Shown piece by piece: positions 1 through 49,731 of a DNA stretch of 49,731 nucleotides. The notes under the pieces are model-generated. The model searched no databases and was not told where the DNA came from. It saw only the letters and a program-made list of their open reading frames with translations. A program made the position numbers and the translations under genes. Positions within the stretch are counted from its first letter, which is position 1; the number at the start of each line of letters is the position of its first letter. Origin of the DNA: Candidatus Flemingiibacterium merdigallinarum (GTDB taxonomy: Bacteria; Bacillota; Clostridia; Oscillospirales; CAG-272); contig CAJFKR010000007.1 in NCBI GenBank assembly GCA_904386005.1, positions 1 through 49,731 of the forward strand. Reading direction: 5' to 3'.

Positions 1-940
1 ACAGCGGCAGGATATCGCTGACAAGACTGTCAATATTCTGTCTGGCGGCGATTGTGTCGAGCATTTCGACTCCCTCGACAAAGTGCGCATAGGTGTAGAC
101 TCGCGAGCCGACCACCGTCTGCTCCTTGAACGAGACCTTGCCGAGCACAAACTCGACCAGCGCGCCTGACAATGACATCGGCACTATTGTACCGCCGATT
201 TTGCAGGCGTCTGTGGTCAGCAGGATTCCCGCCTTTGAGCCGGACGCCTCAATTACCGCGTCGAAGCCGCAGCCATCGGTGACGCGCAGGCACTCGTCGA
301 GCTGATTTTTGCCGATTTCAAGGCAGTCGATACCGAGCGACCTCGCGAGCGCGGCGCGCTTTTCGTTGATTTCGGCGATGTAAACCTCGCCGACGCGCTG
401 CTTCGCGCAGAGCGCGATGATGATTCCAATCGGTCCGGCTCCGATCACGAGGACGCGGCTGCCCTTTGTGACTCGGGCGCGCGCGGTCGAGTGCGCGCCG
501 ACCGCGAACGGCTCAGCGAGCGCCGCGAGCTTATCCGGCAGTCTATCCGGCACGCGGACCAGCATATCGGTCGGTATCTTCACATACTGCTCATATCCGC
601 CGTTGACGTGTATTCCGAGCAGCTTCAGCTCGCGGCAGACATGGCTCATTCCGGCTTTGCAGGCGTAGCACTCGCCGCAGGAGATGAGCGGATAGGCGGT
701 GACCCTCTCACCGACCTTGAAATCTGAATCGGGTGAAATCCGCTCGATTCTGCCGAGAATTTCATGTCCGAGCACGACCGGCGTGGTCGCGGTCATATGC
801 TTACCGTCATACACGGTGATGTCCGAGCCGCAGACTCCGGCGTATCTCATGCGCACGAGCGCCTCGCCGGCTCCGATTTCGGGGATCGGCAGCTCGCAAT
901 AGGTCATGTCCTGCCAATTTTTGAGAAGATTTGCGTACAT
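1..940 (-). CDS. Zinc-dependent polyol/alcohol dehydrogenase (MDR), C-terminus off the window
   Basis: The reading frame starts at ATG 940 and runs off the left edge after 313 codons, so about the last 30 residues of a family of roughly 345 are missing. It is a medium-chain dehydrogenase of the sorbitol/threonine dehydrogenase type. CGSD (residues 37-40) and GHE (58-60) supply catalytic-zinc ligands. Four cysteines at about 88, 91, 94 and 102 form the structural-zinc lobe. A GAGPIG Rossmann motif binds NAD(P). By family it oxidises a secondary alcohol of a polyol or sugar acid in the cytoplasm. Its Shine-Dalgarno (AAAAGGAG) overlaps the stop codon of the upstream solute-binding protein gene, which indicates translational coupling and one operon. 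The substrate is unknown. Confidence 0.9.
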   Translation of the reverse strand, partial: MYANLLKNWQDMTYCELPIPEIGAGEALVRMRYAGVCGSDITVYDGKHMTATTPVVLGHEILGRIERISPDSDFKVGERVTAYPLISCGECYACKAGMSHVCRELKLLGIHVNGGYEQYVKIPTDMLVRVPDRLPDKLAALAEPFAVGAHSTARARVTKGSRVLVIGAGPIGIIIALCAKQRVGEVYIAEINEKRAALARSLGIDCLEIGKNQLDECLRVTDGCGFDAVIEASGSKAGILLTTDACKIGGTIVPMSLSGALVEFVLGKVSFKEQTVVGSRVYTYAHFVEGVEMLDTIAARQNIDSLVSDILPL

Positions 941-957
941 GGTGGTATCAGCTCCTT

Positions 958-2433
958 TTAGGCTTCTGAATTCTCAATATTTTCAAGTGTCTTTTCATAT
1001 GCGGATATAACTGAATTTTTCATTGACGCGATAGTAGATGAAATTTTATTTGTATCTTGCAGGATCACACTCGACAGATTTTTAATTTTGCCCCAGTTAT
1101 AGGCATAAACAATGTCAAAAACACGCGAATCATATATTATATCGAGCATCTCAGTCGATTCATTATCACGTGTAAGCTTTCTTCTAAGCACACTGTCGTA
1201 ATAAACCGGGGTTATTTTTGATTGTGCCGACGAAGCCATCGCTTCAAGAATAATGCTTGTACGTTCGGGATTTGATGCACTTCTCGGTGCCATAAACATA
1301 GTGGCCATCCATTCTTGAGCTGTTGCAATGTATTCATCCTGCGTTGAGTCATACTTGGGAAGTGGTATTATTCCGAACTCATCCTCCATATCACGGAAAA
1401 AATCCACACCTTGAATTGTTGTACCAAGAAATAGTGCTCTGCCATTATTAAAAATCGACCGTTGTACGTCCCAGTTGGTGCCGATTGATTCAATTGCGGG
1501 TATTTTATTAGCGTCAAGCACTACATCACGCTGCGCAAAAAATTCATAAGATTTATTCAGCGCATTGATATTCGTCTCATTGTCGAGAGTGAAATTAACT
1601 TCACCGTCCGAATTGATTTTGCCGAGCATACCGCCGCACGACCACATAAACGTAATGGCTATATTACCGCTTGCAAGCATTCCCCATTGGTCATTATAAT
1701 CCATCACGCTGTCGCCGTTTATATCATTTGCCACAAGCTTGCAGCAGCGATTCATCTCATCAATAGTCCAATTGCCGCTGCGAACTATATCGTAGATATC
1801 TCCGGTATTGTATTCTGAAGCCAAATCCTTGTTGAAGAACAAGCAATAGGTAGCTTGATTATCAATGACGTTGATATCGCCAAGCAGTCCGTAGGTTTTA
1901 CCTCCCAGCGCGCTTTCTGAAATGACATCGCTGTCCCACCAGCTCTGAGACAGATCTACATATGGCAATTTGCTCACTTCAAGACCATATTCATAACCAG
2001 ACTGCATGATTTTTTCATATGTATCAACATATATGTCGTATGCTTCGTCGGCAGCGAGCACAGAATTCTTGAATGCCTGACCAAAGCTCGACTTGTCATA
2101 TGGAATTTGCGTTATAATGACATTAAACTCATCCTCTACAAGTTGATTTCGCTCAAATACAGCATCATTCATCGCCTCTCCGTTCAGTGTTTCCGCATCA
2201 ATTTCGTATGAATAACGAACTGAGCCCACTTCGTCGGTCGTCAGAATCTTGAATTCATACCCATCAAAATCGCGCTCGGGCAATGCGGAGCTTATCGGGT
2301 CGGTGGTTTCGGTCACAGTTTCGCTCGAGCTTTCGGTTGTGACCTCACCCACGTCAGGATTCGCTGTATCGCCGCAGGACATATTTAACAGCATAACCGC
2401 AATCAGAAATAAGAATACGCTTGTTCGTTTCAT
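958..2433 (-). CDS. Extracellular sugar-binding lipoprotein (ABC solute-binding protein)
   Basis: The 491-residue product begins with a positively charged, hydrophobic signal peptide ending in LLNMSC, a loose lipobox with the acylated Cys near residue 20. A Thr/Ser/Glu-rich linker follows. The rest has the look of a family-1 sugar-binding protein (SYKVL-like helices, many Asn/Trp/Tyr, conserved LPKYDST... and late helical region). It should sit on the outer membrane face and hand an oligosaccharide to an ABC importer. I chose ATG 2433 because AAAAGGAG lies 8 nt upstream; a TTG two codons earlier is less likely. It lies between the lyase and dehydrogenase genes of a polysaccharide operon. No permease or ATPase gene is in the window, so the partner must be encoded elsewhere. 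Confidence 0.85.
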   Translation of the reverse strand: MKRTSVFLFLIAVMLLNMSCGDTANPDVGEVTTESSSETVTETTDPISSALPERDFDGYEFKILTTDEVGSVRYSYEIDAETLNGEAMNDAVFERNQLVEDEFNVIITQIPYDKSSFGQAFKNSVLAADEAYDIYVDTYEKIMQSGYEYGLEVSKLPYVDLSQSWWDSDVISESALGGKTYGLLGDINVIDNQATYCLFFNKDLASEYNTGDIYDIVRSGNWTIDEMNRCCKLVANDINGDSVMDYNDQWGMLASGNIAITFMWSCGGMLGKINSDGEVNFTLDNETNINALNKSYEFFAQRDVVLDANKIPAIESIGTNWDVQRSIFNNGRALFLGTTIQGVDFFRDMEDEFGIIPLPKYDSTQDEYIATAQEWMATMFMAPRSASNPERTSIILEAMASSAQSKITPVYYDSVLRRKLTRDNESTEMLDIIYDSRVFDIVYAYNWGKIKNLSSVILQDTNKISSTIASMKNSVISAYEKTLENIENSEA

Positions 2434-2457
2434 ATTCAAAGCTCCTTTTCGATTTTA

Positions 2458-4452
2458 TTATTCGACACTAAACCAGTTTTCCGCGCTTGGATTCAGACGC
2501 AGCCGGATCGACTCGCGCTCGCCCGGCGACGTCACGACGATAGCATCGTCGCGCCGCTTGATATGCCAGCCTCGGATAGTCTCGGTGTCGCTCATCACAA
2601 TGACGTGCACATTTATGTGTTCGACCGCGAATTCGCTCGACGTGTAGTCGAATATATACGCCGACCCCTCTTTTCCCTGCCCCGCCTGATTCGGCTGCGG
2701 GTGGTAGTAGTCGTGGACAAAGCCCCACCTCTGTGACATCGACATATCGCCGAACGTGAAGAACTTCACGCCCGCGCCGCCCCGACGCAGGACTATGCGG
2801 TAGTCGTCGGCGATGTGCAGATCGAGCCCGTTTTCGCGATTGTTCGTGACAAAGTGCGACACGACCTTGACCGGCAGGTCGGCTTCGATCCGGTCGATTA
2901 TGAATATCACATCGGGCAGCCGGCAGATAAACACCCGCTCGCAGCGCTTGAAATGTCCGCCGTCCGCGACCGCTCCGTATGCCGCCGCGCAGTCGGACGC
3001 GAGGACAGTAAAACCGTCAGGGATAGTGTAGTTTACACGATGATTGAGCGGCGCCTGATGCGCGCGAATCGGTTTCTGCGTATAGCTGTTGCCGTCGGCG
3101 TCGACGAAATCCCATGTGTTGTGATGACTCGTCTTGCAGCTCTGCCGCCAGGTGTCGAGACGGTAGCAGCAGTGACCCGGGTCGACAAATATCCGCTCGC
3201 CTGACGCCGCGAGGACAAAGCTGTTTAAGTCGCAGTGACGGTGCGAGTCAACCTTGTGCGTCTCATAGCCGCTCTGCACCGCGAGTATCGCGCGCGGATT
3301 CTGCCAGCTGTCGCGCAAAACCGACGTTCCGGTCGCGAATTCACAGCAGAGCGGCATATCTATATCGCGTGGCGACAGCGCGTCGGGCAGCTCGCGCGCC
3401 GCAAGTAATGCGACGCTCCGCCAGCCGAACTGATTGAAAAATCCGAATGTAGCCAGCTCGTCCGGTCCGAGCATCGGGTCGGCGTAGGTGGTATCGAACA
3501 GCCAGCGCGCAAGTCCGCAGATCTTCGCGTCGTCATAATTCGCCGCAATGTGCAGAAGAATATCTCCGCTCGGACGGAAGATCGCCGCGCAGTCGCCGAA
3601 GTTGACCGAGCGCGGATAGGCTTTGGTGTCGGCGTCTGTCGGTGCCGAACGAGCCTTGCCGTCGTGAAGCGACAACATATGAAGCGGCTTCATATACATC
3701 AGACTCGCCGCCTGCCACTTGACCATACCCGCAATCGGGTCGAGCGGCAGCCGCTCCGACAGTCTCGGGTCGTATGCTAACAGTAAATTCCGCACCTGTA
3801 TCAATGCGAGCGACGCGTAGTTGCCGTATTGCAAAGTCTCGCCGTAGCCGTCCGAGTCGTACAGCCCGAGACAATCATTATACAGCCCGACCGCGCGCTC
3901 AACATTGTCTTGTAGTCCGAGCATTGCTGACGCGGTCGTGTAGCCACTGAGCAGTACGCAGTACCAGTTGTTGCCAATTTGACCGTTGATATACCGCTCG
4001 CAGAGCAACAGCCCCTTGTCCCGCAGCGCCGACCTGATTTCATCAGCTTCGGATTCATTGAACAGCTCGGGAGCAAGACAGGCTGCCTCGCAGACCGCGT
4101 TTGTGAGGTGCGCGGTTTCGAGCATACCGACCGGCGGATTGGCACGTTTTCTGAACCAGGGTCCGACCCACTCGTCGAGCGACAGCCGGCAGACCTCGAG
4201 CGTCCGGTCGTGCAGCCACTGACCGAGCCGCGCGTCTCGGTCGAGCGCGTATATGAACGCCGCGTCGGCGAACCGCTCCCAGATGAGGTGATACCACTCC
4301 TGCGTATCGCCCGACTGTACAAGCGCCGCCTCGGAAGTGTTATCGCGCACCCGCTCGCGCAGTGCCGACAGCAGCCGACCGCACTGACTGTCAGTCGGCA
4401 GCACGCGTATTATGTCAAGCTCGTCACTTCTGATATATCGTAAAAATCCCAT
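2458..4452 (-). CDS. Heparinase II/III-like polysaccharide lyase
   Basis: A 664-residue protein with the two-part layout of heparinase II/III-type lyases: a helical (alpha/alpha) toroid over about residues 1-350, then a beta-sandwich. NNWY (161-164), the segment DGYGETLQYGNY (201-212) and the block from HRHCDLN (404) to DPG (424-426) match the family's conserved sites, including candidate catalytic His and Tyr. The expected reaction is beta-elimination of a uronic-acid polysaccharide or oligosaccharide, giving an unsaturated end. There is no signal peptide, so it probably works on imported oligosaccharides in the cytoplasm. GGAGAT stands 8 nt before ATG 4452. It is followed on the same strand by the sugar-binding lipoprotein gene and preceded by the GH105-type hydrolase that would remove unsaturated ends. 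The exact substrate cannot be read from the sequence. Confidence 0.85.
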   Translation of the reverse strand: MGFLRYIRSDELDIIRVLPTDSQCGRLLSALRERVRDNTSEAALVQSGDTQEWYHLIWERFADAAFIYALDRDARLGQWLHDRTLEVCRLSLDEWVGPWFRKRANPPVGMLETAHLTNAVCEAACLAPELFNESEADEIRSALRDKGLLLCERYINGQIGNNWYCVLLSGYTTASAMLGLQDNVERAVGLYNDCLGLYDSDGYGETLQYGNYASLALIQVRNLLLAYDPRLSERLPLDPIAGMVKWQAASLMYMKPLHMLSLHDGKARSAPTDADTKAYPRSVNFGDCAAIFRPSGDILLHIAANYDDAKICGLARWLFDTTYADPMLGPDELATFGFFNQFGWRSVALLAARELPDALSPRDIDMPLCCEFATGTSVLRDSWQNPRAILAVQSGYETHKVDSHRHCDLNSFVLAASGERIFVDPGHCCYRLDTWRQSCKTSHHNTWDFVDADGNSYTQKPIRAHQAPLNHRVNYTIPDGFTVLASDCAAAYGAVADGGHFKRCERVFICRLPDVIFIIDRIEADLPVKVVSHFVTNNRENGLDLHIADDYRIVLRRGGAGVKFFTFGDMSMSQRWGFVHDYYHPQPNQAGQGKEGSAYIFDYTSSEFAVEHINVHVIVMSDTETIRGWHIKRRDDAIVVTSPGERESIRLRLNPSAENWFSVE

Positions 4453-4494
4453 AATATCATCTCCATTTCGGTTGAATACTTGCGATAAACGCGG

Positions 4495-5559
4495 TTATAC
4501 TCCAAGTCTCGCCGCTTCGGAGAGCGCGAGTATCACCGGACCCGCGCCATGCGGCTCGTCGCGGAAGGTCTTGCGGTGGTTGAGATAGGCTGATATCGTT
4601 CCATCACCCGGGCAGAGACAGCCGGGACAGCTGTTCACAATAGAATCATCCTCCGATATGCTCACCTTATACAGCCCGTCTATACCGCGCTTGAATATCG
4701 GCAGGTATTCGTTCCAGTCGAGCAGTCCATTTCGGATTCCGACTCCAATCGCGTACAGTATAAGACCTGTACCGCTCGTCTCCTCGTAGGATTCGAGAAT
4801 TCCGAGCTCGCTCTGCGTGTCGAGAAACTCGACGGTTATCTCCTGCCGCCACATACCGTTTTGCGACTGATACTTCGCGAGCGAATTGATGTGAGCCTTG
4901 TAGTACTCGATACAGCGTCCGCGTTCGGGGTGGTTCTCGGGCAGATGGGCGCAGAGCTCGGCGAGCGGTAGGATTCCCCAGCCATTGCCGCGGCTCCAGT
5001 GGTCGTCCGAAAACCTGCCCTCTCCGCAGAAGTCGCGGCTCTGATGCAGCAGCCCGCAGCTTTTGTCGAGGAACAGGTCGTACATCGCGAGCGACTGGAA
5101 CGCCGCCTCGTCGATATATTCGCCGCGACCGAGTTTTAGTCCGGAAAACAGCAGGAACGGAGTCGCCGCGGTCGCGACGTCGATCCAGACCTTATCAGGA
5201 TTGTCTCCATGAGGCATACTCAATATACCGTCGTGACTGCGCCGAGCGCTCATCAGCTCATCAGCATATTCCGCAAGCTGGCGTTCGTATTCGTCGCCTG
5301 ACAGCAAACCGGTATACACCACGCGCGCCTTCGCGATGCCGCCAACTCGGTAGCTCGGGAAATTGTACCTCGGATGTTCGACTCGGTCGGGAAACGCGTC
5401 GAGCATTCGCTTTGTCAGCTCGACCGAATCAGTGTCGCCGCTCGCTTCGCAGAGATTGACCATTCCGTACAACGCGATAAGCCCGTAATAATGATTGCTC
5501 TGCGGATTTACGGTCAGATAGTGCGCAAATATCGACTTCGCTCTTTCGATGTGATTCAT
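4495..5559 (-). CDS. Unsaturated glycuronyl hydrolase, GH105/GH88 type (YteR-like)
   Basis: A 354-residue (alpha/alpha)6-barrel protein. The WSRGNGWG motif (188-195) is the hallmark of GH105 and relatives, and Asp127 in VWID is a good candidate for the catalytic acid. The family hydrates the double bond of unsaturated uronyl residues produced by lyases and so frees the end sugar. It has no signal peptide, so it should act in the cytoplasm. The start is set at ATG 5559, because AAAGGAG sits 6 nt upstream of it. An ATG 21 nt earlier (5580) overlaps the previous gene's stop but has no comparable ribosome site. Placement beside a heparinase II/III-like lyase supports a lyase-then-hydrolase route for an acidic glycan. 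Confidence 0.87.
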   Translation of the reverse strand: MNHIERAKSIFAHYLTVNPQSNHYYGLIALYGMVNLCEASGDTDSVELTKRMLDAFPDRVEHPRYNFPSYRVGGIAKARVVYTGLLSGDEYERQLAEYADELMSARRSHDGILSMPHGDNPDKVWIDVATAATPFLLFSGLKLGRGEYIDEAAFQSLAMYDLFLDKSCGLLHQSRDFCGEGRFSDDHWSRGNGWGILPLAELCAHLPENHPERGRCIEYYKAHINSLAKYQSQNGMWRQEITVEFLDTQSELGILESYEETSGTGLILYAIGVGIRNGLLDWNEYLPIFKRGIDGLYKVSISEDDSIVNSCPGCLCPGDGTISAYLNHRKTFRDEPHGAGPVILALSEAARLGV

Positions 5560-5576
5560 GCTAAGCTCCTTTCGCT

Positions 5577-6284
5577 TCATAGTGATAAAAAGCTCTCAAA
5601 ATTCAGTTCTGAGAACGCGATTCGGCTGTCGCACTCGAGGACAAAAACAATGACGTCGGCAATGTCATCAGGACGCAGCAGCTTCGCGCGATTGACCGGA
5701 CGGTTCCCCCAGAACGGCGTGTCCGCGCCGCCCGGATTCAGCGTTGTCACGCGGATGTTCTGCTCCTTGAACTGCTGCTGCATACCGGCTGACAGCATAT
5801 TGACCGCGGCTTTCGCCGTGCAGTAGAGTGGAGCGTTCGCGTTAGCGCGCTTCGCCGCCATTGAGCCGATGTTGACAATCAGTCCGCCGCGCTCGCTGTC
5901 GACCGCGCGCGCGAAATACTTTGACATGAGCAGACTGCCTTTCAGATTGACGTCGAGCATCAGCTCGTAGTCGGCGACATTCAGCTCGGCGATTTTCGTC
6001 GGTATGCTCAGCCCCGCGAGATTGAGCAGACAGTCGGGCGCACCAAAACGTTCTACCGCGCGGCGTGTGAAGCTCTCGATATCAGCTTCACTGCTCACAT
6101 CGACGACGCCGGATATTATTTCCGTCCGCGCCGACAGCTCATCCGCAAGCGACGCCAGCGCATCCGCGTCGTTAGACGCGAGCGCGAGATTAGCCCCCCT
6201 ATCGGCGAGCTTGCGGCAGACACAGCTGCCGATACCGCCGTTCGCTCCGGTAACAATGACATTAAGTCCCGCTATTTTTCTCAT
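5577..6284 (-). CDS. Short-chain dehydrogenase/reductase
   Basis: A 235-residue classical SDR. The cofactor motif TGANGGIG is at 12-19, NLAG at 88-91, and the catalytic Ser141, Tyr154 and Lys158 (YCTAK) are all present. It should be an NAD(P)-dependent cytoplasmic oxidoreductase. In this operon it plausibly acts on a keto-sugar acid released by the lyase/hydrolase pair, as KduD does for unsaturated galacturonate products, but the sequence does not fix the substrate. GGAGG lies 9 nt before ATG 6284. The stop overlaps the upstream in-frame ATG of the next gene by 4 nt (ATGA). The leader contains an unusual 14-bp tandem repeat. Confidence 0.88.
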   Translation of the reverse strand: MRKIAGLNVIVTGANGGIGSCVCRKLADRGANLALASNDADALASLADELSARTEIISGVVDVSSEADIESFTRRAVERFGAPDCLLNLAGLSIPTKIAELNVADYELMLDVNLKGSLLMSKYFARAVDSERGGLIVNIGSMAAKRANANAPLYCTAKAAVNMLSAGMQQQFKEQNIRVTTLNPGGADTPFWGNRPVNRAKLLRPDDIADVIVFVLECDSRIAFSELNFESFLSL

Positions 6285-6315
6285 TATATATTACCTCCGT
6301 ACAAAATAACAAAAA

Positions 6316-6360
6316 CCTAACAACTAACACCTAACAACTAACACCTAACAACTAACACCT
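6316..6360. repeat. Tandem repeat, 14 bp x 3.2, between rraA-like and SDR genes
   Basis: The unit CCTAACAACTAACA is repeated three times without change and is followed by CCT. On the coding (minus) strand it reads as alternating heptamers TTAGGTG and TTAGTTG. It fills nearly the whole spacer between two co-transcribed genes and is free of stable hairpins. It is a likely site of slippage. Confidence 0.9.
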
Positions 6361-6361
6361 T

Positions 6362-7036
6362 TCAAAAGTATCCGCCGTTTCTGACGACCTCGGACGGTTT
6401 TGTGCCGCTCACGACCTGACGCTTTATCTCGACCTCGTTTGTCAGTATCCGCTCGGCTTTCAGCAGTACCTCATACGCCAGCCCTCTCGGTACGACCAGT
6501 ACTCCGTCGATATCTCCGAAGATGATGTCGCCCGGGTGGATTGTCACATCGCCGATTTTGACCGGTATCTGATAATCGATCATGCGGAAGCGGCCGAGCA
6601 TACCGTTTGACGTCCGGTAGCGGTGGAATATCGGGAAATCGAGCCCGAGTATGCGGTCGGTGTCGCGGATTCCGCCGTCTATGACCGCGCCGCGGCAGCC
6701 GCGGGTCTTGGCGGCGAGCGTCATAATCTCGCCCCACTGCGCAGATTTGTCGTCGCCGCTCGTGTCCCAGACGACGACGCTGTCCGGATGTATCGCCTCG
6801 AGCATCTCGGCGCGGCGCTCCATCTCGCCTTCGAGCGTCAGATTCTTCGCGCCCTTGATCGTGAACGCTATGCCGCAGACCTTCATTTTTTCGCGCAGCG
6901 GAAGTATTTCGTGCGGCAGTGTGTTGTCAAGATAGCCGTATTCGCGCAGGACATCGTTGACCGCGCCGCTGAACAGCTTCTCGTACCGCTCGCACAATTC
7001 TTTGTCCGGAATGGGAAATGTGATATCGTTATTCAT
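6362..7036 (-). CDS. RraA-like / HMG-aldolase-family protein
   Basis: A 224-residue protein of the RraA/4-hydroxy-4-methyl-2-oxoglutarate aldolase fold. WGEIMTLAAK (101-110), GAVIDGGIRD (116-125) and GDIIFGDIDGV lie where the family places them, and an acid (Glu103) is spaced 20 residues from Arg124-Asp125, the metal and pyruvate-binding signature. Family members are either class II pyruvate aldolases or RNase E inhibitors. As the first gene of a glycan operon, an aldolase or lyase acting on a keto acid is more likely here. GGAGG lies 5 nt before ATG 7036. The -10-like TATAAT of its presumed promoter (7092-7097, minus strand) lacks a good -35, which fits control by the divergent AraC-type activator. 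Confidence 0.82.
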   Translation of the reverse strand: MNNDITFPIPDKELCERYEKLFSGAVNDVLREYGYLDNTLPHEILPLREKMKVCGIAFTIKGAKNLTLEGEMERRAEMLEAIHPDSVVVWDTSGDDKSAQWGEIMTLAAKTRGCRGAVIDGGIRDTDRILGLDFPIFHRYRTSNGMLGRFRMIDYQIPVKIGDVTIHPGDIIFGDIDGVLVVPRGLAYEVLLKAERILTNEVEIKRQVVSGTKPSEVVRNGGYF

Positions 7037-7064
7037 TTTTCCTCCAAAATAATGTTGACTACTA

Positions 7065-7093
7065 TTGATTTTTTCGAAGTTTTATGCTACTAT
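7065..7093 (+). promoter_or_regulatory. Promoter of the AraC-family gene
   Basis: A TTGATT box (7065-7070) is followed after 17 bp by TACTAT (7088-7093), which carries an extended -10 TG at 7085-7086. A minus-strand TATAAT (7092-7097) for the divergent operon overlaps this -10, so the two promoters probably compete. Confidence 0.5.
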
Positions 7094-7126
7094 TATACTA
7101 TAGTCCACAAAAAGCGAGGAGATTTC

Positions 7127-7921
7127 ATGACCGAATACACCGAAATCGACTTTCAGGTCGGAGTGCCGTTCTTTGTCGTTGACCGCAAGCCGGACATAAA
7201 TTGGAATTACGCCAGTCCAAACACACGTGACTGGTATGTGCTCGGTTACGCGAGAAGCGGCTCGGCATATTACAATTTCTCGGGAAATACCCAGACCGCC
7301 GCGAAGGGCAATGTAATATTCACGCGCAGCAACGAAAGCTATTCGGCGTACAGCAAGCCGGACGATCCGTGGTCGTTCATCTCGGCAGCATTTACCATCG
7401 AATTCGGCGACCCCGAATCCGAACAGGTCGTGAGCTCGCTGCCGAATATATTCAAGTGCAGCGACAGCGTGCCGATGGCTGACAACTTTGGCGAGCTCGC
7501 GCGCGTCTGGTCGGCGAAGCCGTGTGGCTACAAGCTGAAATGCCGCAGCATACTGCTTGATATTATGTATACCCTGCTCGCCGACGAGGACCGCCGCCGC
7601 AATCACAGCGCGCATTTCGCGAAGATAAACGAGATTGTCGAGTTCCTGCGCCAGAATTACACCGGCTCATATTCGGTCGACGAGCTGAGCGAGCTGTCCG
7701 GACTCTCGCCGTCCTACTTCCGCTCGCTTTTCAAGCAGCTGACCGGACTGACTACCGTGCAGTTCCAAAACAAGCTGAAGATAGACAAGGCAAAGGATCT
7801 GATAATCAGCCACAGCTGCAACATCACCGAAGCCGCCGAAGCGGTCGGATTCAGCGATGTCTACTATTTCTCGCGTATGTTCCGCAAAATAACCGGCAAG
7901 AATCCCTCCGAGTTTTTATGA
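7127..7921 (+). CDS. AraC-family transcriptional regulator of the glycan operon
   Basis: The 264-residue protein has an N-terminal sensor half (about 1-160, cupin-like) and a C-terminal double helix-turn-helix (about 170-264) with SVDELSELSGLSPSYFRSLFKQ and the typical FSDVYYFSRMFRKITGKNPSEF second helix. The open frame extends far upstream, but AGCGAGGAG just before ATG 7127 and the homology both place the start there. It is divergent from the operon headed by the RraA-like gene, with only 90 bp between starts. That is the usual position of a local activator responding to a sugar. Confidence 0.88.
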   Translation: MTEYTEIDFQVGVPFFVVDRKPDINWNYASPNTRDWYVLGYARSGSAYYNFSGNTQTAAKGNVIFTRSNESYSAYSKPDDPWSFISAAFTIEFGDPESEQVVSSLPNIFKCSDSVPMADNFGELARVWSAKPCGYKLKCRSILLDIMYTLLADEDRRRNHSAHFAKINEIVEFLRQNYTGSYSVDELSELSGLSPSYFRSLFKQLTGLTTVQFQNKLKIDKAKDLIISHSCNITEAAEAVGFSDVYYFSRMFRKITGKNPSEFL

Positions 7922-8003
7922 ATTATAGACATCTTATTATCTGCTGACTTTAATTATATTGTACACAACAATTACCGATTTCACAATGGATAATTTGACT
8001 GTT

Positions 8004-8055
8004 TTTGCACAATCCGCCTTTCATATACGCTGTTATCATAGTCAGATTGTGCAAA
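8004..8055. repeat. Inverted repeat, 11-bp arms
   Basis: TTTGCACAATC (8004-8014) and its exact reverse complement GATTGTGCAAA (8045-8055) flank a 30-bp AT-rich spacer, downstream of the AraC-family gene. No poly-T follows, so it is not an obvious terminator. It could be an operator pair or an RNA hairpin. Confidence 0.7.
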
Positions 8056-8075
8056 TTCCGACAGAAAATACAAAG

Positions 8076-8104
8076 GCGGTCGGCGTCAAATTGACGCCGA
8101 CCGC
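8076..8104. terminator. Bidirectional hairpin between convergent genes
   Basis: Perfect 14-bp arms (GCGGTCGGCGTCAA and its complement) are separated by a single base. It lies between the ends of the AraC-family gene (plus) and the sigma-factor gene (minus). Flanks are T-rich on the minus strand (CCTTTGTATTTT) and moderately so on the plus strand. Confidence 0.65.
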
Positions 8105-8154
8105 GCTGTTAATTTTGAGTGTATAAAATTTCGATTGCTCTGACCGACACCTGC

Positions 8155-11100
8155 TTACCACTCGCGGTCGCGAAGCTCCTTTGCCCGCTCGACCGCAGCC
8201 TTGTACCGCTCCTCACTTCGCACGCTGTCGAACCACTCCCAGCCGTGCGGCGAAGTAAGTCCGCGGTAGAATAAATCCCGTGTGCATATAGTGTCAAGCA
8301 CACTCCAGTCATCAAGCGGCTCGCGCGAGCCGTCGGGCAGCTCGATTATACCCTTGCCGTGTATCAGCTTCACGCCGCCGAATATCAGCTCGTCGCCGAC
8401 ATCGAGCGGCTCGCCGTCTTGGATTTTCAGCCATTCGGGCGCGAGCTCGAGCGACTCATCGAGATTCTGATATGCCCTCTCTTTTTCGCCTGTTCCGAAC
8501 AGCGCACAGGCGTTGCGGAATTTAATTGACACATACAGCCCGAGGAACGCGCGCGGAATCTCGCCGTCAGGCGACAGCGACTCGAGCATTCGCAGCCGGT
8601 ATTCGTGCCAGGCGACCGCCTTGTCCGGTCTACCCCAGTAGCGATCCGGACGACCGAGGTAGTGCAAAAGCAGCTTCAGATTGTTGATATCGTGACGCAT
8701 ACGACTTTCGTCATGCTTGCCGTCATTCCACAACGTCTCTTCGGCGACCTCATCCCATATGCTGCCATAGTCGGTGACTCTGTACGTTATATTCTTCACT
8801 CCGCATCGGTCCTCATATATCGCTATATTGCCTCGGTTGTCTCTCGCATATGAATAATCGGCATATGCTTCACATCCGTCGGTCAGATCGATCGCGTCGT
8901 AATGACGTGTCAATTTTTCACAGATTGGCATATAACCCTCGCCGACTCCCGAATATGACGTCAGCTCATACACGCATTTGCAGACGTCCACTTGCCAGTA
9001 GAACACAGCACGCACAATGCCGATACCTTTGGCGAAATAATATTCCTTTTTGCCGTTGCGATACTCGAGTCCGGATCCAAATCCAGATACATCGAGTGTC
9101 AGCTTTATACAGTCGTCAAAGCTGCCGGCTTTGGTTGTAATCGGCTCACAGCTCTCACAGCTGAGCTTAGTTCTGACCTGATAATCAAGGCGGAAGAATT
9201 CGTATGTCAGCTTTGCTCCCGCCTGCCATTCGTCCGACCAGATACATTCGGTGGCGCTTGAAAGTATACCATAGATATCATTGAAAACAACCGCTTTTAT
9301 ACTATTATATGATATGCGCGCCTTCCATTCAAACGACCAATTTCGATTGTCTTTAATACTATATCTTCCATCTCGGACTGATACCTCACTATACTGAAAA
9401 AAGTTCCACAATCCAACCGAGGTAAGTGTCGGATTGAATTCCTCATTCGTATCGAATATCCGCCTCATTACTGACACGGCAGATTTTGTGTGAGCCTTTT
9501 GTGCCGGAGTCGACGCGAGCTCCTGGACACGCGACATCGCTTCGCTGACATCGTGCAGCTTGCCGTCGCTGCCGAAATATTCGCGCCGAATCTCGGTCAT
9601 CATATCGAGCCAGCTGTCAAGGTCATATTTCAGCCGCACGTTTCCGATAACCGCGCCGAATATCGTCTTTTTGCCGTCCGACCAGATAACCTTGTGACAG
9701 CTTAAATACCTCTGATATTCGGGGTCATAACCGGCGGTATACTCCCAGCTGTTGCCGATGTCACACGGAATCAGTCCGTCACCGCGCACATTGTATTTGC
9801 ACAGCCGCCGCGTCTCGTCGATAACGCCGTCCCGATAGCGCTGGGCGACGATACCGACTCCCGATTTGTAGTAGGTGTCGCAGGTACACCGTATGTTTTC
9901 GGTCGTCCAAAGCTGACAGCCGTCAAAGACTCCGCAGGGAGTTTCGACAGTCGCCGAATCGTCGGTATAGGTCAAGGTCGTGCCGTCCGAGCCGACATAG
10001 CTTTCGCCGACACTCAGCCGTTCAAGCGTGAAGTGACCGTCGCAATAAGACGCGTTACAGAAGATATTGTATGTGGAATCATGACATAAATAGCCCCACA
10101 CGCCCGAGTCATAATAATATTGCTGCCAATAGCGGGGAGTAGTTTTATTGACCGCGTCTGTGTCACAATACTGCTCACTCGCGATCGCGAGCATCGAGAT
10201 TCGGTTTTCCTCTGTTCCGGCGCAGAATACTTCGCGCAGCTTGTGCAGCTCGAGTATCGACTCGGAGAGCGCGCGGTACGCGTCCGACTCGGGGAGAATC
10301 GATATCGCCCGCTTTAGCGCGTCGATACCCTCGTCAGTCTTGCCTTGATTGATGAGCTCGCGACCGAGCCAGTGCCACTCGCGGCCGAGCGCGACCGTGA
10401 AGCCTTTTGCTTCAAGTAACGGTATCTGCTTGTTTTGCATAAACTCGAGCTTTTCATTACCCCAGAGCTTCTCATCCTCGCGCGCGACGATGAACGCCAT
10501 GACTTCGTCGTTCTTGCCGAGCTCGGCGGTTTCGCGCAGGCGGGCGTACAGCTCGTCGTTCTGCTTGCCCGGAATCCACCACCAGCCGCGCAGCAGGACG
10601 TCGGCCATCGCGTGATACTTGTCGGTCGATTCGGGCAGCTCCTCGACGTCGCGCAAAACGTCGCGATAGACACTCTCGAATCCGTTCTTCTGCTTGTTGT
10701 ACTGCCAGAGCTTGAGCTCCTCGACCTTTTTCATGACCCGGCGTACAAAGCTGTCGTTCATTGTTTCATCCATTGCACACAATTCCTTTCTTAAATGTTT
10801 TCTCCCGTCGTGTAGCTGCCGCTTGACCGTGCCCTCGGAAATGCGCATACGGTCGGCGATTTCGGCAATCGAAAGCCCGTCGAAATAGTGCAGGCTGATA
10901 ATCATCCGCACCTTTTCGGGCAGGCTGTCGACCCGCTCGCGCAGCTGCGCCCGCTCCTCTGACCGCATATAACGGTATTCGGGATTGCTCGTCTCGTCGT
11001 CGGGCAGACTATACAGCAAGTCAAGCGCATCCTCGTCCGATTCGGCGACCGCCGGAAAATGCTCCATATATTCGCTGTATCGAACACGCATATTCAGCGC

Positions 11101-11346
11101 GCAGCGCTTCGCTATCCGCACGACCCAGACTCCGAATTTCTCGGGCTCGCGCAGAGTATTCAGCTTCATCCATGCCGCGATGAACGCGTCCTGCGCCGCG
11201 TCGTCCGCCATGAATTTACTGTGAAGCAGGCTCATCGCCGCCGTCGTGACCCTATACTGATAGCGCGCGACGAGGATCTCATACGCCGACTGGTCGCCGG
11301 CGAGCGTCAGCATAACGAGCGTTTTGTCGTCAAGCTCCGAATACAT
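8155..11346 (-). CDS. Giant ECF sigma factor with ~870-residue C-terminal extension
   Basis: A 1063-residue protein. Sigma region 2 covers about residues 20-85 (DDAAQDAFIAAWMKL) and sigma region 4 about 133-188 (LPEKVRMIISLHYF..., ISEGTVKRQLHDGRKHL). Everything after about 190 lies outside any sigma domain. The extension has no hydrophobic stretch long enough for a membrane span. It contains TPR-like helices (around 322-352 and 943-972) and two related modules at about 466-530 and 736-808. Each of these carries T..GxFDxC, YY..G(V/I)GIV and a Cys-Tyr strand, like the TapB/DUF3108-type fold. The start at ATG 11346 (MYSELDD) fits sigma homology; an upstream in-frame start at 11442 would add 32 atypical residues. 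Typical ECF factors have about 180 residues. No anti-sigma gene is adjacent, so the extension may do the sensing. Confidence 0.85.
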   Translation of the reverse strand: MYSELDDKTLVMLTLAGDQSAYEILVARYQYRVTTAAMSLLHSKFMADDAAQDAFIAAWMKLNTLREPEKFGVWVVRIAKRCALNMRVRYSEYMEHFPAVAESDEDALDLLYSLPDDETSNPEYRYMRSEERAQLRERVDSLPEKVRMIISLHYFDGLSIAEIADRMRISEGTVKRQLHDGRKHLRKELCAMDETMNDSFVRRVMKKVEELKLWQYNKQKNGFESVYRDVLRDVEELPESTDKYHAMADVLLRGWWWIPGKQNDELYARLRETAELGKNDEVMAFIVAREDEKLWGNEKLEFMQNKQIPLLEAKGFTVALGREWHWLGRELINQGKTDEGIDALKRAISILPESDAYRALSESILELHKLREVFCAGTEENRISMLAIASEQYCDTDAVNKTTPRYWQQYYYDSGVWGYLCHDSTYNIFCNASYCDGHFTLERLSVGESYVGSDGTTLTYTDDSATVETPCGVFDGCQLWTTENIRCTCDTYYKSGVGIVAQRYRDGVIDETRRLCKYNVRGDGLIPCDIGNSWEYTAGYDPEYQRYLSCHKVIWSDGKKTIFGAVIGNVRLKYDLDSWLDMMTEIRREYFGSDGKLHDVSEAMSRVQELASTPAQKAHTKSAVSVMRRIFDTNEEFNPTLTSVGLWNFFQYSEVSVRDGRYSIKDNRNWSFEWKARISYNSIKAVVFNDIYGILSSATECIWSDEWQAGAKLTYEFFRLDYQVRTKLSCESCEPITTKAGSFDDCIKLTLDVSGFGSGLEYRNGKKEYYFAKGIGIVRAVFYWQVDVCKCVYELTSYSGVGEGYMPICEKLTRHYDAIDLTDGCEAYADYSYARDNRGNIAIYEDRCGVKNITYRVTDYGSIWDEVAEETLWNDGKHDESRMRHDINNLKLLLHYLGRPDRYWGRPDKAVAWHEYRLRMLESLSPDGEIPRAFLGLYVSIKFRNACALFGTGEKERAYQNLDESLELAPEWLKIQDGEPLDVGDELIFGGVKLIHGKGIIELPDGSREPLDDWSVLDTICTRDLFYRGLTSPHGWEWFDSVRSEERYKAAVERAKELRDREW

Positions 11347-11440
11347 TTTTCCACCGTCCTTAAGGTTTGATTGGGAATTTAGCTTTGCGAACCGAATAAT
11401 AAATCCGCGGAAACGAGTTAGGAGTGAGGAGTTTTGGTAC

Positions 11441-11465
11441 ATAAAATTCCCTGCGGGAATTTTAT
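11441..11465. repeat. Palindrome in the leader of the sigma-factor gene
   Basis: Arms ATAAAATTCCC and GGGAATTTTAT (11 bp) surround a TGC loop. It lies in the untranslated leader between the ECF-type promoter and ATG 11346. Beside it, TTAGGAG-TGAGGAG heptamers (11418-11431) resemble the heptamers at 6316-6360. Confidence 0.75.
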
Positions 11466-11484
11466 GAAATATTATTCGGTTACA

Positions 11485-11518
11485 CTATATAGACAGTCAA
11501 TTGAATGAAAAGGTTGTG
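11485..11518 (-). promoter_or_regulatory. ECF-type promoter of the sigma-factor gene
   Basis: On the minus strand CACAACC (11518-11512) is followed by TTTT and, 17 nt after AACC, by GTCTATATAG (11494-11485). AACC at -35 and GTC at -10 with this spacing is the classical ECF promoter layout. It reads into the sigma gene with a leader of about 135 nt, so autoregulation is likely. Confidence 0.6.
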
Positions 11519-11538
11519 TGCGGTGCAATTTTTTTTTG

Positions 11539-11568
11539 AAAAAAAGGCGACTCCGGAGAATCGCCTTT
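11539..11568 (-). terminator. Rho-independent terminator of the DUF3737 gene
   Basis: The 8-bp stem AAAGGCGA/TCGCCTTT with a 10-nt loop is followed on the minus strand by a run of T. It starts 20 nt after the DUF3737 stop and ends just before the ECF-type promoter. Confidence 0.85.
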
Positions 11569-11587
11569 CTATATATAACATTGCTTA

Positions 11588-12433
11588 TTACTTGCGAATC
11601 TCAATCTCGCAGTCGCAGGGATAGACTTCGCGGCCGCGGATTATCGCGCCAATCGAGTCGGCGGTGATTTTGCCCGACATCGGATTCTTGACCGAGTCGA
11701 TGCCGCCGATGATATCAGCCTGAACGTCCGAATACTCGAACGCGAGGTCGCAGCCCTCGAGCGTGCAGTCGACAAGCGTCAGCTTTTTGCAGTAGCAGAA
11801 CGGCTGTGTACCGCTGATTTTGCAGTTTCGGAGGGTCAGGTTCTCCGAGTACCAGCCGAAATACTCGCCGTTGATCACCGAATTCTCGACCGTAATATTC
11901 TTCGCGTGCCAGAACGAGTCCTTCGTCTGGAAATGCGAATCGTATATCTCGGCATTCTCAACATACTGGAACGAATATTTGCCTTTGAGCGTCAGATTAT
12001 GTACGGTCATGTTACGGCTTTCAAAGAATGGATACTCCGACTCAATTTCGCAGTCGGTGACATTCAGCCGGTCGCAGCGCCAGCCGAATTCGGGTGAGAC
12101 CGCGCGGCAGTTTTTCAATGTGATATCCTGACATTCGCGCAGGCACTTGACGCCGTTTATCTCGGTGCCGTTTATAATTCCGTCGGTCGAATACCATAAC
12201 GGCGCGCGGCAGGTCTCGGACATCGACGAGTCGGAAAGCGTAAATTTATGTGAATGCCACAGTGGATAACGCAGCTCAAAACGGCAATTCTTCACCGCGA
12301 TATCCCGCGACTCTTTCATCGCCGACTCGCCGTCGGCAGGTCCCATGAAGCTGCAATCTACGACCTCAGCGTCGGACAGTGCATACAGCGCGCGCTCCTC
12401 ATCGTAGGTCTTTCCGTTTATCGTTATTTTCAT
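11588..12433 (-). CDS. DUF3737-family right-handed beta-helix protein
   Basis: A 281-residue protein built almost wholly of short repeats of about 20 residues ending in patterns such as ITLKNCR, LNVTDCE, ITVENSV and LTLRNCK. This is the signature of a right-handed parallel beta-helix of the DUF3737 type. There is no signal peptide, so it appears cytoplasmic. The function of the family is not known to me; pectin-lyase-like folds often bind carbohydrate. ATG 12433 is preferred, with AAAGGA 9 nt upstream; an ATG 6 nt earlier is too close to the same site. It lies 54 nt behind an AraC-family gene on the same strand and is probably co-transcribed with it. Confidence 0.85.
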   Translation of the reverse strand: MKITINGKTYDEERALYALSDAEVVDCSFMGPADGESAMKESRDIAVKNCRFELRYPLWHSHKFTLSDSSMSETCRAPLWYSTDGIINGTEINGVKCLRECQDITLKNCRAVSPEFGWRCDRLNVTDCEIESEYPFFESRNMTVHNLTLKGKYSFQYVENAEIYDSHFQTKDSFWHAKNITVENSVINGEYFGWYSENLTLRNCKISGTQPFCYCKKLTLVDCTLEGCDLAFEYSDVQADIIGGIDSVKNPMSGKITADSIGAIIRGREVYPCDCEIEIRK

Positions 12434-12487
12434 AGTCATTCATCCTTTCAATCTACCTGATAAAATTATATAATGCTTATAGTTTCG

Positions 12488-13321
12488 TCACTCAAAGTTC
12501 GTGTTTATTGAAGTACTTATTCGATACTGACCGGGTGTGAAGCCGGCGCGCTTTGTGAAGAAAACCGAAAGATGTCCGGCGTTGCAGAATCCGGTCTTTG
12601 CGGCGATGGCTTCGAGCGTCAGGTCGGTGGTTTTTAATAATGTGCAGATTTCCTTGAACCGCAGTCTCGCGCAGTATTCGACCGCTCCGCAGCCGAACAG
12701 CTGCTTTGACGCGCGTTCAAGACAGGCGCGCGAAACGCCGAGCTGCCGGCACATATCGTCGAGCGACAGCTGCCACGGAGGCGTTTCGGAAAGCATATTC
12801 GTGAACCGCTTCACGAAATCTCCGCATTTGGGGTCGCGGCTGCGCAGAGACTCAAACGAATCGAGCAGTATCCCCTCGGCAAGGTTGACCGCGCGCATAC
12901 GATTTTGCAGTGACGGCGCGTCGATAAGCGCGCGCAGGCGCTCATATCCGGCTTCGGTCACATGGTTCGAGGTGACGGTGAACTTCTGCTGTGTCAGGCA
13001 TTCAAGCGTCCGGAACAGGCAGCGGTCGTCGTCCGACGGCGATATGTCCATACCGATTTGCGAATAACCGTTCTCCGAGGTGAGCCGGTGAGCGGTACAA
13101 GCCGGCAGAATAAAGGTCTGTCCTGCCTCCACACGCGTCTCGTGACCGGCAATCATCACGTCGACACTGCCGCCGGTGATGTGGTTGACATGGTAAAATT
13201 CGTGCAGGTGGTAGTCAAGCGTATAGCCCGCGGGCGTCTGCATAACATTGATGCGGCAGAACGGCTTAGGCAGGCGGTCGGAAATGCTTGCGTAAAATAT
13301 GGGTTTGTCAGTGCGTATCAT
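12488..13321 (-). CDS. AraC-family regulator with N-terminal cupin
   Basis: A 277-residue regulator. The first ~150 residues form a cupin-like sensor (YHLHEFYHVNHITGG... and the AGQTFILPACTAHRL strand). The last ~100 form the AraC double HTH (SLDDMCRQLGVSRACLERASKQLFG and LTLEAIAAKTGFCNAGHLSVFFTKRAGFTPGQYR). A strong GGAGGTGATGGAG precedes ATG 13321. The gene is divergent from the predicted toroid enzyme at 13469, and the shared 147-bp promoter region carries direct repeats suited to AraC-type binding. It probably controls itself, the DUF3737 gene behind it and the divergent enzyme. Confidence 0.9.
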   Translation of the reverse strand: MIRTDKPIFYASISDRLPKPFCRINVMQTPAGYTLDYHLHEFYHVNHITGGSVDVMIAGHETRVEAGQTFILPACTAHRLTSENGYSQIGMDISPSDDDRCLFRTLECLTQQKFTVTSNHVTEAGYERLRALIDAPSLQNRMRAVNLAEGILLDSFESLRSRDPKCGDFVKRFTNMLSETPPWQLSLDDMCRQLGVSRACLERASKQLFGCGAVEYCARLRFKEICTLLKTTDLTLEAIAAKTGFCNAGHLSVFFTKRAGFTPGQYRISTSINTNFE

Positions 13322-13342
13322 GTCTATACTCCATCACCTCCC

Positions 13343-13378
13343 GATACGATTATATAAATGCTATCTGATACGATTATA
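13343..13378. promoter_or_regulatory. 12-bp direct repeat, candidate AraC-type operator
   Basis: GATACGATTATA occurs at 13343-13354 and again at 13367-13378, 24 bp apart, in the divergent promoter region. AraC-family proteins commonly bind tandem direct repeats about two helical turns apart. The second copy contains the -10 box of the regulator gene. Confidence 0.6.
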
Positions 13379-13401
13379 CAATAATTTGCGAAAATAATCA
13401 A
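13373..13401 (-). promoter_or_regulatory. Promoter of the AraC-family gene at 12488-13321
   Basis: On the minus strand TTGATT (13401-13396), a 17-bp spacer and TATAAT (13378-13373). The -10 box lies in the right copy of the direct repeat, so binding there would repress the regulator's own gene. Confidence 0.75.
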
Positions 13402-13430
13402 TTGACGAATTGTAAACAATGAAGTATAAT
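13402..13430 (+). promoter_or_regulatory. Promoter of the toroid-enzyme gene
   Basis: TTGACG (13402-13407), a 17-bp spacer and TATAAT (13425-13430). The spacer holds the small palindrome ATTGT-AA-ACAAT (13409-13420). The -35 box directly abuts the -35 box of the divergent promoter. Confidence 0.8.
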
Positions 13431-13468
13431 ATGGTATATTAAATCAAAAATCAGAAAGGAAACGTAAA

Positions 13469-15163
13469 ATGGATCAACTAAAACAACGCTCGCTCGACCT
13501 CATGAAAAAATGGTGCGACTCGCTGCTCAGCTATCAGGTTGAGAATAAAAGCGAGTACCTCGACGGCGCGCTGCTCTGCCCCGCCTGCCACGTCGTTCAT
13601 GGTCGTATCGCCGACCTCTGCTACCCGCTGACGACGCTCTACATATATACTGGCGAAAAGCGCTATCTTGACGCCGCCGACAAACTCATCGACTGGACCG
13701 AATACAATCTGAAACGCCCGGACGGCAGCTACAACAACGACGCGGGCAGTGTCTGGAAAGGCATAACGGCCTTTTCGGCGACCGCCATCGGCGACTGTCT
13801 ATATCACTTCGCGGACAAGCTGCCGCCCGAGCTCGCGTCAAAATGGCGCAATATCTTCGTCCGGCTCAGCGACTTCTGCCATTACTATTTTGACAGCTTC
13901 AACCCGAACATCAACTACTTCGCCGGAGCCGCCTGTGAGCTCGCGCTCGCGTGGAAAATCACCGGCGACAAGCGCTACCTCGACAAGGCTAACCACTGGG
14001 AGCGCTTCTGCCGCGACTATTTCGACGAAAACGGTCTGTTCTACGGCGAGGGAAAGCCGCTCGACCTCTTGACCGACAAGGGCTGCCGCGCGATAGACAT
14101 TGGCTACAACTTGGAGGAGTCGATGCCACTGCTGCTGTGCCACGCGATTCTGACCGAGAACGAGGACAAGATCGACTTCTACAAAGCACGTATGATTGAC
14201 CACCTCGAATTTCTGCTTCCCGACGGCGCGCTCGACAACAGCTTCGGCACTCGCCACAACAAGTGGACCTACTGGGGCAGCCGCACGTCCGACGGCGTCG
14301 CCGAGGGACTCGCACTGATGCTCGACGATCCGCAGTTCGCGAAAGCCTGCGACTTGGTTGTCGGACAATATGAAGCCTGCACTCACGATGGTCTGCTCGT
14401 TCCCCCGATGCAATCGGACGCGGGAGAGCCGCCCTGTCTGCACCACTCGTTCTGTCACGCGAAGGCGCTCGCCGCGGTCGTCAACGCCGAAGCCGAACCG
14501 GCTGATTTTACTGATACAGTATTGTCCTGCGAAACCGAATACGGCGTGAAATCCTTCCAGAGCGGCAATCTGCTGCTCGTGTCAAAATACGGCTGGCGCG
14601 CTACATTCAGTTCAATCGACATTGTGTTCTACCGCGGCGCCGAGAATTACGGCGGCTCGATGAATCTGCTCTGGCACAAGTCGACCGGTCCGATCTGCGC
14701 CGCGACTATGCACGAATATGTGCCGTCCGAGCCGCTGAATATGCAGTATCTGCGCCATTCGGACAGCTCGCCCTGCATGACGCCGCGCATCGTCATCGGC
14801 AATTACTCGTCCGACTGCGACAAATCGGTCGTGCTGACTCACATGAGCTATTCGGACAAGCTCATCGTCACCGCTCACGGCGAGGATTGGTGGGTCGATT
14901 TCAGCTTCGCTCCGAACAAATTGGCAATCGAGGCGCGCTGCGACCGGTCGTTCGACTACTACCTGCCGCTCATCTGCGACCATAAGACCGAAGCTGTATT
15001 GTCTGACAATCGACTCACAGTCGGGCAGCTGTCACTCACCTGCGACGGCAAGCTTTCAGCCGACACCGACAAACGAGTATACAATCAGGTCGGTGGCTTC
15101 GAGTATGTGCCGGTCAAATTGAGCGCGGAAAAACGCCTTATCGCGACGCTTGAGTTGAATTGA
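13469..15163 (+). CDS. Predicted (alpha/alpha)-toroid carbohydrate-active protein, family not recognised
   Basis: A 564-residue cytoplasmic protein without signal peptide. The first ~340 residues are helical hairpins with repeated motifs such as GEKRYLDAADKLIDW and GDKRYLDKANHWERF, typical of (alpha/alpha)6/7 barrels. The last ~200 look like a beta-sandwich (STGPICAATMHEY, SDKLIVTAHGEDWWVDFSF). This two-part build is shared by polysaccharide lyases such as heparinase- and alginate-type enzymes and by some hydrolases. I cannot name the family or the catalytic residues; His, Tyr and Glu are abundant in EGKPLDLLTDKGCRAIDIGYNLEESMPL. AAAGGAAAC precedes ATG 13469. It is a single-gene unit, divergent from an AraC regulator and closed by a strong terminator. 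Confidence 0.7.
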   Translation: MDQLKQRSLDLMKKWCDSLLSYQVENKSEYLDGALLCPACHVVHGRIADLCYPLTTLYIYTGEKRYLDAADKLIDWTEYNLKRPDGSYNNDAGSVWKGITAFSATAIGDCLYHFADKLPPELASKWRNIFVRLSDFCHYYFDSFNPNINYFAGAACELALAWKITGDKRYLDKANHWERFCRDYFDENGLFYGEGKPLDLLTDKGCRAIDIGYNLEESMPLLLCHAILTENEDKIDFYKARMIDHLEFLLPDGALDNSFGTRHNKWTYWGSRTSDGVAEGLALMLDDPQFAKACDLVVGQYEACTHDGLLVPPMQSDAGEPPCLHHSFCHAKALAAVVNAEAEPADFTDTVLSCETEYGVKSFQSGNLLLVSKYGWRATFSSIDIVFYRGAENYGGSMNLLWHKSTGPICAATMHEYVPSEPLNMQYLRHSDSSPCMTPRIVIGNYSSDCDKSVVLTHMSYSDKLIVTAHGEDWWVDFSFAPNKLAIEARCDRSFDYYLPLICDHKTEAVLSDNRLTVGQLSLTCDGKLSADTDKRVYNQVGGFEYVPVKLSAEKRLIATLELN

Positions 15164-15229
15164 TAATAAGGCGATTTGAGTAAAATTGACGACTACGCGT
15201 TTTCAGACAATTTGACAAAAACGATATAT

Positions 15230-15267
15230 AAAAAATCCGGAGAGCCTAACGCTTTCCGGATTTTTTT
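15230..15267. terminator. Bidirectional terminator between convergent genes
   Basis: The stem AAAAAATCCGGA pairs with TCCGGATTTTTT around a 13-nt loop. T-runs follow on both strands, so it can serve the toroid-enzyme gene (plus) and the M18 peptidase gene (minus). Confidence 0.88.
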
Positions 15268-15307
15268 ATATAGATTCGCAGTGATTGATTGTTACAGTCT
15301 CATGCGA

Positions 15308-16624
15308 TTAAACCAGCTCGACATGATTGTATGAAACCGACAGCGACGACTGATAGAAGCCGCGCATCGCAGCTATCATATAGCCGGTATCGAGCGAGCC
15401 GGCGGTCTCATATGACGAGTGCATCGCGAGCTGCGCGATTCCGACATCGACCGACATCACCGACACCTGCGTGCTCGACGCGACGCCGAGCGTTGAACCT
15501 CCGCGTATGTCCGAACGGTTGCAGAAGAGCTGCAGCGGCAGGTTTTCGCGGCGGCAGATTTCGGTCATGATCGCGCCGGACAGGCTGTCGGACGTGTAGA
15601 GCAGCGCGCTGTTGTATTTCATGACGATGCCCTCGTTCATATGCGGACGGTGGGTCGGGTCGGCAAGCTCGGCGTGGTTCGGGTGAACCGCGTGCGCGTT
15701 GTCAGCCGACATCATCATCGACGAAGCGAGCGCGCGCATATGCTCCGATTCGCTGCGGCCGAGCGCGTGAGAGATGCGCGCGAGCGTAAATGACAGCAGG
15801 TCGGAGTTCGCGCCCTGACGCGATACGCAGCCGACCTCCTCGTTGTCCGAGATATACATCACCGGAATCGAGGTTTTAGCTTTTGCGTCACATATCGCTT
15901 CGAGCGCGCAGAACACGCACTGCAAATCATCGAGCTTCGGTGACGAGATGAACTCGTTGTCCGCGCCCCAGATCGACTGATTCTGACGGTTGTACAAAAA
16001 CAGGTCGTAGGCTGCGATTTTGTCCTCATCCGCTCCCGCGAGTTCAGCGAGCGTATGCAAAAATTTGCCCTTTGCACCGATTCCATAAAGCGGAACGAGG
16101 TCGACCGCGAGGTTCGACTTCATGTCAGCCGGATTCATCATGTGCGGCGCGACGTGTGGTATCATCACGAGGTCGCGGTCAAAGTCAACGAGCTTCTCGG
16201 TGAAGCGAGTTCTACCGCCGTCAGTCTCGCGCAGAATCACGCGTCCGGCGACCGAGAGCGGGCGGTCGAACCAAGTGTCGAGCATAGCGCCGCCGTAGCG
16301 CTCGGCGTTGATGCGTGTGTAGCCGTCCGGACCGTCGAGTTCGAGGTTGGGTTTGAGCTTGAAGCTCGGCGAATCGTCGTGCGCGGCGGCGATCATGAAT
16401 CCGCCGTCCGGCTCGTCGGGAATTACGAACGCGAGTATCGCCGACGAATTGCGGGTGACGTAATACTTTCCGCCCTTGTCGAGCACCCATTCCGCCGATT
16501 CATCAAGGCGTACAAAGCCCTGCTCATCGAGTTTTTTCGCAGCAGTCGCCGCCGCGTGGAAGCTCGATGGGCTCGATTTTATGAAGTCAAGCAGCTTTTG
16601 GCTGGTTTCGTTTGGGTTTATCAT
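15308..16624 (-). CDS. M18-family aminopeptidase
   Basis: A 438-residue dinuclear zinc aminopeptidase of the aspartyl aminopeptidase/aminopeptidase I family. The zinc ligands can be read in AAHDDSPSFKLKPN (80-93, His and Asp), DNEEVGC (catalytic and ligand Glu), SADNAHAVHPNH and the C-terminal SSYETAGSLDTGYMIAA. It trims N-terminal residues from peptides in the cytoplasm. The open frame extends 20 codons upstream, but AAAGGAAAAG sits just before ATG 16624 (MINPNETSQ), which matches the usual length. It follows a tRNA/rRNA-modification-type gene on the same strand after a 25-nt gap. Confidence 0.92.
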   Translation of the reverse strand: MINPNETSQKLLDFIKSSPSSFHAAATAAKKLDEQGFVRLDESAEWVLDKGGKYYVTRNSSAILAFVIPDEPDGGFMIAAAHDDSPSFKLKPNLELDGPDGYTRINAERYGGAMLDTWFDRPLSVAGRVILRETDGGRTRFTEKLVDFDRDLVMIPHVAPHMMNPADMKSNLAVDLVPLYGIGAKGKFLHTLAELAGADEDKIAAYDLFLYNRQNQSIWGADNEFISSPKLDDLQCVFCALEAICDAKAKTSIPVMYISDNEEVGCVSRQGANSDLLSFTLARISHALGRSESEHMRALASSMMMSADNAHAVHPNHAELADPTHRPHMNEGIVMKYNSALLYTSDSLSGAIMTEICRRENLPLQLFCNRSDIRGGSTLGVASSTQVSVMSVDVGIAQLAMHSSYETAGSLDTGYMIAAMRGFYQSSLSVSYNHVELV

Positions 16625-16649
16625 AACAACTTTTCCTTTCATTATTATA

Positions 16650-17294
16650 TTAATAATTTGCTTGATCGGGCGTATGCGGAGCAATGATTCGCGTGTAATC
16701 GGCGCAGATAGCTTCGAGCTCGCTGTCTGTCAACTCTCGCACCCCGCCGAGCGGCAGCTCCGGGTCGAGCTTCAGCCCGCCGATTCGCACCCGCTTCAGA
16801 TAGAACACATGGCAGCCGGTCGACTTGATCATCAGCTTGACCTGATGCTTCTTCCCCTCGGTGATCGTCAGATAACCGGCGCTGACACAGCCGTCTGGAT
16901 TTTTCATCCATTTCGACAGCTTGCTCTGCGGATAGTAGGCGATGTGGTCGCGCACACGCGAGTATCCGACCAGCTCAACCTTAGCCTGACACGCGGTATT
17001 GCCGGTGTGGTACAGCTCGATTCCGGATTCGAGCGCGGAGATACCCTCATCGTCAAGCCTGCCCATCGCCAAGAAAAAATAGCATTTTTCGACCTTGCGC
17101 CCGGGCTGCATAAGCAGATTGTCGAGCCGACCGTCGTCGGTCAGAATCAGCAGCCCCTCGGTGTCGACGTCGAGCCGACCGACCGGATGCAGACCTCGCA
17201 GCGACTCGGGCAGGCAGTCCATTATCGTCGCGCGCTGACTGTCGCGGCAGGCGGTGATGTATCCGCGCGGCTTGTTGAACATATATACCGGCAT
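16650..17294 (-). CDS. RsuA/RluB/E/F-family pseudouridine synthase lacking the S4 domain
   Basis: A 214-residue rRNA pseudouridine synthase. The catalytic Asp is in GRLDVDTEGLLILTDDG; VYMFNKPRGY opens the domain, and EGKKHQVKLM corresponds to the family's EGRxxQVRRM. The N-terminal S4 RNA-binding domain found in RsuA and RluB is absent, as in RluE. The start ATG 17294 lies one base after the TGA of the preceding gene, so translation is probably coupled; an open extension of 20 codons into that gene looks unrelated to the family. The rRNA target cannot be told from sequence alone. Confidence 0.87.
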   Translation of the reverse strand: MPVYMFNKPRGYITACRDSQRATIMDCLPESLRGLHPVGRLDVDTEGLLILTDDGRLDNLLMQPGRKVEKCYFFLAMGRLDDEGISALESGIELYHTGNTACQAKVELVGYSRVRDHIAYYPQSKLSKWMKNPDGCVSAGYLTITEGKKHQVKLMIKSTGCHVFYLKRVRIGGLKLDPELPLGGVRELTDSELEAICADYTRIIAPHTPDQANY

Positions 17295-17295
17295 A

Positions 17296-17832
17296 TCACA
17301 TCGCGAAGTCCTGATCGCCGCTCCGCTGCAGCGGCAGACGGCGTTTGATTTCATCCGCGAACTCTTTGTCCGGCTCGAAGCGGATCTCTATCAGCTTGTC
17401 GTCGTCACGGTAGAGGATCAGATACATATTTTCCTTGCCTATATTCTGACAATAGTTGAACCGATTGTCGACCTTGCCGTATCTTGACTGGTAGTCGGCG
17501 ACCTCACCGTATTTGAACAGCGTTATCACATTGTAAAGCGACACATGGCATACCTTCGTGTCCCGCTCACCCTGACGCTTGTATATCAAAAGGTCGGTAT
17601 CGCCGTTTTCTTTGTCCTCTAATATATATCTGAACTCGGACAGCGCGTAGCGCACCATGACCTGTAAGCCGCAGACCATCATCATAATCGCCGCGAGCTG
17701 TATCAGCCCGCGATAAGGCAGCTCCTGACCGTTGTAGCTGAGCGAGGCGAGCGTCCAGACCACAACTGAAAATACTACAAATAGCGCGGATAGTACCCGC
17801 TGCTTCTTGGACGGAGTTGGTTTGTATGTCAT
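17296..17832 (-). CDS. Small membrane protein with two transmembrane helices and a PH-like cytoplasmic domain
   Basis: A 178-residue protein of unknown function. Two hydrophobic helices at about residues 12-32 and 42-60 are joined by a short loop (SYNGQELPYRG). A polar domain follows, with alternating strands (FRYILEDKENGDTDLLIYKRQG, KENMYLILYRDDDKLIEIRFEPD), which suggests a PH-like or split-barrel fold facing the cytoplasm. ATG 17832 lacks a close Shine-Dalgarno; AAAGGTGAG lies about 30 nt upstream with a small GC hairpin in between. It overlaps tightly with the pseudouridine synthase gene behind it. Confidence 0.75.
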   Translation of the reverse strand: MTYKPTPSKKQRVLSALFVVFSVVVWTLASLSYNGQELPYRGLIQLAAIMMMVCGLQVMVRYALSEFRYILEDKENGDTDLLIYKRQGERDTKVCHVSLYNVITLFKYGEVADYQSRYGKVDNRFNYCQNIGKENMYLILYRDDDKLIEIRFEPDKEFADEIKRRLPLQRSGDQDFAM

Positions 17833-17907
17833 ATTAATCGCGCGAAGCGGTCGCTCCGCTCACCTTTCTGTTTATTGTCAATTTATGAACTGTAAATTAA
17901 TCATCTG

Positions 17908-18417
17908 TCAGTTCATGAATCCGTGCGACAGCAGCACCTGACCGTCGCGCAGCTCGCAGAGACCGAACGCCATGCGCCCGTCGTCCGGCAGGAATATGCT
18001 GCCCGGGTTGAACACATACAGCCTGCCCTTGCCGTCGGACGGCGGAAGTATATGCTCGTCCCGGACGTGTGTGTGACCGTACATCACGATATCCGCGCCC
18101 TTCGACCGCGCGTAGGCTTCGAGGACGCCGCAGCCCGATTTGACCGCGTATTTGTGACCGTGAGTTATAAGTACGCGTTTTGAGTCAAACTCGAGCATAC
18201 GCTCGAAAATATTCTTGTCCGAATAATCAATGCCGCTGTCGCAGTTGCCGGCGACGCCGTAAAAATCGAGCTTGAATTCGTCGGCGACCTGCTTCGCGCC
18301 GGAATATCCGTCGCCAAGGAATATCATTCCGTCGAGACCCGCGTCAAGATTCAGCCCTATCGCCTTTTTCATATTGCGCGACGCGCCGTGGGAATCCGAG
18401 AAAATAATGAATCGCAA
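17908..18417 (-). CDS. YfcE/MJ0936-type metallophosphoesterase
   Basis: A calcineurin-like phosphodiesterase of about 169 residues. The metal sites are clear: FSDSHG, LGDG, GNCD, THGHKY and GHTHVRDE, in family order. Members hydrolyse phosphodiesters, often with two Mn ions, in the cytoplasm. Homologues start two or three residues before the first strand, so I place the start at TTG 18417 (fMRFIIFSDSHG), with GGGG 8 nt upstream. In-frame ATGs at 18468 and 18489 would add residues without similarity and lack ribosome sites. It is divergent from the small-protein cluster at 18511. Confidence 0.88.
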   Translation of the reverse strand: MRFIIFSDSHGASRNMKKAIGLNLDAGLDGMIFLGDGYSGAKQVADEFKLDFYGVAGNCDSGIDYSDKNIFERMLEFDSKRVLITHGHKYAVKSGCGVLEAYARSKGADIVMYGHTHVRDEHILPPSDGKGRLYVFNPGSIFLPDDGRMAFGLCELRDGQVLLSHGFMN

Positions 18418-18510
18418 AAAACAAACCCCATTTCGAGTAATATTGTAACGATTTTCCGGAATATACATATTATTGATATTGAACCACAATTACAGAGGGG
18501 AGTAATATCC

Positions 18511-18756
18511 ATGCAAATAGACCGCACCACACTCGACCGACTGCTGAGCCTCGACGACACCACGCTCGCGAGGACGATATCCACGCTCGCGGCCGCCGCC
18601 GGAATCGACCAAAGGAGCGCGCAGGCGGCGATATCCGACCTGCGGCTCGTGCGCCAGAGCCTTTCGAACGCGACCGACGCCGACATCGGCAAGGCTATCG
18701 ATATGCTTGGTGAGGACCGCGTCCGCGCGATGCTCTCCGCGCTTGGCAGAATGTGA
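18511..18756 (+). CDS. Small helical protein of unknown function, first of a three-gene cluster
   Basis: An 81-residue, all-helical, Ala/Leu/Asp-rich protein (MQIDRTTLDRLLSLDDTTL... ending in MLSALGRM). A strong GAGGGGAG lies 8 nt before ATG 18511. It overlaps the next gene by one base (TGATG), so the two are translated together. Its helices resemble small partner proteins found next to similar ORFs in other Clostridia as far as I recall, but I cannot name a family. Confidence 0.75.
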   Translation: MQIDRTTLDRLLSLDDTTLARTISTLAAAAGIDQRSAQAAISDLRLVRQSLSNATDADIGKAIDMLGEDRVRAMLSALGRM

Positions 18757-19274
18757 TGGCAGACGTCGATTTACAAGCAAAGCTGCGCGAGCTGCTCGCC
18801 GACCCGACCGCGCTGTCGGGGATTATGAGTCTCGTCTCGGGGCTGGGTCTGTCGCAGTCATCGGGGCAGCCGACCGCGTCACAGACAGCGCAGACCTCAC
18901 AGCTGGATTTCACGCAGCCGCAACAGCCGCAACCGAATTTCGCGCAGCCGTCAAACCCACTATTAAATCTCGGACAGCTATCAGAGACACAGCCGAGCAT
19001 ATCGACAAATAACATTGACAGCAGTTCGGGTGTATCATCCGCGGCGGGCACTGATAATACCGTATCGAGCGGCGATGACAGTATACCTGTATTCGCAAGA
19101 CAACCAAATATACCGCGGCTGCCGGTAAAGGTGGGCGCGAGAGATCAGGGCTGCGCCCTGCTTGCCGCGCTCAAGCCCTACCTCGCACCCAAACGCGCCG
19201 AGAAAATCGACACTATGATCAAGCTGATGCAGCTGACCGAGCTTACGCGAGGTATGCTGAACGGTCGGAGCTGA
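18756..19274 (+). CDS. Unknown protein with Gln/Pro/Ser-rich linker, second of the cluster
   Basis: A 172-residue protein in three parts. A short N-terminal helix pair (about 1-35, LRELLADPTALSGIMSLVSGLG) leads to a disordered linker rich in Gln, Pro, Thr and Ser (about 36-118). A C-terminal helical domain (about 120-170) has the pattern RDQGCALLAALKPYL followed by KRAEKIDTMIKLMQL. The linker looks expanded and low in complexity. ATG 18756 overlaps the stop of the preceding gene; a GTG one codon earlier is also possible. No signal peptide or membrane span is seen. The function is unknown. Confidence 0.75.
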   Translation: MADVDLQAKLRELLADPTALSGIMSLVSGLGLSQSSGQPTASQTAQTSQLDFTQPQQPQPNFAQPSNPLLNLGQLSETQPSISTNNIDSSSGVSSAAGTDNTVSSGDDSIPVFARQPNIPRLPVKVGARDQGCALLAALKPYLAPKRAEKIDTMIKLMQLTELTRGMLNGRS

Positions 19275-19304
19275 AATAAAATTCCGCCGAAAGGAGTAAA
19301 CAAG

Positions 19305-19979
19305 ATGTATACCCGTCAATATGACGACAGCCGCGGCACTATCGACCCGCCTGAAAATTATTCCGGATATGTTTTCGACCGTTCAGCCAAGGGCGGTCGG
19401 CAGACCGGCGATGCAGCGCATGAGACTTCGATCGGCGGAGCTGCCGAGCCTGAAAGGTTCGCGCCGAATCAAGGAGCGCGAGGCGAAGCCGATGTAAACC
19501 GAACTGAACTGAACAGCCAAACAGATGAGCAAAAGCCGGACGCGGCGGTTGGTTTGTTTGATAATAATCGCACGAACGCCGACGCGGGCTGTCCGTTTGA
19601 ACATAATCATGCGAATACCGACGCAGGCTGCCCGTTTGGACAGAGCCGCGCGAATGCTGACGCGGGCTGCCCGTTCGAACAAAATCGCGCAAATGCCGAC
19701 ACAGGCTGCCCGTTCGAACAAAATCGCGTAAATGCCGACACGAGCTGTCACCTTGAGCAAAACCGCTCGCGCGAGGATATGCCGGCAGAACAACAGACAA
19801 ATCATTCGGACAGCGGGCTTATCTCGGGGCTATTGAATCGATTCAAGCATCTCGAGTTCGACGACCTGCTGCTGCTCGGGCTTATCATCCTGTTGTGGAA
19901 CGGTCGCAACGAAGACGGACACGACGGCAATGATGATCTGCTGCTCATTCTCGGACTATTGTTCATCACCGGAATCTGA
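19305..19979 (+). CDS. Unknown protein with five Cys-bearing 13-residue repeats and hydrophobic C-terminus
   Basis: A 224-residue protein. A charged, low-complexity N-terminal part (1-89) is followed by five tandem 13-residue repeats (90-154) of the form ANADAGCPFEQNR, each with one Cys. The end is a conserved-looking tail with FDDLLLLGLIILLW and DDLLLILGLLFI, two hydrophobic helices broken by an acidic hinge. GAAAGGAG precedes ATG 19305. The hydrophobic tail could anchor it in a membrane or drive assembly; sporulation-related small proteins often look like this, but that is a guess. It is last in the cluster and followed by a strong terminator. Confidence 0.75.
   Translation: MYTRQYDDSRGTIDPPENYSGYVFDRSAKGGRQTGDAAHETSIGGAAEPERFAPNQGARGEADVNRTELNSQTDEQKPDAAVGLFDNNRTNADAGCPFEHNHANTDAGCPFGQSRANADAGCPFEQNRANADTGCPFEQNRVNADTSCHLEQNRSREDMPAEQQTNHSDSGLISGLLNRFKHLEFDDLLLLGLIILLWNGRNEDGHDGNDDLLLILGLLFITGI
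19572..19766 (+). repeat. Coding tandem repeat, 39 bp x 5
   Basis: Five adjacent 39-bp copies (starting at 19572, 19611, 19650, 19689 and 19728) encode 13-residue units with consensus ANADAGCPFEQNR. The third and fourth are nearly identical, the first and fifth more diverged, as expected for recent internal expansion. Confidence 0.93.
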
Positions 19980-20016
19980 TAGTTTCGCAAATTATAAATC
20001 ATCGATTATAACGCCG

Positions 20017-20053
20017 AATAACCGATACGCATTGCCGTATCGGTTATTTTTTT
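20017..20053 (+). terminator. Rho-independent terminator of the three-gene cluster
   Basis: A 13-bp stem (AATAACCGATACG with its complement, 20017-20029 and 20036-20048) with a 6-nt loop runs into seven T. The stop codon of the convergent gene (20044-20046) lies inside the hairpin. Confidence 0.9.
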
Positions 20054-21075
20054 GACAACATATATTCGTCCTCGCGCGCATATACCTCCGGATCTTGTGA
20101 AAAGGAAAGCGTCCTACAGGAATAGAGCAGCTTGTCCTGAAAATACGTGTTGTGCTCTGTTATCATCAGGCAGTCGAGCGAGATATAATACTCCTCGCGA
20201 GTCGCGTATTTATTGTCGTTGAACGCAAGATAATAGACGTTGCCGTTCTCGGTATACAGCAGCATGAGCTCACAGTCAGTATAGCGCTCAGCGTCTGAAA
20301 AAGACTCGCTGTTCGATGTTTCACTGTCGTCTGAAATATCAGTATCGGATATTTCTTCATCAATCGAATCGATATTATCGAGCGCGTTTATCTGTCCCGA
20401 TTCGATCGTATCGGTAAAAATATTTGACGTATCTATAGCTTCCGAATCGGGAGTATCTGTATCAGCAGTGACCGAATCGGGAAATTCCTCGAGTATCTCG
20501 AGCAGTGTCTCGACCGACGGAATGCCGGCTTCATTTTCGCAGCTGTAGTCGTCCGGCAACGGCAGACTGCGCGAGAGTCCGGTAGCCTCATCGTAGTAAC
20601 TCGCCGTCGTGCCGTCTCCGACAATCAGCTCCACAAGGCTGCCATATGAATCGTCAGCGTATTTCTCGATTCTGAACCGGTCGCCCCAGCGCGTCAATAT
20701 GACCCGGCGCTCGCTCACCTGATCGTCGTAGTAATAGCTGATTCGCACGCTCTGGTAGATACCCTCCGGCTCGGGCTCGCCGAGCAGCGCGGCGTGCAGG
20801 TTTTCATAGCTCGTGTCAAACGAAATTTCGACCTTGTCAGTTGATTTGCCGTTTCTCACTGCTCCTTCGAGCGCTTCGCTGTCCCACGGAACGACCTCAT
20901 ATCGATCGTTTGACGGAAGTCCGAGCAAATCGGTGATGAAGTCGGGCAGAATCAGCAGTCTGACCGAACACATCCAGTAGAGTATCGCTCCGAAGATGAT
21001 GAGCAGCAGGACGACCAGAATTATTAGTCCGGGAGCCGAGCTGTGAGGCACGGCGAGATCGTCACGCTTTTTCAT
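20044..21075 (-). CDS. Membrane-anchored extracellular protein with acidic Ser/Asp/Thr-rich insert
   Basis: A 343-residue protein of unknown function. A short cytoplasmic N-terminus leads to one transmembrane helix at about 16-40 (LIILVVLLLIIFGAILYW). The outside part has a beta-rich domain (YQSVRISYYYDDQVSERRVILTRWGDRFRIEKY), then an acidic, probably disordered stretch at about 200-265 full of Asp, Ser, Thr and Glu, then a second beta segment (CELMLLYTENGNVYYLAFNDN). Its start overlaps the end of the WecA/TagO-like gene by 14 nt, so the two are co-translated and may act together at the cell surface. It could assist wall-polymer assembly, but nothing in the sequence proves it. Confidence 0.8.
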   Translation of the reverse strand: MKKRDDLAVPHSSAPGLIILVVLLLIIFGAILYWMCSVRLLILPDFITDLLGLPSNDRYEVVPWDSEALEGAVRNGKSTDKVEISFDTSYENLHAALLGEPEPEGIYQSVRISYYYDDQVSERRVILTRWGDRFRIEKYADDSYGSLVELIVGDGTTASYYDEATGLSRSLPLPDDYSCENEAGIPSVETLLEILEEFPDSVTADTDTPDSEAIDTSNIFTDTIESGQINALDNIDSIDEEISDTDISDDSETSNSESFSDAERYTDCELMLLYTENGNVYYLAFNDNKYATREEYYISLDCLMITEHNTYFQDKLLYSCRTLSFSQDPEVYAREDEYMLSKK

Positions 21076-22450
21076 TTTTCAACTTCGACTTTGACACCTT
21101 TTTTCGCTTTGCCGGACCCGGCTTGTCCGCCTCGACCGCGGCTTCAGCGAGCGCCGCGGGTTGTGCATCCACAGACGCTGACTGTATATCGTCGCCGTTC
21201 AGCTCGCTGCTTTGCGAATCGTCATCTGCCATTACGCTATGTGACAGTACATCATCCGGCACTCCGCTTCCCGACTGTATGTCATCCGACATTATGCTGT
21301 CAGTCTGTATGTCACCTGACGCCGCACTGCTTACTATAGTGCCTTCCGACAGCTCACCGTTCGATTGAACGCCGGTCTGACACGTCTTTTGGTCATTCTC
21401 ACTGTGGAGCTCGAGTCCCATTTTCTCGCGCTCGTCGCCGTGCTTCAGTATCAGGAAGTTGACGAGGAATATCGCGAAGCCCGATACGATTATGATTATC
21501 GCGCGCGTGAAATACTCCTCGGTGAACATAATCGCCGATGTGCCGAGTATACCGCAGATCGCGTAGAGTATGCGCACGCTCTGCTTCTGATTGAAGCCCA
21601 TATCGATGAGCTTGTGGTGCAGATGTCCGCGGTCGGCCGAGAACGGGCTCTTGCCGTGCGCGATGCGGCGTATGAACGCGAACGCCGTGTCGCAGATCGG
21701 CAGACCGAATATCGACAAGGGTATCATGAATGAAATCACCGTGTGCAGCTTGAATATTCCGCTGACCGCGATCACCGCCATGGTGTAGCCGAGGAAGAGC
21801 GCGCCGGTATCGCCCATGAATATCTTCGCCGGATTTGAGTTGAACGGCAGAAATCCGAGGCAGGAGCCGACTACCATCGCGGTCATAAGCGCGACCGCGT
21901 ATTCGCCCTTGAGCACCATTACGGTCAGCAGTGAAAACGAGCAGATCGCCGACACGCCGCAGGCGAGTCCGTCAAGACCGTCGATAAGGTTTATAGCGTT
22001 CGTAAGACCGACAATCCACAATATGGTCAGCGGCACCGCCCAGACGCCGAATGTGATGTAGGTTCCGAAAAAGTTGATATATCTTATGACCACACCCTGC
22101 GATACCGCGATCATCGCGATGCCGATCTGCGCCGCGAGCTTAATCCAGGCGTTGATGCGGAAAACGTCGTCAATGATGCCGACCGCGACAATGATAAGTC
22201 CGCCCGCGTAAATCGCGACGTGCACCGGCGTTATGTCGCTGAACACAAGCGACGAGATTACAAAGCCGATGAATATCGCGAGTCCGCCAATGCGCGGAAT
22301 CGGCTGCTTGTGCATACGCCGCTCGTCGCGCGGCACGTCGATAGCGCCGATTTTGTATGCCAGCACACGCACCGCGGGAGTCGTCGCGAACGCTATCAAT
22401 GCCGCGAGCACGAGACCGGCGGCGATATAAATCAACTGGTTTATTTGCAT
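21062..22450 (-). CDS. WecA/TagO-like undecaprenyl-phosphate sugar-1-phosphate transferase with repetitive acidic tail
   Basis: A 462-residue polytopic membrane enzyme of the MraY/WecA family with about 11 helices. The motifs PRIGGLAIFIGF, NLIDGLDGLACG, NPAKIFMGDTGALFLG and GHLHHKLIDMGF are all in place. It transfers GlcNAc-1-phosphate or a similar sugar phosphate to undecaprenyl phosphate, the first step of teichoic-acid or surface polysaccharide synthesis. After about residue 349 comes a tail absent from typical members: ten-residue acidic repeats (SDDIQSGSGV-like, 379-428), an Ala-rich stretch and a Lys-rich end. ATG 22450 has no obvious Shine-Dalgarno. The downstream membrane-anchored gene overlaps it by 14 nt. 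Confidence 0.9.
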   Translation of the reverse strand: MQINQLIYIAAGLVLAALIAFATTPAVRVLAYKIGAIDVPRDERRMHKQPIPRIGGLAIFIGFVISSLVFSDITPVHVAIYAGGLIIVAVGIIDDVFRINAWIKLAAQIGIAMIAVSQGVVIRYINFFGTYITFGVWAVPLTILWIVGLTNAINLIDGLDGLACGVSAICSFSLLTVMVLKGEYAVALMTAMVVGSCLGFLPFNSNPAKIFMGDTGALFLGYTMAVIAVSGIFKLHTVISFMIPLSIFGLPICDTAFAFIRRIAHGKSPFSADRGHLHHKLIDMGFNQKQSVRILYAICGILGTSAIMFTEEYFTRAIIIIVSGFAIFLVNFLILKHGDEREKMGLELHSENDQKTCQTGVQSNGELSEGTIVSSAASGDIQTDSIMSDDIQSGSGVPDDVLSHSVMADDDSQSSELNGDDIQSASVDAQPAALAEAAVEADKPGPAKRKKVSKSKLKNEKA

Positions 22451-22774
22451 TTGCTTTTATACGGCTTCACTCTGTAAATCTGTAAAGCCTCTCCTCCTGT
22501 AAAAATGCGACCTTGCCGATGAAGCCGCGAAGCCATACCGGAGCTGTGATAGAAACAACTCCGGATTTGGCTTCATTAATATTATTAGACGAAGAATCAG
22601 ACATTTTGTTCCGGATTATAATTCAAAACACATCGCGATATCACTTTACAGCTCTGAAAACTTAATTTAAGACCTCACAGCTTCCGGCTCAACTCACTCG
22701 TATTGTTCCCGTCTTGGAATGACAAAATACCTGATTTCTTCGCAAAGCGCCGAAATTTTACCTGACTGCTATAA
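22451..22774. other. Intergenic stretch with an imperfect hairpin
   Basis: No coding frame of merit is seen in this 324-bp gap. An inverted repeat at 22529-22574 pairs GAAGCC-ATA-CCGGAG with CTCCGG-ATTT-GGCTTC around a 15-nt loop. It lacks a T-run on the minus strand, so it may be a processing or attenuation structure in the leader of the WecA-like gene instead of a simple terminator. Confidence 0.5.
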
Positions 22775-23962
22775 TCAGAGCATCGACTTGACCGCGTCGC
22801 AAAGGCAGGCTACGCCCTTGACAATCTGCTCGTCGGACGGGGTCGAATAGTTGAGTCTGAACGACTGCGACGGAGCGTCAGGGTCGCTGTTGAACGCCTG
22901 TCCAGGGACTACCGCGACCTTGTTCTTCATCGCGGTCTGTATGAATTCAGACTGGCTGATGCTGTCCGGCAGTGTACACCAGATGAACAGACCGCCCTCG
23001 GGACGGGTGTATTTCACGCAGTCGGGCATATTGCGGTCAAGCTCTGACAGCATAAGCCCGCTCTTGTGCAGATAGAGCGCGCGGATTTCCGCGATGTGCG
23101 CGTCCATGTCGCACTCGGCGATGTAGCGGTGGCAGAGCATCTGGAAAAAGATGTTGGTATGTACGTCCTCGACCTGCTTCGCGACGACCATCTTCTGCAC
23201 CACCGGCTCGGGTCCGCAGATAAAACCGATGCGCATACCGGCCGACAGTACCTTCGAGTAGCTGCCCGAGTAGACGACAATACCGTCCTCGTCCATGCTC
23301 TTGATCGTCGGTATCTCCTCGCCGGCGAAGCGCAGCTCGCCGTAAGGGTTGTCCTCAAGTATCAGCACGCCGTATTTCTTAGCGAGCGCGAGCGCGGCTT
23401 TGCGCTTTTCGAGCGACATACAGGTTCCGGCGGGATTCTGGAAGGTCGGGATTAAGTAGATGATTTTCGCGTTCGGGTTTGCCTTGAGGGCGGCTTCGAG
23501 CGCGTCGATGTTGACTCCGTCTTCCTCGAGTCCGACGCCGACCAGCTTCGCTCCGCACGAGCGGAACGCGTTCAGCGCGCCGATGAAGCTCGGATCCTCG
23601 ACAATCACCGTGTCGCCCTCGTTGCACATAGTCTTGCAAAGCAGCTCGATTCCCTGCTGACCGCCGGACGTGATTATAGTCATGTCAAAATCGCGGCCGA
23701 TGCCAAAGCGGCTCGAAAGCCGAGCCTTTACATCCTCGCGCAGCGGAGGATATCCCTCGGTCACGCTGTACTGCAATGCGGATGTCGCGCTGTCGCGGAA
23801 GATGTCGGCGGAGATACGGGCGAGGTCGTCTACCGGAAACGACTCCGGCGCGGGATTTCCGGCCGCGAACGAGATTATAGTCGGGTCGGTAAGCGCTTTG
23901 AATATCTCACGGATGGCAGAAGGCTTGAGCGATTTCATTTTATCGGATATACGGTATTCCAT
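22775..23962 (-). CDS. PLP-dependent class I aminotransferase (LysN/MocR-like)
   Basis: A 395-residue fold-type I aminotransferase. The PLP lysine lies in SGSYSKVLSAGMRIGF; FQNPAG and LEDNPYGELRF supply the Asn/Asp/Tyr that hold the cofactor, and FRLNYSTP the substrate-carboxylate Arg. It has the 2-aminoadipate/aromatic or branched aminotransferase look (ITSGGQQGIELLCK, EGGLFIWCTLP) without the N-terminal HTH of MocR regulators. It should transfer amino groups between an amino acid and 2-oxoglutarate in the cytoplasm; the preferred substrate is unclear. AAAGGAATAAAAT precedes ATG 23962. Confidence 0.92.
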   Translation of the reverse strand: MEYRISDKMKSLKPSAIREIFKALTDPTIISFAAGNPAPESFPVDDLARISADIFRDSATSALQYSVTEGYPPLREDVKARLSSRFGIGRDFDMTIITSGGQQGIELLCKTMCNEGDTVIVEDPSFIGALNAFRSCGAKLVGVGLEEDGVNIDALEAALKANPNAKIIYLIPTFQNPAGTCMSLEKRKAALALAKKYGVLILEDNPYGELRFAGEEIPTIKSMDEDGIVVYSGSYSKVLSAGMRIGFICGPEPVVQKMVVAKQVEDVHTNIFFQMLCHRYIAECDMDAHIAEIRALYLHKSGLMLSELDRNMPDCVKYTRPEGGLFIWCTLPDSISQSEFIQTAMKNKVAVVPGQAFNSDPDAPSQSFRLNYSTPSDEQIVKGVACLCDAVKSML

Positions 23963-24071
23963 ATTTTATTCCTTTCACCGCAATAGTCATGCGGGCGCAT
24001 TCCGGCTCATACATTAAAAATGTATTAATACGGAATACATATAATATTTCAATTGTTTCTTTTAATTATAC

Positions 24072-24100
24072 TTGAAATCGGGGCAAAAGTATGGTATACT
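24072..24100 (+). promoter_or_regulatory. Promoter of the membrane-anchored gene at 24233
   Basis: TTGAAA (24072-24077), a 17-bp spacer and TATACT (24095-24100). Transcription would start near 24107, giving a leader of about 125 nt. Confidence 0.7.
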
Positions 24101-24232
24101 TTTTGTACAGTCGTTAAATATTTTGTAAAATCGCGCCGAGCAGGCTCCAACGAGGCTGAATTCCGGGTTTTTATATTGTGTTTTGCGGCAAATTATAAAA
24201 AGGGAGCGCGCCGCACGGCGCTGTATAAATGT

Positions 24233-24943
24233 ATGGATATGTATGACGACGACGAAGTCTATGAAGAAGACGAAGGCAAACTCTCGGTCGGTAAGATTAT
24301 AAAGAAGTGCTTCAAATGGATTGCGATCCTGATAATCGTGCTTGTATACGCAGTCATCTTTGTACGGCTCTACTTCCGCGGCGTGCCCGGAGACTTCAAA
24401 GGCTTCACCTGGACCGACGGCGCGGTCGCGGCATTTGCCTCCGATCCGGAGAATTTCGAGATAATCGATATCGGTCTAACCGAAGCTATTGACGACGACG
24501 GCTTATATGAAATTTCCAACGCCTATATCTGTCCGTCGGCAGGTGAGGTTCAGCTGACTGTGCAGTACAACAGCCGCAGCACGATAAACACTCTAATGCA
24601 GCTATATTCGCTCACCGAGCGCCCTACCGGCGAGGTTTTTGTATATATCCTGCGCGGTGACGACGGCAGCGTGTATACCGATTATCAGTTCTCGGCGAAA
24701 TCCCGCCCGATGAATGAGTTCAGACGAATTATATTCACAGGCGTCGAATTCGACCCCGAGGTGCAGTATGACGTCGAGGTTTATTACGGCGGCGATGTCT
24801 CGGAGGAGTCGCTGATATCGAGATTCTTTACATTGTATGACAATGAAAAGGATAATCTCATAACAAAGCCGGACAAGGCGGGCAGCACAAATCTCGATTT
24901 TTCGTCACAACCCGCGTATATAAGCAAGCTGACCGAGGAATGA
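24233..24943 (+). CDS. Single-span membrane-anchored protein of unknown function
   Basis: A 236-residue protein. An acidic cytoplasmic start (MDMYDDDEVYEEDEGK) and a basic patch precede one transmembrane helix at about 25-45 (WIAILIIVLVYAVIFVRLYF). About 190 outside residues follow, rich in beta strands and aromatic residues (VQLTVQYNSR, GEVFVYILRGDDGSVYTDYQF, VQYDVEVYYGGDV). The open frame extends 60 codons upstream, but a promoter lies in that stretch, so ATG 24233 or 24239 is the start; no good Shine-Dalgarno marks either. I do not recognise a family. It stands alone between divergent and unrelated genes. Confidence 0.72.
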   Translation: MDMYDDDEVYEEDEGKLSVGKIIKKCFKWIAILIIVLVYAVIFVRLYFRGVPGDFKGFTWTDGAVAAFASDPENFEIIDIGLTEAIDDDGLYEISNAYICPSAGEVQLTVQYNSRSTINTLMQLYSLTERPTGEVFVYILRGDDGSVYTDYQFSAKSRPMNEFRRIIFTGVEFDPEVQYDVEVYYGGDVSEESLISRFFTLYDNEKDNLITKPDKAGSTNLDFSSQPAYISKLTEE

Positions 24944-25082
24944 ATATTATCGCCTGACCGCCGTTGTCGTAATTTTAATTTTCGAAAATTTGTATATTGT
25001 GAGAATCTAACGCGTCAGTCGATTGGAAAATTATTGGCAATAATGTAAAAATAACACCCATCCACAGAAAAGAGGAATCATT

Positions 25083-26867
25083 ATGTCAGCACCCGAAAAG
25101 CTCGCCGCGCTGCGTGAAATCATGCAGACGCGGGGAGTCGATTGTGTCTATGTTCCGTCCGACGACTTCCATCAGTCGGAGTACGTCGGCGATTATTTCA
25201 AATCGAGAGCATATATCTCCGGATTCACCGGCTCGGCCGGTACACTCGTGATATTCGCCGATGAAGCGTATCTGTTCACCGACGGCAGATATTATCTTCA
25301 GGCCGAACGTCAGCTCGAGGGCAGCGGCATCGCCTTGATGCGCTCGGGCAGCGAGGGCGTGCCTTCTGTGACCGAGCTGCTCAGATCAAAGCTCAAAGAC
25401 GGCATGACGCTCGCGTTTGACGGGCGCTGTGTATCGGCATCGTTCGCCGAGTCGCTGTCGCGCGAGCTTCACGGCGTCACCTTTGTCACCGACGTCGACT
25501 TCCCCGGGCTGATCTGGAATGACCGCCCGCCGCTGCCGTCGGGTGAAATCTGGGCGCTTGACATTAAATACTGCGGTCGCTCTCATGCCGAAAAGCTCGC
25601 GGAGCTGCGCGAAAAGCTCTCCGGGTATGACTGCGGCGCGCTCGTGCTGTCGTCACTCTGCGACATCGCGTGGCTTTATAACCTCCGCGGCTCGGACGTC
25701 GAGAATACGCCGGTGTTCATGTCCTATTCGATAATCACCGCCGAGCGCGATATGCTGTTCGCGAACAAAAACGCGCTGTCAAAGGTCGCCGAGCAGCTTG
25801 AGCGCGACGGGGTCAGCCTGTATGACTACGACGAGTTCTACCCCGAGCTCAAAAAGCTGTCCGGTATTAACGTCCTGCTTGAAAAATCCGCGGTCAGCTC
25901 GTCGATAGTCAATTCGCTCAAGGATTGTAAAATCACGGACGCGGCAAATCCGACCAAGCTCATGAAGGCGAAAAAGAATCCGACCGAGCTTGAAAATCTC
26001 CGCCTCTGCCATGTCGCCGACGGACTCGCCGTGACGCGGCTGATGATCGAATTGAAGTTCGGCGAGCGCGAGTTTGACGAGCTGTCCTGCGACGAATATC
26101 TCTGGCAGCTCCGCCGTGAGGCGGCCGAACAGGTCGGCGTCACTCTGCTTGGCAAATCGTTCGACACAATCGCCGCGTTCGGTCCGAACGCCGCGATGAT
26201 GCACTACTCGGCAAAGCCGGACAGCTTCGCGCGGCTCGACAAAGCCGCTCCGATTCCGATGCTGCTTGTCGATTCGGGCGGACAGTACCTCGAGGGCACG
26301 ACCGATATCACCCGCACCTTCGTACTCGGAAAAATACCGGACGAAGTTAAAATGCACTACACCCTCACCGCCTGCGGTATGCTGCACTTACTCAATCTCA
26401 TCTTCATGGAAGGCGCGACCGGCAGCTCGCTCGATATCGTCTGCCGCGAACCGCTCTGGGAGAGGGGCATCGACTATCGCTGCGGCACCGGACACGGCGT
26501 CGGTTATCTCTTAAGCGTACACGAGGGTCCAAACCGCTTCCATTGGCGGAGCGGCGACGCGAAGCTCGAGGAGGGCATGGTCACAACCGACGAGCCGGGC
26601 GTATACATCGACGGCAGCCACGGTATCCGCATCGAGAACGAGCTTGTCGCCGCAAAGGGATTGTACAACGAATACGGTCAGTTCTTGCGCTTCGAGAATC
26701 TCACGTTCTGCCCTATCGACCGCGACGGAATCGACACAAAATATATGGACAAGAGCGATATCGACAAGCTGAACGCCTATCACAAGTCAGTATACGACAC
26801 TCTTAATCAATACCTCTGTGAAAATGAGCGCGAAAAGCTCGCGTATCTGACCGAAAAAATCTCTTGA
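25083..26867 (+). CDS. Xaa-Pro aminopeptidase (M24, long form)
   Basis: A 594-residue aminopeptidase P of the three-domain form: two creatinase-like N-terminal domains (about 1-310), the M24 pita-bread domain (about 315-530) and a C-terminal extension. The dinuclear metal ligands can be read in LLVDSGGQYLEGTTDITRTF (two Asp), GTGHGVGYLLSVHEGP (His), TTDEPGVY (Glu) and GIRIENEL (Glu). It releases an N-terminal residue before proline from peptides in the cytoplasm. AGAGGAATCATT precedes ATG 25083. A weak promoter TTGGAA-N17-TAAAAA (25023-25051) with a small palindrome in its spacer may drive it. Confidence 0.94.
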   Translation: MSAPEKLAALREIMQTRGVDCVYVPSDDFHQSEYVGDYFKSRAYISGFTGSAGTLVIFADEAYLFTDGRYYLQAERQLEGSGIALMRSGSEGVPSVTELLRSKLKDGMTLAFDGRCVSASFAESLSRELHGVTFVTDVDFPGLIWNDRPPLPSGEIWALDIKYCGRSHAEKLAELREKLSGYDCGALVLSSLCDIAWLYNLRGSDVENTPVFMSYSIITAERDMLFANKNALSKVAEQLERDGVSLYDYDEFYPELKKLSGINVLLEKSAVSSSIVNSLKDCKITDAANPTKLMKAKKNPTELENLRLCHVADGLAVTRLMIELKFGEREFDELSCDEYLWQLRREAAEQVGVTLLGKSFDTIAAFGPNAAMMHYSAKPDSFARLDKAAPIPMLLVDSGGQYLEGTTDITRTFVLGKIPDEVKMHYTLTACGMLHLLNLIFMEGATGSSLDIVCREPLWERGIDYRCGTGHGVGYLLSVHEGPNRFHWRSGDAKLEEGMVTTDEPGVYIDGSHGIRIENELVAAKGLYNEYGQFLRFENLTFCPIDRDGIDTKYMDKSDIDKLNAYHKSVYDTLNQYLCENEREKLAYLTEKIS

Positions 26868-27019
26868 TGTAACCTTTGCGGAATTTCGGTCACTAACCTT
26901 ATGTGAACACAAGATATGCGTACGCCCGCAATATTCGAAAATATACTGATCTGCGCAACCTGTGTGTATCAGAGACTGTCCCACGCTCGCGGCAAATATA
27001 ACAATTGTCTCCATAACTC

Positions 27020-27048
27020 TTGACAAATCGACGCATATATTGTATAAT
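27020..27048 (+). promoter_or_regulatory. Consensus promoter of the acyl-AMP ligase gene
   Basis: TTGACA (27020-27025), a 17-bp spacer and TATAAT (27043-27048), both perfect matches to the housekeeping sigma consensus. Confidence 0.9.
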
Positions 27049-27086
27049 TAAGGGTGAAAATTCCACTAAAGAAGGGTTTTTGACAA

Positions 27087-28829
27087 ATGAAGCCATTTAA
27101 GTTCGATCCTCCGCGCGAAATCAAGGATCTGCGCAACATGGTTCAGACCTCCGCAGCTTTCTTCGGCGATAAGGACCTGTATGTCTATAAATATGTCTAT
27201 AAAGAAGATAAGCAGAAGATACACTACTCGTACAACCGTTTACGTGACGAAACCGAACAGTTCGGCACCGCGCTGAATGTGCTCGGGATCGACGACGGTC
27301 ACGTCGCGGTCATCTCGCACACCGCGGCCCGCTTCACGGTAACTTACCTTGGAACGGTCAACGCCGGCGGCGTAATAGTTCCGCTCGACCCCGATATAGG
27401 TCACGACGAGCTCATCAAGTTCATAAACCACGCCGAATGCTCGGCGGTAGTCTTTGCCGAGGAGTTCAACGGCATACTTACCAAACGCGCCGCCGAAATG
27501 CCCAGAGTCAAGTACTACATTCCGATGAAGGGCGACGACAGCGTCGACGAAAGCCTTGAAAACAAGCCGGTCGTCATGACCTTTGACGAGGTACTCGCGC
27601 TCGGAAATCAAGCGCTTAACGAGCATAACAACAGTTATTATCTGCACCCGATTGACGAAAACAAGATGTGCGCAATCATCTTCACCTCGGGTACCACGGG
27701 CACATCCAAGGGCGTCATGCTGTCGGAGAAAAATCTCGCGACCGCCGCGTGGGCGTCCTGCCGCGCGGTGCCCTACGACTCCAAGACCCGGCTTGTGTCG
27801 GTGCTTCCGCAGCACCACACCTACGAGATGACCTGCTCGCACCTCGCGGTCATCAATCTCGGCGCGTCCGAATATATCAATGACAGTCTGAAATACACGA
27901 TACGCAACTTCCAGAACTACAAGCCGAACGCGCTTGTACTCGTGCCGCTGTTTGTCGAAACCGTATACAAGAAGATATGGGACGAGATTCGCAAAAAGGG
28001 CATGGAGAAAAAGGTCCGCACCTTGATGAAGGTGTCCGACGCGCTCTTAAAAATCGGAATTGATCTAAGACAAAAGTTTTTCGGTCAGATACTCGCCGCA
28101 ATGGGCGGTGAGGTGAAGTCGATAATCTGCGGCGGAGCTCCGATAAGCCCGAAGATACTCGAGGATTTCTACAGCTTCGGCATCGTGATCTTCGAGGGTT
28201 ACGGAATCACCGAATGTGCGCCGCTTGTCGCCTGCAACCCGAACGGAGCCGCTAAATTCGGTTCGGTCGGCAAGCCGGTATACGGAGAGCGGGTCAGAAT
28301 CGATAAAGATCCTATCGAGGACTTCGGCGAAATCGTTGTAAAGGGCGACAACGTTATGCTCGGTTATTACAAGGATGAGAAATCCACCAAGAGCGCGTTC
28401 ACTCACGACATGAAAAACTTCGAGAACAACGGCTGGTTCAAGACCGGAGATATCGGCTACATCGACAACGACGGCTATATCTACATCACCGGACGTAAGA
28501 AGAACGTAATCATCCTGTCGAACGGCAAAAACGTGTTCCCCGAGGAGCTTGAAGAGCATCTGTCTCACTGCGAGCTCATCAAGGAGTCGGTGGTCATCGG
28601 CCGCAAGTCCGAGGCGACCGGAGAGGTGGCGATAACCGCGCTCATTCATCCCGATTATGAAAAGCTCGAGGGAAAGTCGGACAACGAGGTGCTCGCGACT
28701 ATCAAGGACGCGGTAAACGAAATCAACCGCTCGCTGCCGGCGTTCAAGCATATGTCCGAGGTCGAGATAATGAAAGAAGAATTTGAAAAAACGACCTCGA
28801 AGAAGATCAAACGCTATCTCTACAAGTAA
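27087..28829 (+). CDS. Acyl-AMP ligase (long-chain acyl-CoA/acyl-ACP synthetase family)
   Basis: A 580-residue ANL-superfamily enzyme. The ATP loop FTSGTTGTSKG, GYGITECAP, the hinge region GWFKTGDIGYID and GRKKNVIILSNGKNVFPEELE are all present, with the C-terminal acceptor lysine near the end (EKTTSKKIKRYLY). It activates a carboxylic acid, most likely a fatty acid, as an adenylate and passes it to a thiol. The next gene is a free-standing acyl carrier protein, so the acceptor may be ACP instead of CoA. No membrane span is seen. A consensus promoter directly upstream suggests steady expression. Confidence 0.92.
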   Translation: MKPFKFDPPREIKDLRNMVQTSAAFFGDKDLYVYKYVYKEDKQKIHYSYNRLRDETEQFGTALNVLGIDDGHVAVISHTAARFTVTYLGTVNAGGVIVPLDPDIGHDELIKFINHAECSAVVFAEEFNGILTKRAAEMPRVKYYIPMKGDDSVDESLENKPVVMTFDEVLALGNQALNEHNNSYYLHPIDENKMCAIIFTSGTTGTSKGVMLSEKNLATAAWASCRAVPYDSKTRLVSVLPQHHTYEMTCSHLAVINLGASEYINDSLKYTIRNFQNYKPNALVLVPLFVETVYKKIWDEIRKKGMEKKVRTLMKVSDALLKIGIDLRQKFFGQILAAMGGEVKSIICGGAPISPKILEDFYSFGIVIFEGYGITECAPLVACNPNGAAKFGSVGKPVYGERVRIDKDPIEDFGEIVVKGDNVMLGYYKDEKSTKSAFTHDMKNFENNGWFKTGDIGYIDNDGYIYITGRKKNVIILSNGKNVFPEELEEHLSHCELIKESVVIGRKSEATGEVAITALIHPDYEKLEGKSDNEVLATIKDAVNEINRSLPAFKHMSEVEIMKEEFEKTTSKKIKRYLYK

Positions 28830-28988
28830 TCTCGAAGCAGATATTCAATTCATTGAATAGAATCTGATTAAGATACAATATAAGCATTATATATCAATCA
28901 TTAGTATTTATTCAAAAGGCGCTCTGCCTATTTACCCTCTACAGGGAGAAAGGAAGCCGCGTCGCCAAGCGTCCGGCTAAACAAAATC

Positions 28989-29213
28989 ATGTACGAACAG
29001 TTCAAAAGTATACTCGTCGACGAAATGTCGATTGACCCGAAGCTCATCACTATGGACGCGGAGCTCACCGCCGACCTCGGCATAAACTCACTCGAGCTCG
29101 CAGACCTCATCCTGCTTTGTGAAGAAAAGCTCGGAGTCGAAATCGACGACAAGCAGCTTTCGAAATTCATAAGCGTTGGCGACATCGTGAACTACCTCTC
29201 GAGCCTCGAATGA
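28989..29213 (+). CDS. Acyl carrier protein
   Basis: A 74-residue, acidic, four-helix protein. Ser34 in DLGINSLELADL is the phosphopantetheine site (the usual DSL is replaced by NSL). It is the standard length for an ACP. It sits 159 bp behind an acyl-AMP ligase gene and away from any fatty-acid synthase gene in the window, so it is probably a specialised carrier loaded by that ligase. No close Shine-Dalgarno precedes ATG 28989 and a weak promoter could lie in the gap. Confidence 0.93.
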   Translation: MYEQFKSILVDEMSIDPKLITMDAELTADLGINSLELADLILLCEEKLGVEIDDKQLSKFISVGDIVNYLSSLE

Positions 29214-29274
29214 CCCGAATTATGACACGGTTCTATCGACCGCGTCCGTCATCAAAGGATGTCACCCGCGATTA

Positions 29275-29958
29275 ATGAATGAAACAATAAAATTACTACT
29301 TATTTGTCTCGCCGCGCTGGTAGCGTCGCTCGCCGTGGTCATACTCGTATTTGTCAGTGTGATACATATCAAATCGGCGGCGGCGCGCCGCAAGGTAGAG
29401 GGGTACGGTCGTCCGTCCGAGAAAAAAATCGACTCGCTGCTCAAAAAGGCGTTCGGTGAGAACGCCGTCCTGACCGGCATTTATCTGCCGTACATCAAAT
29501 TGAATTACGACAAGCAGGCCGAGATTGACCACATTGTCGTATTGCGCAGCGGTATATATGTTATCGAGGTCAAGAGCCACAACGGACGCATACACAACCC
29601 CAACGAGCATGACTGGCTGCAAATTTACAACGACAAGAAGCTGAAATTTTACAACCCGCTGCGGCAGAACAACACACACGTCCGCATAATCAATGATATA
29701 CTGAAAAGTGAGGGACAGTATAACGTCCCGCTTTATAATATCGTCGTGTTCACCTCGAACAAGGTCAGCTTTACTAACAGTTATGAAAACCTGATTAAGA
29801 CTGATCAGCTCGTCACATATATCCGCAGACATGGCAAAAAAAACGCGCTCTCGACAGCTCAAACCGCGCGTATACGCGCGATTATAAAGAGACACGCGAT
29901 CCGCGACCCCAAGGTCATGCGCCGTCATAAAAATGAAATGCGCAAATACAAGCTCTGA
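29275..29958 (+). CDS. Membrane-anchored NERD (nuclease-related) domain protein
   Basis: A 227-residue protein. One N-terminal transmembrane helix (about 7-31) precedes a NERD domain at about 45-165. The core EIDHIVVLRSGIYVIEVKSHNG carries Asp85, Glu98 and Lys100, which match the PD-(D/E)xK nuclease-like site. A basic tail (RRHKNEMRKYKL) ends the protein. NERD proteins are thought to act on DNA or RNA, though proof of activity is scarce. It lies in a same-strand run with an ACP and an HD hydrolase. AAAGGATG lies 13 nt before ATG 29275. Confidence 0.88.
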   Translation: MNETIKLLLICLAALVASLAVVILVFVSVIHIKSAAARRKVEGYGRPSEKKIDSLLKKAFGENAVLTGIYLPYIKLNYDKQAEIDHIVVLRSGIYVIEVKSHNGRIHNPNEHDWLQIYNDKKLKFYNPLRQNNTHVRIINDILKSEGQYNVPLYNIVVFTSNKVSFTNSYENLIKTDQLVTYIRRHGKKNALSTAQTARIRAIIKRHAIRDPKVMRRHKNEMRKYKL

Positions 29959-30020
29959 TTAATTTAAGCACAGCAATCAAGCCTTCCCCGCACCACCTCG
30001 AAAGGAAACCACATTATTTA

Positions 30021-30578
30021 ATGAAAGCCATCGACAGTGAATTTTTAAGGCTGACAGCCGAGACGATGTCCGGTTCTCGGCTCGCAGCGGAGGAAATGTT
30101 CATCCAGCACGGAAACACCTCCTGCCTAAAACACAGCCTTGCGGTAGCTTATTTTTGTTACCTCATCGCGAAAAAACTCGGATTTATTGAATTCCGCATG
30201 AAAGAGCTGGTGCGCGGCGCCCTGCTTCATGATTACTTTTTGTACGATTGGCACACAACCAAGCCTAAAAACGGGCTGCACGGATTCTCCCATCCATACA
30301 CCGCCTTTTATAATGCGTTGTTTGACTTTGACTTGACTGAAGTCGAGGTCGATATAATCACAAAGCACATGTTCCCTCTGACGCCACTGCTTCCGTTGTT
30401 TAAGGAAAGCGTGCTCGTCTCGCTGGTCGACAAGGTCTGCTCACTGTACGAGGTGTTCAGCCGAAATACATATAATATCCCCGAAATACAGGCGGCGTCC
30501 GCGGCGATACTACATTCGCAAGCCAATATTAATACGTTTGAAGTCGGAAGCGATAAGCTGAGTGAAGAATTAGTTTGA
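30021..30578 (+). CDS. HD-domain phosphohydrolase
   Basis: A 185-residue HD-domain protein. Candidate metal ligands are His38, His70-Asp71 (LLHDYFLYDWH), the His87/His91 pair in GLHGFSHP, His116 and Asp137 (LVDKVCS). Members cleave phosphate esters or nucleotides; the substrate is unknown. Similar proteins in Clostridia stand alone. AAAGGAAACC lies upstream of ATG 30021 and a strong terminator follows the stop. Confidence 0.88.
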   Translation: MKAIDSEFLRLTAETMSGSRLAAEEMFIQHGNTSCLKHSLAVAYFCYLIAKKLGFIEFRMKELVRGALLHDYFLYDWHTTKPKNGLHGFSHPYTAFYNALFDFDLTEVEVDIITKHMFPLTPLLPLFKESVLVSLVDKVCSLYEVFSRNTYNIPEIQAASAAILHSQANINTFEVGSDKLSEELV

Positions 30579-30616
30579 AATATCAGCTTTCAGTCTCTCG
30601 TCGAAATTAATCAATT

Positions 30617-30641
30617 AAAGACCGGATTACCGGTCTTTTTT
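30617..30641 (+). terminator. Rho-independent terminator after the HD-domain gene
   Basis: AAAGACCGG, loop ATTA, CCGGTCTTT, then a T-run. It directly precedes the next promoter, which starts 3 nt later. Confidence 0.92.
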
Positions 30642-30643
30642 GC

Positions 30644-30672
30644 TTGACAAATATATTACGCCATGTTATAAT
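30644..30672 (+). promoter_or_regulatory. Consensus promoter of the tandem lipoprotein genes
   Basis: TTGACA (30644-30649), 17-bp spacer and TATAAT (30667-30672). The leader to ATG 30847 is about 168 nt and shows no recognised riboswitch. Confidence 0.9.
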
Positions 30673-30846
30673 ATAGTCAAATAAAACAATTTACCGACAG
30701 ATGTCGTCCAACCTGTTGCAGTCGAATTTACCGGCTCAATGTCAATACCGCTCTTCTCCTTATATCAGTCAGTCTGCGGCTGTTATATTCAGATTCAGAC
30801 CGTCCACTAAAATAAGGTATATTTCCAATAAAAGGAGTGAAATACA

Positions 30847-33099
30847 ATGAAACGCGTAATTTGTTTGATACTTTGTGTAATCTTTACACTGCCGCTTGTT
30901 TCCTGCTCCGGTAGTTATGGCGATTTGCAGCTGTACAATGCCGTCGAAATCGATTTGCCCGACGACATATCTTTTGATTGGCAGTCGCTCGGATTCGCTG
31001 ACGGCAGACTCAAACTGCGCGGTTATGACGCGGACACGGCGCAATCTGAAGCTGAGCGCGATAATGACAAGCGTAAATACACGATATATGAATACACCGG
31101 CGCGGAATTTCAGCCTTGTGAAAATCAGATTGGCGCAGAATCGCTGGCGTCATTTGAACTTTCGAGCTGTATCTGTGTAGTCAACGCCGAGTTTGCCGGC
31201 AATCACTATCGCTATATGACAATAGTCTGTTATGGCTCCAACGGCGATATCCTCGCGGAATACGACTGCGAAACACTGTTCGATATAGACCTGTCCGATT
31301 ATAAAAGAAACTCAGATACGGGGCTGTATTCAATACTCTGTGCCGCCGAGTTCGAGGATGAATTATATTTTGTCTCAAGCAGCGGCGCGGTCAGAATCGG
31401 CAACGAAATAACCCGCGTCGACTCGGACAAAAATATATATTTCGCGAACCTGTATGACGGCGAGCTGGCGGTCGAAACTGCCGACGGGATTTTCACGGTC
31501 GACTTCGATTCGGGCGTGCTGGTCGACGAAAATCTCGAGCTGCCGCTTTTAGCCGAGACTATTTCCCTGCCCGGATATCTGTTCGGCAGCGTCGACAATA
31601 GCATTGTCAGTGGCTGGAAACGCTCGGGCGGCAAGCTTGTCGAGGAGGTCATCTGCGACCTTATCTGCACGGGTATCACCGGCACACTGAACGCCGTCGC
31701 CTGCGAGACGACAGAAACGCTGTATGTCTCGCTCTACGACCGCGCCGAGGAGCGCGACCGTCTCTGGCGGCTCGACCTGATTGACGACAGCGAGCGAATC
31801 GAGCTTCTGACCGTGGCTATAGTCGGTTTCGTCGATTCGTCGAGCATCTCCGCCATCGCCGAATATAACCGCGCGCATACCGACACGAAGCTGCGTGTAG
31901 TCAGATATGAGCCTGTATACGACGGCGGCGTTATCTATATTGAAACGGCGCGCGAAGCCTTCGAGCAGGACCTTGCCGACGGCAGGATTCCGGACATCAT
32001 GATTGTCGACATGGATACTCATGTCAATATCTCGGATTATGAAAGCAGTCTGCCGCTGTGCGACCTCTACGAGCTTATGGACGACGACTACCGCGAAAAT
32101 CTGTTGCCGTTTGTCCGTCACTTCGAGCGAATAGACGGTAAGGGCGACACGCCGTCGCTGTATTATCTCCCGCTCGAGTCGTCGATATCGTTATACATCG
32201 CCTCATCTGCCGCAATCGAACAGATGTCCGAATTCGGATACAGCGCCGAATCAAATGTAAAGCTGACGCTTGGTACGACGCTTGACCTGCTGTCAAGTCT
32301 TGGCGACAATCAGTGCTTAGTAAACGAAATGAAATTCTCCGACCTGTTATACTGCTCGCTTGAAGAATTCGTCGACTTTGAGACCGGCGAGACTGATTTT
32401 GACTGCGAGCTGTTCCACCGCTTCATCGAAGCATATCGCGACTACGGCGACAACTATCGTCATAACGGCGAATACATCTTCGACGACGTGAAGTGGCAGG
32501 CGGTAAAATCAGGCGAATTGCTGCTCGCCGACCTTAAGCTTTCCACCAACAGTCTGATGAAGATGCTCGGAAAATATGGTATCAGCGACCTTGTTCCGGT
32601 CGGATATCCCGACCGCGGCGGCAGCGGTATTCTGCTCGAGCCGAACTACTGCATCGCGATAACCGAAAGCTGTGATAACAAGGCCGCGGCTTTTGAGTTT
32701 CTGTCACTGCGGACACAAGACAATTATCTCACCAGATCTGAAATATATGACCAAATCCCATATCTCACCCACAGCGCGCTTGATGGCTATATCGAATCGC
32801 TGCCGCGATATTACTGCTTCTCGACCGAGACAAACTCATTCGGCGGATACGATGAGCCAAAATCAGCTGAAGACCTCAGCGAAAAATTCGGCGAGGGGTA
32901 TGTCGAATTTGAAGTCGGAAACGAGGCGACCGACCTGCTGCGCGAGGTCATATATTCAGCCGAGCCGATCAGCGACACAGAGCGCGAGATCCTGTCGATT
33001 GTCATGGAGCAGCTCGAGCTGCTCGCGGGCGAGTCTGATTTGAGCGCTGAAGAAATTGCTCAAGTCATTGACAAAAGCGTATCTGATTTTTTGCATTAA
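30847..33099 (+). CDS. Lipoprotein: propeller-like N-terminal half fused to solute-binding domain, copy 1
   Basis: A 750-residue lipoprotein with signal peptide and lipobox LVSC (Cys20). Residues about 30-310 form strand-rich repeats (LYFVSSSGAVRIG, LAVETADGIFTV, ETLYVSLYDRAEERDRLWRL) that resemble a beta-propeller. Residues about 320-700 resemble a family-1 solute-binding protein, starting at LLTVAIVGFVDSSSISAIAEYN and with FEQDLADGRIPDIMIVD. No ABC permease or ATPase gene is nearby, so it may serve as a receptor or share a transporter encoded elsewhere. AAAGGAG precedes ATG 30847. The neighbour downstream is a clear paralogue. Confidence 0.85.
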   Translation: MKRVICLILCVIFTLPLVSCSGSYGDLQLYNAVEIDLPDDISFDWQSLGFADGRLKLRGYDADTAQSEAERDNDKRKYTIYEYTGAEFQPCENQIGAESLASFELSSCICVVNAEFAGNHYRYMTIVCYGSNGDILAEYDCETLFDIDLSDYKRNSDTGLYSILCAAEFEDELYFVSSSGAVRIGNEITRVDSDKNIYFANLYDGELAVETADGIFTVDFDSGVLVDENLELPLLAETISLPGYLFGSVDNSIVSGWKRSGGKLVEEVICDLICTGITGTLNAVACETTETLYVSLYDRAEERDRLWRLDLIDDSERIELLTVAIVGFVDSSSISAIAEYNRAHTDTKLRVVRYEPVYDGGVIYIETAREAFEQDLADGRIPDIMIVDMDTHVNISDYESSLPLCDLYELMDDDYRENLLPFVRHFERIDGKGDTPSLYYLPLESSISLYIASSAAIEQMSEFGYSAESNVKLTLGTTLDLLSSLGDNQCLVNEMKFSDLLYCSLEEFVDFETGETDFDCELFHRFIEAYRDYGDNYRHNGEYIFDDVKWQAVKSGELLLADLKLSTNSLMKMLGKYGISDLVPVGYPDRGGSGILLEPNYCIAITESCDNKAAAFEFLSLRTQDNYLTRSEIYDQIPYLTHSALDGYIESLPRYYCFSTETNSFGGYDEPKSAEDLSEKFGEGYVEFEVGNEATDLLREVIYSAEPISDTEREILSIVMEQLELLAGESDLSAEEIAQVIDKSVSDFLH

Positions 33100-33144
33100 C
33101 TGAACAGCTGCCAATCAACCACCGTATCGAAAGGATATTCAGTT

Positions 33145-35379
33145 ATGAAACAGTCAGTCACTATATTTATTCTGCTACTGCTCACATTCCTATTTCCCTC
33201 ATGCGGCGAAAAAGCCGACAATACCGGAACGCCCCTGTATAAATCGACCGAAATCAGCCTGCCGGACGGCATTTCGTTCAACTGGCAGTCGCTCAGCTAT
33301 TCAAACGGCAGCCTTACGCTTGGCGGCTGGACCGAGCTCGATCCGCTGCATCCTGAACTCGACCAGGAATATATAGTCTACCGGCTCGACGACGGCGGAC
33401 TCGTGCGTCAGGACAGTCTTGACGGCGCGACGACCGCGTCCTTTGACCTCACATCGGGCAGTGTCGACGTCAAAGCCGAGCTGAATAATAATGATATATA
33501 CAGTTATATGACAATCGTCCACAAGGACAGCGGCGGCAATACACTCGCCGAATATGACTGCGAGGAGCTGTTCGGAGTTGACCTCGACCTCTTCCCCACC
33601 ACGTCGCCGAACGGTATATTCGCGATACTTTTCGCGGCTGAAGCGGACGGCGAGCTGTATATTGTGTCAAGCACCGGCGCGGTCAGAATCGGCGGAACGC
33701 CGTCGCGTATCGACTCGCGCGACCGGATCATGCAGGCGTATCTGAACGGCAGCGAGCTGCTTGTTCAGACGACCGACGGTATCTACACCGCTGATTTCGC
33801 GGTCGGTGAATTCAAGGCTCCCGACATCGAGCTGCCGTATGGCTCGCAGCCGATTTTTCTGCCGGAATATAAGCTCGGCAGTCTGAATAACGGCGTCATA
33901 AGCGGCTGGAGACCGGACGAGACCGGAAATATCACCGAGACTGAAATCTGCAATCTATACGACTCGGCGATTTCGGGCGGTATCAACGCGATTGTCGCCG
34001 TATCGGAGGATGAGCTCTATGCCGCGGTCTACGACAGCTTCGACGGGAGCGACCGCTTGTGGCGGCTCGAGCGCATGACCGACGACGAGGCGGCGCAAAT
34101 CGAGCTTCTGACTGTAGGTCTCGTCGGCAGTCCCGACGCGATAACCAATCACGCGATCGCCGAATATAACCGCACAAGCGAAAATATCCGGCTGCGCGTT
34201 GTCAATTACGCTCCGGTCGTCGACGATGACGGCGGATATCATTCGAGCAGCGCGCTCGACGCGTTTGAGCTCGACCTCGTCGCGGGCAGGATTCCGGACA
34301 TCATGGTCATTGAAGCGGATACCGGCGCGAAGCTGTCGCGGCTGGCAGGCGACCGGCTGTTTTGCGACCTGTATGAGCTCATGGACAAAAACGGCTTCGA
34401 TAAAAGCGGTCTGCTCTCCGGAATCACAAGCTATGAGCTCGTCGAGGGACAGTCCGACGAGCCGTCGCTCTACTACTTCCCTCTCGAGGTTTCGATATCG
34501 ACATTTGTCGGTCGTTCGTCCGAATTTCCAGACAAACTGACGCTCGCAAACTTCCTCGACCGGCTCGAACAGCTTGGCGACGACCAGTGCCTAATCGATT
34601 ATCTGCGGTTCCGGTTCGCACTTCGCTGCTCGCTCGAGGAGTTCATCGATTATGAAAGCGGAACGACCGATTTTGACAGCGAGCTGTTCTGCCGCGTCGC
34701 AGAAGCCTATCGCGAATATGGCGACCTTTATCGCAACAAAGCCGAATATGGCAATTCCGACTCGAAGTGGCAGGCGCTCGCCGACGGCGAGTTGTTATTG
34801 ACAAACTTTCGGCTTTCAATAAATCAGCTCGCGCTGTGCGACGCGAAATATCAGCTCGACGATTTGACCGCGGTCGGCTATCCCGACCGCGACGGCAGCG
34901 GAATTCTGCTCGAGCCGGCATATTTTGTTGGCATATCGGCCGACTGCGAAAATACAGACGCGGCGTTCGAGTTCCTTATGCTGCGGCTGTCGGACAAATA
35001 CCTGCAGAACAGCCCTAACAGCATACCCTACCTGACGAGCGATACGCTCGACACTTACTTTGAAAATCTCCCGCGCTGGTATTATTTCTCGCCGACTTCA
35101 AGCTTCTACAGCGTGTTTAACGAGCGCAAGAGCGAGGACACTATCGGTTATATGTTTAAAGACGGCTACATCGAATACTATCTGTCGGACGAGCTCTGCG
35201 AGCTCATGCGCGGCATGATAGACTCGGCCGCGCCGCTCGGCGATATGGACGACGACATATTGTCGATTATCATGGAGGAGCTCGACACATACAAAAGCCG
35301 ACCCGATATGAGCGCGTCCGACGCGGCGAAAATCATCGACAGTCGTGTCAGCACATATTATAATGAAAATAAGGACTGA
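33145..35379 (+). CDS. Lipoprotein: propeller-like N-terminal half fused to solute-binding domain, copy 2
   Basis: A 744-residue paralogue of the preceding gene, 45 nt behind it and in the same transcript. Signal peptide and lipobox FPSC (Cys20) are followed by the same two halves. Matching blocks include ISFNWQSLSYSNG, MTIVHKDSGGNTLAEYDCEE, LYIVSSTGAVRIG, GRIPDIMVIEADT, CSLEEFIDYESGTTDFDSEL and the VGYPDRDGSGILLEP motif. Identity is moderate, so the duplication is not recent and the two proteins probably bind different ligands. AAAGGATATTC precedes ATG 33145. Confidence 0.85.
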   Translation: MKQSVTIFILLLLTFLFPSCGEKADNTGTPLYKSTEISLPDGISFNWQSLSYSNGSLTLGGWTELDPLHPELDQEYIVYRLDDGGLVRQDSLDGATTASFDLTSGSVDVKAELNNNDIYSYMTIVHKDSGGNTLAEYDCEELFGVDLDLFPTTSPNGIFAILFAAEADGELYIVSSTGAVRIGGTPSRIDSRDRIMQAYLNGSELLVQTTDGIYTADFAVGEFKAPDIELPYGSQPIFLPEYKLGSLNNGVISGWRPDETGNITETEICNLYDSAISGGINAIVAVSEDELYAAVYDSFDGSDRLWRLERMTDDEAAQIELLTVGLVGSPDAITNHAIAEYNRTSENIRLRVVNYAPVVDDDGGYHSSSALDAFELDLVAGRIPDIMVIEADTGAKLSRLAGDRLFCDLYELMDKNGFDKSGLLSGITSYELVEGQSDEPSLYYFPLEVSISTFVGRSSEFPDKLTLANFLDRLEQLGDDQCLIDYLRFRFALRCSLEEFIDYESGTTDFDSELFCRVAEAYREYGDLYRNKAEYGNSDSKWQALADGELLLTNFRLSINQLALCDAKYQLDDLTAVGYPDRDGSGILLEPAYFVGISADCENTDAAFEFLMLRLSDKYLQNSPNSIPYLTSDTLDTYFENLPRWYYFSPTSSFYSVFNERKSEDTIGYMFKDGYIEYYLSDELCELMRGMIDSAAPLGDMDDDILSIIMEELDTYKSRPDMSASDAAKIIDSRVSTYYNENKD

Positions 35380-35521
35380 ATGTGTCACAATTGTGTCAAT
35401 TGATTTTGTTATAATATTATCGTAAATGTCGTTATTTCACAATAGTACTCTGTTAATTTCGGCATATAATGTGATTTTAGTCGCTATTCTGCCAAAATTG
35501 CAAAAATCGAGGCAAATTCGA

Positions 35522-35550
35522 TTGACAATCACGCGAATTTTTGATACAAT
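35522..35550 (+). promoter_or_regulatory. Promoter of the DUF3006 gene
   Basis: TTGACA (35522-35527), 17-bp spacer and TACAAT (35545-35550), 36 nt before the ATG at 35586. Confidence 0.85.
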
Positions 35551-35585
35551 TATATTGATTTTGAAATCAAAGGAGCATTCCTGTT

Positions 35586-35798
35586 ATGAATTATGTACTC
35601 GATCGATTCGAGGGTGATTTCGCGCTGTTCGTCGGCGACGATGAGAACATTCTGAAGCTGAATAAGCAGGATTTTCTCGCCTATCGCGAGGGCGATGTAT
35701 TCACGCTCGAATCCGAACGGCTGATATTCATAAAGGAGCTGACCGACCTCCGCCGCGAGTCAGTGCGCAATCGTTTCAAAAAGCTGCGCCGCGGCTGA
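35586..35798 (+). CDS. DUF3006-family small protein
   Basis: A 70-residue protein with the DUF3006 pattern: MNYVLDRFEGDFALFVGDD, then REGDVFTLE, and a basic C-terminal helix (RRESVRNRFKKLRRG). The fold is a small beta-barrel; the role is unknown. AAAGGAG lies 10 nt before ATG 35586. A consensus-like promoter stands directly upstream and palindromic repeats follow the stop. Confidence 0.88.
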   Translation: MNYVLDRFEGDFALFVGDDENILKLNKQDFLAYREGDVFTLESERLIFIKELTDLRRESVRNRFKKLRRG

Positions 35799-35799
35799 A

Positions 35800-35837
35800 G
35801 CGGGTTAAACCCGCGACTGAAGCGGGTTAAAACCCGC
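35800..35837. repeat. Two tandem palindromes after the DUF3006 gene
   Basis: GCGGGTTAAACCCGC (35800-35814) and GCGGGTTAAAACCCGC (35822-35837), each near-perfect, lie within 22-bp units starting TGAAGCGGG; a third, degenerate GCGGTATAAAC follows at 35845. They separate this gene from the dehydrogenase operon and could act as a weak terminator or mRNA stabiliser. Confidence 0.8.
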
Positions 35838-35881
35838 AACAAAAGCGGTATAAACAGTATATTATCTTGGAGGAAACAATA

Positions 35882-37141
35882 ATGCAAACCAAAGCAGTAC
35901 GCATCTACGGTGTCAACGACCTGCGGCTCGATACCTTCGAGCTGCCCGAAATCGCCGACGACGAGGTATTGGTCCACGTCATATCCGACAGCATCTGTAT
36001 GTCCTCTCACAAAGCGGCCATGCAGGGCGCGTCGCACAAGCGCGTTCCGAACGACGTCGCCGAAAATCCGACTATCATCGGTCACGAATTCTGCGGAATC
36101 ATCGAAAAGGTCGGCAAGGCATGGCAGGACAAGTTCAGTCCGGGCGAAAAGTTCGCGATTCAGCCTGCGCACAACTACAAGGGCAGCCAGGAAGCCCCCG
36201 GCTACAGCTATCGCTGGTGCGGCGGCGACGCTACATATGTAATCATTCCGCGCGAGATACTGATATGCGACTGCCTGCTCAAATACGCCGGCGACGCCTT
36301 CTTCTACGGCTCGCTCGCCGAACCGATGAGCTGCATTATCGGTGGCGCGCACGCAAGCTACCACACGACTAACGGCAGCTATGTACACGACATGGGCATC
36401 AAGGAGGGCGGCTGCCTCGCTCTGCTCGCCGGAGCCGGACCTATGGGACTCGGCATGATTGACTACATAGTCAACTGCGACCGCAGACCGAGACTCTTTA
36501 TCGTCACCGACATCGACGCCGCCAGACTCGCCCGCGCGGCACAGATCATCACGCCCGAGAAAGCCGCTAAGAACGGCGTCAAGCTGATGTATGTCAACAC
36601 CGCTAACTTCGACGACCCGATTGCGTATATGAAAGAGTTCGCTCCGGACGGCTTCGACGACGTGTTCGTGTACGCTCCGGTCAAGCCGGTCGTCGAGATG
36701 GGCGACCGCCTGCTTGGACGCGACGGCTGTCTCAACTTCTTCGCAGGACCGGTCAACACCGCGTTCTCGGCTGAATTCAACTTCTACAACGTCCACTACG
36801 CGTCGACGCACATCGTCGGTACGAGCGGCGGCAACACCGACGATATGCGCGAGGCTCTGTCGATGATGGAGTCGGGCAAGATCAACCCGGCGGCGATGAT
36901 CACGCACATCTGCGGACTCGACTCGGTCGCCGAGACTACGATAAATCTCGACAAAATCCCGGGCGGAAAGAAGCTCTGCTACACGAACATTTCATTACCG
37001 CTTACCGCGATTTCCGACTTTGCGAAGCTGGGTGAAAGCGACCCGCTGTTCAAGACGCTGGCGGAAATAGTCGAATCCAACGGAGGGCTCTGGTGCGCCG
37101 AAGCCGAAAAGTATCTGCTCGCGAACGCGAAGGCTATCTGA
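35882..37141 (+). CDS. Sorbose-1-phosphate-reductase-like MDR dehydrogenase
   Basis: A 419-residue medium-chain dehydrogenase of the long type. GHEFCGIIEKVG (with GHE zinc ligands), SLAEPMSCIIGG and GAGPMGLGMID (Rossmann) are present; the four-Cys structural-zinc lobe is not. Length and these blocks resemble L-sorbose-1-phosphate reductase (SorE), which reduces a ketose phosphate to a polyol phosphate. The reaction here is an inference. GGAGG lies 8 nt before ATG 35882. The next gene encodes an aldolase-dehydrogenase fusion, supporting a sugar-phosphate pathway. Confidence 0.85.
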   Translation: MQTKAVRIYGVNDLRLDTFELPEIADDEVLVHVISDSICMSSHKAAMQGASHKRVPNDVAENPTIIGHEFCGIIEKVGKAWQDKFSPGEKFAIQPAHNYKGSQEAPGYSYRWCGGDATYVIIPREILICDCLLKYAGDAFFYGSLAEPMSCIIGGAHASYHTTNGSYVHDMGIKEGGCLALLAGAGPMGLGMIDYIVNCDRRPRLFIVTDIDAARLARAAQIITPEKAAKNGVKLMYVNTANFDDPIAYMKEFAPDGFDDVFVYAPVKPVVEMGDRLLGRDGCLNFFAGPVNTAFSAEFNFYNVHYASTHIVGTSGGNTDDMREALSMMESGKINPAAMITHICGLDSVAETTINLDKIPGGKKLCYTNISLPLTAISDFAKLGESDPLFKTLAEIVESNGGLWCAEAEKYLLANAKAI

Positions 37142-37250
37142 CAGAAGGTTATCTGACAGAAATAAAATCATTGTGCGCGGCGGCTCTTATCAAGTCCGCC
37201 GCGCATGAACGGAACTTTGAAAATTTATCCCGAAAGGAACGAAAACTACA

Positions 37251-39203
37251 ATGCTGTCGGTTCTCTGTGAATTTTCACATAAATATGGTAGCAATCCCGA
37301 TTTCGTCCTCGCCGGAGGCGGCAACACCTCCGCCAAGGACGACGATTATCTCTATATAAAGGGCTCCGGCTCGTCGCTCGCGACGATAAAGCCCGAGCAG
37401 TTCGTCAAAATGGACCGCGCGAAGCTTGCCAGTATGTGGCAGAAGGACTACCCCGCCGCTGAGGACGAGCGCGAGGCCGCGGTGCTCGCCGACATGATGG
37501 CAGCAAAAGCTCCCGGCGAGGAGTCAAAGCGTCCGAGCGTCGAGACTCTTTTGCACAATCTGTTTCCGCAGATATACGTGCTTCACGTCCACCCCGCGAA
37601 GGTCAATGGCCTGACCTGTTCGAAAAACGGTTCGGCTTACGCCTCCGAGCTCTTCCCCGAGGCTGTCTGGATCGAGTCGACCCGTCCGGGCTACATACTC
37701 GCCAAGGTCTGCCGCGACCGTCTCAACGAATACGAGCGCCTGACCGGCAAGACCGCGAAGGTACTGTTCCTCGCGAACCACGGCATATTCTTCGCCGCCG
37801 ACACTCCCGAGGAGCTTGACTCTATTGTCTCGGGCGTCATGGACAAGCTCGACGCGGTTATCGCGCGCTGCCCCGACTTCTCGGACGTCGAATACAACGC
37901 CGACGCGGTCGCGGCTGTCGCTCCGGTCATCCGTATGTGCTGCCGTGACGGCGAGACCTTCCCGACCGTGCATTTCGTCATCAACCGCGAGGTCATGAAT
38001 TTCGCTCAGAGCAGCGACGCGTTCAAACCGCTGGTCGGCAGCTTCACGCCCGACCACATCGTATACTGCAAGGCTCACCCGCTGTTCATTGAATCGGCTG
38101 ACGGCGAGGCTGTCAGCGCCGCGATTGCCGAATATCGCGCAAAATACAATGTCTGCCCGAAGGTAGTGTTCGTCAAGGGCATGGGTATGTTCGCGGTCGG
38201 CAGCTCGAGACGCGACGCGGCGACCGTCGAGTCGGTCTGGCTCGACGCTATCAAGATCGCGGTCTATTCAGAGAGCTTTGGCGGCTATCAGCCGATGTCG
38301 GACGAGCTCATCGACTTCATCACGAACTGGGAGGTCGAGAGCTACCGCTCCAAAGTCGCGCTCGCCGGAGCGGCTCCGAAGCGGCTCGAGCGCAAGGTCG
38401 CGCTTGTAACCGGCAGTGCGCAGGGCTTTGGCAAGGGTATAGCCGAGGCTATGGCCCAGGAGGGCGCGTATGTCATAATCGCGGACATGAACGAAGCCGG
38501 TGCGAGAGCTTGCGCCGACGAGCTATGCGAACGCTTCGGCGCGGGCGCGGCTGCCGCAGTCGGCGCTAATGTCTCTGACGAGGAGAGCGTCAAGGCGATG
38601 ATAAACAATACCGTGCTCGAATACGGCGGTCTCGACGTATTTGTCAACAACGCGGGCATCGTGCGCGCCGGCGGTCTCGACGAGATGACCAAGTCGAACT
38701 TCGAGCTCGTGACCGCGGTCAACTACACCGCGTACTTCCTCTGCGTCAAATACGCGAGCAAGATAATGAAGATTCAGCGCGAATACGCGCCTGACTGCCT
38801 GTTCGACATCATTGAGATAAACTCGAAGTCGGGACTCGACGGCAGCAAGAAAAACTTCGCGTACGCCGGAAGCAAATTCGGCGGAATCGGACTCACCGAG
38901 AGCTTCGCGCTCGAACTTTGCGAATACGGAATCAAGGTCAACGCGGTCTGCCCGGGCAACTTCTTAAACGGTCCGCTCTGGTCGGACCCCGAAAAGGGAC
39001 TGTTTGTACAGTATCTGAATGCGGGCAAGGTTCCCGGCGCAAAGACGGTCGACGATGTGCGCCGCTATTACGAGGCAAAGGTGCCGCTCGGACGCGGCTG
39101 CGAGGTCAAGGATGTGACCCGCGCTATCTTCTACATCATCGAGCAGGAATACGAGACCGGTCAGGCAGTGCCTGTCACAGGCGGTCAAAGTATGCTGAAA
39201 TAG
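37251..39203 (+). CDS. Bifunctional class II aldolase / short-chain dehydrogenase
   Basis: A 650-residue fusion. Residues 1 to about 370 form a class II aldolase/adducin domain with GGGNTSAKD (22-30), zinc-ligand His112 and His114 (HVHP) and a further His in LANHGIFF. From about 384 comes a classical SDR with TGSAQGFGKGIA, NNAG and YAGSKFGG. The layout equals RhaD-type bifunctional rhamnulose-1-phosphate aldolase/lactaldehyde dehydrogenase: cleave a deoxy-sugar 1-phosphate and then oxidise or reduce the aldehyde. Whether the substrate is rhamnulose, fuculose or another sugar phosphate cannot be told. AAAGGAACG precedes ATG 37251. Confidence 0.93.
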   Translation: MLSVLCEFSHKYGSNPDFVLAGGGNTSAKDDDYLYIKGSGSSLATIKPEQFVKMDRAKLASMWQKDYPAAEDEREAAVLADMMAAKAPGEESKRPSVETLLHNLFPQIYVLHVHPAKVNGLTCSKNGSAYASELFPEAVWIESTRPGYILAKVCRDRLNEYERLTGKTAKVLFLANHGIFFAADTPEELDSIVSGVMDKLDAVIARCPDFSDVEYNADAVAAVAPVIRMCCRDGETFPTVHFVINREVMNFAQSSDAFKPLVGSFTPDHIVYCKAHPLFIESADGEAVSAAIAEYRAKYNVCPKVVFVKGMGMFAVGSSRRDAATVESVWLDAIKIAVYSESFGGYQPMSDELIDFITNWEVESYRSKVALAGAAPKRLERKVALVTGSAQGFGKGIAEAMAQEGAYVIIADMNEAGARACADELCERFGAGAAAAVGANVSDEESVKAMINNTVLEYGGLDVFVNNAGIVRAGGLDEMTKSNFELVTAVNYTAYFLCVKYASKIMKIQREYAPDCLFDIIEINSKSGLDGSKKNFAYAGSKFGGIGLTESFALELCEYGIKVNAVCPGNFLNGPLWSDPEKGLFVQYLNAGKVPGAKTVDDVRRYYEAKVPLGRGCEVKDVTRAIFYIIEQEYETGQAVPVTGGQSMLK

Positions 39204-39249
39204 AAGTAGGAAATTTCTAAAAATACATAAAATCCGTGGAAAATGAATT

Positions 39250-39286
39250 CGATACCCTTGGTATCGATTCGATGCCCATGGTATCG
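39250..39286. promoter_or_regulatory. Two tandem palindromes, candidate operators
   Basis: CGATACC-CTT-GGTATCG (39250-39266) and CGATGCC-CAT-GGTATCG (39270-39286) repeat at 20-bp spacing, close to two helical turns. They lie between the aldolase fusion and the PHP gene. This is a typical layout for a dimeric repressor binding twice on one DNA face. Confidence 0.6.
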
Positions 39287-39330
39287 ATTTATCTTTTCCC
39301 ACATATCGTATTTTAGAGGTTACCTATATT

Positions 39331-39370
39331 AGCCGGAGCCGTTTTGGCATAATGTTGAACGGTTCCGGCT
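39331..39370 (+). other. Long RNA hairpin in the leader of the PHP gene
   Basis: AGCCGGAGCCGTT (39331-39343) pairs with AACGGTTCCGGCT (39358-39370), 13 bp with one mismatch, around a 14-nt loop. No T-run follows, so it is not a plain terminator. Short direct repeats TCGGTTATA follow it at 39374 and 39402. Confidence 0.6.
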
Positions 39371-39429
39371 AAGGTCGGTTATATTTATATTTAGCTCGGT
39401 TATACTTCCACACTGAAAGGACACAGTAT

Positions 39430-40716
39430 ATGAATTTGTCGCAGCAAATGAATATAGAACGGCTCAACGCTGAGACGCGCGAGGAGCGTCTCGACGCGCT
39501 CCGTGAAATCAAGGCGCGCACCGATGCGGGCGAGCTGCCCGCGCCCGAGCGCACCGGATATGTCAACAACCACATTCACACGATATACAGCTTTTCGCCC
39601 TATTCGCCGACCATGGCAGTTTATCGCGCGTGGCAGTCGGGGCTCTGCACTGCGGGAATAATGGATCACGACTCGGTGTCCGGCGTGCTCGAGTTCATCG
39701 AAGCCGGAGAGATTATCGGTATGCCGACGACTATCGGCTGCGAGTGTCGGGTCGATATGTCGAACACCTCGGTCGCCGGACGCAGAATCAACAATCCCGA
39801 CCAGGATTCGGTCGCGTATGTCGCGATGCACGGCATACCGCACCAGAATATATATGTAATCGACGCGTTCTTTGAAAAGTATCGCCGTTATCGCAACGAA
39901 CGCAACTACAGGATGTGCAAGAAAATAGACGAGCTGATGAAGCCGTACGGCGTGTCGCTCGACTTCAAGCGTGATGTTCTGCCGCTTTCCTGCGCGTGGG
40001 AGGGTGGCTCGGTAACAGAACGGCACATTCTGTTCGCGCTCGCGAAAAAGCTGACCGCGCGCTATCAGACGCCGGAGGAGCTGGTCGCGTTCCTCGAGGG
40101 AGACATGAAGCTTCCGCTTTCCGCTAAGGTACGCGCGCAGCTGCTCGCCGGACGCGATACTCCCGAATTCTACGAATACGACATTCTCGGCGCGCTGAAG
40201 TCGAACATGGTCGAGAAATTCTACATCCCCGCGACTTATGAATGCCCGGATGTGCGCGAATACATCGAAATCTGCAAAGCCTGCGGCGCGATCTCGGCGT
40301 ACGCATATCTCGGCGACGTCGGCGACTCGGTCACCGGCGACAAGAAGACGCAGAAGTTCGAGGACGACTATCTCGACGCGCTCATGCCCGAGCTGAAGCA
40401 CCTCGGATTTAACGCGGTCACATATATGCCCACGCGAAACACCAAGGAGCAGCTGACCCGGCTGATGAAGCTCTGTCACGAATACGGCTTCTTTGAGATC
40501 AGCGGTGAGGACATCAACTCCCCGCGCCAGTCGTTCATCTGCCGCGCTATGGACGACGGAATGTTCTCGCATCTCGTCGACGCGACATACGCGCTCATCG
40601 GACATGAGAATTCGGCGACTGAAAGTCTTGACGCCGGTCTGTTTTCGGACAGGTCGGTCTCGGACGACCCCGACCTTTACAGCAGAATCAAGAAGCAGGC
40701 TGATAAAGCAAGATAA
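39430..40716 (+). CDS. PHP-domain metal-dependent hydrolase
   Basis: A 428-residue protein with a PHP fold. His48/His50 (NNHIHTIYSFSPYSP), DHDS (79-82) and Glu105 (GCECRVD) provide the metal cluster; HGI and DINSPRQ lie further on. PHP enzymes remove phosphate from small molecules such as histidinol phosphate or cleave phosphodiesters. In this cluster it plausibly acts on a sugar phosphate produced by the aldolase or dehydrogenase. AAAGGACAC precedes ATG 39430. The gene ends in a strong terminator. Confidence 0.87.
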   Translation: MNLSQQMNIERLNAETREERLDALREIKARTDAGELPAPERTGYVNNHIHTIYSFSPYSPTMAVYRAWQSGLCTAGIMDHDSVSGVLEFIEAGEIIGMPTTIGCECRVDMSNTSVAGRRINNPDQDSVAYVAMHGIPHQNIYVIDAFFEKYRRYRNERNYRMCKKIDELMKPYGVSLDFKRDVLPLSCAWEGGSVTERHILFALAKKLTARYQTPEELVAFLEGDMKLPLSAKVRAQLLAGRDTPEFYEYDILGALKSNMVEKFYIPATYECPDVREYIEICKACGAISAYAYLGDVGDSVTGDKKTQKFEDDYLDALMPELKHLGFNAVTYMPTRNTKEQLTRLMKLCHEYGFFEISGEDINSPRQSFICRAMDDGMFSHLVDATYALIGHENSATESLDAGLFSDRSVSDDPDLYSRIKKQADKAR

Positions 40717-40719
40717 CGA

Positions 40720-40751
40720 AATCCTCCCTCCGGAATTCCGGAGGGAGGATT
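40720..40751 (+). terminator. Terminator of the sugar-phosphate cluster
   Basis: A perfect 32-nt palindrome with arms AATCCTCCCTCCGGAA is followed by TCTTTAT. It lies 3 nt after the PHP stop codon and 18 nt before the end of the convergent gene, so it can act on both strands. Confidence 0.85.
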
Positions 40752-40769
40752 CTTTATATTCGATCTACG

Positions 40770-41687
40770 TCAGCTCAAGCGGTCCTCATACTCCCCGAGC
40801 TCGGTTTTGTAGTCGTCGAGGTCGCATGAATACTCCTTGAGCTTTGCGCTTTCATCCTCCAGCTGTTTTTGCAGCTGAAGGGTTGTCACGGTATATTCGA
40901 CCCTTCTCGCGCAATGATAAACAAACAAGCCGATTGTAATTACATTCAGAATTGAAGCTGCCGTAGTCAGCTTACCGGACAGCGCGCGGTCAAACAGACC
41001 TATCGCCACTACGACAACAATCGATATTATCAGCACCTTGACCGCGAGCTTGAATGCCTTGACGACTTTCTGTTTGCGCTGCTCAAGATTGTGCTGTGTG
41101 TTCGCGAGACGTCCGCGCTTCAGGTTATACGACTCTGACACGGCTTCATATTCGGAAAGCAGCTCATTATATTCATTGCGCAGCTCGGTAAACTCTTTTT
41201 CCGACTCGTCGAACACACCCATTATACGGCTCTGGTAGTCCTTCCATATACGTTTCATGTTGGCGACATCTTCCGGATAACGCGCCTCAGCAAACCGCAG
41301 CGCCTTGTTATAATAGCTCTGCGCCTCGCCAAACTCTGACCTTGATATGTTCTCGTCGTGGAAGTTGACAGTCAGCACCCGCACAAGTCCCCAGTAAGCC
41401 TGCCAGCAGTCGGGACGCTGCTGTAAGATCTCGTGATACTTGCGTCCGATGCCGTCCAGTATCTCGAAATCATCGTCAACACTGTCGCCGTAGAGCGTAT
41501 CGAGCGCGTTTGTGCAGGAATTGAGCGACGCGAGCACTTGATCGCTGGCGGTGTTTACTATTGTAGACGGAGAGTTTTCTCTCCAGATAAAGCTCGTGTC
41601 ACAGGATTCGCATACATATGTGCCCCCGTCACCCTTGTGGCAGGAAATCGACCCGCAGTTCGGACATTGTATCGCGCAGAATGGCAT
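40770..41687 (-). CDS. Zinc-ribbon, coiled-coil membrane protein of unknown function
   Basis: A 305-residue protein. An N-terminal zinc ribbon with CPNC (8-11) and CESC (26-29) is followed by helices including a TPR-like stretch (WQAYWGLVRVLTV, AQSYYNKALRFAEARY). A coiled coil at about 160-205 comes next, then two transmembrane helices (about 213-232 and 240-258) and a second coiled coil. The ends therefore face the cytoplasm. I do not recognise a function. GGAGG lies 10 nt before ATG 41687. It follows the P-loop kinase gene on the same strand after a 36-nt gap. Confidence 0.8.
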   Translation of the reverse strand: MPFCAIQCPNCGSISCHKGDGGTYVCESCDTSFIWRENSPSTIVNTASDQVLASLNSCTNALDTLYGDSVDDDFEILDGIGRKYHEILQQRPDCWQAYWGLVRVLTVNFHDENISRSEFGEAQSYYNKALRFAEARYPEDVANMKRIWKDYQSRIMGVFDESEKEFTELRNEYNELLSEYEAVSESYNLKRGRLANTQHNLEQRKQKVVKAFKLAVKVLIISIVVVVAIGLFDRALSGKLTTAASILNVITIGLFVYHCARRVEYTVTTLQLQKQLEDESAKLKEYSCDLDDYKTELGEYEDRLS

Positions 41688-41723
41688 ATAAAATTTACCT
41701 CCAAAAAATATCGATTGATGTCT

Positions 41724-42257
41724 CTATATCCGGCTTTCGATGCAGGCGATGATTATCTCCGGCTCGTAGCTGTCGTCAATCAAAATCATATAATTGCCGT
41801 ATTTGCGGCAGTCCTCGTAGTATTGGCGGTTAATCTCCTTGAGCCAGTCGGCGGACAAGCCCTCGTCTGTGCCGCGCTCCTCGACAACCGACGCGTATTT
41901 GACGATGTCGTCGTAGTGAGTGTCGATGTAGTAATCGGTCATAATAATGCACGCGTAGTGAATCTCGTCGAGATAGCGCCCGTCGAAATCCTCCGCCCAG
42001 CTCGGAGGTATATAGCATCCCTCAATAATTAAATCCTGTTTGTTTTCTATCGCGGTTTTAATCATCTCGCGCACAATCGGCCAGATCAGCGCGGTCAGCT
42101 CGTCGTCGTCCTCGGGCGTGAGGTTTGTGTTGTGACTGCGTATCAGCCCCATTTTGATAAGGTCGAGCGACAGCACCGAATAGCCGTGCTTTTTCAGCAG
42201 CTCATGCGCGATATAGCTTTTGCCAGTGTGCGACGCTCCGGACAGCAGTATTATCAT
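41724..42257 (-). CDS. P-loop kinase of the AAA/zeta-toxin-like group
   Basis: A 177-residue protein with a Walker A motif GASHTGKS (7-14) near its start, LSLDLIKMGLIRSHN and LIIEGCYIPP, the build of 2-phosphoglycerate-kinase- or zeta-like small-molecule kinases. No antitoxin gene lies next to it, so a toxin role is not supported. I place the start at ATG 42257, because GGAGGTAACA ends right before it; an ATG four codons earlier overlaps that ribosome site. The substrate is unknown. Confidence 0.82.
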   Translation of the reverse strand: MIILLSGASHTGKSYIAHELLKKHGYSVLSLDLIKMGLIRSHNTNLTPEDDDELTALIWPIVREMIKTAIENKQDLIIEGCYIPPSWAEDFDGRYLDEIHYACIIMTDYYIDTHYDDIVKYASVVEERGTDEGLSADWLKEINRQYYEDCRKYGNYMILIDDSYEPEIIIACIESRI

Positions 42258-42401
42258 TGTTACCTCCATGTATGGCAGCTTGCTGTATTTATTTGCGGTT
42301 TGGACTGCATATTTGGTCGACCATATACGCGGTCGGCTGGATACTTGATCAGCGTATCAACCGGCTGAATATCCCGCCATTGACCGTTCGTCCGTGGCTG
42401 C

Positions 42402-43751
42402 CTACCGCGTCAGGTTTTTCATCCAATTGTAGCTGTTGACCTTGACTATCGCGACGAAGCATTTGAGTATCTGGTCGCATTTGAGGCAGGAGAATACCAC
42501 CCACGCCGGGGCGTGCAGCAGGGTCGCGATTATCGCCGACGGCAGGACTACGACAAAGACAAAGAACGAATCGTTTTTGAACACGAACGAGATATCGCCT
42601 CCGCTCTTGACTAAACCGAACAGCACCGATACCTGATAGCAGGTGCCGACCATAGTCACCGCGATTACGTTTATGTATTTGACCGCTTCGGAGACCGCGG
42701 CTTCGCTGACGTCGTACAGCGAGATGAACGAGTCGCGCAGCAGATACAGCATAGATCCAGTGAAAATTCCGAGCATGAGGAAGATAATCTGCACGGTCTT
42801 GGAGTATTCGCGCATCTTGTCCTCGCGCCCCGCGCCGATAGTCTTGCCGGTGATAATCCCGACCGCGCCCGACATACCGTTCATGCAGACATACGCGAGG
42901 CTGTTTATCGTCTGCGCGATACTCATCGCCGCGACCGAGCCCTCCTCGCTCTGACGCCCCATTATTGCCGAGCTCACCATAGTGTTGACCGCCCAGACGA
43001 GCTGTCCCGCCAGTATCGGCAGTCCGTAGCGGATGAGGTCGCCGAGCAGCAGGCGGTCGCTTGACAGCAGGTCGCGCGGTCGAAATCCGAGCCGCTTGTC
43101 ATATAAAAAGACATAAAGCGTGATTATTGTCGTCTCGACAACGCGGGCGATAAGCGTGGCGATAGCCGCGCCCGCGACGCCGAATTCGGGAAAGCCGAGC
43201 TTGCCGTAGATCAGGCAGTAGTTCAGGAATATATTGGTAAATAATGAGCAGAGCGAGACATACAGCCCGATTCGCGCCACCTCTACACTGCGCAGACCGG
43301 CGATGAACGACTGAGTTATGCAGAAAAACACATACGAAAAGCAGACGATGCCAAGATATTCGGCGCCTGTGCCGACAATGCCCTCGTCCGGCGCGAACAG
43401 CGAGATAACCTGTCTTGGCAGCAGTGCGCAGACGAGCGTCAAAAGCAGTCCGACCGCGACCGAAAAGCGCATACCGATAGCGACTATCTTGCGTATCGAC
43501 GCGGTGTCGCGCTTGCCCCAGTACTGCGCGGCGAGGATGAGTATCGAGCCCTCAACTCCGGCGTTAAACACCTGCAGCAGCGTCTGCACCTGATTGCCCA
43601 TGTACATACCGGACACGGCGGCATCACCGAGCGCGCCGACCATAACTCCGTCGGCCAGATTGACCGAAAAGGTAACGAGGTTCTGCAGCGCTATCGGCAG
43701 AGCCAGCAGGAACAGGTTTTTGTAGAAGGATTTGTCTTTAGTAAATATCAT
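42402..43751 (-). CDS. MATE-family multidrug exporter
   Basis: A 449-residue integral membrane protein with about 12 helices arranged as two six-helix halves, typical of MATE exporters (LALPIALQNLVTFSVNLADGVMVGALGDAAVSG; later YGLPILAGQLVWAVNTMVSSAIMG). It would expel organic cations or drugs in exchange for Na+ or H+. The start ATG 43751 has GGTGA just upstream; an ATG 18 nt earlier lacks a ribosome site. A good promoter lies at 43846-43874 on the same strand. Confidence 0.92.
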   Translation of the reverse strand: MIFTKDKSFYKNLFLLALPIALQNLVTFSVNLADGVMVGALGDAAVSGMYMGNQVQTLLQVFNAGVEGSILILAAQYWGKRDTASIRKIVAIGMRFSVAVGLLLTLVCALLPRQVISLFAPDEGIVGTGAEYLGIVCFSYVFFCITQSFIAGLRSVEVARIGLYVSLCSLFTNIFLNYCLIYGKLGFPEFGVAGAAIATLIARVVETTIITLYVFLYDKRLGFRPRDLLSSDRLLLGDLIRYGLPILAGQLVWAVNTMVSSAIMGRQSEEGSVAAMSIAQTINSLAYVCMNGMSGAVGIITGKTIGAGREDKMREYSKTVQIIFLMLGIFTGSMLYLLRDSFISLYDVSEAAVSEAVKYINVIAVTMVGTCYQVSVLFGLVKSGGDISFVFKNDSFFVFVVVLPSAIIATLLHAPAWVVFSCLKCDQILKCFVAIVKVNSYNWMKNLTR

Positions 43752-43845
43752 ATCGTCACCGCCAATCATATGAGGTCAAAGCCTCGCCGTTATTTTGATA
43801 TAATCAGCATATTTATGGTCACAAGCGAACAATTATTTCCCGATT

Positions 43846-43874
43846 ATTTTATCACAACAGCAATAATTTGTCAA
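43846..43874 (-). promoter_or_regulatory. Promoter of the MATE exporter gene
   Basis: On the minus strand TTGACA (43874-43869), 17-bp spacer and TAAAAT (43851-43846). The leader is about 90 nt. Confidence 0.8.
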
Positions 43875-43955
43875 GAGTATGACATAATATATTATCTGTA
43901 TAAATCAAATATTCTGTTCATAAAAATCACGAATGCGTGCGGCGATATATACCGC

Positions 43956-45830
43956 TCACTCCCACTCGACAGTAGCCGGCGGCTTTCCGGTGACGTCATA
44001 CATGATAAGGTCAACCTTGTCCGCGACCGCCGATTCGCGTATGTGCTTAGCCGCGCGCTCGAGCGCGCCATCCGGAAAGTCGATTCCCGGCTCGGCTGAC
44101 TGCGCGGTCATGAAATCGGACGTGACCACAGCGCGAATCGCAATAGAATAACGTTTTCCGTCGGTCGATACCGGCACGAGCACCGCGAAGCACTGTGCGA
44201 TCAGCGACGCGGTCTTGCCGGGCAGCGGCTTCATCAATTCACTGGTCACAATGTCGTCGACCTCTCGCAGCAGCTCGGCGCTCTCATGGCAGATCCGGCA
44301 GCGCGTGCTGACCAAATCTCCGACCTCATCGCGGTCTATAAGATACGCGGTGCGGTTTACGAAATCGAGGTGGTTCGGAATCTCGCGCGCGTCGTCTCTG
44401 ATCGTTTGCCAGTTCTTATTACTACCCGCCATTATGACAAGCGAGCGGTAGGAGCGGTGGTCGCCCTGCACTCCAACCGAGCGCACCGGAGCGACTCGCA
44501 GCTCGTATTTCGAGCCGGCCGAGCGATTGTATGCGTCGAGAGCCGCCTGCTTGTCCGCGTCGGCTCTGACGCCGCCGTCGGTGCAGAGTATGCGCACCCC
44601 GAGCCCCGGTCCGGGGAAGGGCTGACGCGACGCTATCGCTTCGTCAAGACCGAGCATACGCGCGACACGGCGCACCTCGTCCTTGTGCCAGTCCCAGTTG
44701 GTTTCAATCACATGACCCTTGTCGCGCAGCTTGCGGATAACGCCGACGTCGTTGTGATGCGTCTTAATCTTCTTCGCGTAGCCCGACACGTCCGGATTAC
44801 CCGACTCGATGAGGTCAGGACGGAGCGTACCCTGCCCGAGGTAGTCGGTGTCAAAGTTCAAATTAAGCTCGCCGGCGGCTTTTTCGGTCACGACAAAGAA
44901 CATCTGACCGATAACAGCACGCTTCTTCTCGGGGTCGGTGATCTCCGAGAGCGGCGGCAGCTGCTCGTCGTCGAGTACAAGCGGAGTGTTGAAAAACTCG
45001 TCCTCGGCGTCGATACGCTTCATATTCTTAAGTCCCAGCTCGCCGAGACTTCGGCAGATTATGTCAGATTCGTTCTTGCGCATCATTCCGTGGTCGATGT
45101 GAATCGCGTATACGCGGTCGGGGCCGAGCGCCTTGACGAGCAGCGCGGCGGTGACAGCCGAATCGACTCCGCCCGAAACGAGCACCACGACCTTGCCGTC
45201 CTCGCCGACTTTACTTCTGATCATCTTGATCGAGGTCTCAATGCGATCCTCGAGCGCGTATACCTCCTTGAAGCCACAGATACCACGCACAAAATTCTCG
45301 AGCATTTTCACGCCGTTGACCGTAAGGTCGACCTCGGGGTGAAACTGCACCGCGACTATTCTGCGCTCGGACGAATATACTCCGGCGCATACACTGCCGG
45401 TTCGAGCGACCTCGACGAAGCCGTCGGGGAGCATGGAGACCGCGTCACCGTGACTCATCAGCACCTTCTGTTTCGCCTCAAGCCCCGCGAACAGCGGGCA
45501 GGACGGGTCGACGTCAATTTCGGTCTGACCGTATTCGGTCTTGACGCCCGCCTCGACCTTGCCGCCGAAGTGGTCGACTATCATCTGCATACCATAGCAG
45601 ATGCCGAGAATCGGGACATTTAACATGAACAAATTGCTGTCATATTCCGGAGCGCCCTGCTCCCACACTGACGCCGGACCGCCAGAAAAAATAATCGCGC
45701 CGTAGCCGCGCAGCTTGTCCGCCGACGTACCCATAGGCAGGATATCACTATACACCCCGAGCTCACGAATCTTTCGGTCAATAACCTTAGTATACTGACC
45801 GCCGCAGTCCAAAATCGCCAATTTTTCCAT
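43956..45830 (-). CDS. guaA: GMP synthase (glutamine-hydrolysing), long form
   Basis: A 624-residue GMP synthetase that makes GMP from XMP with glutamine and ATP. The glutamine amidotransferase domain has Cys78 (CYGMQ), His164 and Glu166 (HPEVD). The ATP-pyrophosphatase loop is SGGVDS (219-224). DYLGQGTLRPDLIES and the end DVTGKPPATVEWE are diagnostic. Most bacterial enzymes are about 510-525 residues. This one has roughly 100 more in the C-terminal part, including GVQGDHRSYRSLVIM and VVTSDFMTAQSAEPG, which match the extended dimerisation region of eukaryotic GMPS. GGAGG precedes ATG 45830. No guanine riboswitch is seen in the short leader. Confidence 0.96.
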   Translation of the reverse strand: MEKLAILDCGGQYTKVIDRKIRELGVYSDILPMGTSADKLRGYGAIIFSGGPASVWEQGAPEYDSNLFMLNVPILGICYGMQMIVDHFGGKVEAGVKTEYGQTEIDVDPSCPLFAGLEAKQKVLMSHGDAVSMLPDGFVEVARTGSVCAGVYSSERRIVAVQFHPEVDLTVNGVKMLENFVRGICGFKEVYALEDRIETSIKMIRSKVGEDGKVVVLVSGGVDSAVTAALLVKALGPDRVYAIHIDHGMMRKNESDIICRSLGELGLKNMKRIDAEDEFFNTPLVLDDEQLPPLSEITDPEKKRAVIGQMFFVVTEKAAGELNLNFDTDYLGQGTLRPDLIESGNPDVSGYAKKIKTHHNDVGVIRKLRDKGHVIETNWDWHKDEVRRVARMLGLDEAIASRQPFPGPGLGVRILCTDGGVRADADKQAALDAYNRSAGSKYELRVAPVRSVGVQGDHRSYRSLVIMAGSNKNWQTIRDDAREIPNHLDFVNRTAYLIDRDEVGDLVSTRCRICHESAELLREVDDIVTSELMKPLPGKTASLIAQCFAVLVPVSTDGKRYSIAIRAVVTSDFMTAQSAEPGIDFPDGALERAAKHIRESAVADKVDLIMYDVTGKPPATVEWE

Positions 45831-45891
45831 ATAAGCAAAGCCTCCGAATTTTTACATATGATATATGTTGTCTGCAATATTTATATAAAAT

Positions 45892-45920
45892 ATTATACCA
45901 CAATCAAGTCGCTTGCGCAA
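45892..45920 (-). promoter_or_regulatory. Promoter of guaA
   Basis: On the minus strand TTGCGC (45920-45915), 17-bp spacer and TATAAT (45897-45892). The leader of about 55 nt is too short for a purine riboswitch. Confidence 0.7.
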
Positions 45921-45983
45921 TCGTCAGATTGATTGAAAATAGTTTTTGTCATAAAAACGCAATGTGCAATCTGATGCCACAAT

Positions 45984-46014
45984 AAAAACGCTCCCGATAT
46001 CGCGTCGGGAGCGT
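45984..46014 (-). terminator. Terminator of the methyltransferase gene
   Basis: ACGCTCCCGA and TCGGGAGCGT (10 bp, loop of 6) are followed on the minus strand by five T. It lies 145 nt after the methyltransferase stop; that stretch (46015-46158) shows no other feature. Confidence 0.88.
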
Positions 46015-46158
46015 GTTGTGACAACAAATATTGACCATGTATGTATGCGGCAATTGGGCATTGCGAATAATTCCCAGTTATTTATACCGTTCGCAGAATA
46101 ATTCCGCGGCTGTGCGAATACATTCGTTGAATACACATTTACGTCTTAGCGCACCATG

Positions 46159-47001
46159 TTATTTCACAGCCTGTATAACGCAGAATTTCTGCTTGTCGCC
46201 GGCAACCGGCAATAGGTCGTAGGGATTTTCCGCCCAGACCGCCTCTTTTACAACAATAGATTCGATCTTCGAGAAGCCCGCGCCGCGCAGATATTCGCAT
46301 AAAATTTCTTCGACCATACCGTCAGCGAGCCCTTCACGTTTAGCGAGTTCATAGCTTGCCGAACCAAGCTCAATATATGAGCCCTCGACAATCAGCCTGC
46401 CGCCTGTTTTCAGAATCCGATGCAATTCCTTCGCGACCTTATCGCTCTCGGGAATGTTGCCGAACGCGGCGCGTGAGACGATGAAATCGAAGCTCTCGTC
46501 CTTTATCGACATGCAGCGACCGTCGGTCGCGACATACGATACCCTCTCGTTGTCAGTCAGAATTTTCGTATACGCGAGCACCTGCTTCGAGATATCGGTC
46601 GCCACAATCTGTATATCCTTTGGCGCGACATTGATAAGCGTTGTCAGCATACCGCCCATTCCAGTCGCGAGGTCGCAGACGCAGCCGTACAGACTGCCCA
46701 GTAGCTCATTCATTTTCAACTCCTGCAGTCTCATTCCCTCGCGCGTATCATCGTTTAGCCGCGAGTAGTAATCCTTGATCCATTCAGCATCAGCCTGCCA
46801 TCGGTTTTCGGTTGAAGCTTTGGTTTCGAGGTCATCGTCGGATATTTTCCAAAGTATCTTTTGATTTTCCGACAACTCGCGGTTGACTATGTCATAAACG
46901 CCATGGTAAATCGAATACTGTGTATTACAGCTAGGGCAGCGCAGGGTGTCGTCAAGGTCTGTGTGACAAATAGGACAGGTAATTATACTTTTGATATCCA
47001 T
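46159..47001 (-). CDS. SAM-dependent methyltransferase with N-terminal zinc ribbon
   Basis: A 280-residue protein. A Trm112/RlmA-like zinc ribbon with CPIC (9-12) and CPSC (22-25) precedes a class I methyltransferase domain with CDLATGMGGML (SAM loop), VATDIS, and FDFIVSRAAFGNIP. The C-terminal HRILKTGGRLIVEGSYIE strand is typical. Substrate unknown; small molecules or RNA are both possible. AAGGAG lies just upstream of ATG 47001. A possible -10 TATAAT stands directly behind the tRNA-Arg terminator. Confidence 0.88.
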   Translation of the reverse strand: MDIKSIITCPICHTDLDDTLRCPSCNTQYSIYHGVYDIVNRELSENQKILWKISDDDLETKASTENRWQADAEWIKDYYSRLNDDTREGMRLQELKMNELLGSLYGCVCDLATGMGGMLTTLINVAPKDIQIVATDISKQVLAYTKILTDNERVSYVATDGRCMSIKDESFDFIVSRAAFGNIPESDKVAKELHRILKTGGRLIVEGSYIELGSASYELAKREGLADGMVEEILCEYLRGAGFSKIESIVVKEAVWAENPYDLLPVAGDKQKFCVIQAVK

Positions 47002-47035
47002 GCTCTTATCTCCTTATACTGAAATTCGATTATAC

Positions 47036-47067
47036 AAAAAACCGATATACCAAAGATATATCGGTTT
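47036..47067 (-). terminator. Terminator of the tRNA-Arg gene
   Basis: ACCGATATA (47041-47049) pairs with TATATCGGT (47057-47065), extended by A/T pairs, and a T-run follows on the minus strand. It starts directly behind the CCA end of the tRNA. Confidence 0.85.
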
Positions 47068-47144
47068 TGGCCCGCTCGACAGGATTCGAACCTGCGACCA
47101 ACGGAATCGGAATCCGGTACTCTATCCAGCTGAGCTACGAGCGG
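47068..47144 (-). tRNA. tRNA-Arg (anticodon CCG)
   Basis: The minus strand folds as a cloverleaf. Acceptor arms CCGCTCG and CGAGCGG close it, with discriminator G and an encoded CCA. The D-loop has the AGCTCAGCTGGATAGAG pattern, the anticodon loop is TTCCGAT with anticodon CCG, and the T-arm holds GGTTCGAATCC. The first pair of the anticodon stem is mismatched. The anticodon reads the codon CGG. Confidence 0.95.
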
Positions 47145-47160
47145 AAATATTCACTTGTAT

Positions 47161-47189
47161 AGTATACCACATTTATGTGGGTTTGTAAA
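47161..47189 (-). promoter_or_regulatory. Promoter of tRNA-Arg
   Basis: On the minus strand TTTACA (47189-47184), 17-bp spacer and TATACT (47166-47161). The spacer contains the palindrome CCACATTTATGTGG. Confidence 0.8.
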
Positions 47190-47296
47190 TAGCTTTGGAA
47201 ATATTTATATAATTTCGTCTTATTGTATATTTACATTGCCCATGCAGCGTTAATAAACACCGTTTTATACAATTCGAATCAATTTTATAAAACCCC

Positions 47297-47325
47297 TTGA
47301 CATACACACGAATTTATGATATAAT
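47297..47325 (+). promoter_or_regulatory. Consensus promoter of tRNA-Tyr
   Basis: TTGACA (47297-47302), 17-bp spacer and TATAAT (47320-47325), 33 bp upstream of the tRNA 5' end. Confidence 0.93.
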
Positions 47326-47358
47326 ATTACCGTTGTGATGAGCAACCAAGTCATATAT

Positions 47359-47444
47359 GGGAGCGTTCCCGAGTGGCCAAAGGGGACAGACTGTAAATCT
47401 GCTGCATAATTGCTTCGGTGGTCCGAATCCACCCGCTCCCACCA
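47359..47444 (+). tRNA. tRNA-Tyr (anticodon GUA)
   Basis: GGGAGCG and CGCTCCC form the acceptor arm, with discriminator A and an encoded CCA. The anticodon loop CTGTAAA carries GTA, reading UAC/UAU. A long variable arm (TGCATAATTGCTTCGG) marks it as a class II tRNA, as bacterial tRNA-Tyr is. GGTCCGAATCC is the T-arm. Confidence 0.96.
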
Positions 47445-47447
47445 AAC

Positions 47448-47480
47448 GGCATGACACGATTGTTTTGTGTCATGCCTTTT
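47448..47480 (+). terminator. Terminator of tRNA-Tyr
   Basis: GGCATGACAC and GTGTCATGCC (10 bp, 9-nt loop) followed by TTTTGTTT, starting 3 nt behind the tRNA. Confidence 0.92.
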
Positions 47481-47637
47481 GTTTATCCGCGAGCTGATTT
47501 TATAACGTTATTTATAAAAGCTCTCTTATCTTTGTGACAAATGCGAGGCAAGTCACCACGGAATCTGATATAATATCATTAAACCGGAATCGACAAGAAA
47601 AGGCAGACGTTGCATCCGCAAGATCATGGGTGTGATT

Positions 47638-47765
47638 ATGGATATTTCGGAAAGGCTTAATCAAGCTATCGATTACATTGAGGAAAACCTCGACGGCGAT
47701 ATCGAATGGATATGTCTTTTAAAAATTATAGCTACGAGCTCTGGTTTCCGATTGAAAAAGAGTGA
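47638..47765 (+). pseudogene. Internally deleted AraC/GyrI-like regulator (relic)
   Basis: ATG 47638 opens MDISERLNQAIDYIEENLDG, the standard start of AraC-type regulators with a C-terminal GyrI-like domain. After about 25 codons the match ends. In the next frame, from 47706 to the TGA at 47765, NYSYELWFPIEKE follows, which is the usual last segment of the same proteins. About 250 middle residues, including the HTH and the effector domain, are missing and the two ends are out of frame. An extended -10 (TGATATAAT, 47566-47574) still stands upstream. No protein of use can result. Confidence 0.8.
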
Positions 47766-47768
47766 ATG

Positions 47769-47813
47769 AAAATAGGGTAGACCGTGAGACATAGTATCTC
47801 ATAGTCTACCCTA
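47769..47813 (-). terminator. Terminator of the Na/Pi cotransporter gene
   Basis: TAGGGTAGAC (47773-47782) pairs with GTCTACCCTA (47804-47813), extended by TGAGA/TCTCA, and a short T-run follows on the minus strand. It lies 7 nt after the stop codon and 4 nt after the relic gene. Confidence 0.85.
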
Positions 47814-47819
47814 CCATAT

Positions 47820-49580
47820 TTATATCTTATACGTCGCGGCAAACTGATTGAACTGCGCACGGTACTCCGCGTTCGACGGGTCGCGCAGCTCGGACAGGAA
47901 CTTGTGCGTCTCATACGACTGCTCGTTCGACTTGATGAGACAGGCTGCGAGATTCGAGCAGTGGTCGGATACGCGTTCGTAGTTGGTCAGCAGGTCGGCG
48001 AGGATGAATCCCAGCTCGATCGTACAGCGACCGTCGCGCAGACGATCGATATGACGCGATTTGATCTCGTCGCGCAGGCTGTCTATGACCTGTTCGAGCG
48101 GCTCGATCTGCGACGCGGCCTCGAGATCGCCGGTTTTTAATACATTCAGCGTCCGGTCGAGTATCTCATTGACTGCGGACGATATAACCGAAATCTCATG
48201 TGTAGCTTCAGACGAGAAGCTGATGTGCTTTTCGTCCATCTCCTTCGACACCTCGACGATATTGACCGCGTGGTCGCTGATGCGCTCGAGGTCGCCGATA
48301 TTGTGTAGGAGCCGGGTCGCTATCTTCGAGTCGGAGACCGAAAGCTCCCGGCTTGACAGCCGTACAAGGAAGGTTCCGAGACGATCCTCATAATTGTCGA
48401 TAACCGACTCGCTCTCGTTGACGCTTTCAGCTTCGGATTCGCTGTAATTACCGACTAATTTCATTGCTCGCTTTATCGAATCAACCGAAATATCCGCCAT
48501 ATTGAGCGCCACGTTCTGGCACTGCTCGATTGCGAACGTCGGTGTTGCGAGGAAACGGTCGTCAAGCAGATTTGCGTCATTTTTAAGTTCGGCTTGTGTC
48601 GACTGTTTGTCGCGTATGGTCAGATATGCGAGCTTTTCAAGCATACGGCTGAACGGCAGCAGAATTACTGTGGTCGTGATATTGAAGGTCGTGTGAATTA
48701 TCGCAATGCCCTGCGCCGTCACCATCGAGTCTGTGAACGGAAAACTAACTATCGCGTCAATGATATAATAACCGGTGAGGAAAATGATAGTTCCGATGAT
48801 ATTGAAATAGAGATGTATGCAGGCGGCGCGCTTCGCGTTTCGTCCCGCTCCGATCGACGACAGTATAGCGGTAACGCAGGTACCGATGTTTTGTCCCATT
48901 ATGATAGGCATCGCGGTCGAATAGGGCAGCATACCGGTCGTTGACAATGCCTGCAATATTCCGACCGACGCGGACGACGACTGAATGATGCCGGTCAGCA
49001 CCGCTCCGGCGAGGACGCCAAGCACCGGATTGTTGAAGACAAGCAGGAGCTCTCCGAATTCGGGCATATCGGCGAGCGGTTTGACTGCCGCCGACATCGC
49101 GCTCATACCGTACATGAGTATTGCGAATCCGACGAGAATCGAACCGATATCACGCTTTTTGCTGTTATTGCAGATCATAAGCATGATAACGCCGACAAGT
49201 GCAAGCAGGGGTGAAAACGACTCGGGTTTGAGCATCTGTATAATGATTGAATCTCCCTCGAGTCCGGACAGCGACAAAATCCATGCTGTCACTGTCGTAC
49301 CGATATTCGCGCCCATGATGACGCCGACTGCCTGACGCAGCTTCATGATTCCTGAGTTGACAAATCCGACTACCATAACCGTCGTAGCTGACGACGATTG
49401 AATGACAGCTGTGACAACAAATCCCAGAAATACGCCCTTGATCGGGCTGTCGGTGAGTTTCTCAAGCATTTGCTCGAGCCGACCGCCCGACGCTTTTTCT
49501 AGTCCGCTTCCCATGTACTGCATTCCAAACAGGAATAATGCCAGTCCGCCTAAAAGCGAAAAGAATGAAAAAATGTCCAT
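47820..49580 (-). CDS. Na/Pi cotransporter family protein with C-terminal PhoU-like domain
   Basis: A 586-residue protein. The membrane half (about 1-310) has the inverted repeat of NptA/NPT2 transporters, each with a QSSSA signature (VVTAVIQSSSATTVM and VLTGIIQSSSASVGI). The C-terminal half (about 340-560) is a helical PhoU-like domain (HNIGDLERISDHAVNIVE; LLTNYERVSDHCSNLAA). It probably imports phosphate with Na+ and senses or balances it through the PhoU part. AAGGAG lies 12 nt before ATG 49580. A weak promoter TTGCTA-N16-TAAAAT may lie in the tandem repeat region upstream. Confidence 0.93.
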   Translation of the reverse strand: MDIFSFFSLLGGLALFLFGMQYMGSGLEKASGGRLEQMLEKLTDSPIKGVFLGFVVTAVIQSSSATTVMVVGFVNSGIMKLRQAVGVIMGANIGTTVTAWILSLSGLEGDSIIIQMLKPESFSPLLALVGVIMLMICNNSKKRDIGSILVGFAILMYGMSAMSAAVKPLADMPEFGELLLVFNNPVLGVLAGAVLTGIIQSSSASVGILQALSTTGMLPYSTAMPIIMGQNIGTCVTAILSSIGAGRNAKRAACIHLYFNIIGTIIFLTGYYIIDAIVSFPFTDSMVTAQGIAIIHTTFNITTTVILLPFSRMLEKLAYLTIRDKQSTQAELKNDANLLDDRFLATPTFAIEQCQNVALNMADISVDSIKRAMKLVGNYSESEAESVNESESVIDNYEDRLGTFLVRLSSRELSVSDSKIATRLLHNIGDLERISDHAVNIVEVSKEMDEKHISFSSEATHEISVISSAVNEILDRTLNVLKTGDLEAASQIEPLEQVIDSLRDEIKSRHIDRLRDGRCTIELGFILADLLTNYERVSDHCSNLAACLIKSNEQSYETHKFLSELRDPSNAEYRAQFNQFAATYKI

Positions 49581-49637
49581 ACAGTTTGTTACTCCTTGTT
49601 TTTTATTTTTGTGCTTTTGTTGATTATTTTACATTCG

Positions 49638-49663
49638 CAAATTGCAATAGCAAGTTGCAATAG
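49638..49663. repeat. Tandem 13-bp direct repeat upstream of the Na/Pi gene
   Basis: CAAATTGCAATAG and CAAGTTGCAATAG stand side by side with one difference. They overlap the presumed -35 region of the Na/Pi cotransporter gene. The rest of 49581-49731 shows a short GGGGC-GAA-GCCCC hairpin near the edge and nothing else. Confidence 0.7.
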
Positions 49664-49731
49664 TTTTCAAAAAGGTAACAAATCGAAGTAGAACAGCGTT
49701 GGCTCACGGAAGGAGGGGCGAAGCCCCGAGT

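Follow-up and report, generated by a model that had tools for sequence, protein, structure and literature searches.

How is an ECF sigma factor kept inactive when its regulator is part of the same chain, and is a single protein all that its gene makes? The question is raised by a gene of 1063 uninterrupted codons on the minus strand (8155-11346) of the window, the 49,731-nucleotide stretch of Candidatus Flemingiibacterium merdigallinarum DNA analysed here as a whole (Table 1). A one-protein switch is the usual reading of fused sigma/regulator proteins, and the sequence-only reading had seen a built-in sensor or anti-sigma forming a one-protein signalling system. We propose, with a probability of about 0.6, that the gene gives two products, the fusion and a free extension predicted to start at the domain joint, and that the extension likely restrains the sigma factor.

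Table 1. Positions in the window of the features discussed in the text.
Feature	Position	Strand	Basis
Full-length gene, ECF sigma factor with extension, 1063 aa	8155..11346	-	open frame; related frames
ECF-type promoter, CAACCTTTT-N12-TGTCTA	11490..11516	-	family motif, window match
Interspersed repeat piece in leader, between promoter and start	11415..11463	-	genome matches
Sigma-70 region 2, residues 25-87	11086..11274	-	Pfam match
Sigma-70 region 4, residues 133-185	10792..10950	-	Pfam PF08281, E 1.3e-17
Internal Shine-Dalgarno AGAAAGGA, codons 186-188	10784..10791	-	codon bias; parsimony
Internal start codon, codon 192 (ATG)	10771..10773	-	conservation in 103 genes
Predicted second product, free extension, 872 aa	8155..10773	-	in-frame start, Shine-Dalgarno, open mRNA
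TPR-like helical domain, residues 199-365	10252..10752	-	
DUF3108-like beta module 1, residues ~425-571	9634..10074	-	HHalign to module 2
DUF3108-like beta module 2, residues ~691-852	8791..9276	-	Pfam PF21347
Helical C-terminal module, residues ~858-1060	8167..8775	-	structure model; matches to query 667-867 only
Terminator-like hairpin after stop codon, 13-pair stem	8076..8104	-	

The sigma part is of the ECF type, as it holds regions 2 and 4 only within about 190 residues; solved ECF sigma factors match the protein up to residue 189, and the region 3 family is absent among the Pfam matches of the whole protein. With the boundary refined, the extension begins at residue 192; the model gives residues 189-197 a pLDDT below 50, and the joint is probably flexible. 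Residues 376-860 are modelled at pLDDT 92.3 and contain two related beta modules, which HHalign aligns with each other at a probability of 98.3 (E 2.4e-14). The DUF3108-like family PF21347 is matched by all 56 members aligned over the beta region; for the present protein, the beta region alone scores 29.6 bits, above the curated cut-off of 27, while the whole protein scores 26.9, slightly under it. These beta modules may bind a ligand or a partner. A comparison with the LolA-like lipid-carrier fold gave no clear match. A membrane-anchored extension was rejected, the highest 19-residue hydropathy being 1.14, with no membrane span found in the extension, including transmembrane helices of the ECF52/ECF53 kind. 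Frame, Pfam matches and hydropathy thus agree with the earlier description of intact sigma regions 2 and 4 followed by some 870 soluble residues.

A search with the extension yielded 444 homologues from 7995 scored candidates, and 114 of the best 120 of these are proteins of 1014-1087 residues with sigma domains, that is, the same fusion. At related loci, 136 of the 143 open frames that match the extension (duplicates included) also match the sigma part in frame, one of them (L045) over sigma residues 158-191 only, and seven match the extension only. With both sets fused in this way, a sequencing or assembly artefact could be set aside, and an interruption between the two parts, the finding that was to decide against a genuine fusion, occurs only in rare broken copies: L045, and L052/L018, a single gene interrupted by a stop some 22 codons beyond the joint. 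The joint itself was compared in 103 distinct genes, copies with identical 3' ends having been dropped; three of them are disrupted (L045, L087, L146), and L052/L018 lies outside the set because of its stop. In the alignment, identity to the query is 34-53% across the family, with one exception at 95%.

Mapping the spread among Clostridia, as had been proposed, placed the gene or its extension in many relatives of the family and order and in fewer of the class. The gene is present in at least 72 of 196 genomes of the family (whole protein, E <=1e-40), and the extension alone (E <=1e-20) is matched in at least 48 of 394 genomes of the order, where four match the C-terminal module only, at least 8 of 291 of the class and at least 1 of 398 of the phylum, namely the own genome; the own genome is also counted at the other levels, and all four numbers are lower bounds because few candidates were scored per genome. 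In a survey of titles that kept 80 of 121 loci, the named relatives are metagenome bins, mostly of Clostridia, Oscillospiraceae, Lachnospiraceae or Ruminococcus, with one Bacteroides, and many titles name animal gut samples.

The region upstream of the gene and its surroundings bear on how the sigma factor might be controlled. ECF-type promoters have AAC at -35 and GTC at -10, and the motif preceding the gene carries both. An AACCT/TGTC pair with a spacing of 15 was counted 74 times in 98 upstream regions (for five of the 103 genes the upstream sequence was too short), against 6 for the most frequent pair of a single shuffled set, and with alternative spacing and a relaxed form the motif stands upstream of 82 of the 98 homologues. 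This conservation suggests self-activation by the fused sigma factor, and we infer that the protein reads its own promoter. No conserved anti-sigma or other partner gene was found next to it within flanks of at most 5 kb: among 81 loci (80 relatives and the window), frames of at least 80 codons formed no cluster present at more than 13 loci, many contigs being shorter than the flanks, and the adjacent anti-sigma gene of the canonical ECF system was not found there. In the window, the neighbours (2458-7921 and 11588-15163) encode GH88, short-chain dehydrogenase, RraA-like, heparinase-like and DUF3737 proteins, two AraC regulators and a protein with a weak GH127 match; they are largely carbohydrate-related, with no evident link to sigma.

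ECF sigma factors that carry soluble regulatory extensions are already known. In the portion of the literature account available, ECF41, ECF42, ECF56 and ECF238 have such C-terminal extensions and, like the present protein, join sigma to a soluble module with no separate anti-sigma (PMC8999054). As the sequence-only reading had noted, the SnoaL and TPR examples are far shorter, about 120-200 residues in the same excerpted account compared with 870 here, and they differ further from the present family in its combination of TPR-like helices, duplicated DUF3108-like modules and a conserved internal start (PMC8999054). SnoaL, a feature of ECF41 and ECF56, is absent among the 22 Pfam families matched up to E 5, and the CXC between regions 2 and 4 of CorE-like factors (ECF238, former ECF44) is absent too, Cys occurring within residues 1-190 only at 82 and 190. 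ECF48, ECF52, ECF53 and IutY likewise carry sigma and an anti-sigma-like extension in one chain; as far as that partial account goes, their extensions reach up to 400 residues, and they differ from the present one, in which the membrane span is absent (PMC8999054).

A comparison with ECF42 leads to the most probable of the rivals, in which the extension is required for activity, as for ECF42 and CorE-like sigma factors, and does not inhibit. The TPR-like part resembles that of ECF42, whose extension is essential for activity according to the accessible part of the source (PMC8999054); the ECF42 TPR extension comprises about 200 residues, whereas here the TPR-like residues 199-365 are followed by some 700 more. 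ECF42 is also marked by a YCII-domain protein encoded nearby; in the present family no neighbour recurs among the frames clustered from the flanks. Against such a role, an activating extension would leave the self-activating promoter with no brake of its own, and some other off-switch would be needed; we regard an activating extension as somewhat unlikely, restraint by the extension remaining the preferred reading.

The extension might also act apart from sigma, for instance by competing for a partner or ligand, with the sigma factor mainly under transcriptional control. In agreement with this, the C-terminal module occurs in other frames, and L045 (1044-4212), frameshifted within sigma region 4, retains an intact extension together with its start signal. 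The extension is nevertheless joined to sigma sequence in the 136 of 143 open frames described above, and of the four proteins among the matches listed that begin at the joint, none is established as a clean free-standing gene, which makes an independent role unlikely in our view. One of the sequences that begin at the joint, P0044 (58 member sequences), has the same N-terminus as L045. The frames that share the C-terminal helical module (query ~667-867) are shorter, about 375-465 aa, and were seen in genomes G232, G089, G384, G026, G003 and G017.

The case for a second product rests on the joint. Of the 103 genes, 96 have a start at codon 192 (ATG in 94, GTG in 2); in a single clade, five genes carry ACA or ACG at this codon and an in-frame ATG two codons upstream, and only two (L097, L112) have neither. 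AAAGG precedes codon 192 in 89 genes, and the other 14 mostly carry GAGGAG, GAGGGG or similar. The usual residues at this Shine-Dalgarno sequence are RKE, and where they have changed, the DNA is still a purine-rich Shine-Dalgarno: RGE is written aga gga gaa, RRE aga agg gaa and RKG aga aag gga. A start codon and a ribosome-binding site thus stand in frame at the domain boundary, at a conserved position. GAAAGGA is a common 7-mer before the first starts of these genes (52 of 98 upstream regions) and is therefore a form in use; the 3' end of the 16S rRNA was not found in the own genome. The mean Shine-Dalgarno energy is -7.0 at the joint and -2.5 at 2272 other in-frame ATGs. Since the joint has the strongest Shine-Dalgarno of its gene in only 33 of 103 genes, strength alone was dropped as proof, and tests of codon choice and mRNA structure were added.

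Synonymous positions at the joint are strongly constrained. Across 487 columns (at least 60 genes sharing a residue, Met and Trp excluded), R186 has the top z, with AGA in 84 of 103 genes where the codon usage of the individual genes would predict 22; second and third place go to R182 and R184, slightly further upstream, and sixth to K187 (AAG in 89 of 91). The AAG fraction of K187 is the most extreme of 41 Lys columns (median 49%), as is R186 for NGA codons among 38 Arg columns. These z values are inflated by shared ancestry, a kinship effect addressed by parsimony on a FastTree tree: AAA/AAG at K187 needs two changes, the fewest of 20 Lys columns (median 18.5), and the six codons at R186 need 17, the fewest of 27 Arg columns (median 33), while NGA versus other codons at R186 needs five, tied with residue 304 (5).

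The mRNA is also unusually open at this place. Windows of 60 nt at the joint fold at a mean of -5.6 kcal/mol, against -12.9 (sd 2.0) elsewhere. Of 85 positions taken at 10-codon intervals, none is less structured than the joint, and correction for GC leaves this unchanged. With thresholds of at most -5 for the Shine-Dalgarno and at least -7 for the fold, both signals coincide at the joint in 74 of 103 genes, compared with 34 of 2248 other in-frame ATGs, and in each of the 19 other columns with at least 30 ATG the combined fraction is at most 3%. M806 has a Shine-Dalgarno as strong as that of the joint, but its mRNA is strongly folded. The window's own gene has values of -6.4 (Shine-Dalgarno) and -3.1 (fold) at the joint.

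These signals might be read as relics of an old sigma/regulator operon, with only the fusion made and acting as a single-protein sensor. A sigma gene followed by its regulator gene would indeed be expected to carry a Shine-Dalgarno and a start codon at its 3' end, and the start has been lost in two of the 103 genes. Relics should decay, however, and here the synonymous and start positions are nearly fixed among members that are so divergent from the query, with the loss of the usual start met by GTG or a nearby ATG, all of which leaves this explanation decidedly unlikely. That the Shine-Dalgarno-like stretch merely slows elongation between sigma and extension for the sake of folding, without initiation, agrees with its place at a low-confidence and probably flexible joint, but a pause would not call for open mRNA or for a start codon at a constant spacing, and the GTG and shifted-ATG substitutions preserve initiation and not methionine, so that we consider it very improbable.

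A second family of extended sigma factors shows a similar arrangement. The same genome has three further sigma factors, each some 530-575 residues long, whose extension is a different one, and between the extension of L005 and that of the main family BLASTP finds no similarity (best E 0.65). The type occurs in 61 of 146 genomes of the family. In all 34 aligned frames (32 loci), a start codon stands near the joint (33 ATG, 1 GTG); the mean Shine-Dalgarno value there is -6.1, against -2.8 at 405 other ATGs, a figure biased favourably since the strongest candidate among several nearby codons was chosen, and of 50 positions the joint has the least mRNA structure. The upstream regions carry another ECF-like motif, GAACC-N15-CGAC, in 14 of 33. 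Genes of this family, often in multiple copies and with an extension of about 350 residues, were located at L005 337-2064 (-), L006 1438-3027 (+) and L007 430-2040 (-), and also at L147-L176; a copy lies within the fetched flanks of a main-family gene at 3 of 80 loci (L048, L078, L102).

Internal starts, too, are already known elsewhere. In phage endolysins, in-frame internal starts are proven, and the full-length and C-terminal products can assemble; the layout, with an internal start at a domain boundary giving these two products, is the same as here, as far as the part of the source at hand describes it (PMC9430671). Endolysins are lysis enzymes and have no part in transcription, and the two products proven for them are predicted here (PMC9430671). 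HrcQ and Spa33 of type III secretion likewise give more than one protein per gene through an internal start, but are secretion-system parts in the excerpts available, unlike the sigma gene described here (PMC8553256, PMC6925163).

Start codon, Shine-Dalgarno, biased codons, open mRNA and the second family together lead us to predict a fusion and a free extension, and no free sigma. The sigma part has no stop codon following it, so that free sigma could arise only through proteolysis; and since the free extension lacks the sigma regions, regulator would always exceed sigma. The fused sigma is predicted to read its own promoter and so to set up positive feedback, while the extension, through its TPR-like helices and two DUF3108-like beta modules, would keep sigma inactive until a signal arrives. 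Ribosomes starting at codon 192 would supply free copies of the extension, and these, as added inhibitor or in mixed oligomers, may set the threshold of the loop. Of the sequence-only reading, the built-in regulator fits, given the lack of a recurrent anti-sigma gene and of a membrane span and the ECF-like promoter of the gene; the one-protein system is probably wrong, as the conserved internal ribosome-binding site and start predict a free extension.

A sigma gene combining an extension with an internal start was not found in the open-access literature, covered by titles and the beginnings of abstracts, with most subscription papers outside. Other ECF groups also have long extensions, so that length alone is less remarkable. 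In a broader reading, to which we give even odds, these would be widespread self-activating ECF genes that make no free sigma and obtain a free regulator from an in-frame start buried where region 4 ends, with at least two extension families in these Clostridia; a fused sigma/anti-sigma operon would have kept its second ribosome-binding site, and the ratio of fusion to free regulator would therefore set the switch point. If the conserved second start is real, the regulator-to-sigma ratio is set by translation within one gene and sigma is never free, which would explain, in a form open to experiment, what keeps an extended sigma factor off when no anti-sigma gene accompanies it. Other extended sigma factors may hide the identical signature, because gene callers give only the long form.

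With regard to targets beyond its own gene, the promoter motif suggests autoregulation and a small regulon. Among 54 genomes picked from the family- and order-level searches, the strict pattern was counted 38 times in 27 carriers and 11 times in 27 genomes without the gene, against 2 and 5 for reversed-pattern controls; comparison of coordinates identifies 21 of the 38 as promoters of the family itself. With a looser pattern, the own genome gives 5 matches, versus 3 with the reversed control, and a large regulon is thus unsupported. At 23 loci with matches other than own promoters (four from the own genome), 19 overlap an open frame of at least 130 codons and four do not. At L190 the motif stands before another extended sigma gene (Pfam sigma regions 2 and 4), where a sigma cascade is possible, at L191 before a 69-codon frame without a Pfam match and at L189 before a 72-codon fragment of the main family, while at L180 nothing clear follows it. 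At L200, L208 and L209, which belong to the 19, a consensus-like site lies 21-112 bases before frames of 162-249 codons whose products look membrane-bound by eye. In the window, the promoter stands 169 bases from the start, compared with about 60-100 in most relatives, and the leader contains a hairpin-forming repeat (11380-11475) that, as a 96-base query, has 47 matches in the genome including itself.
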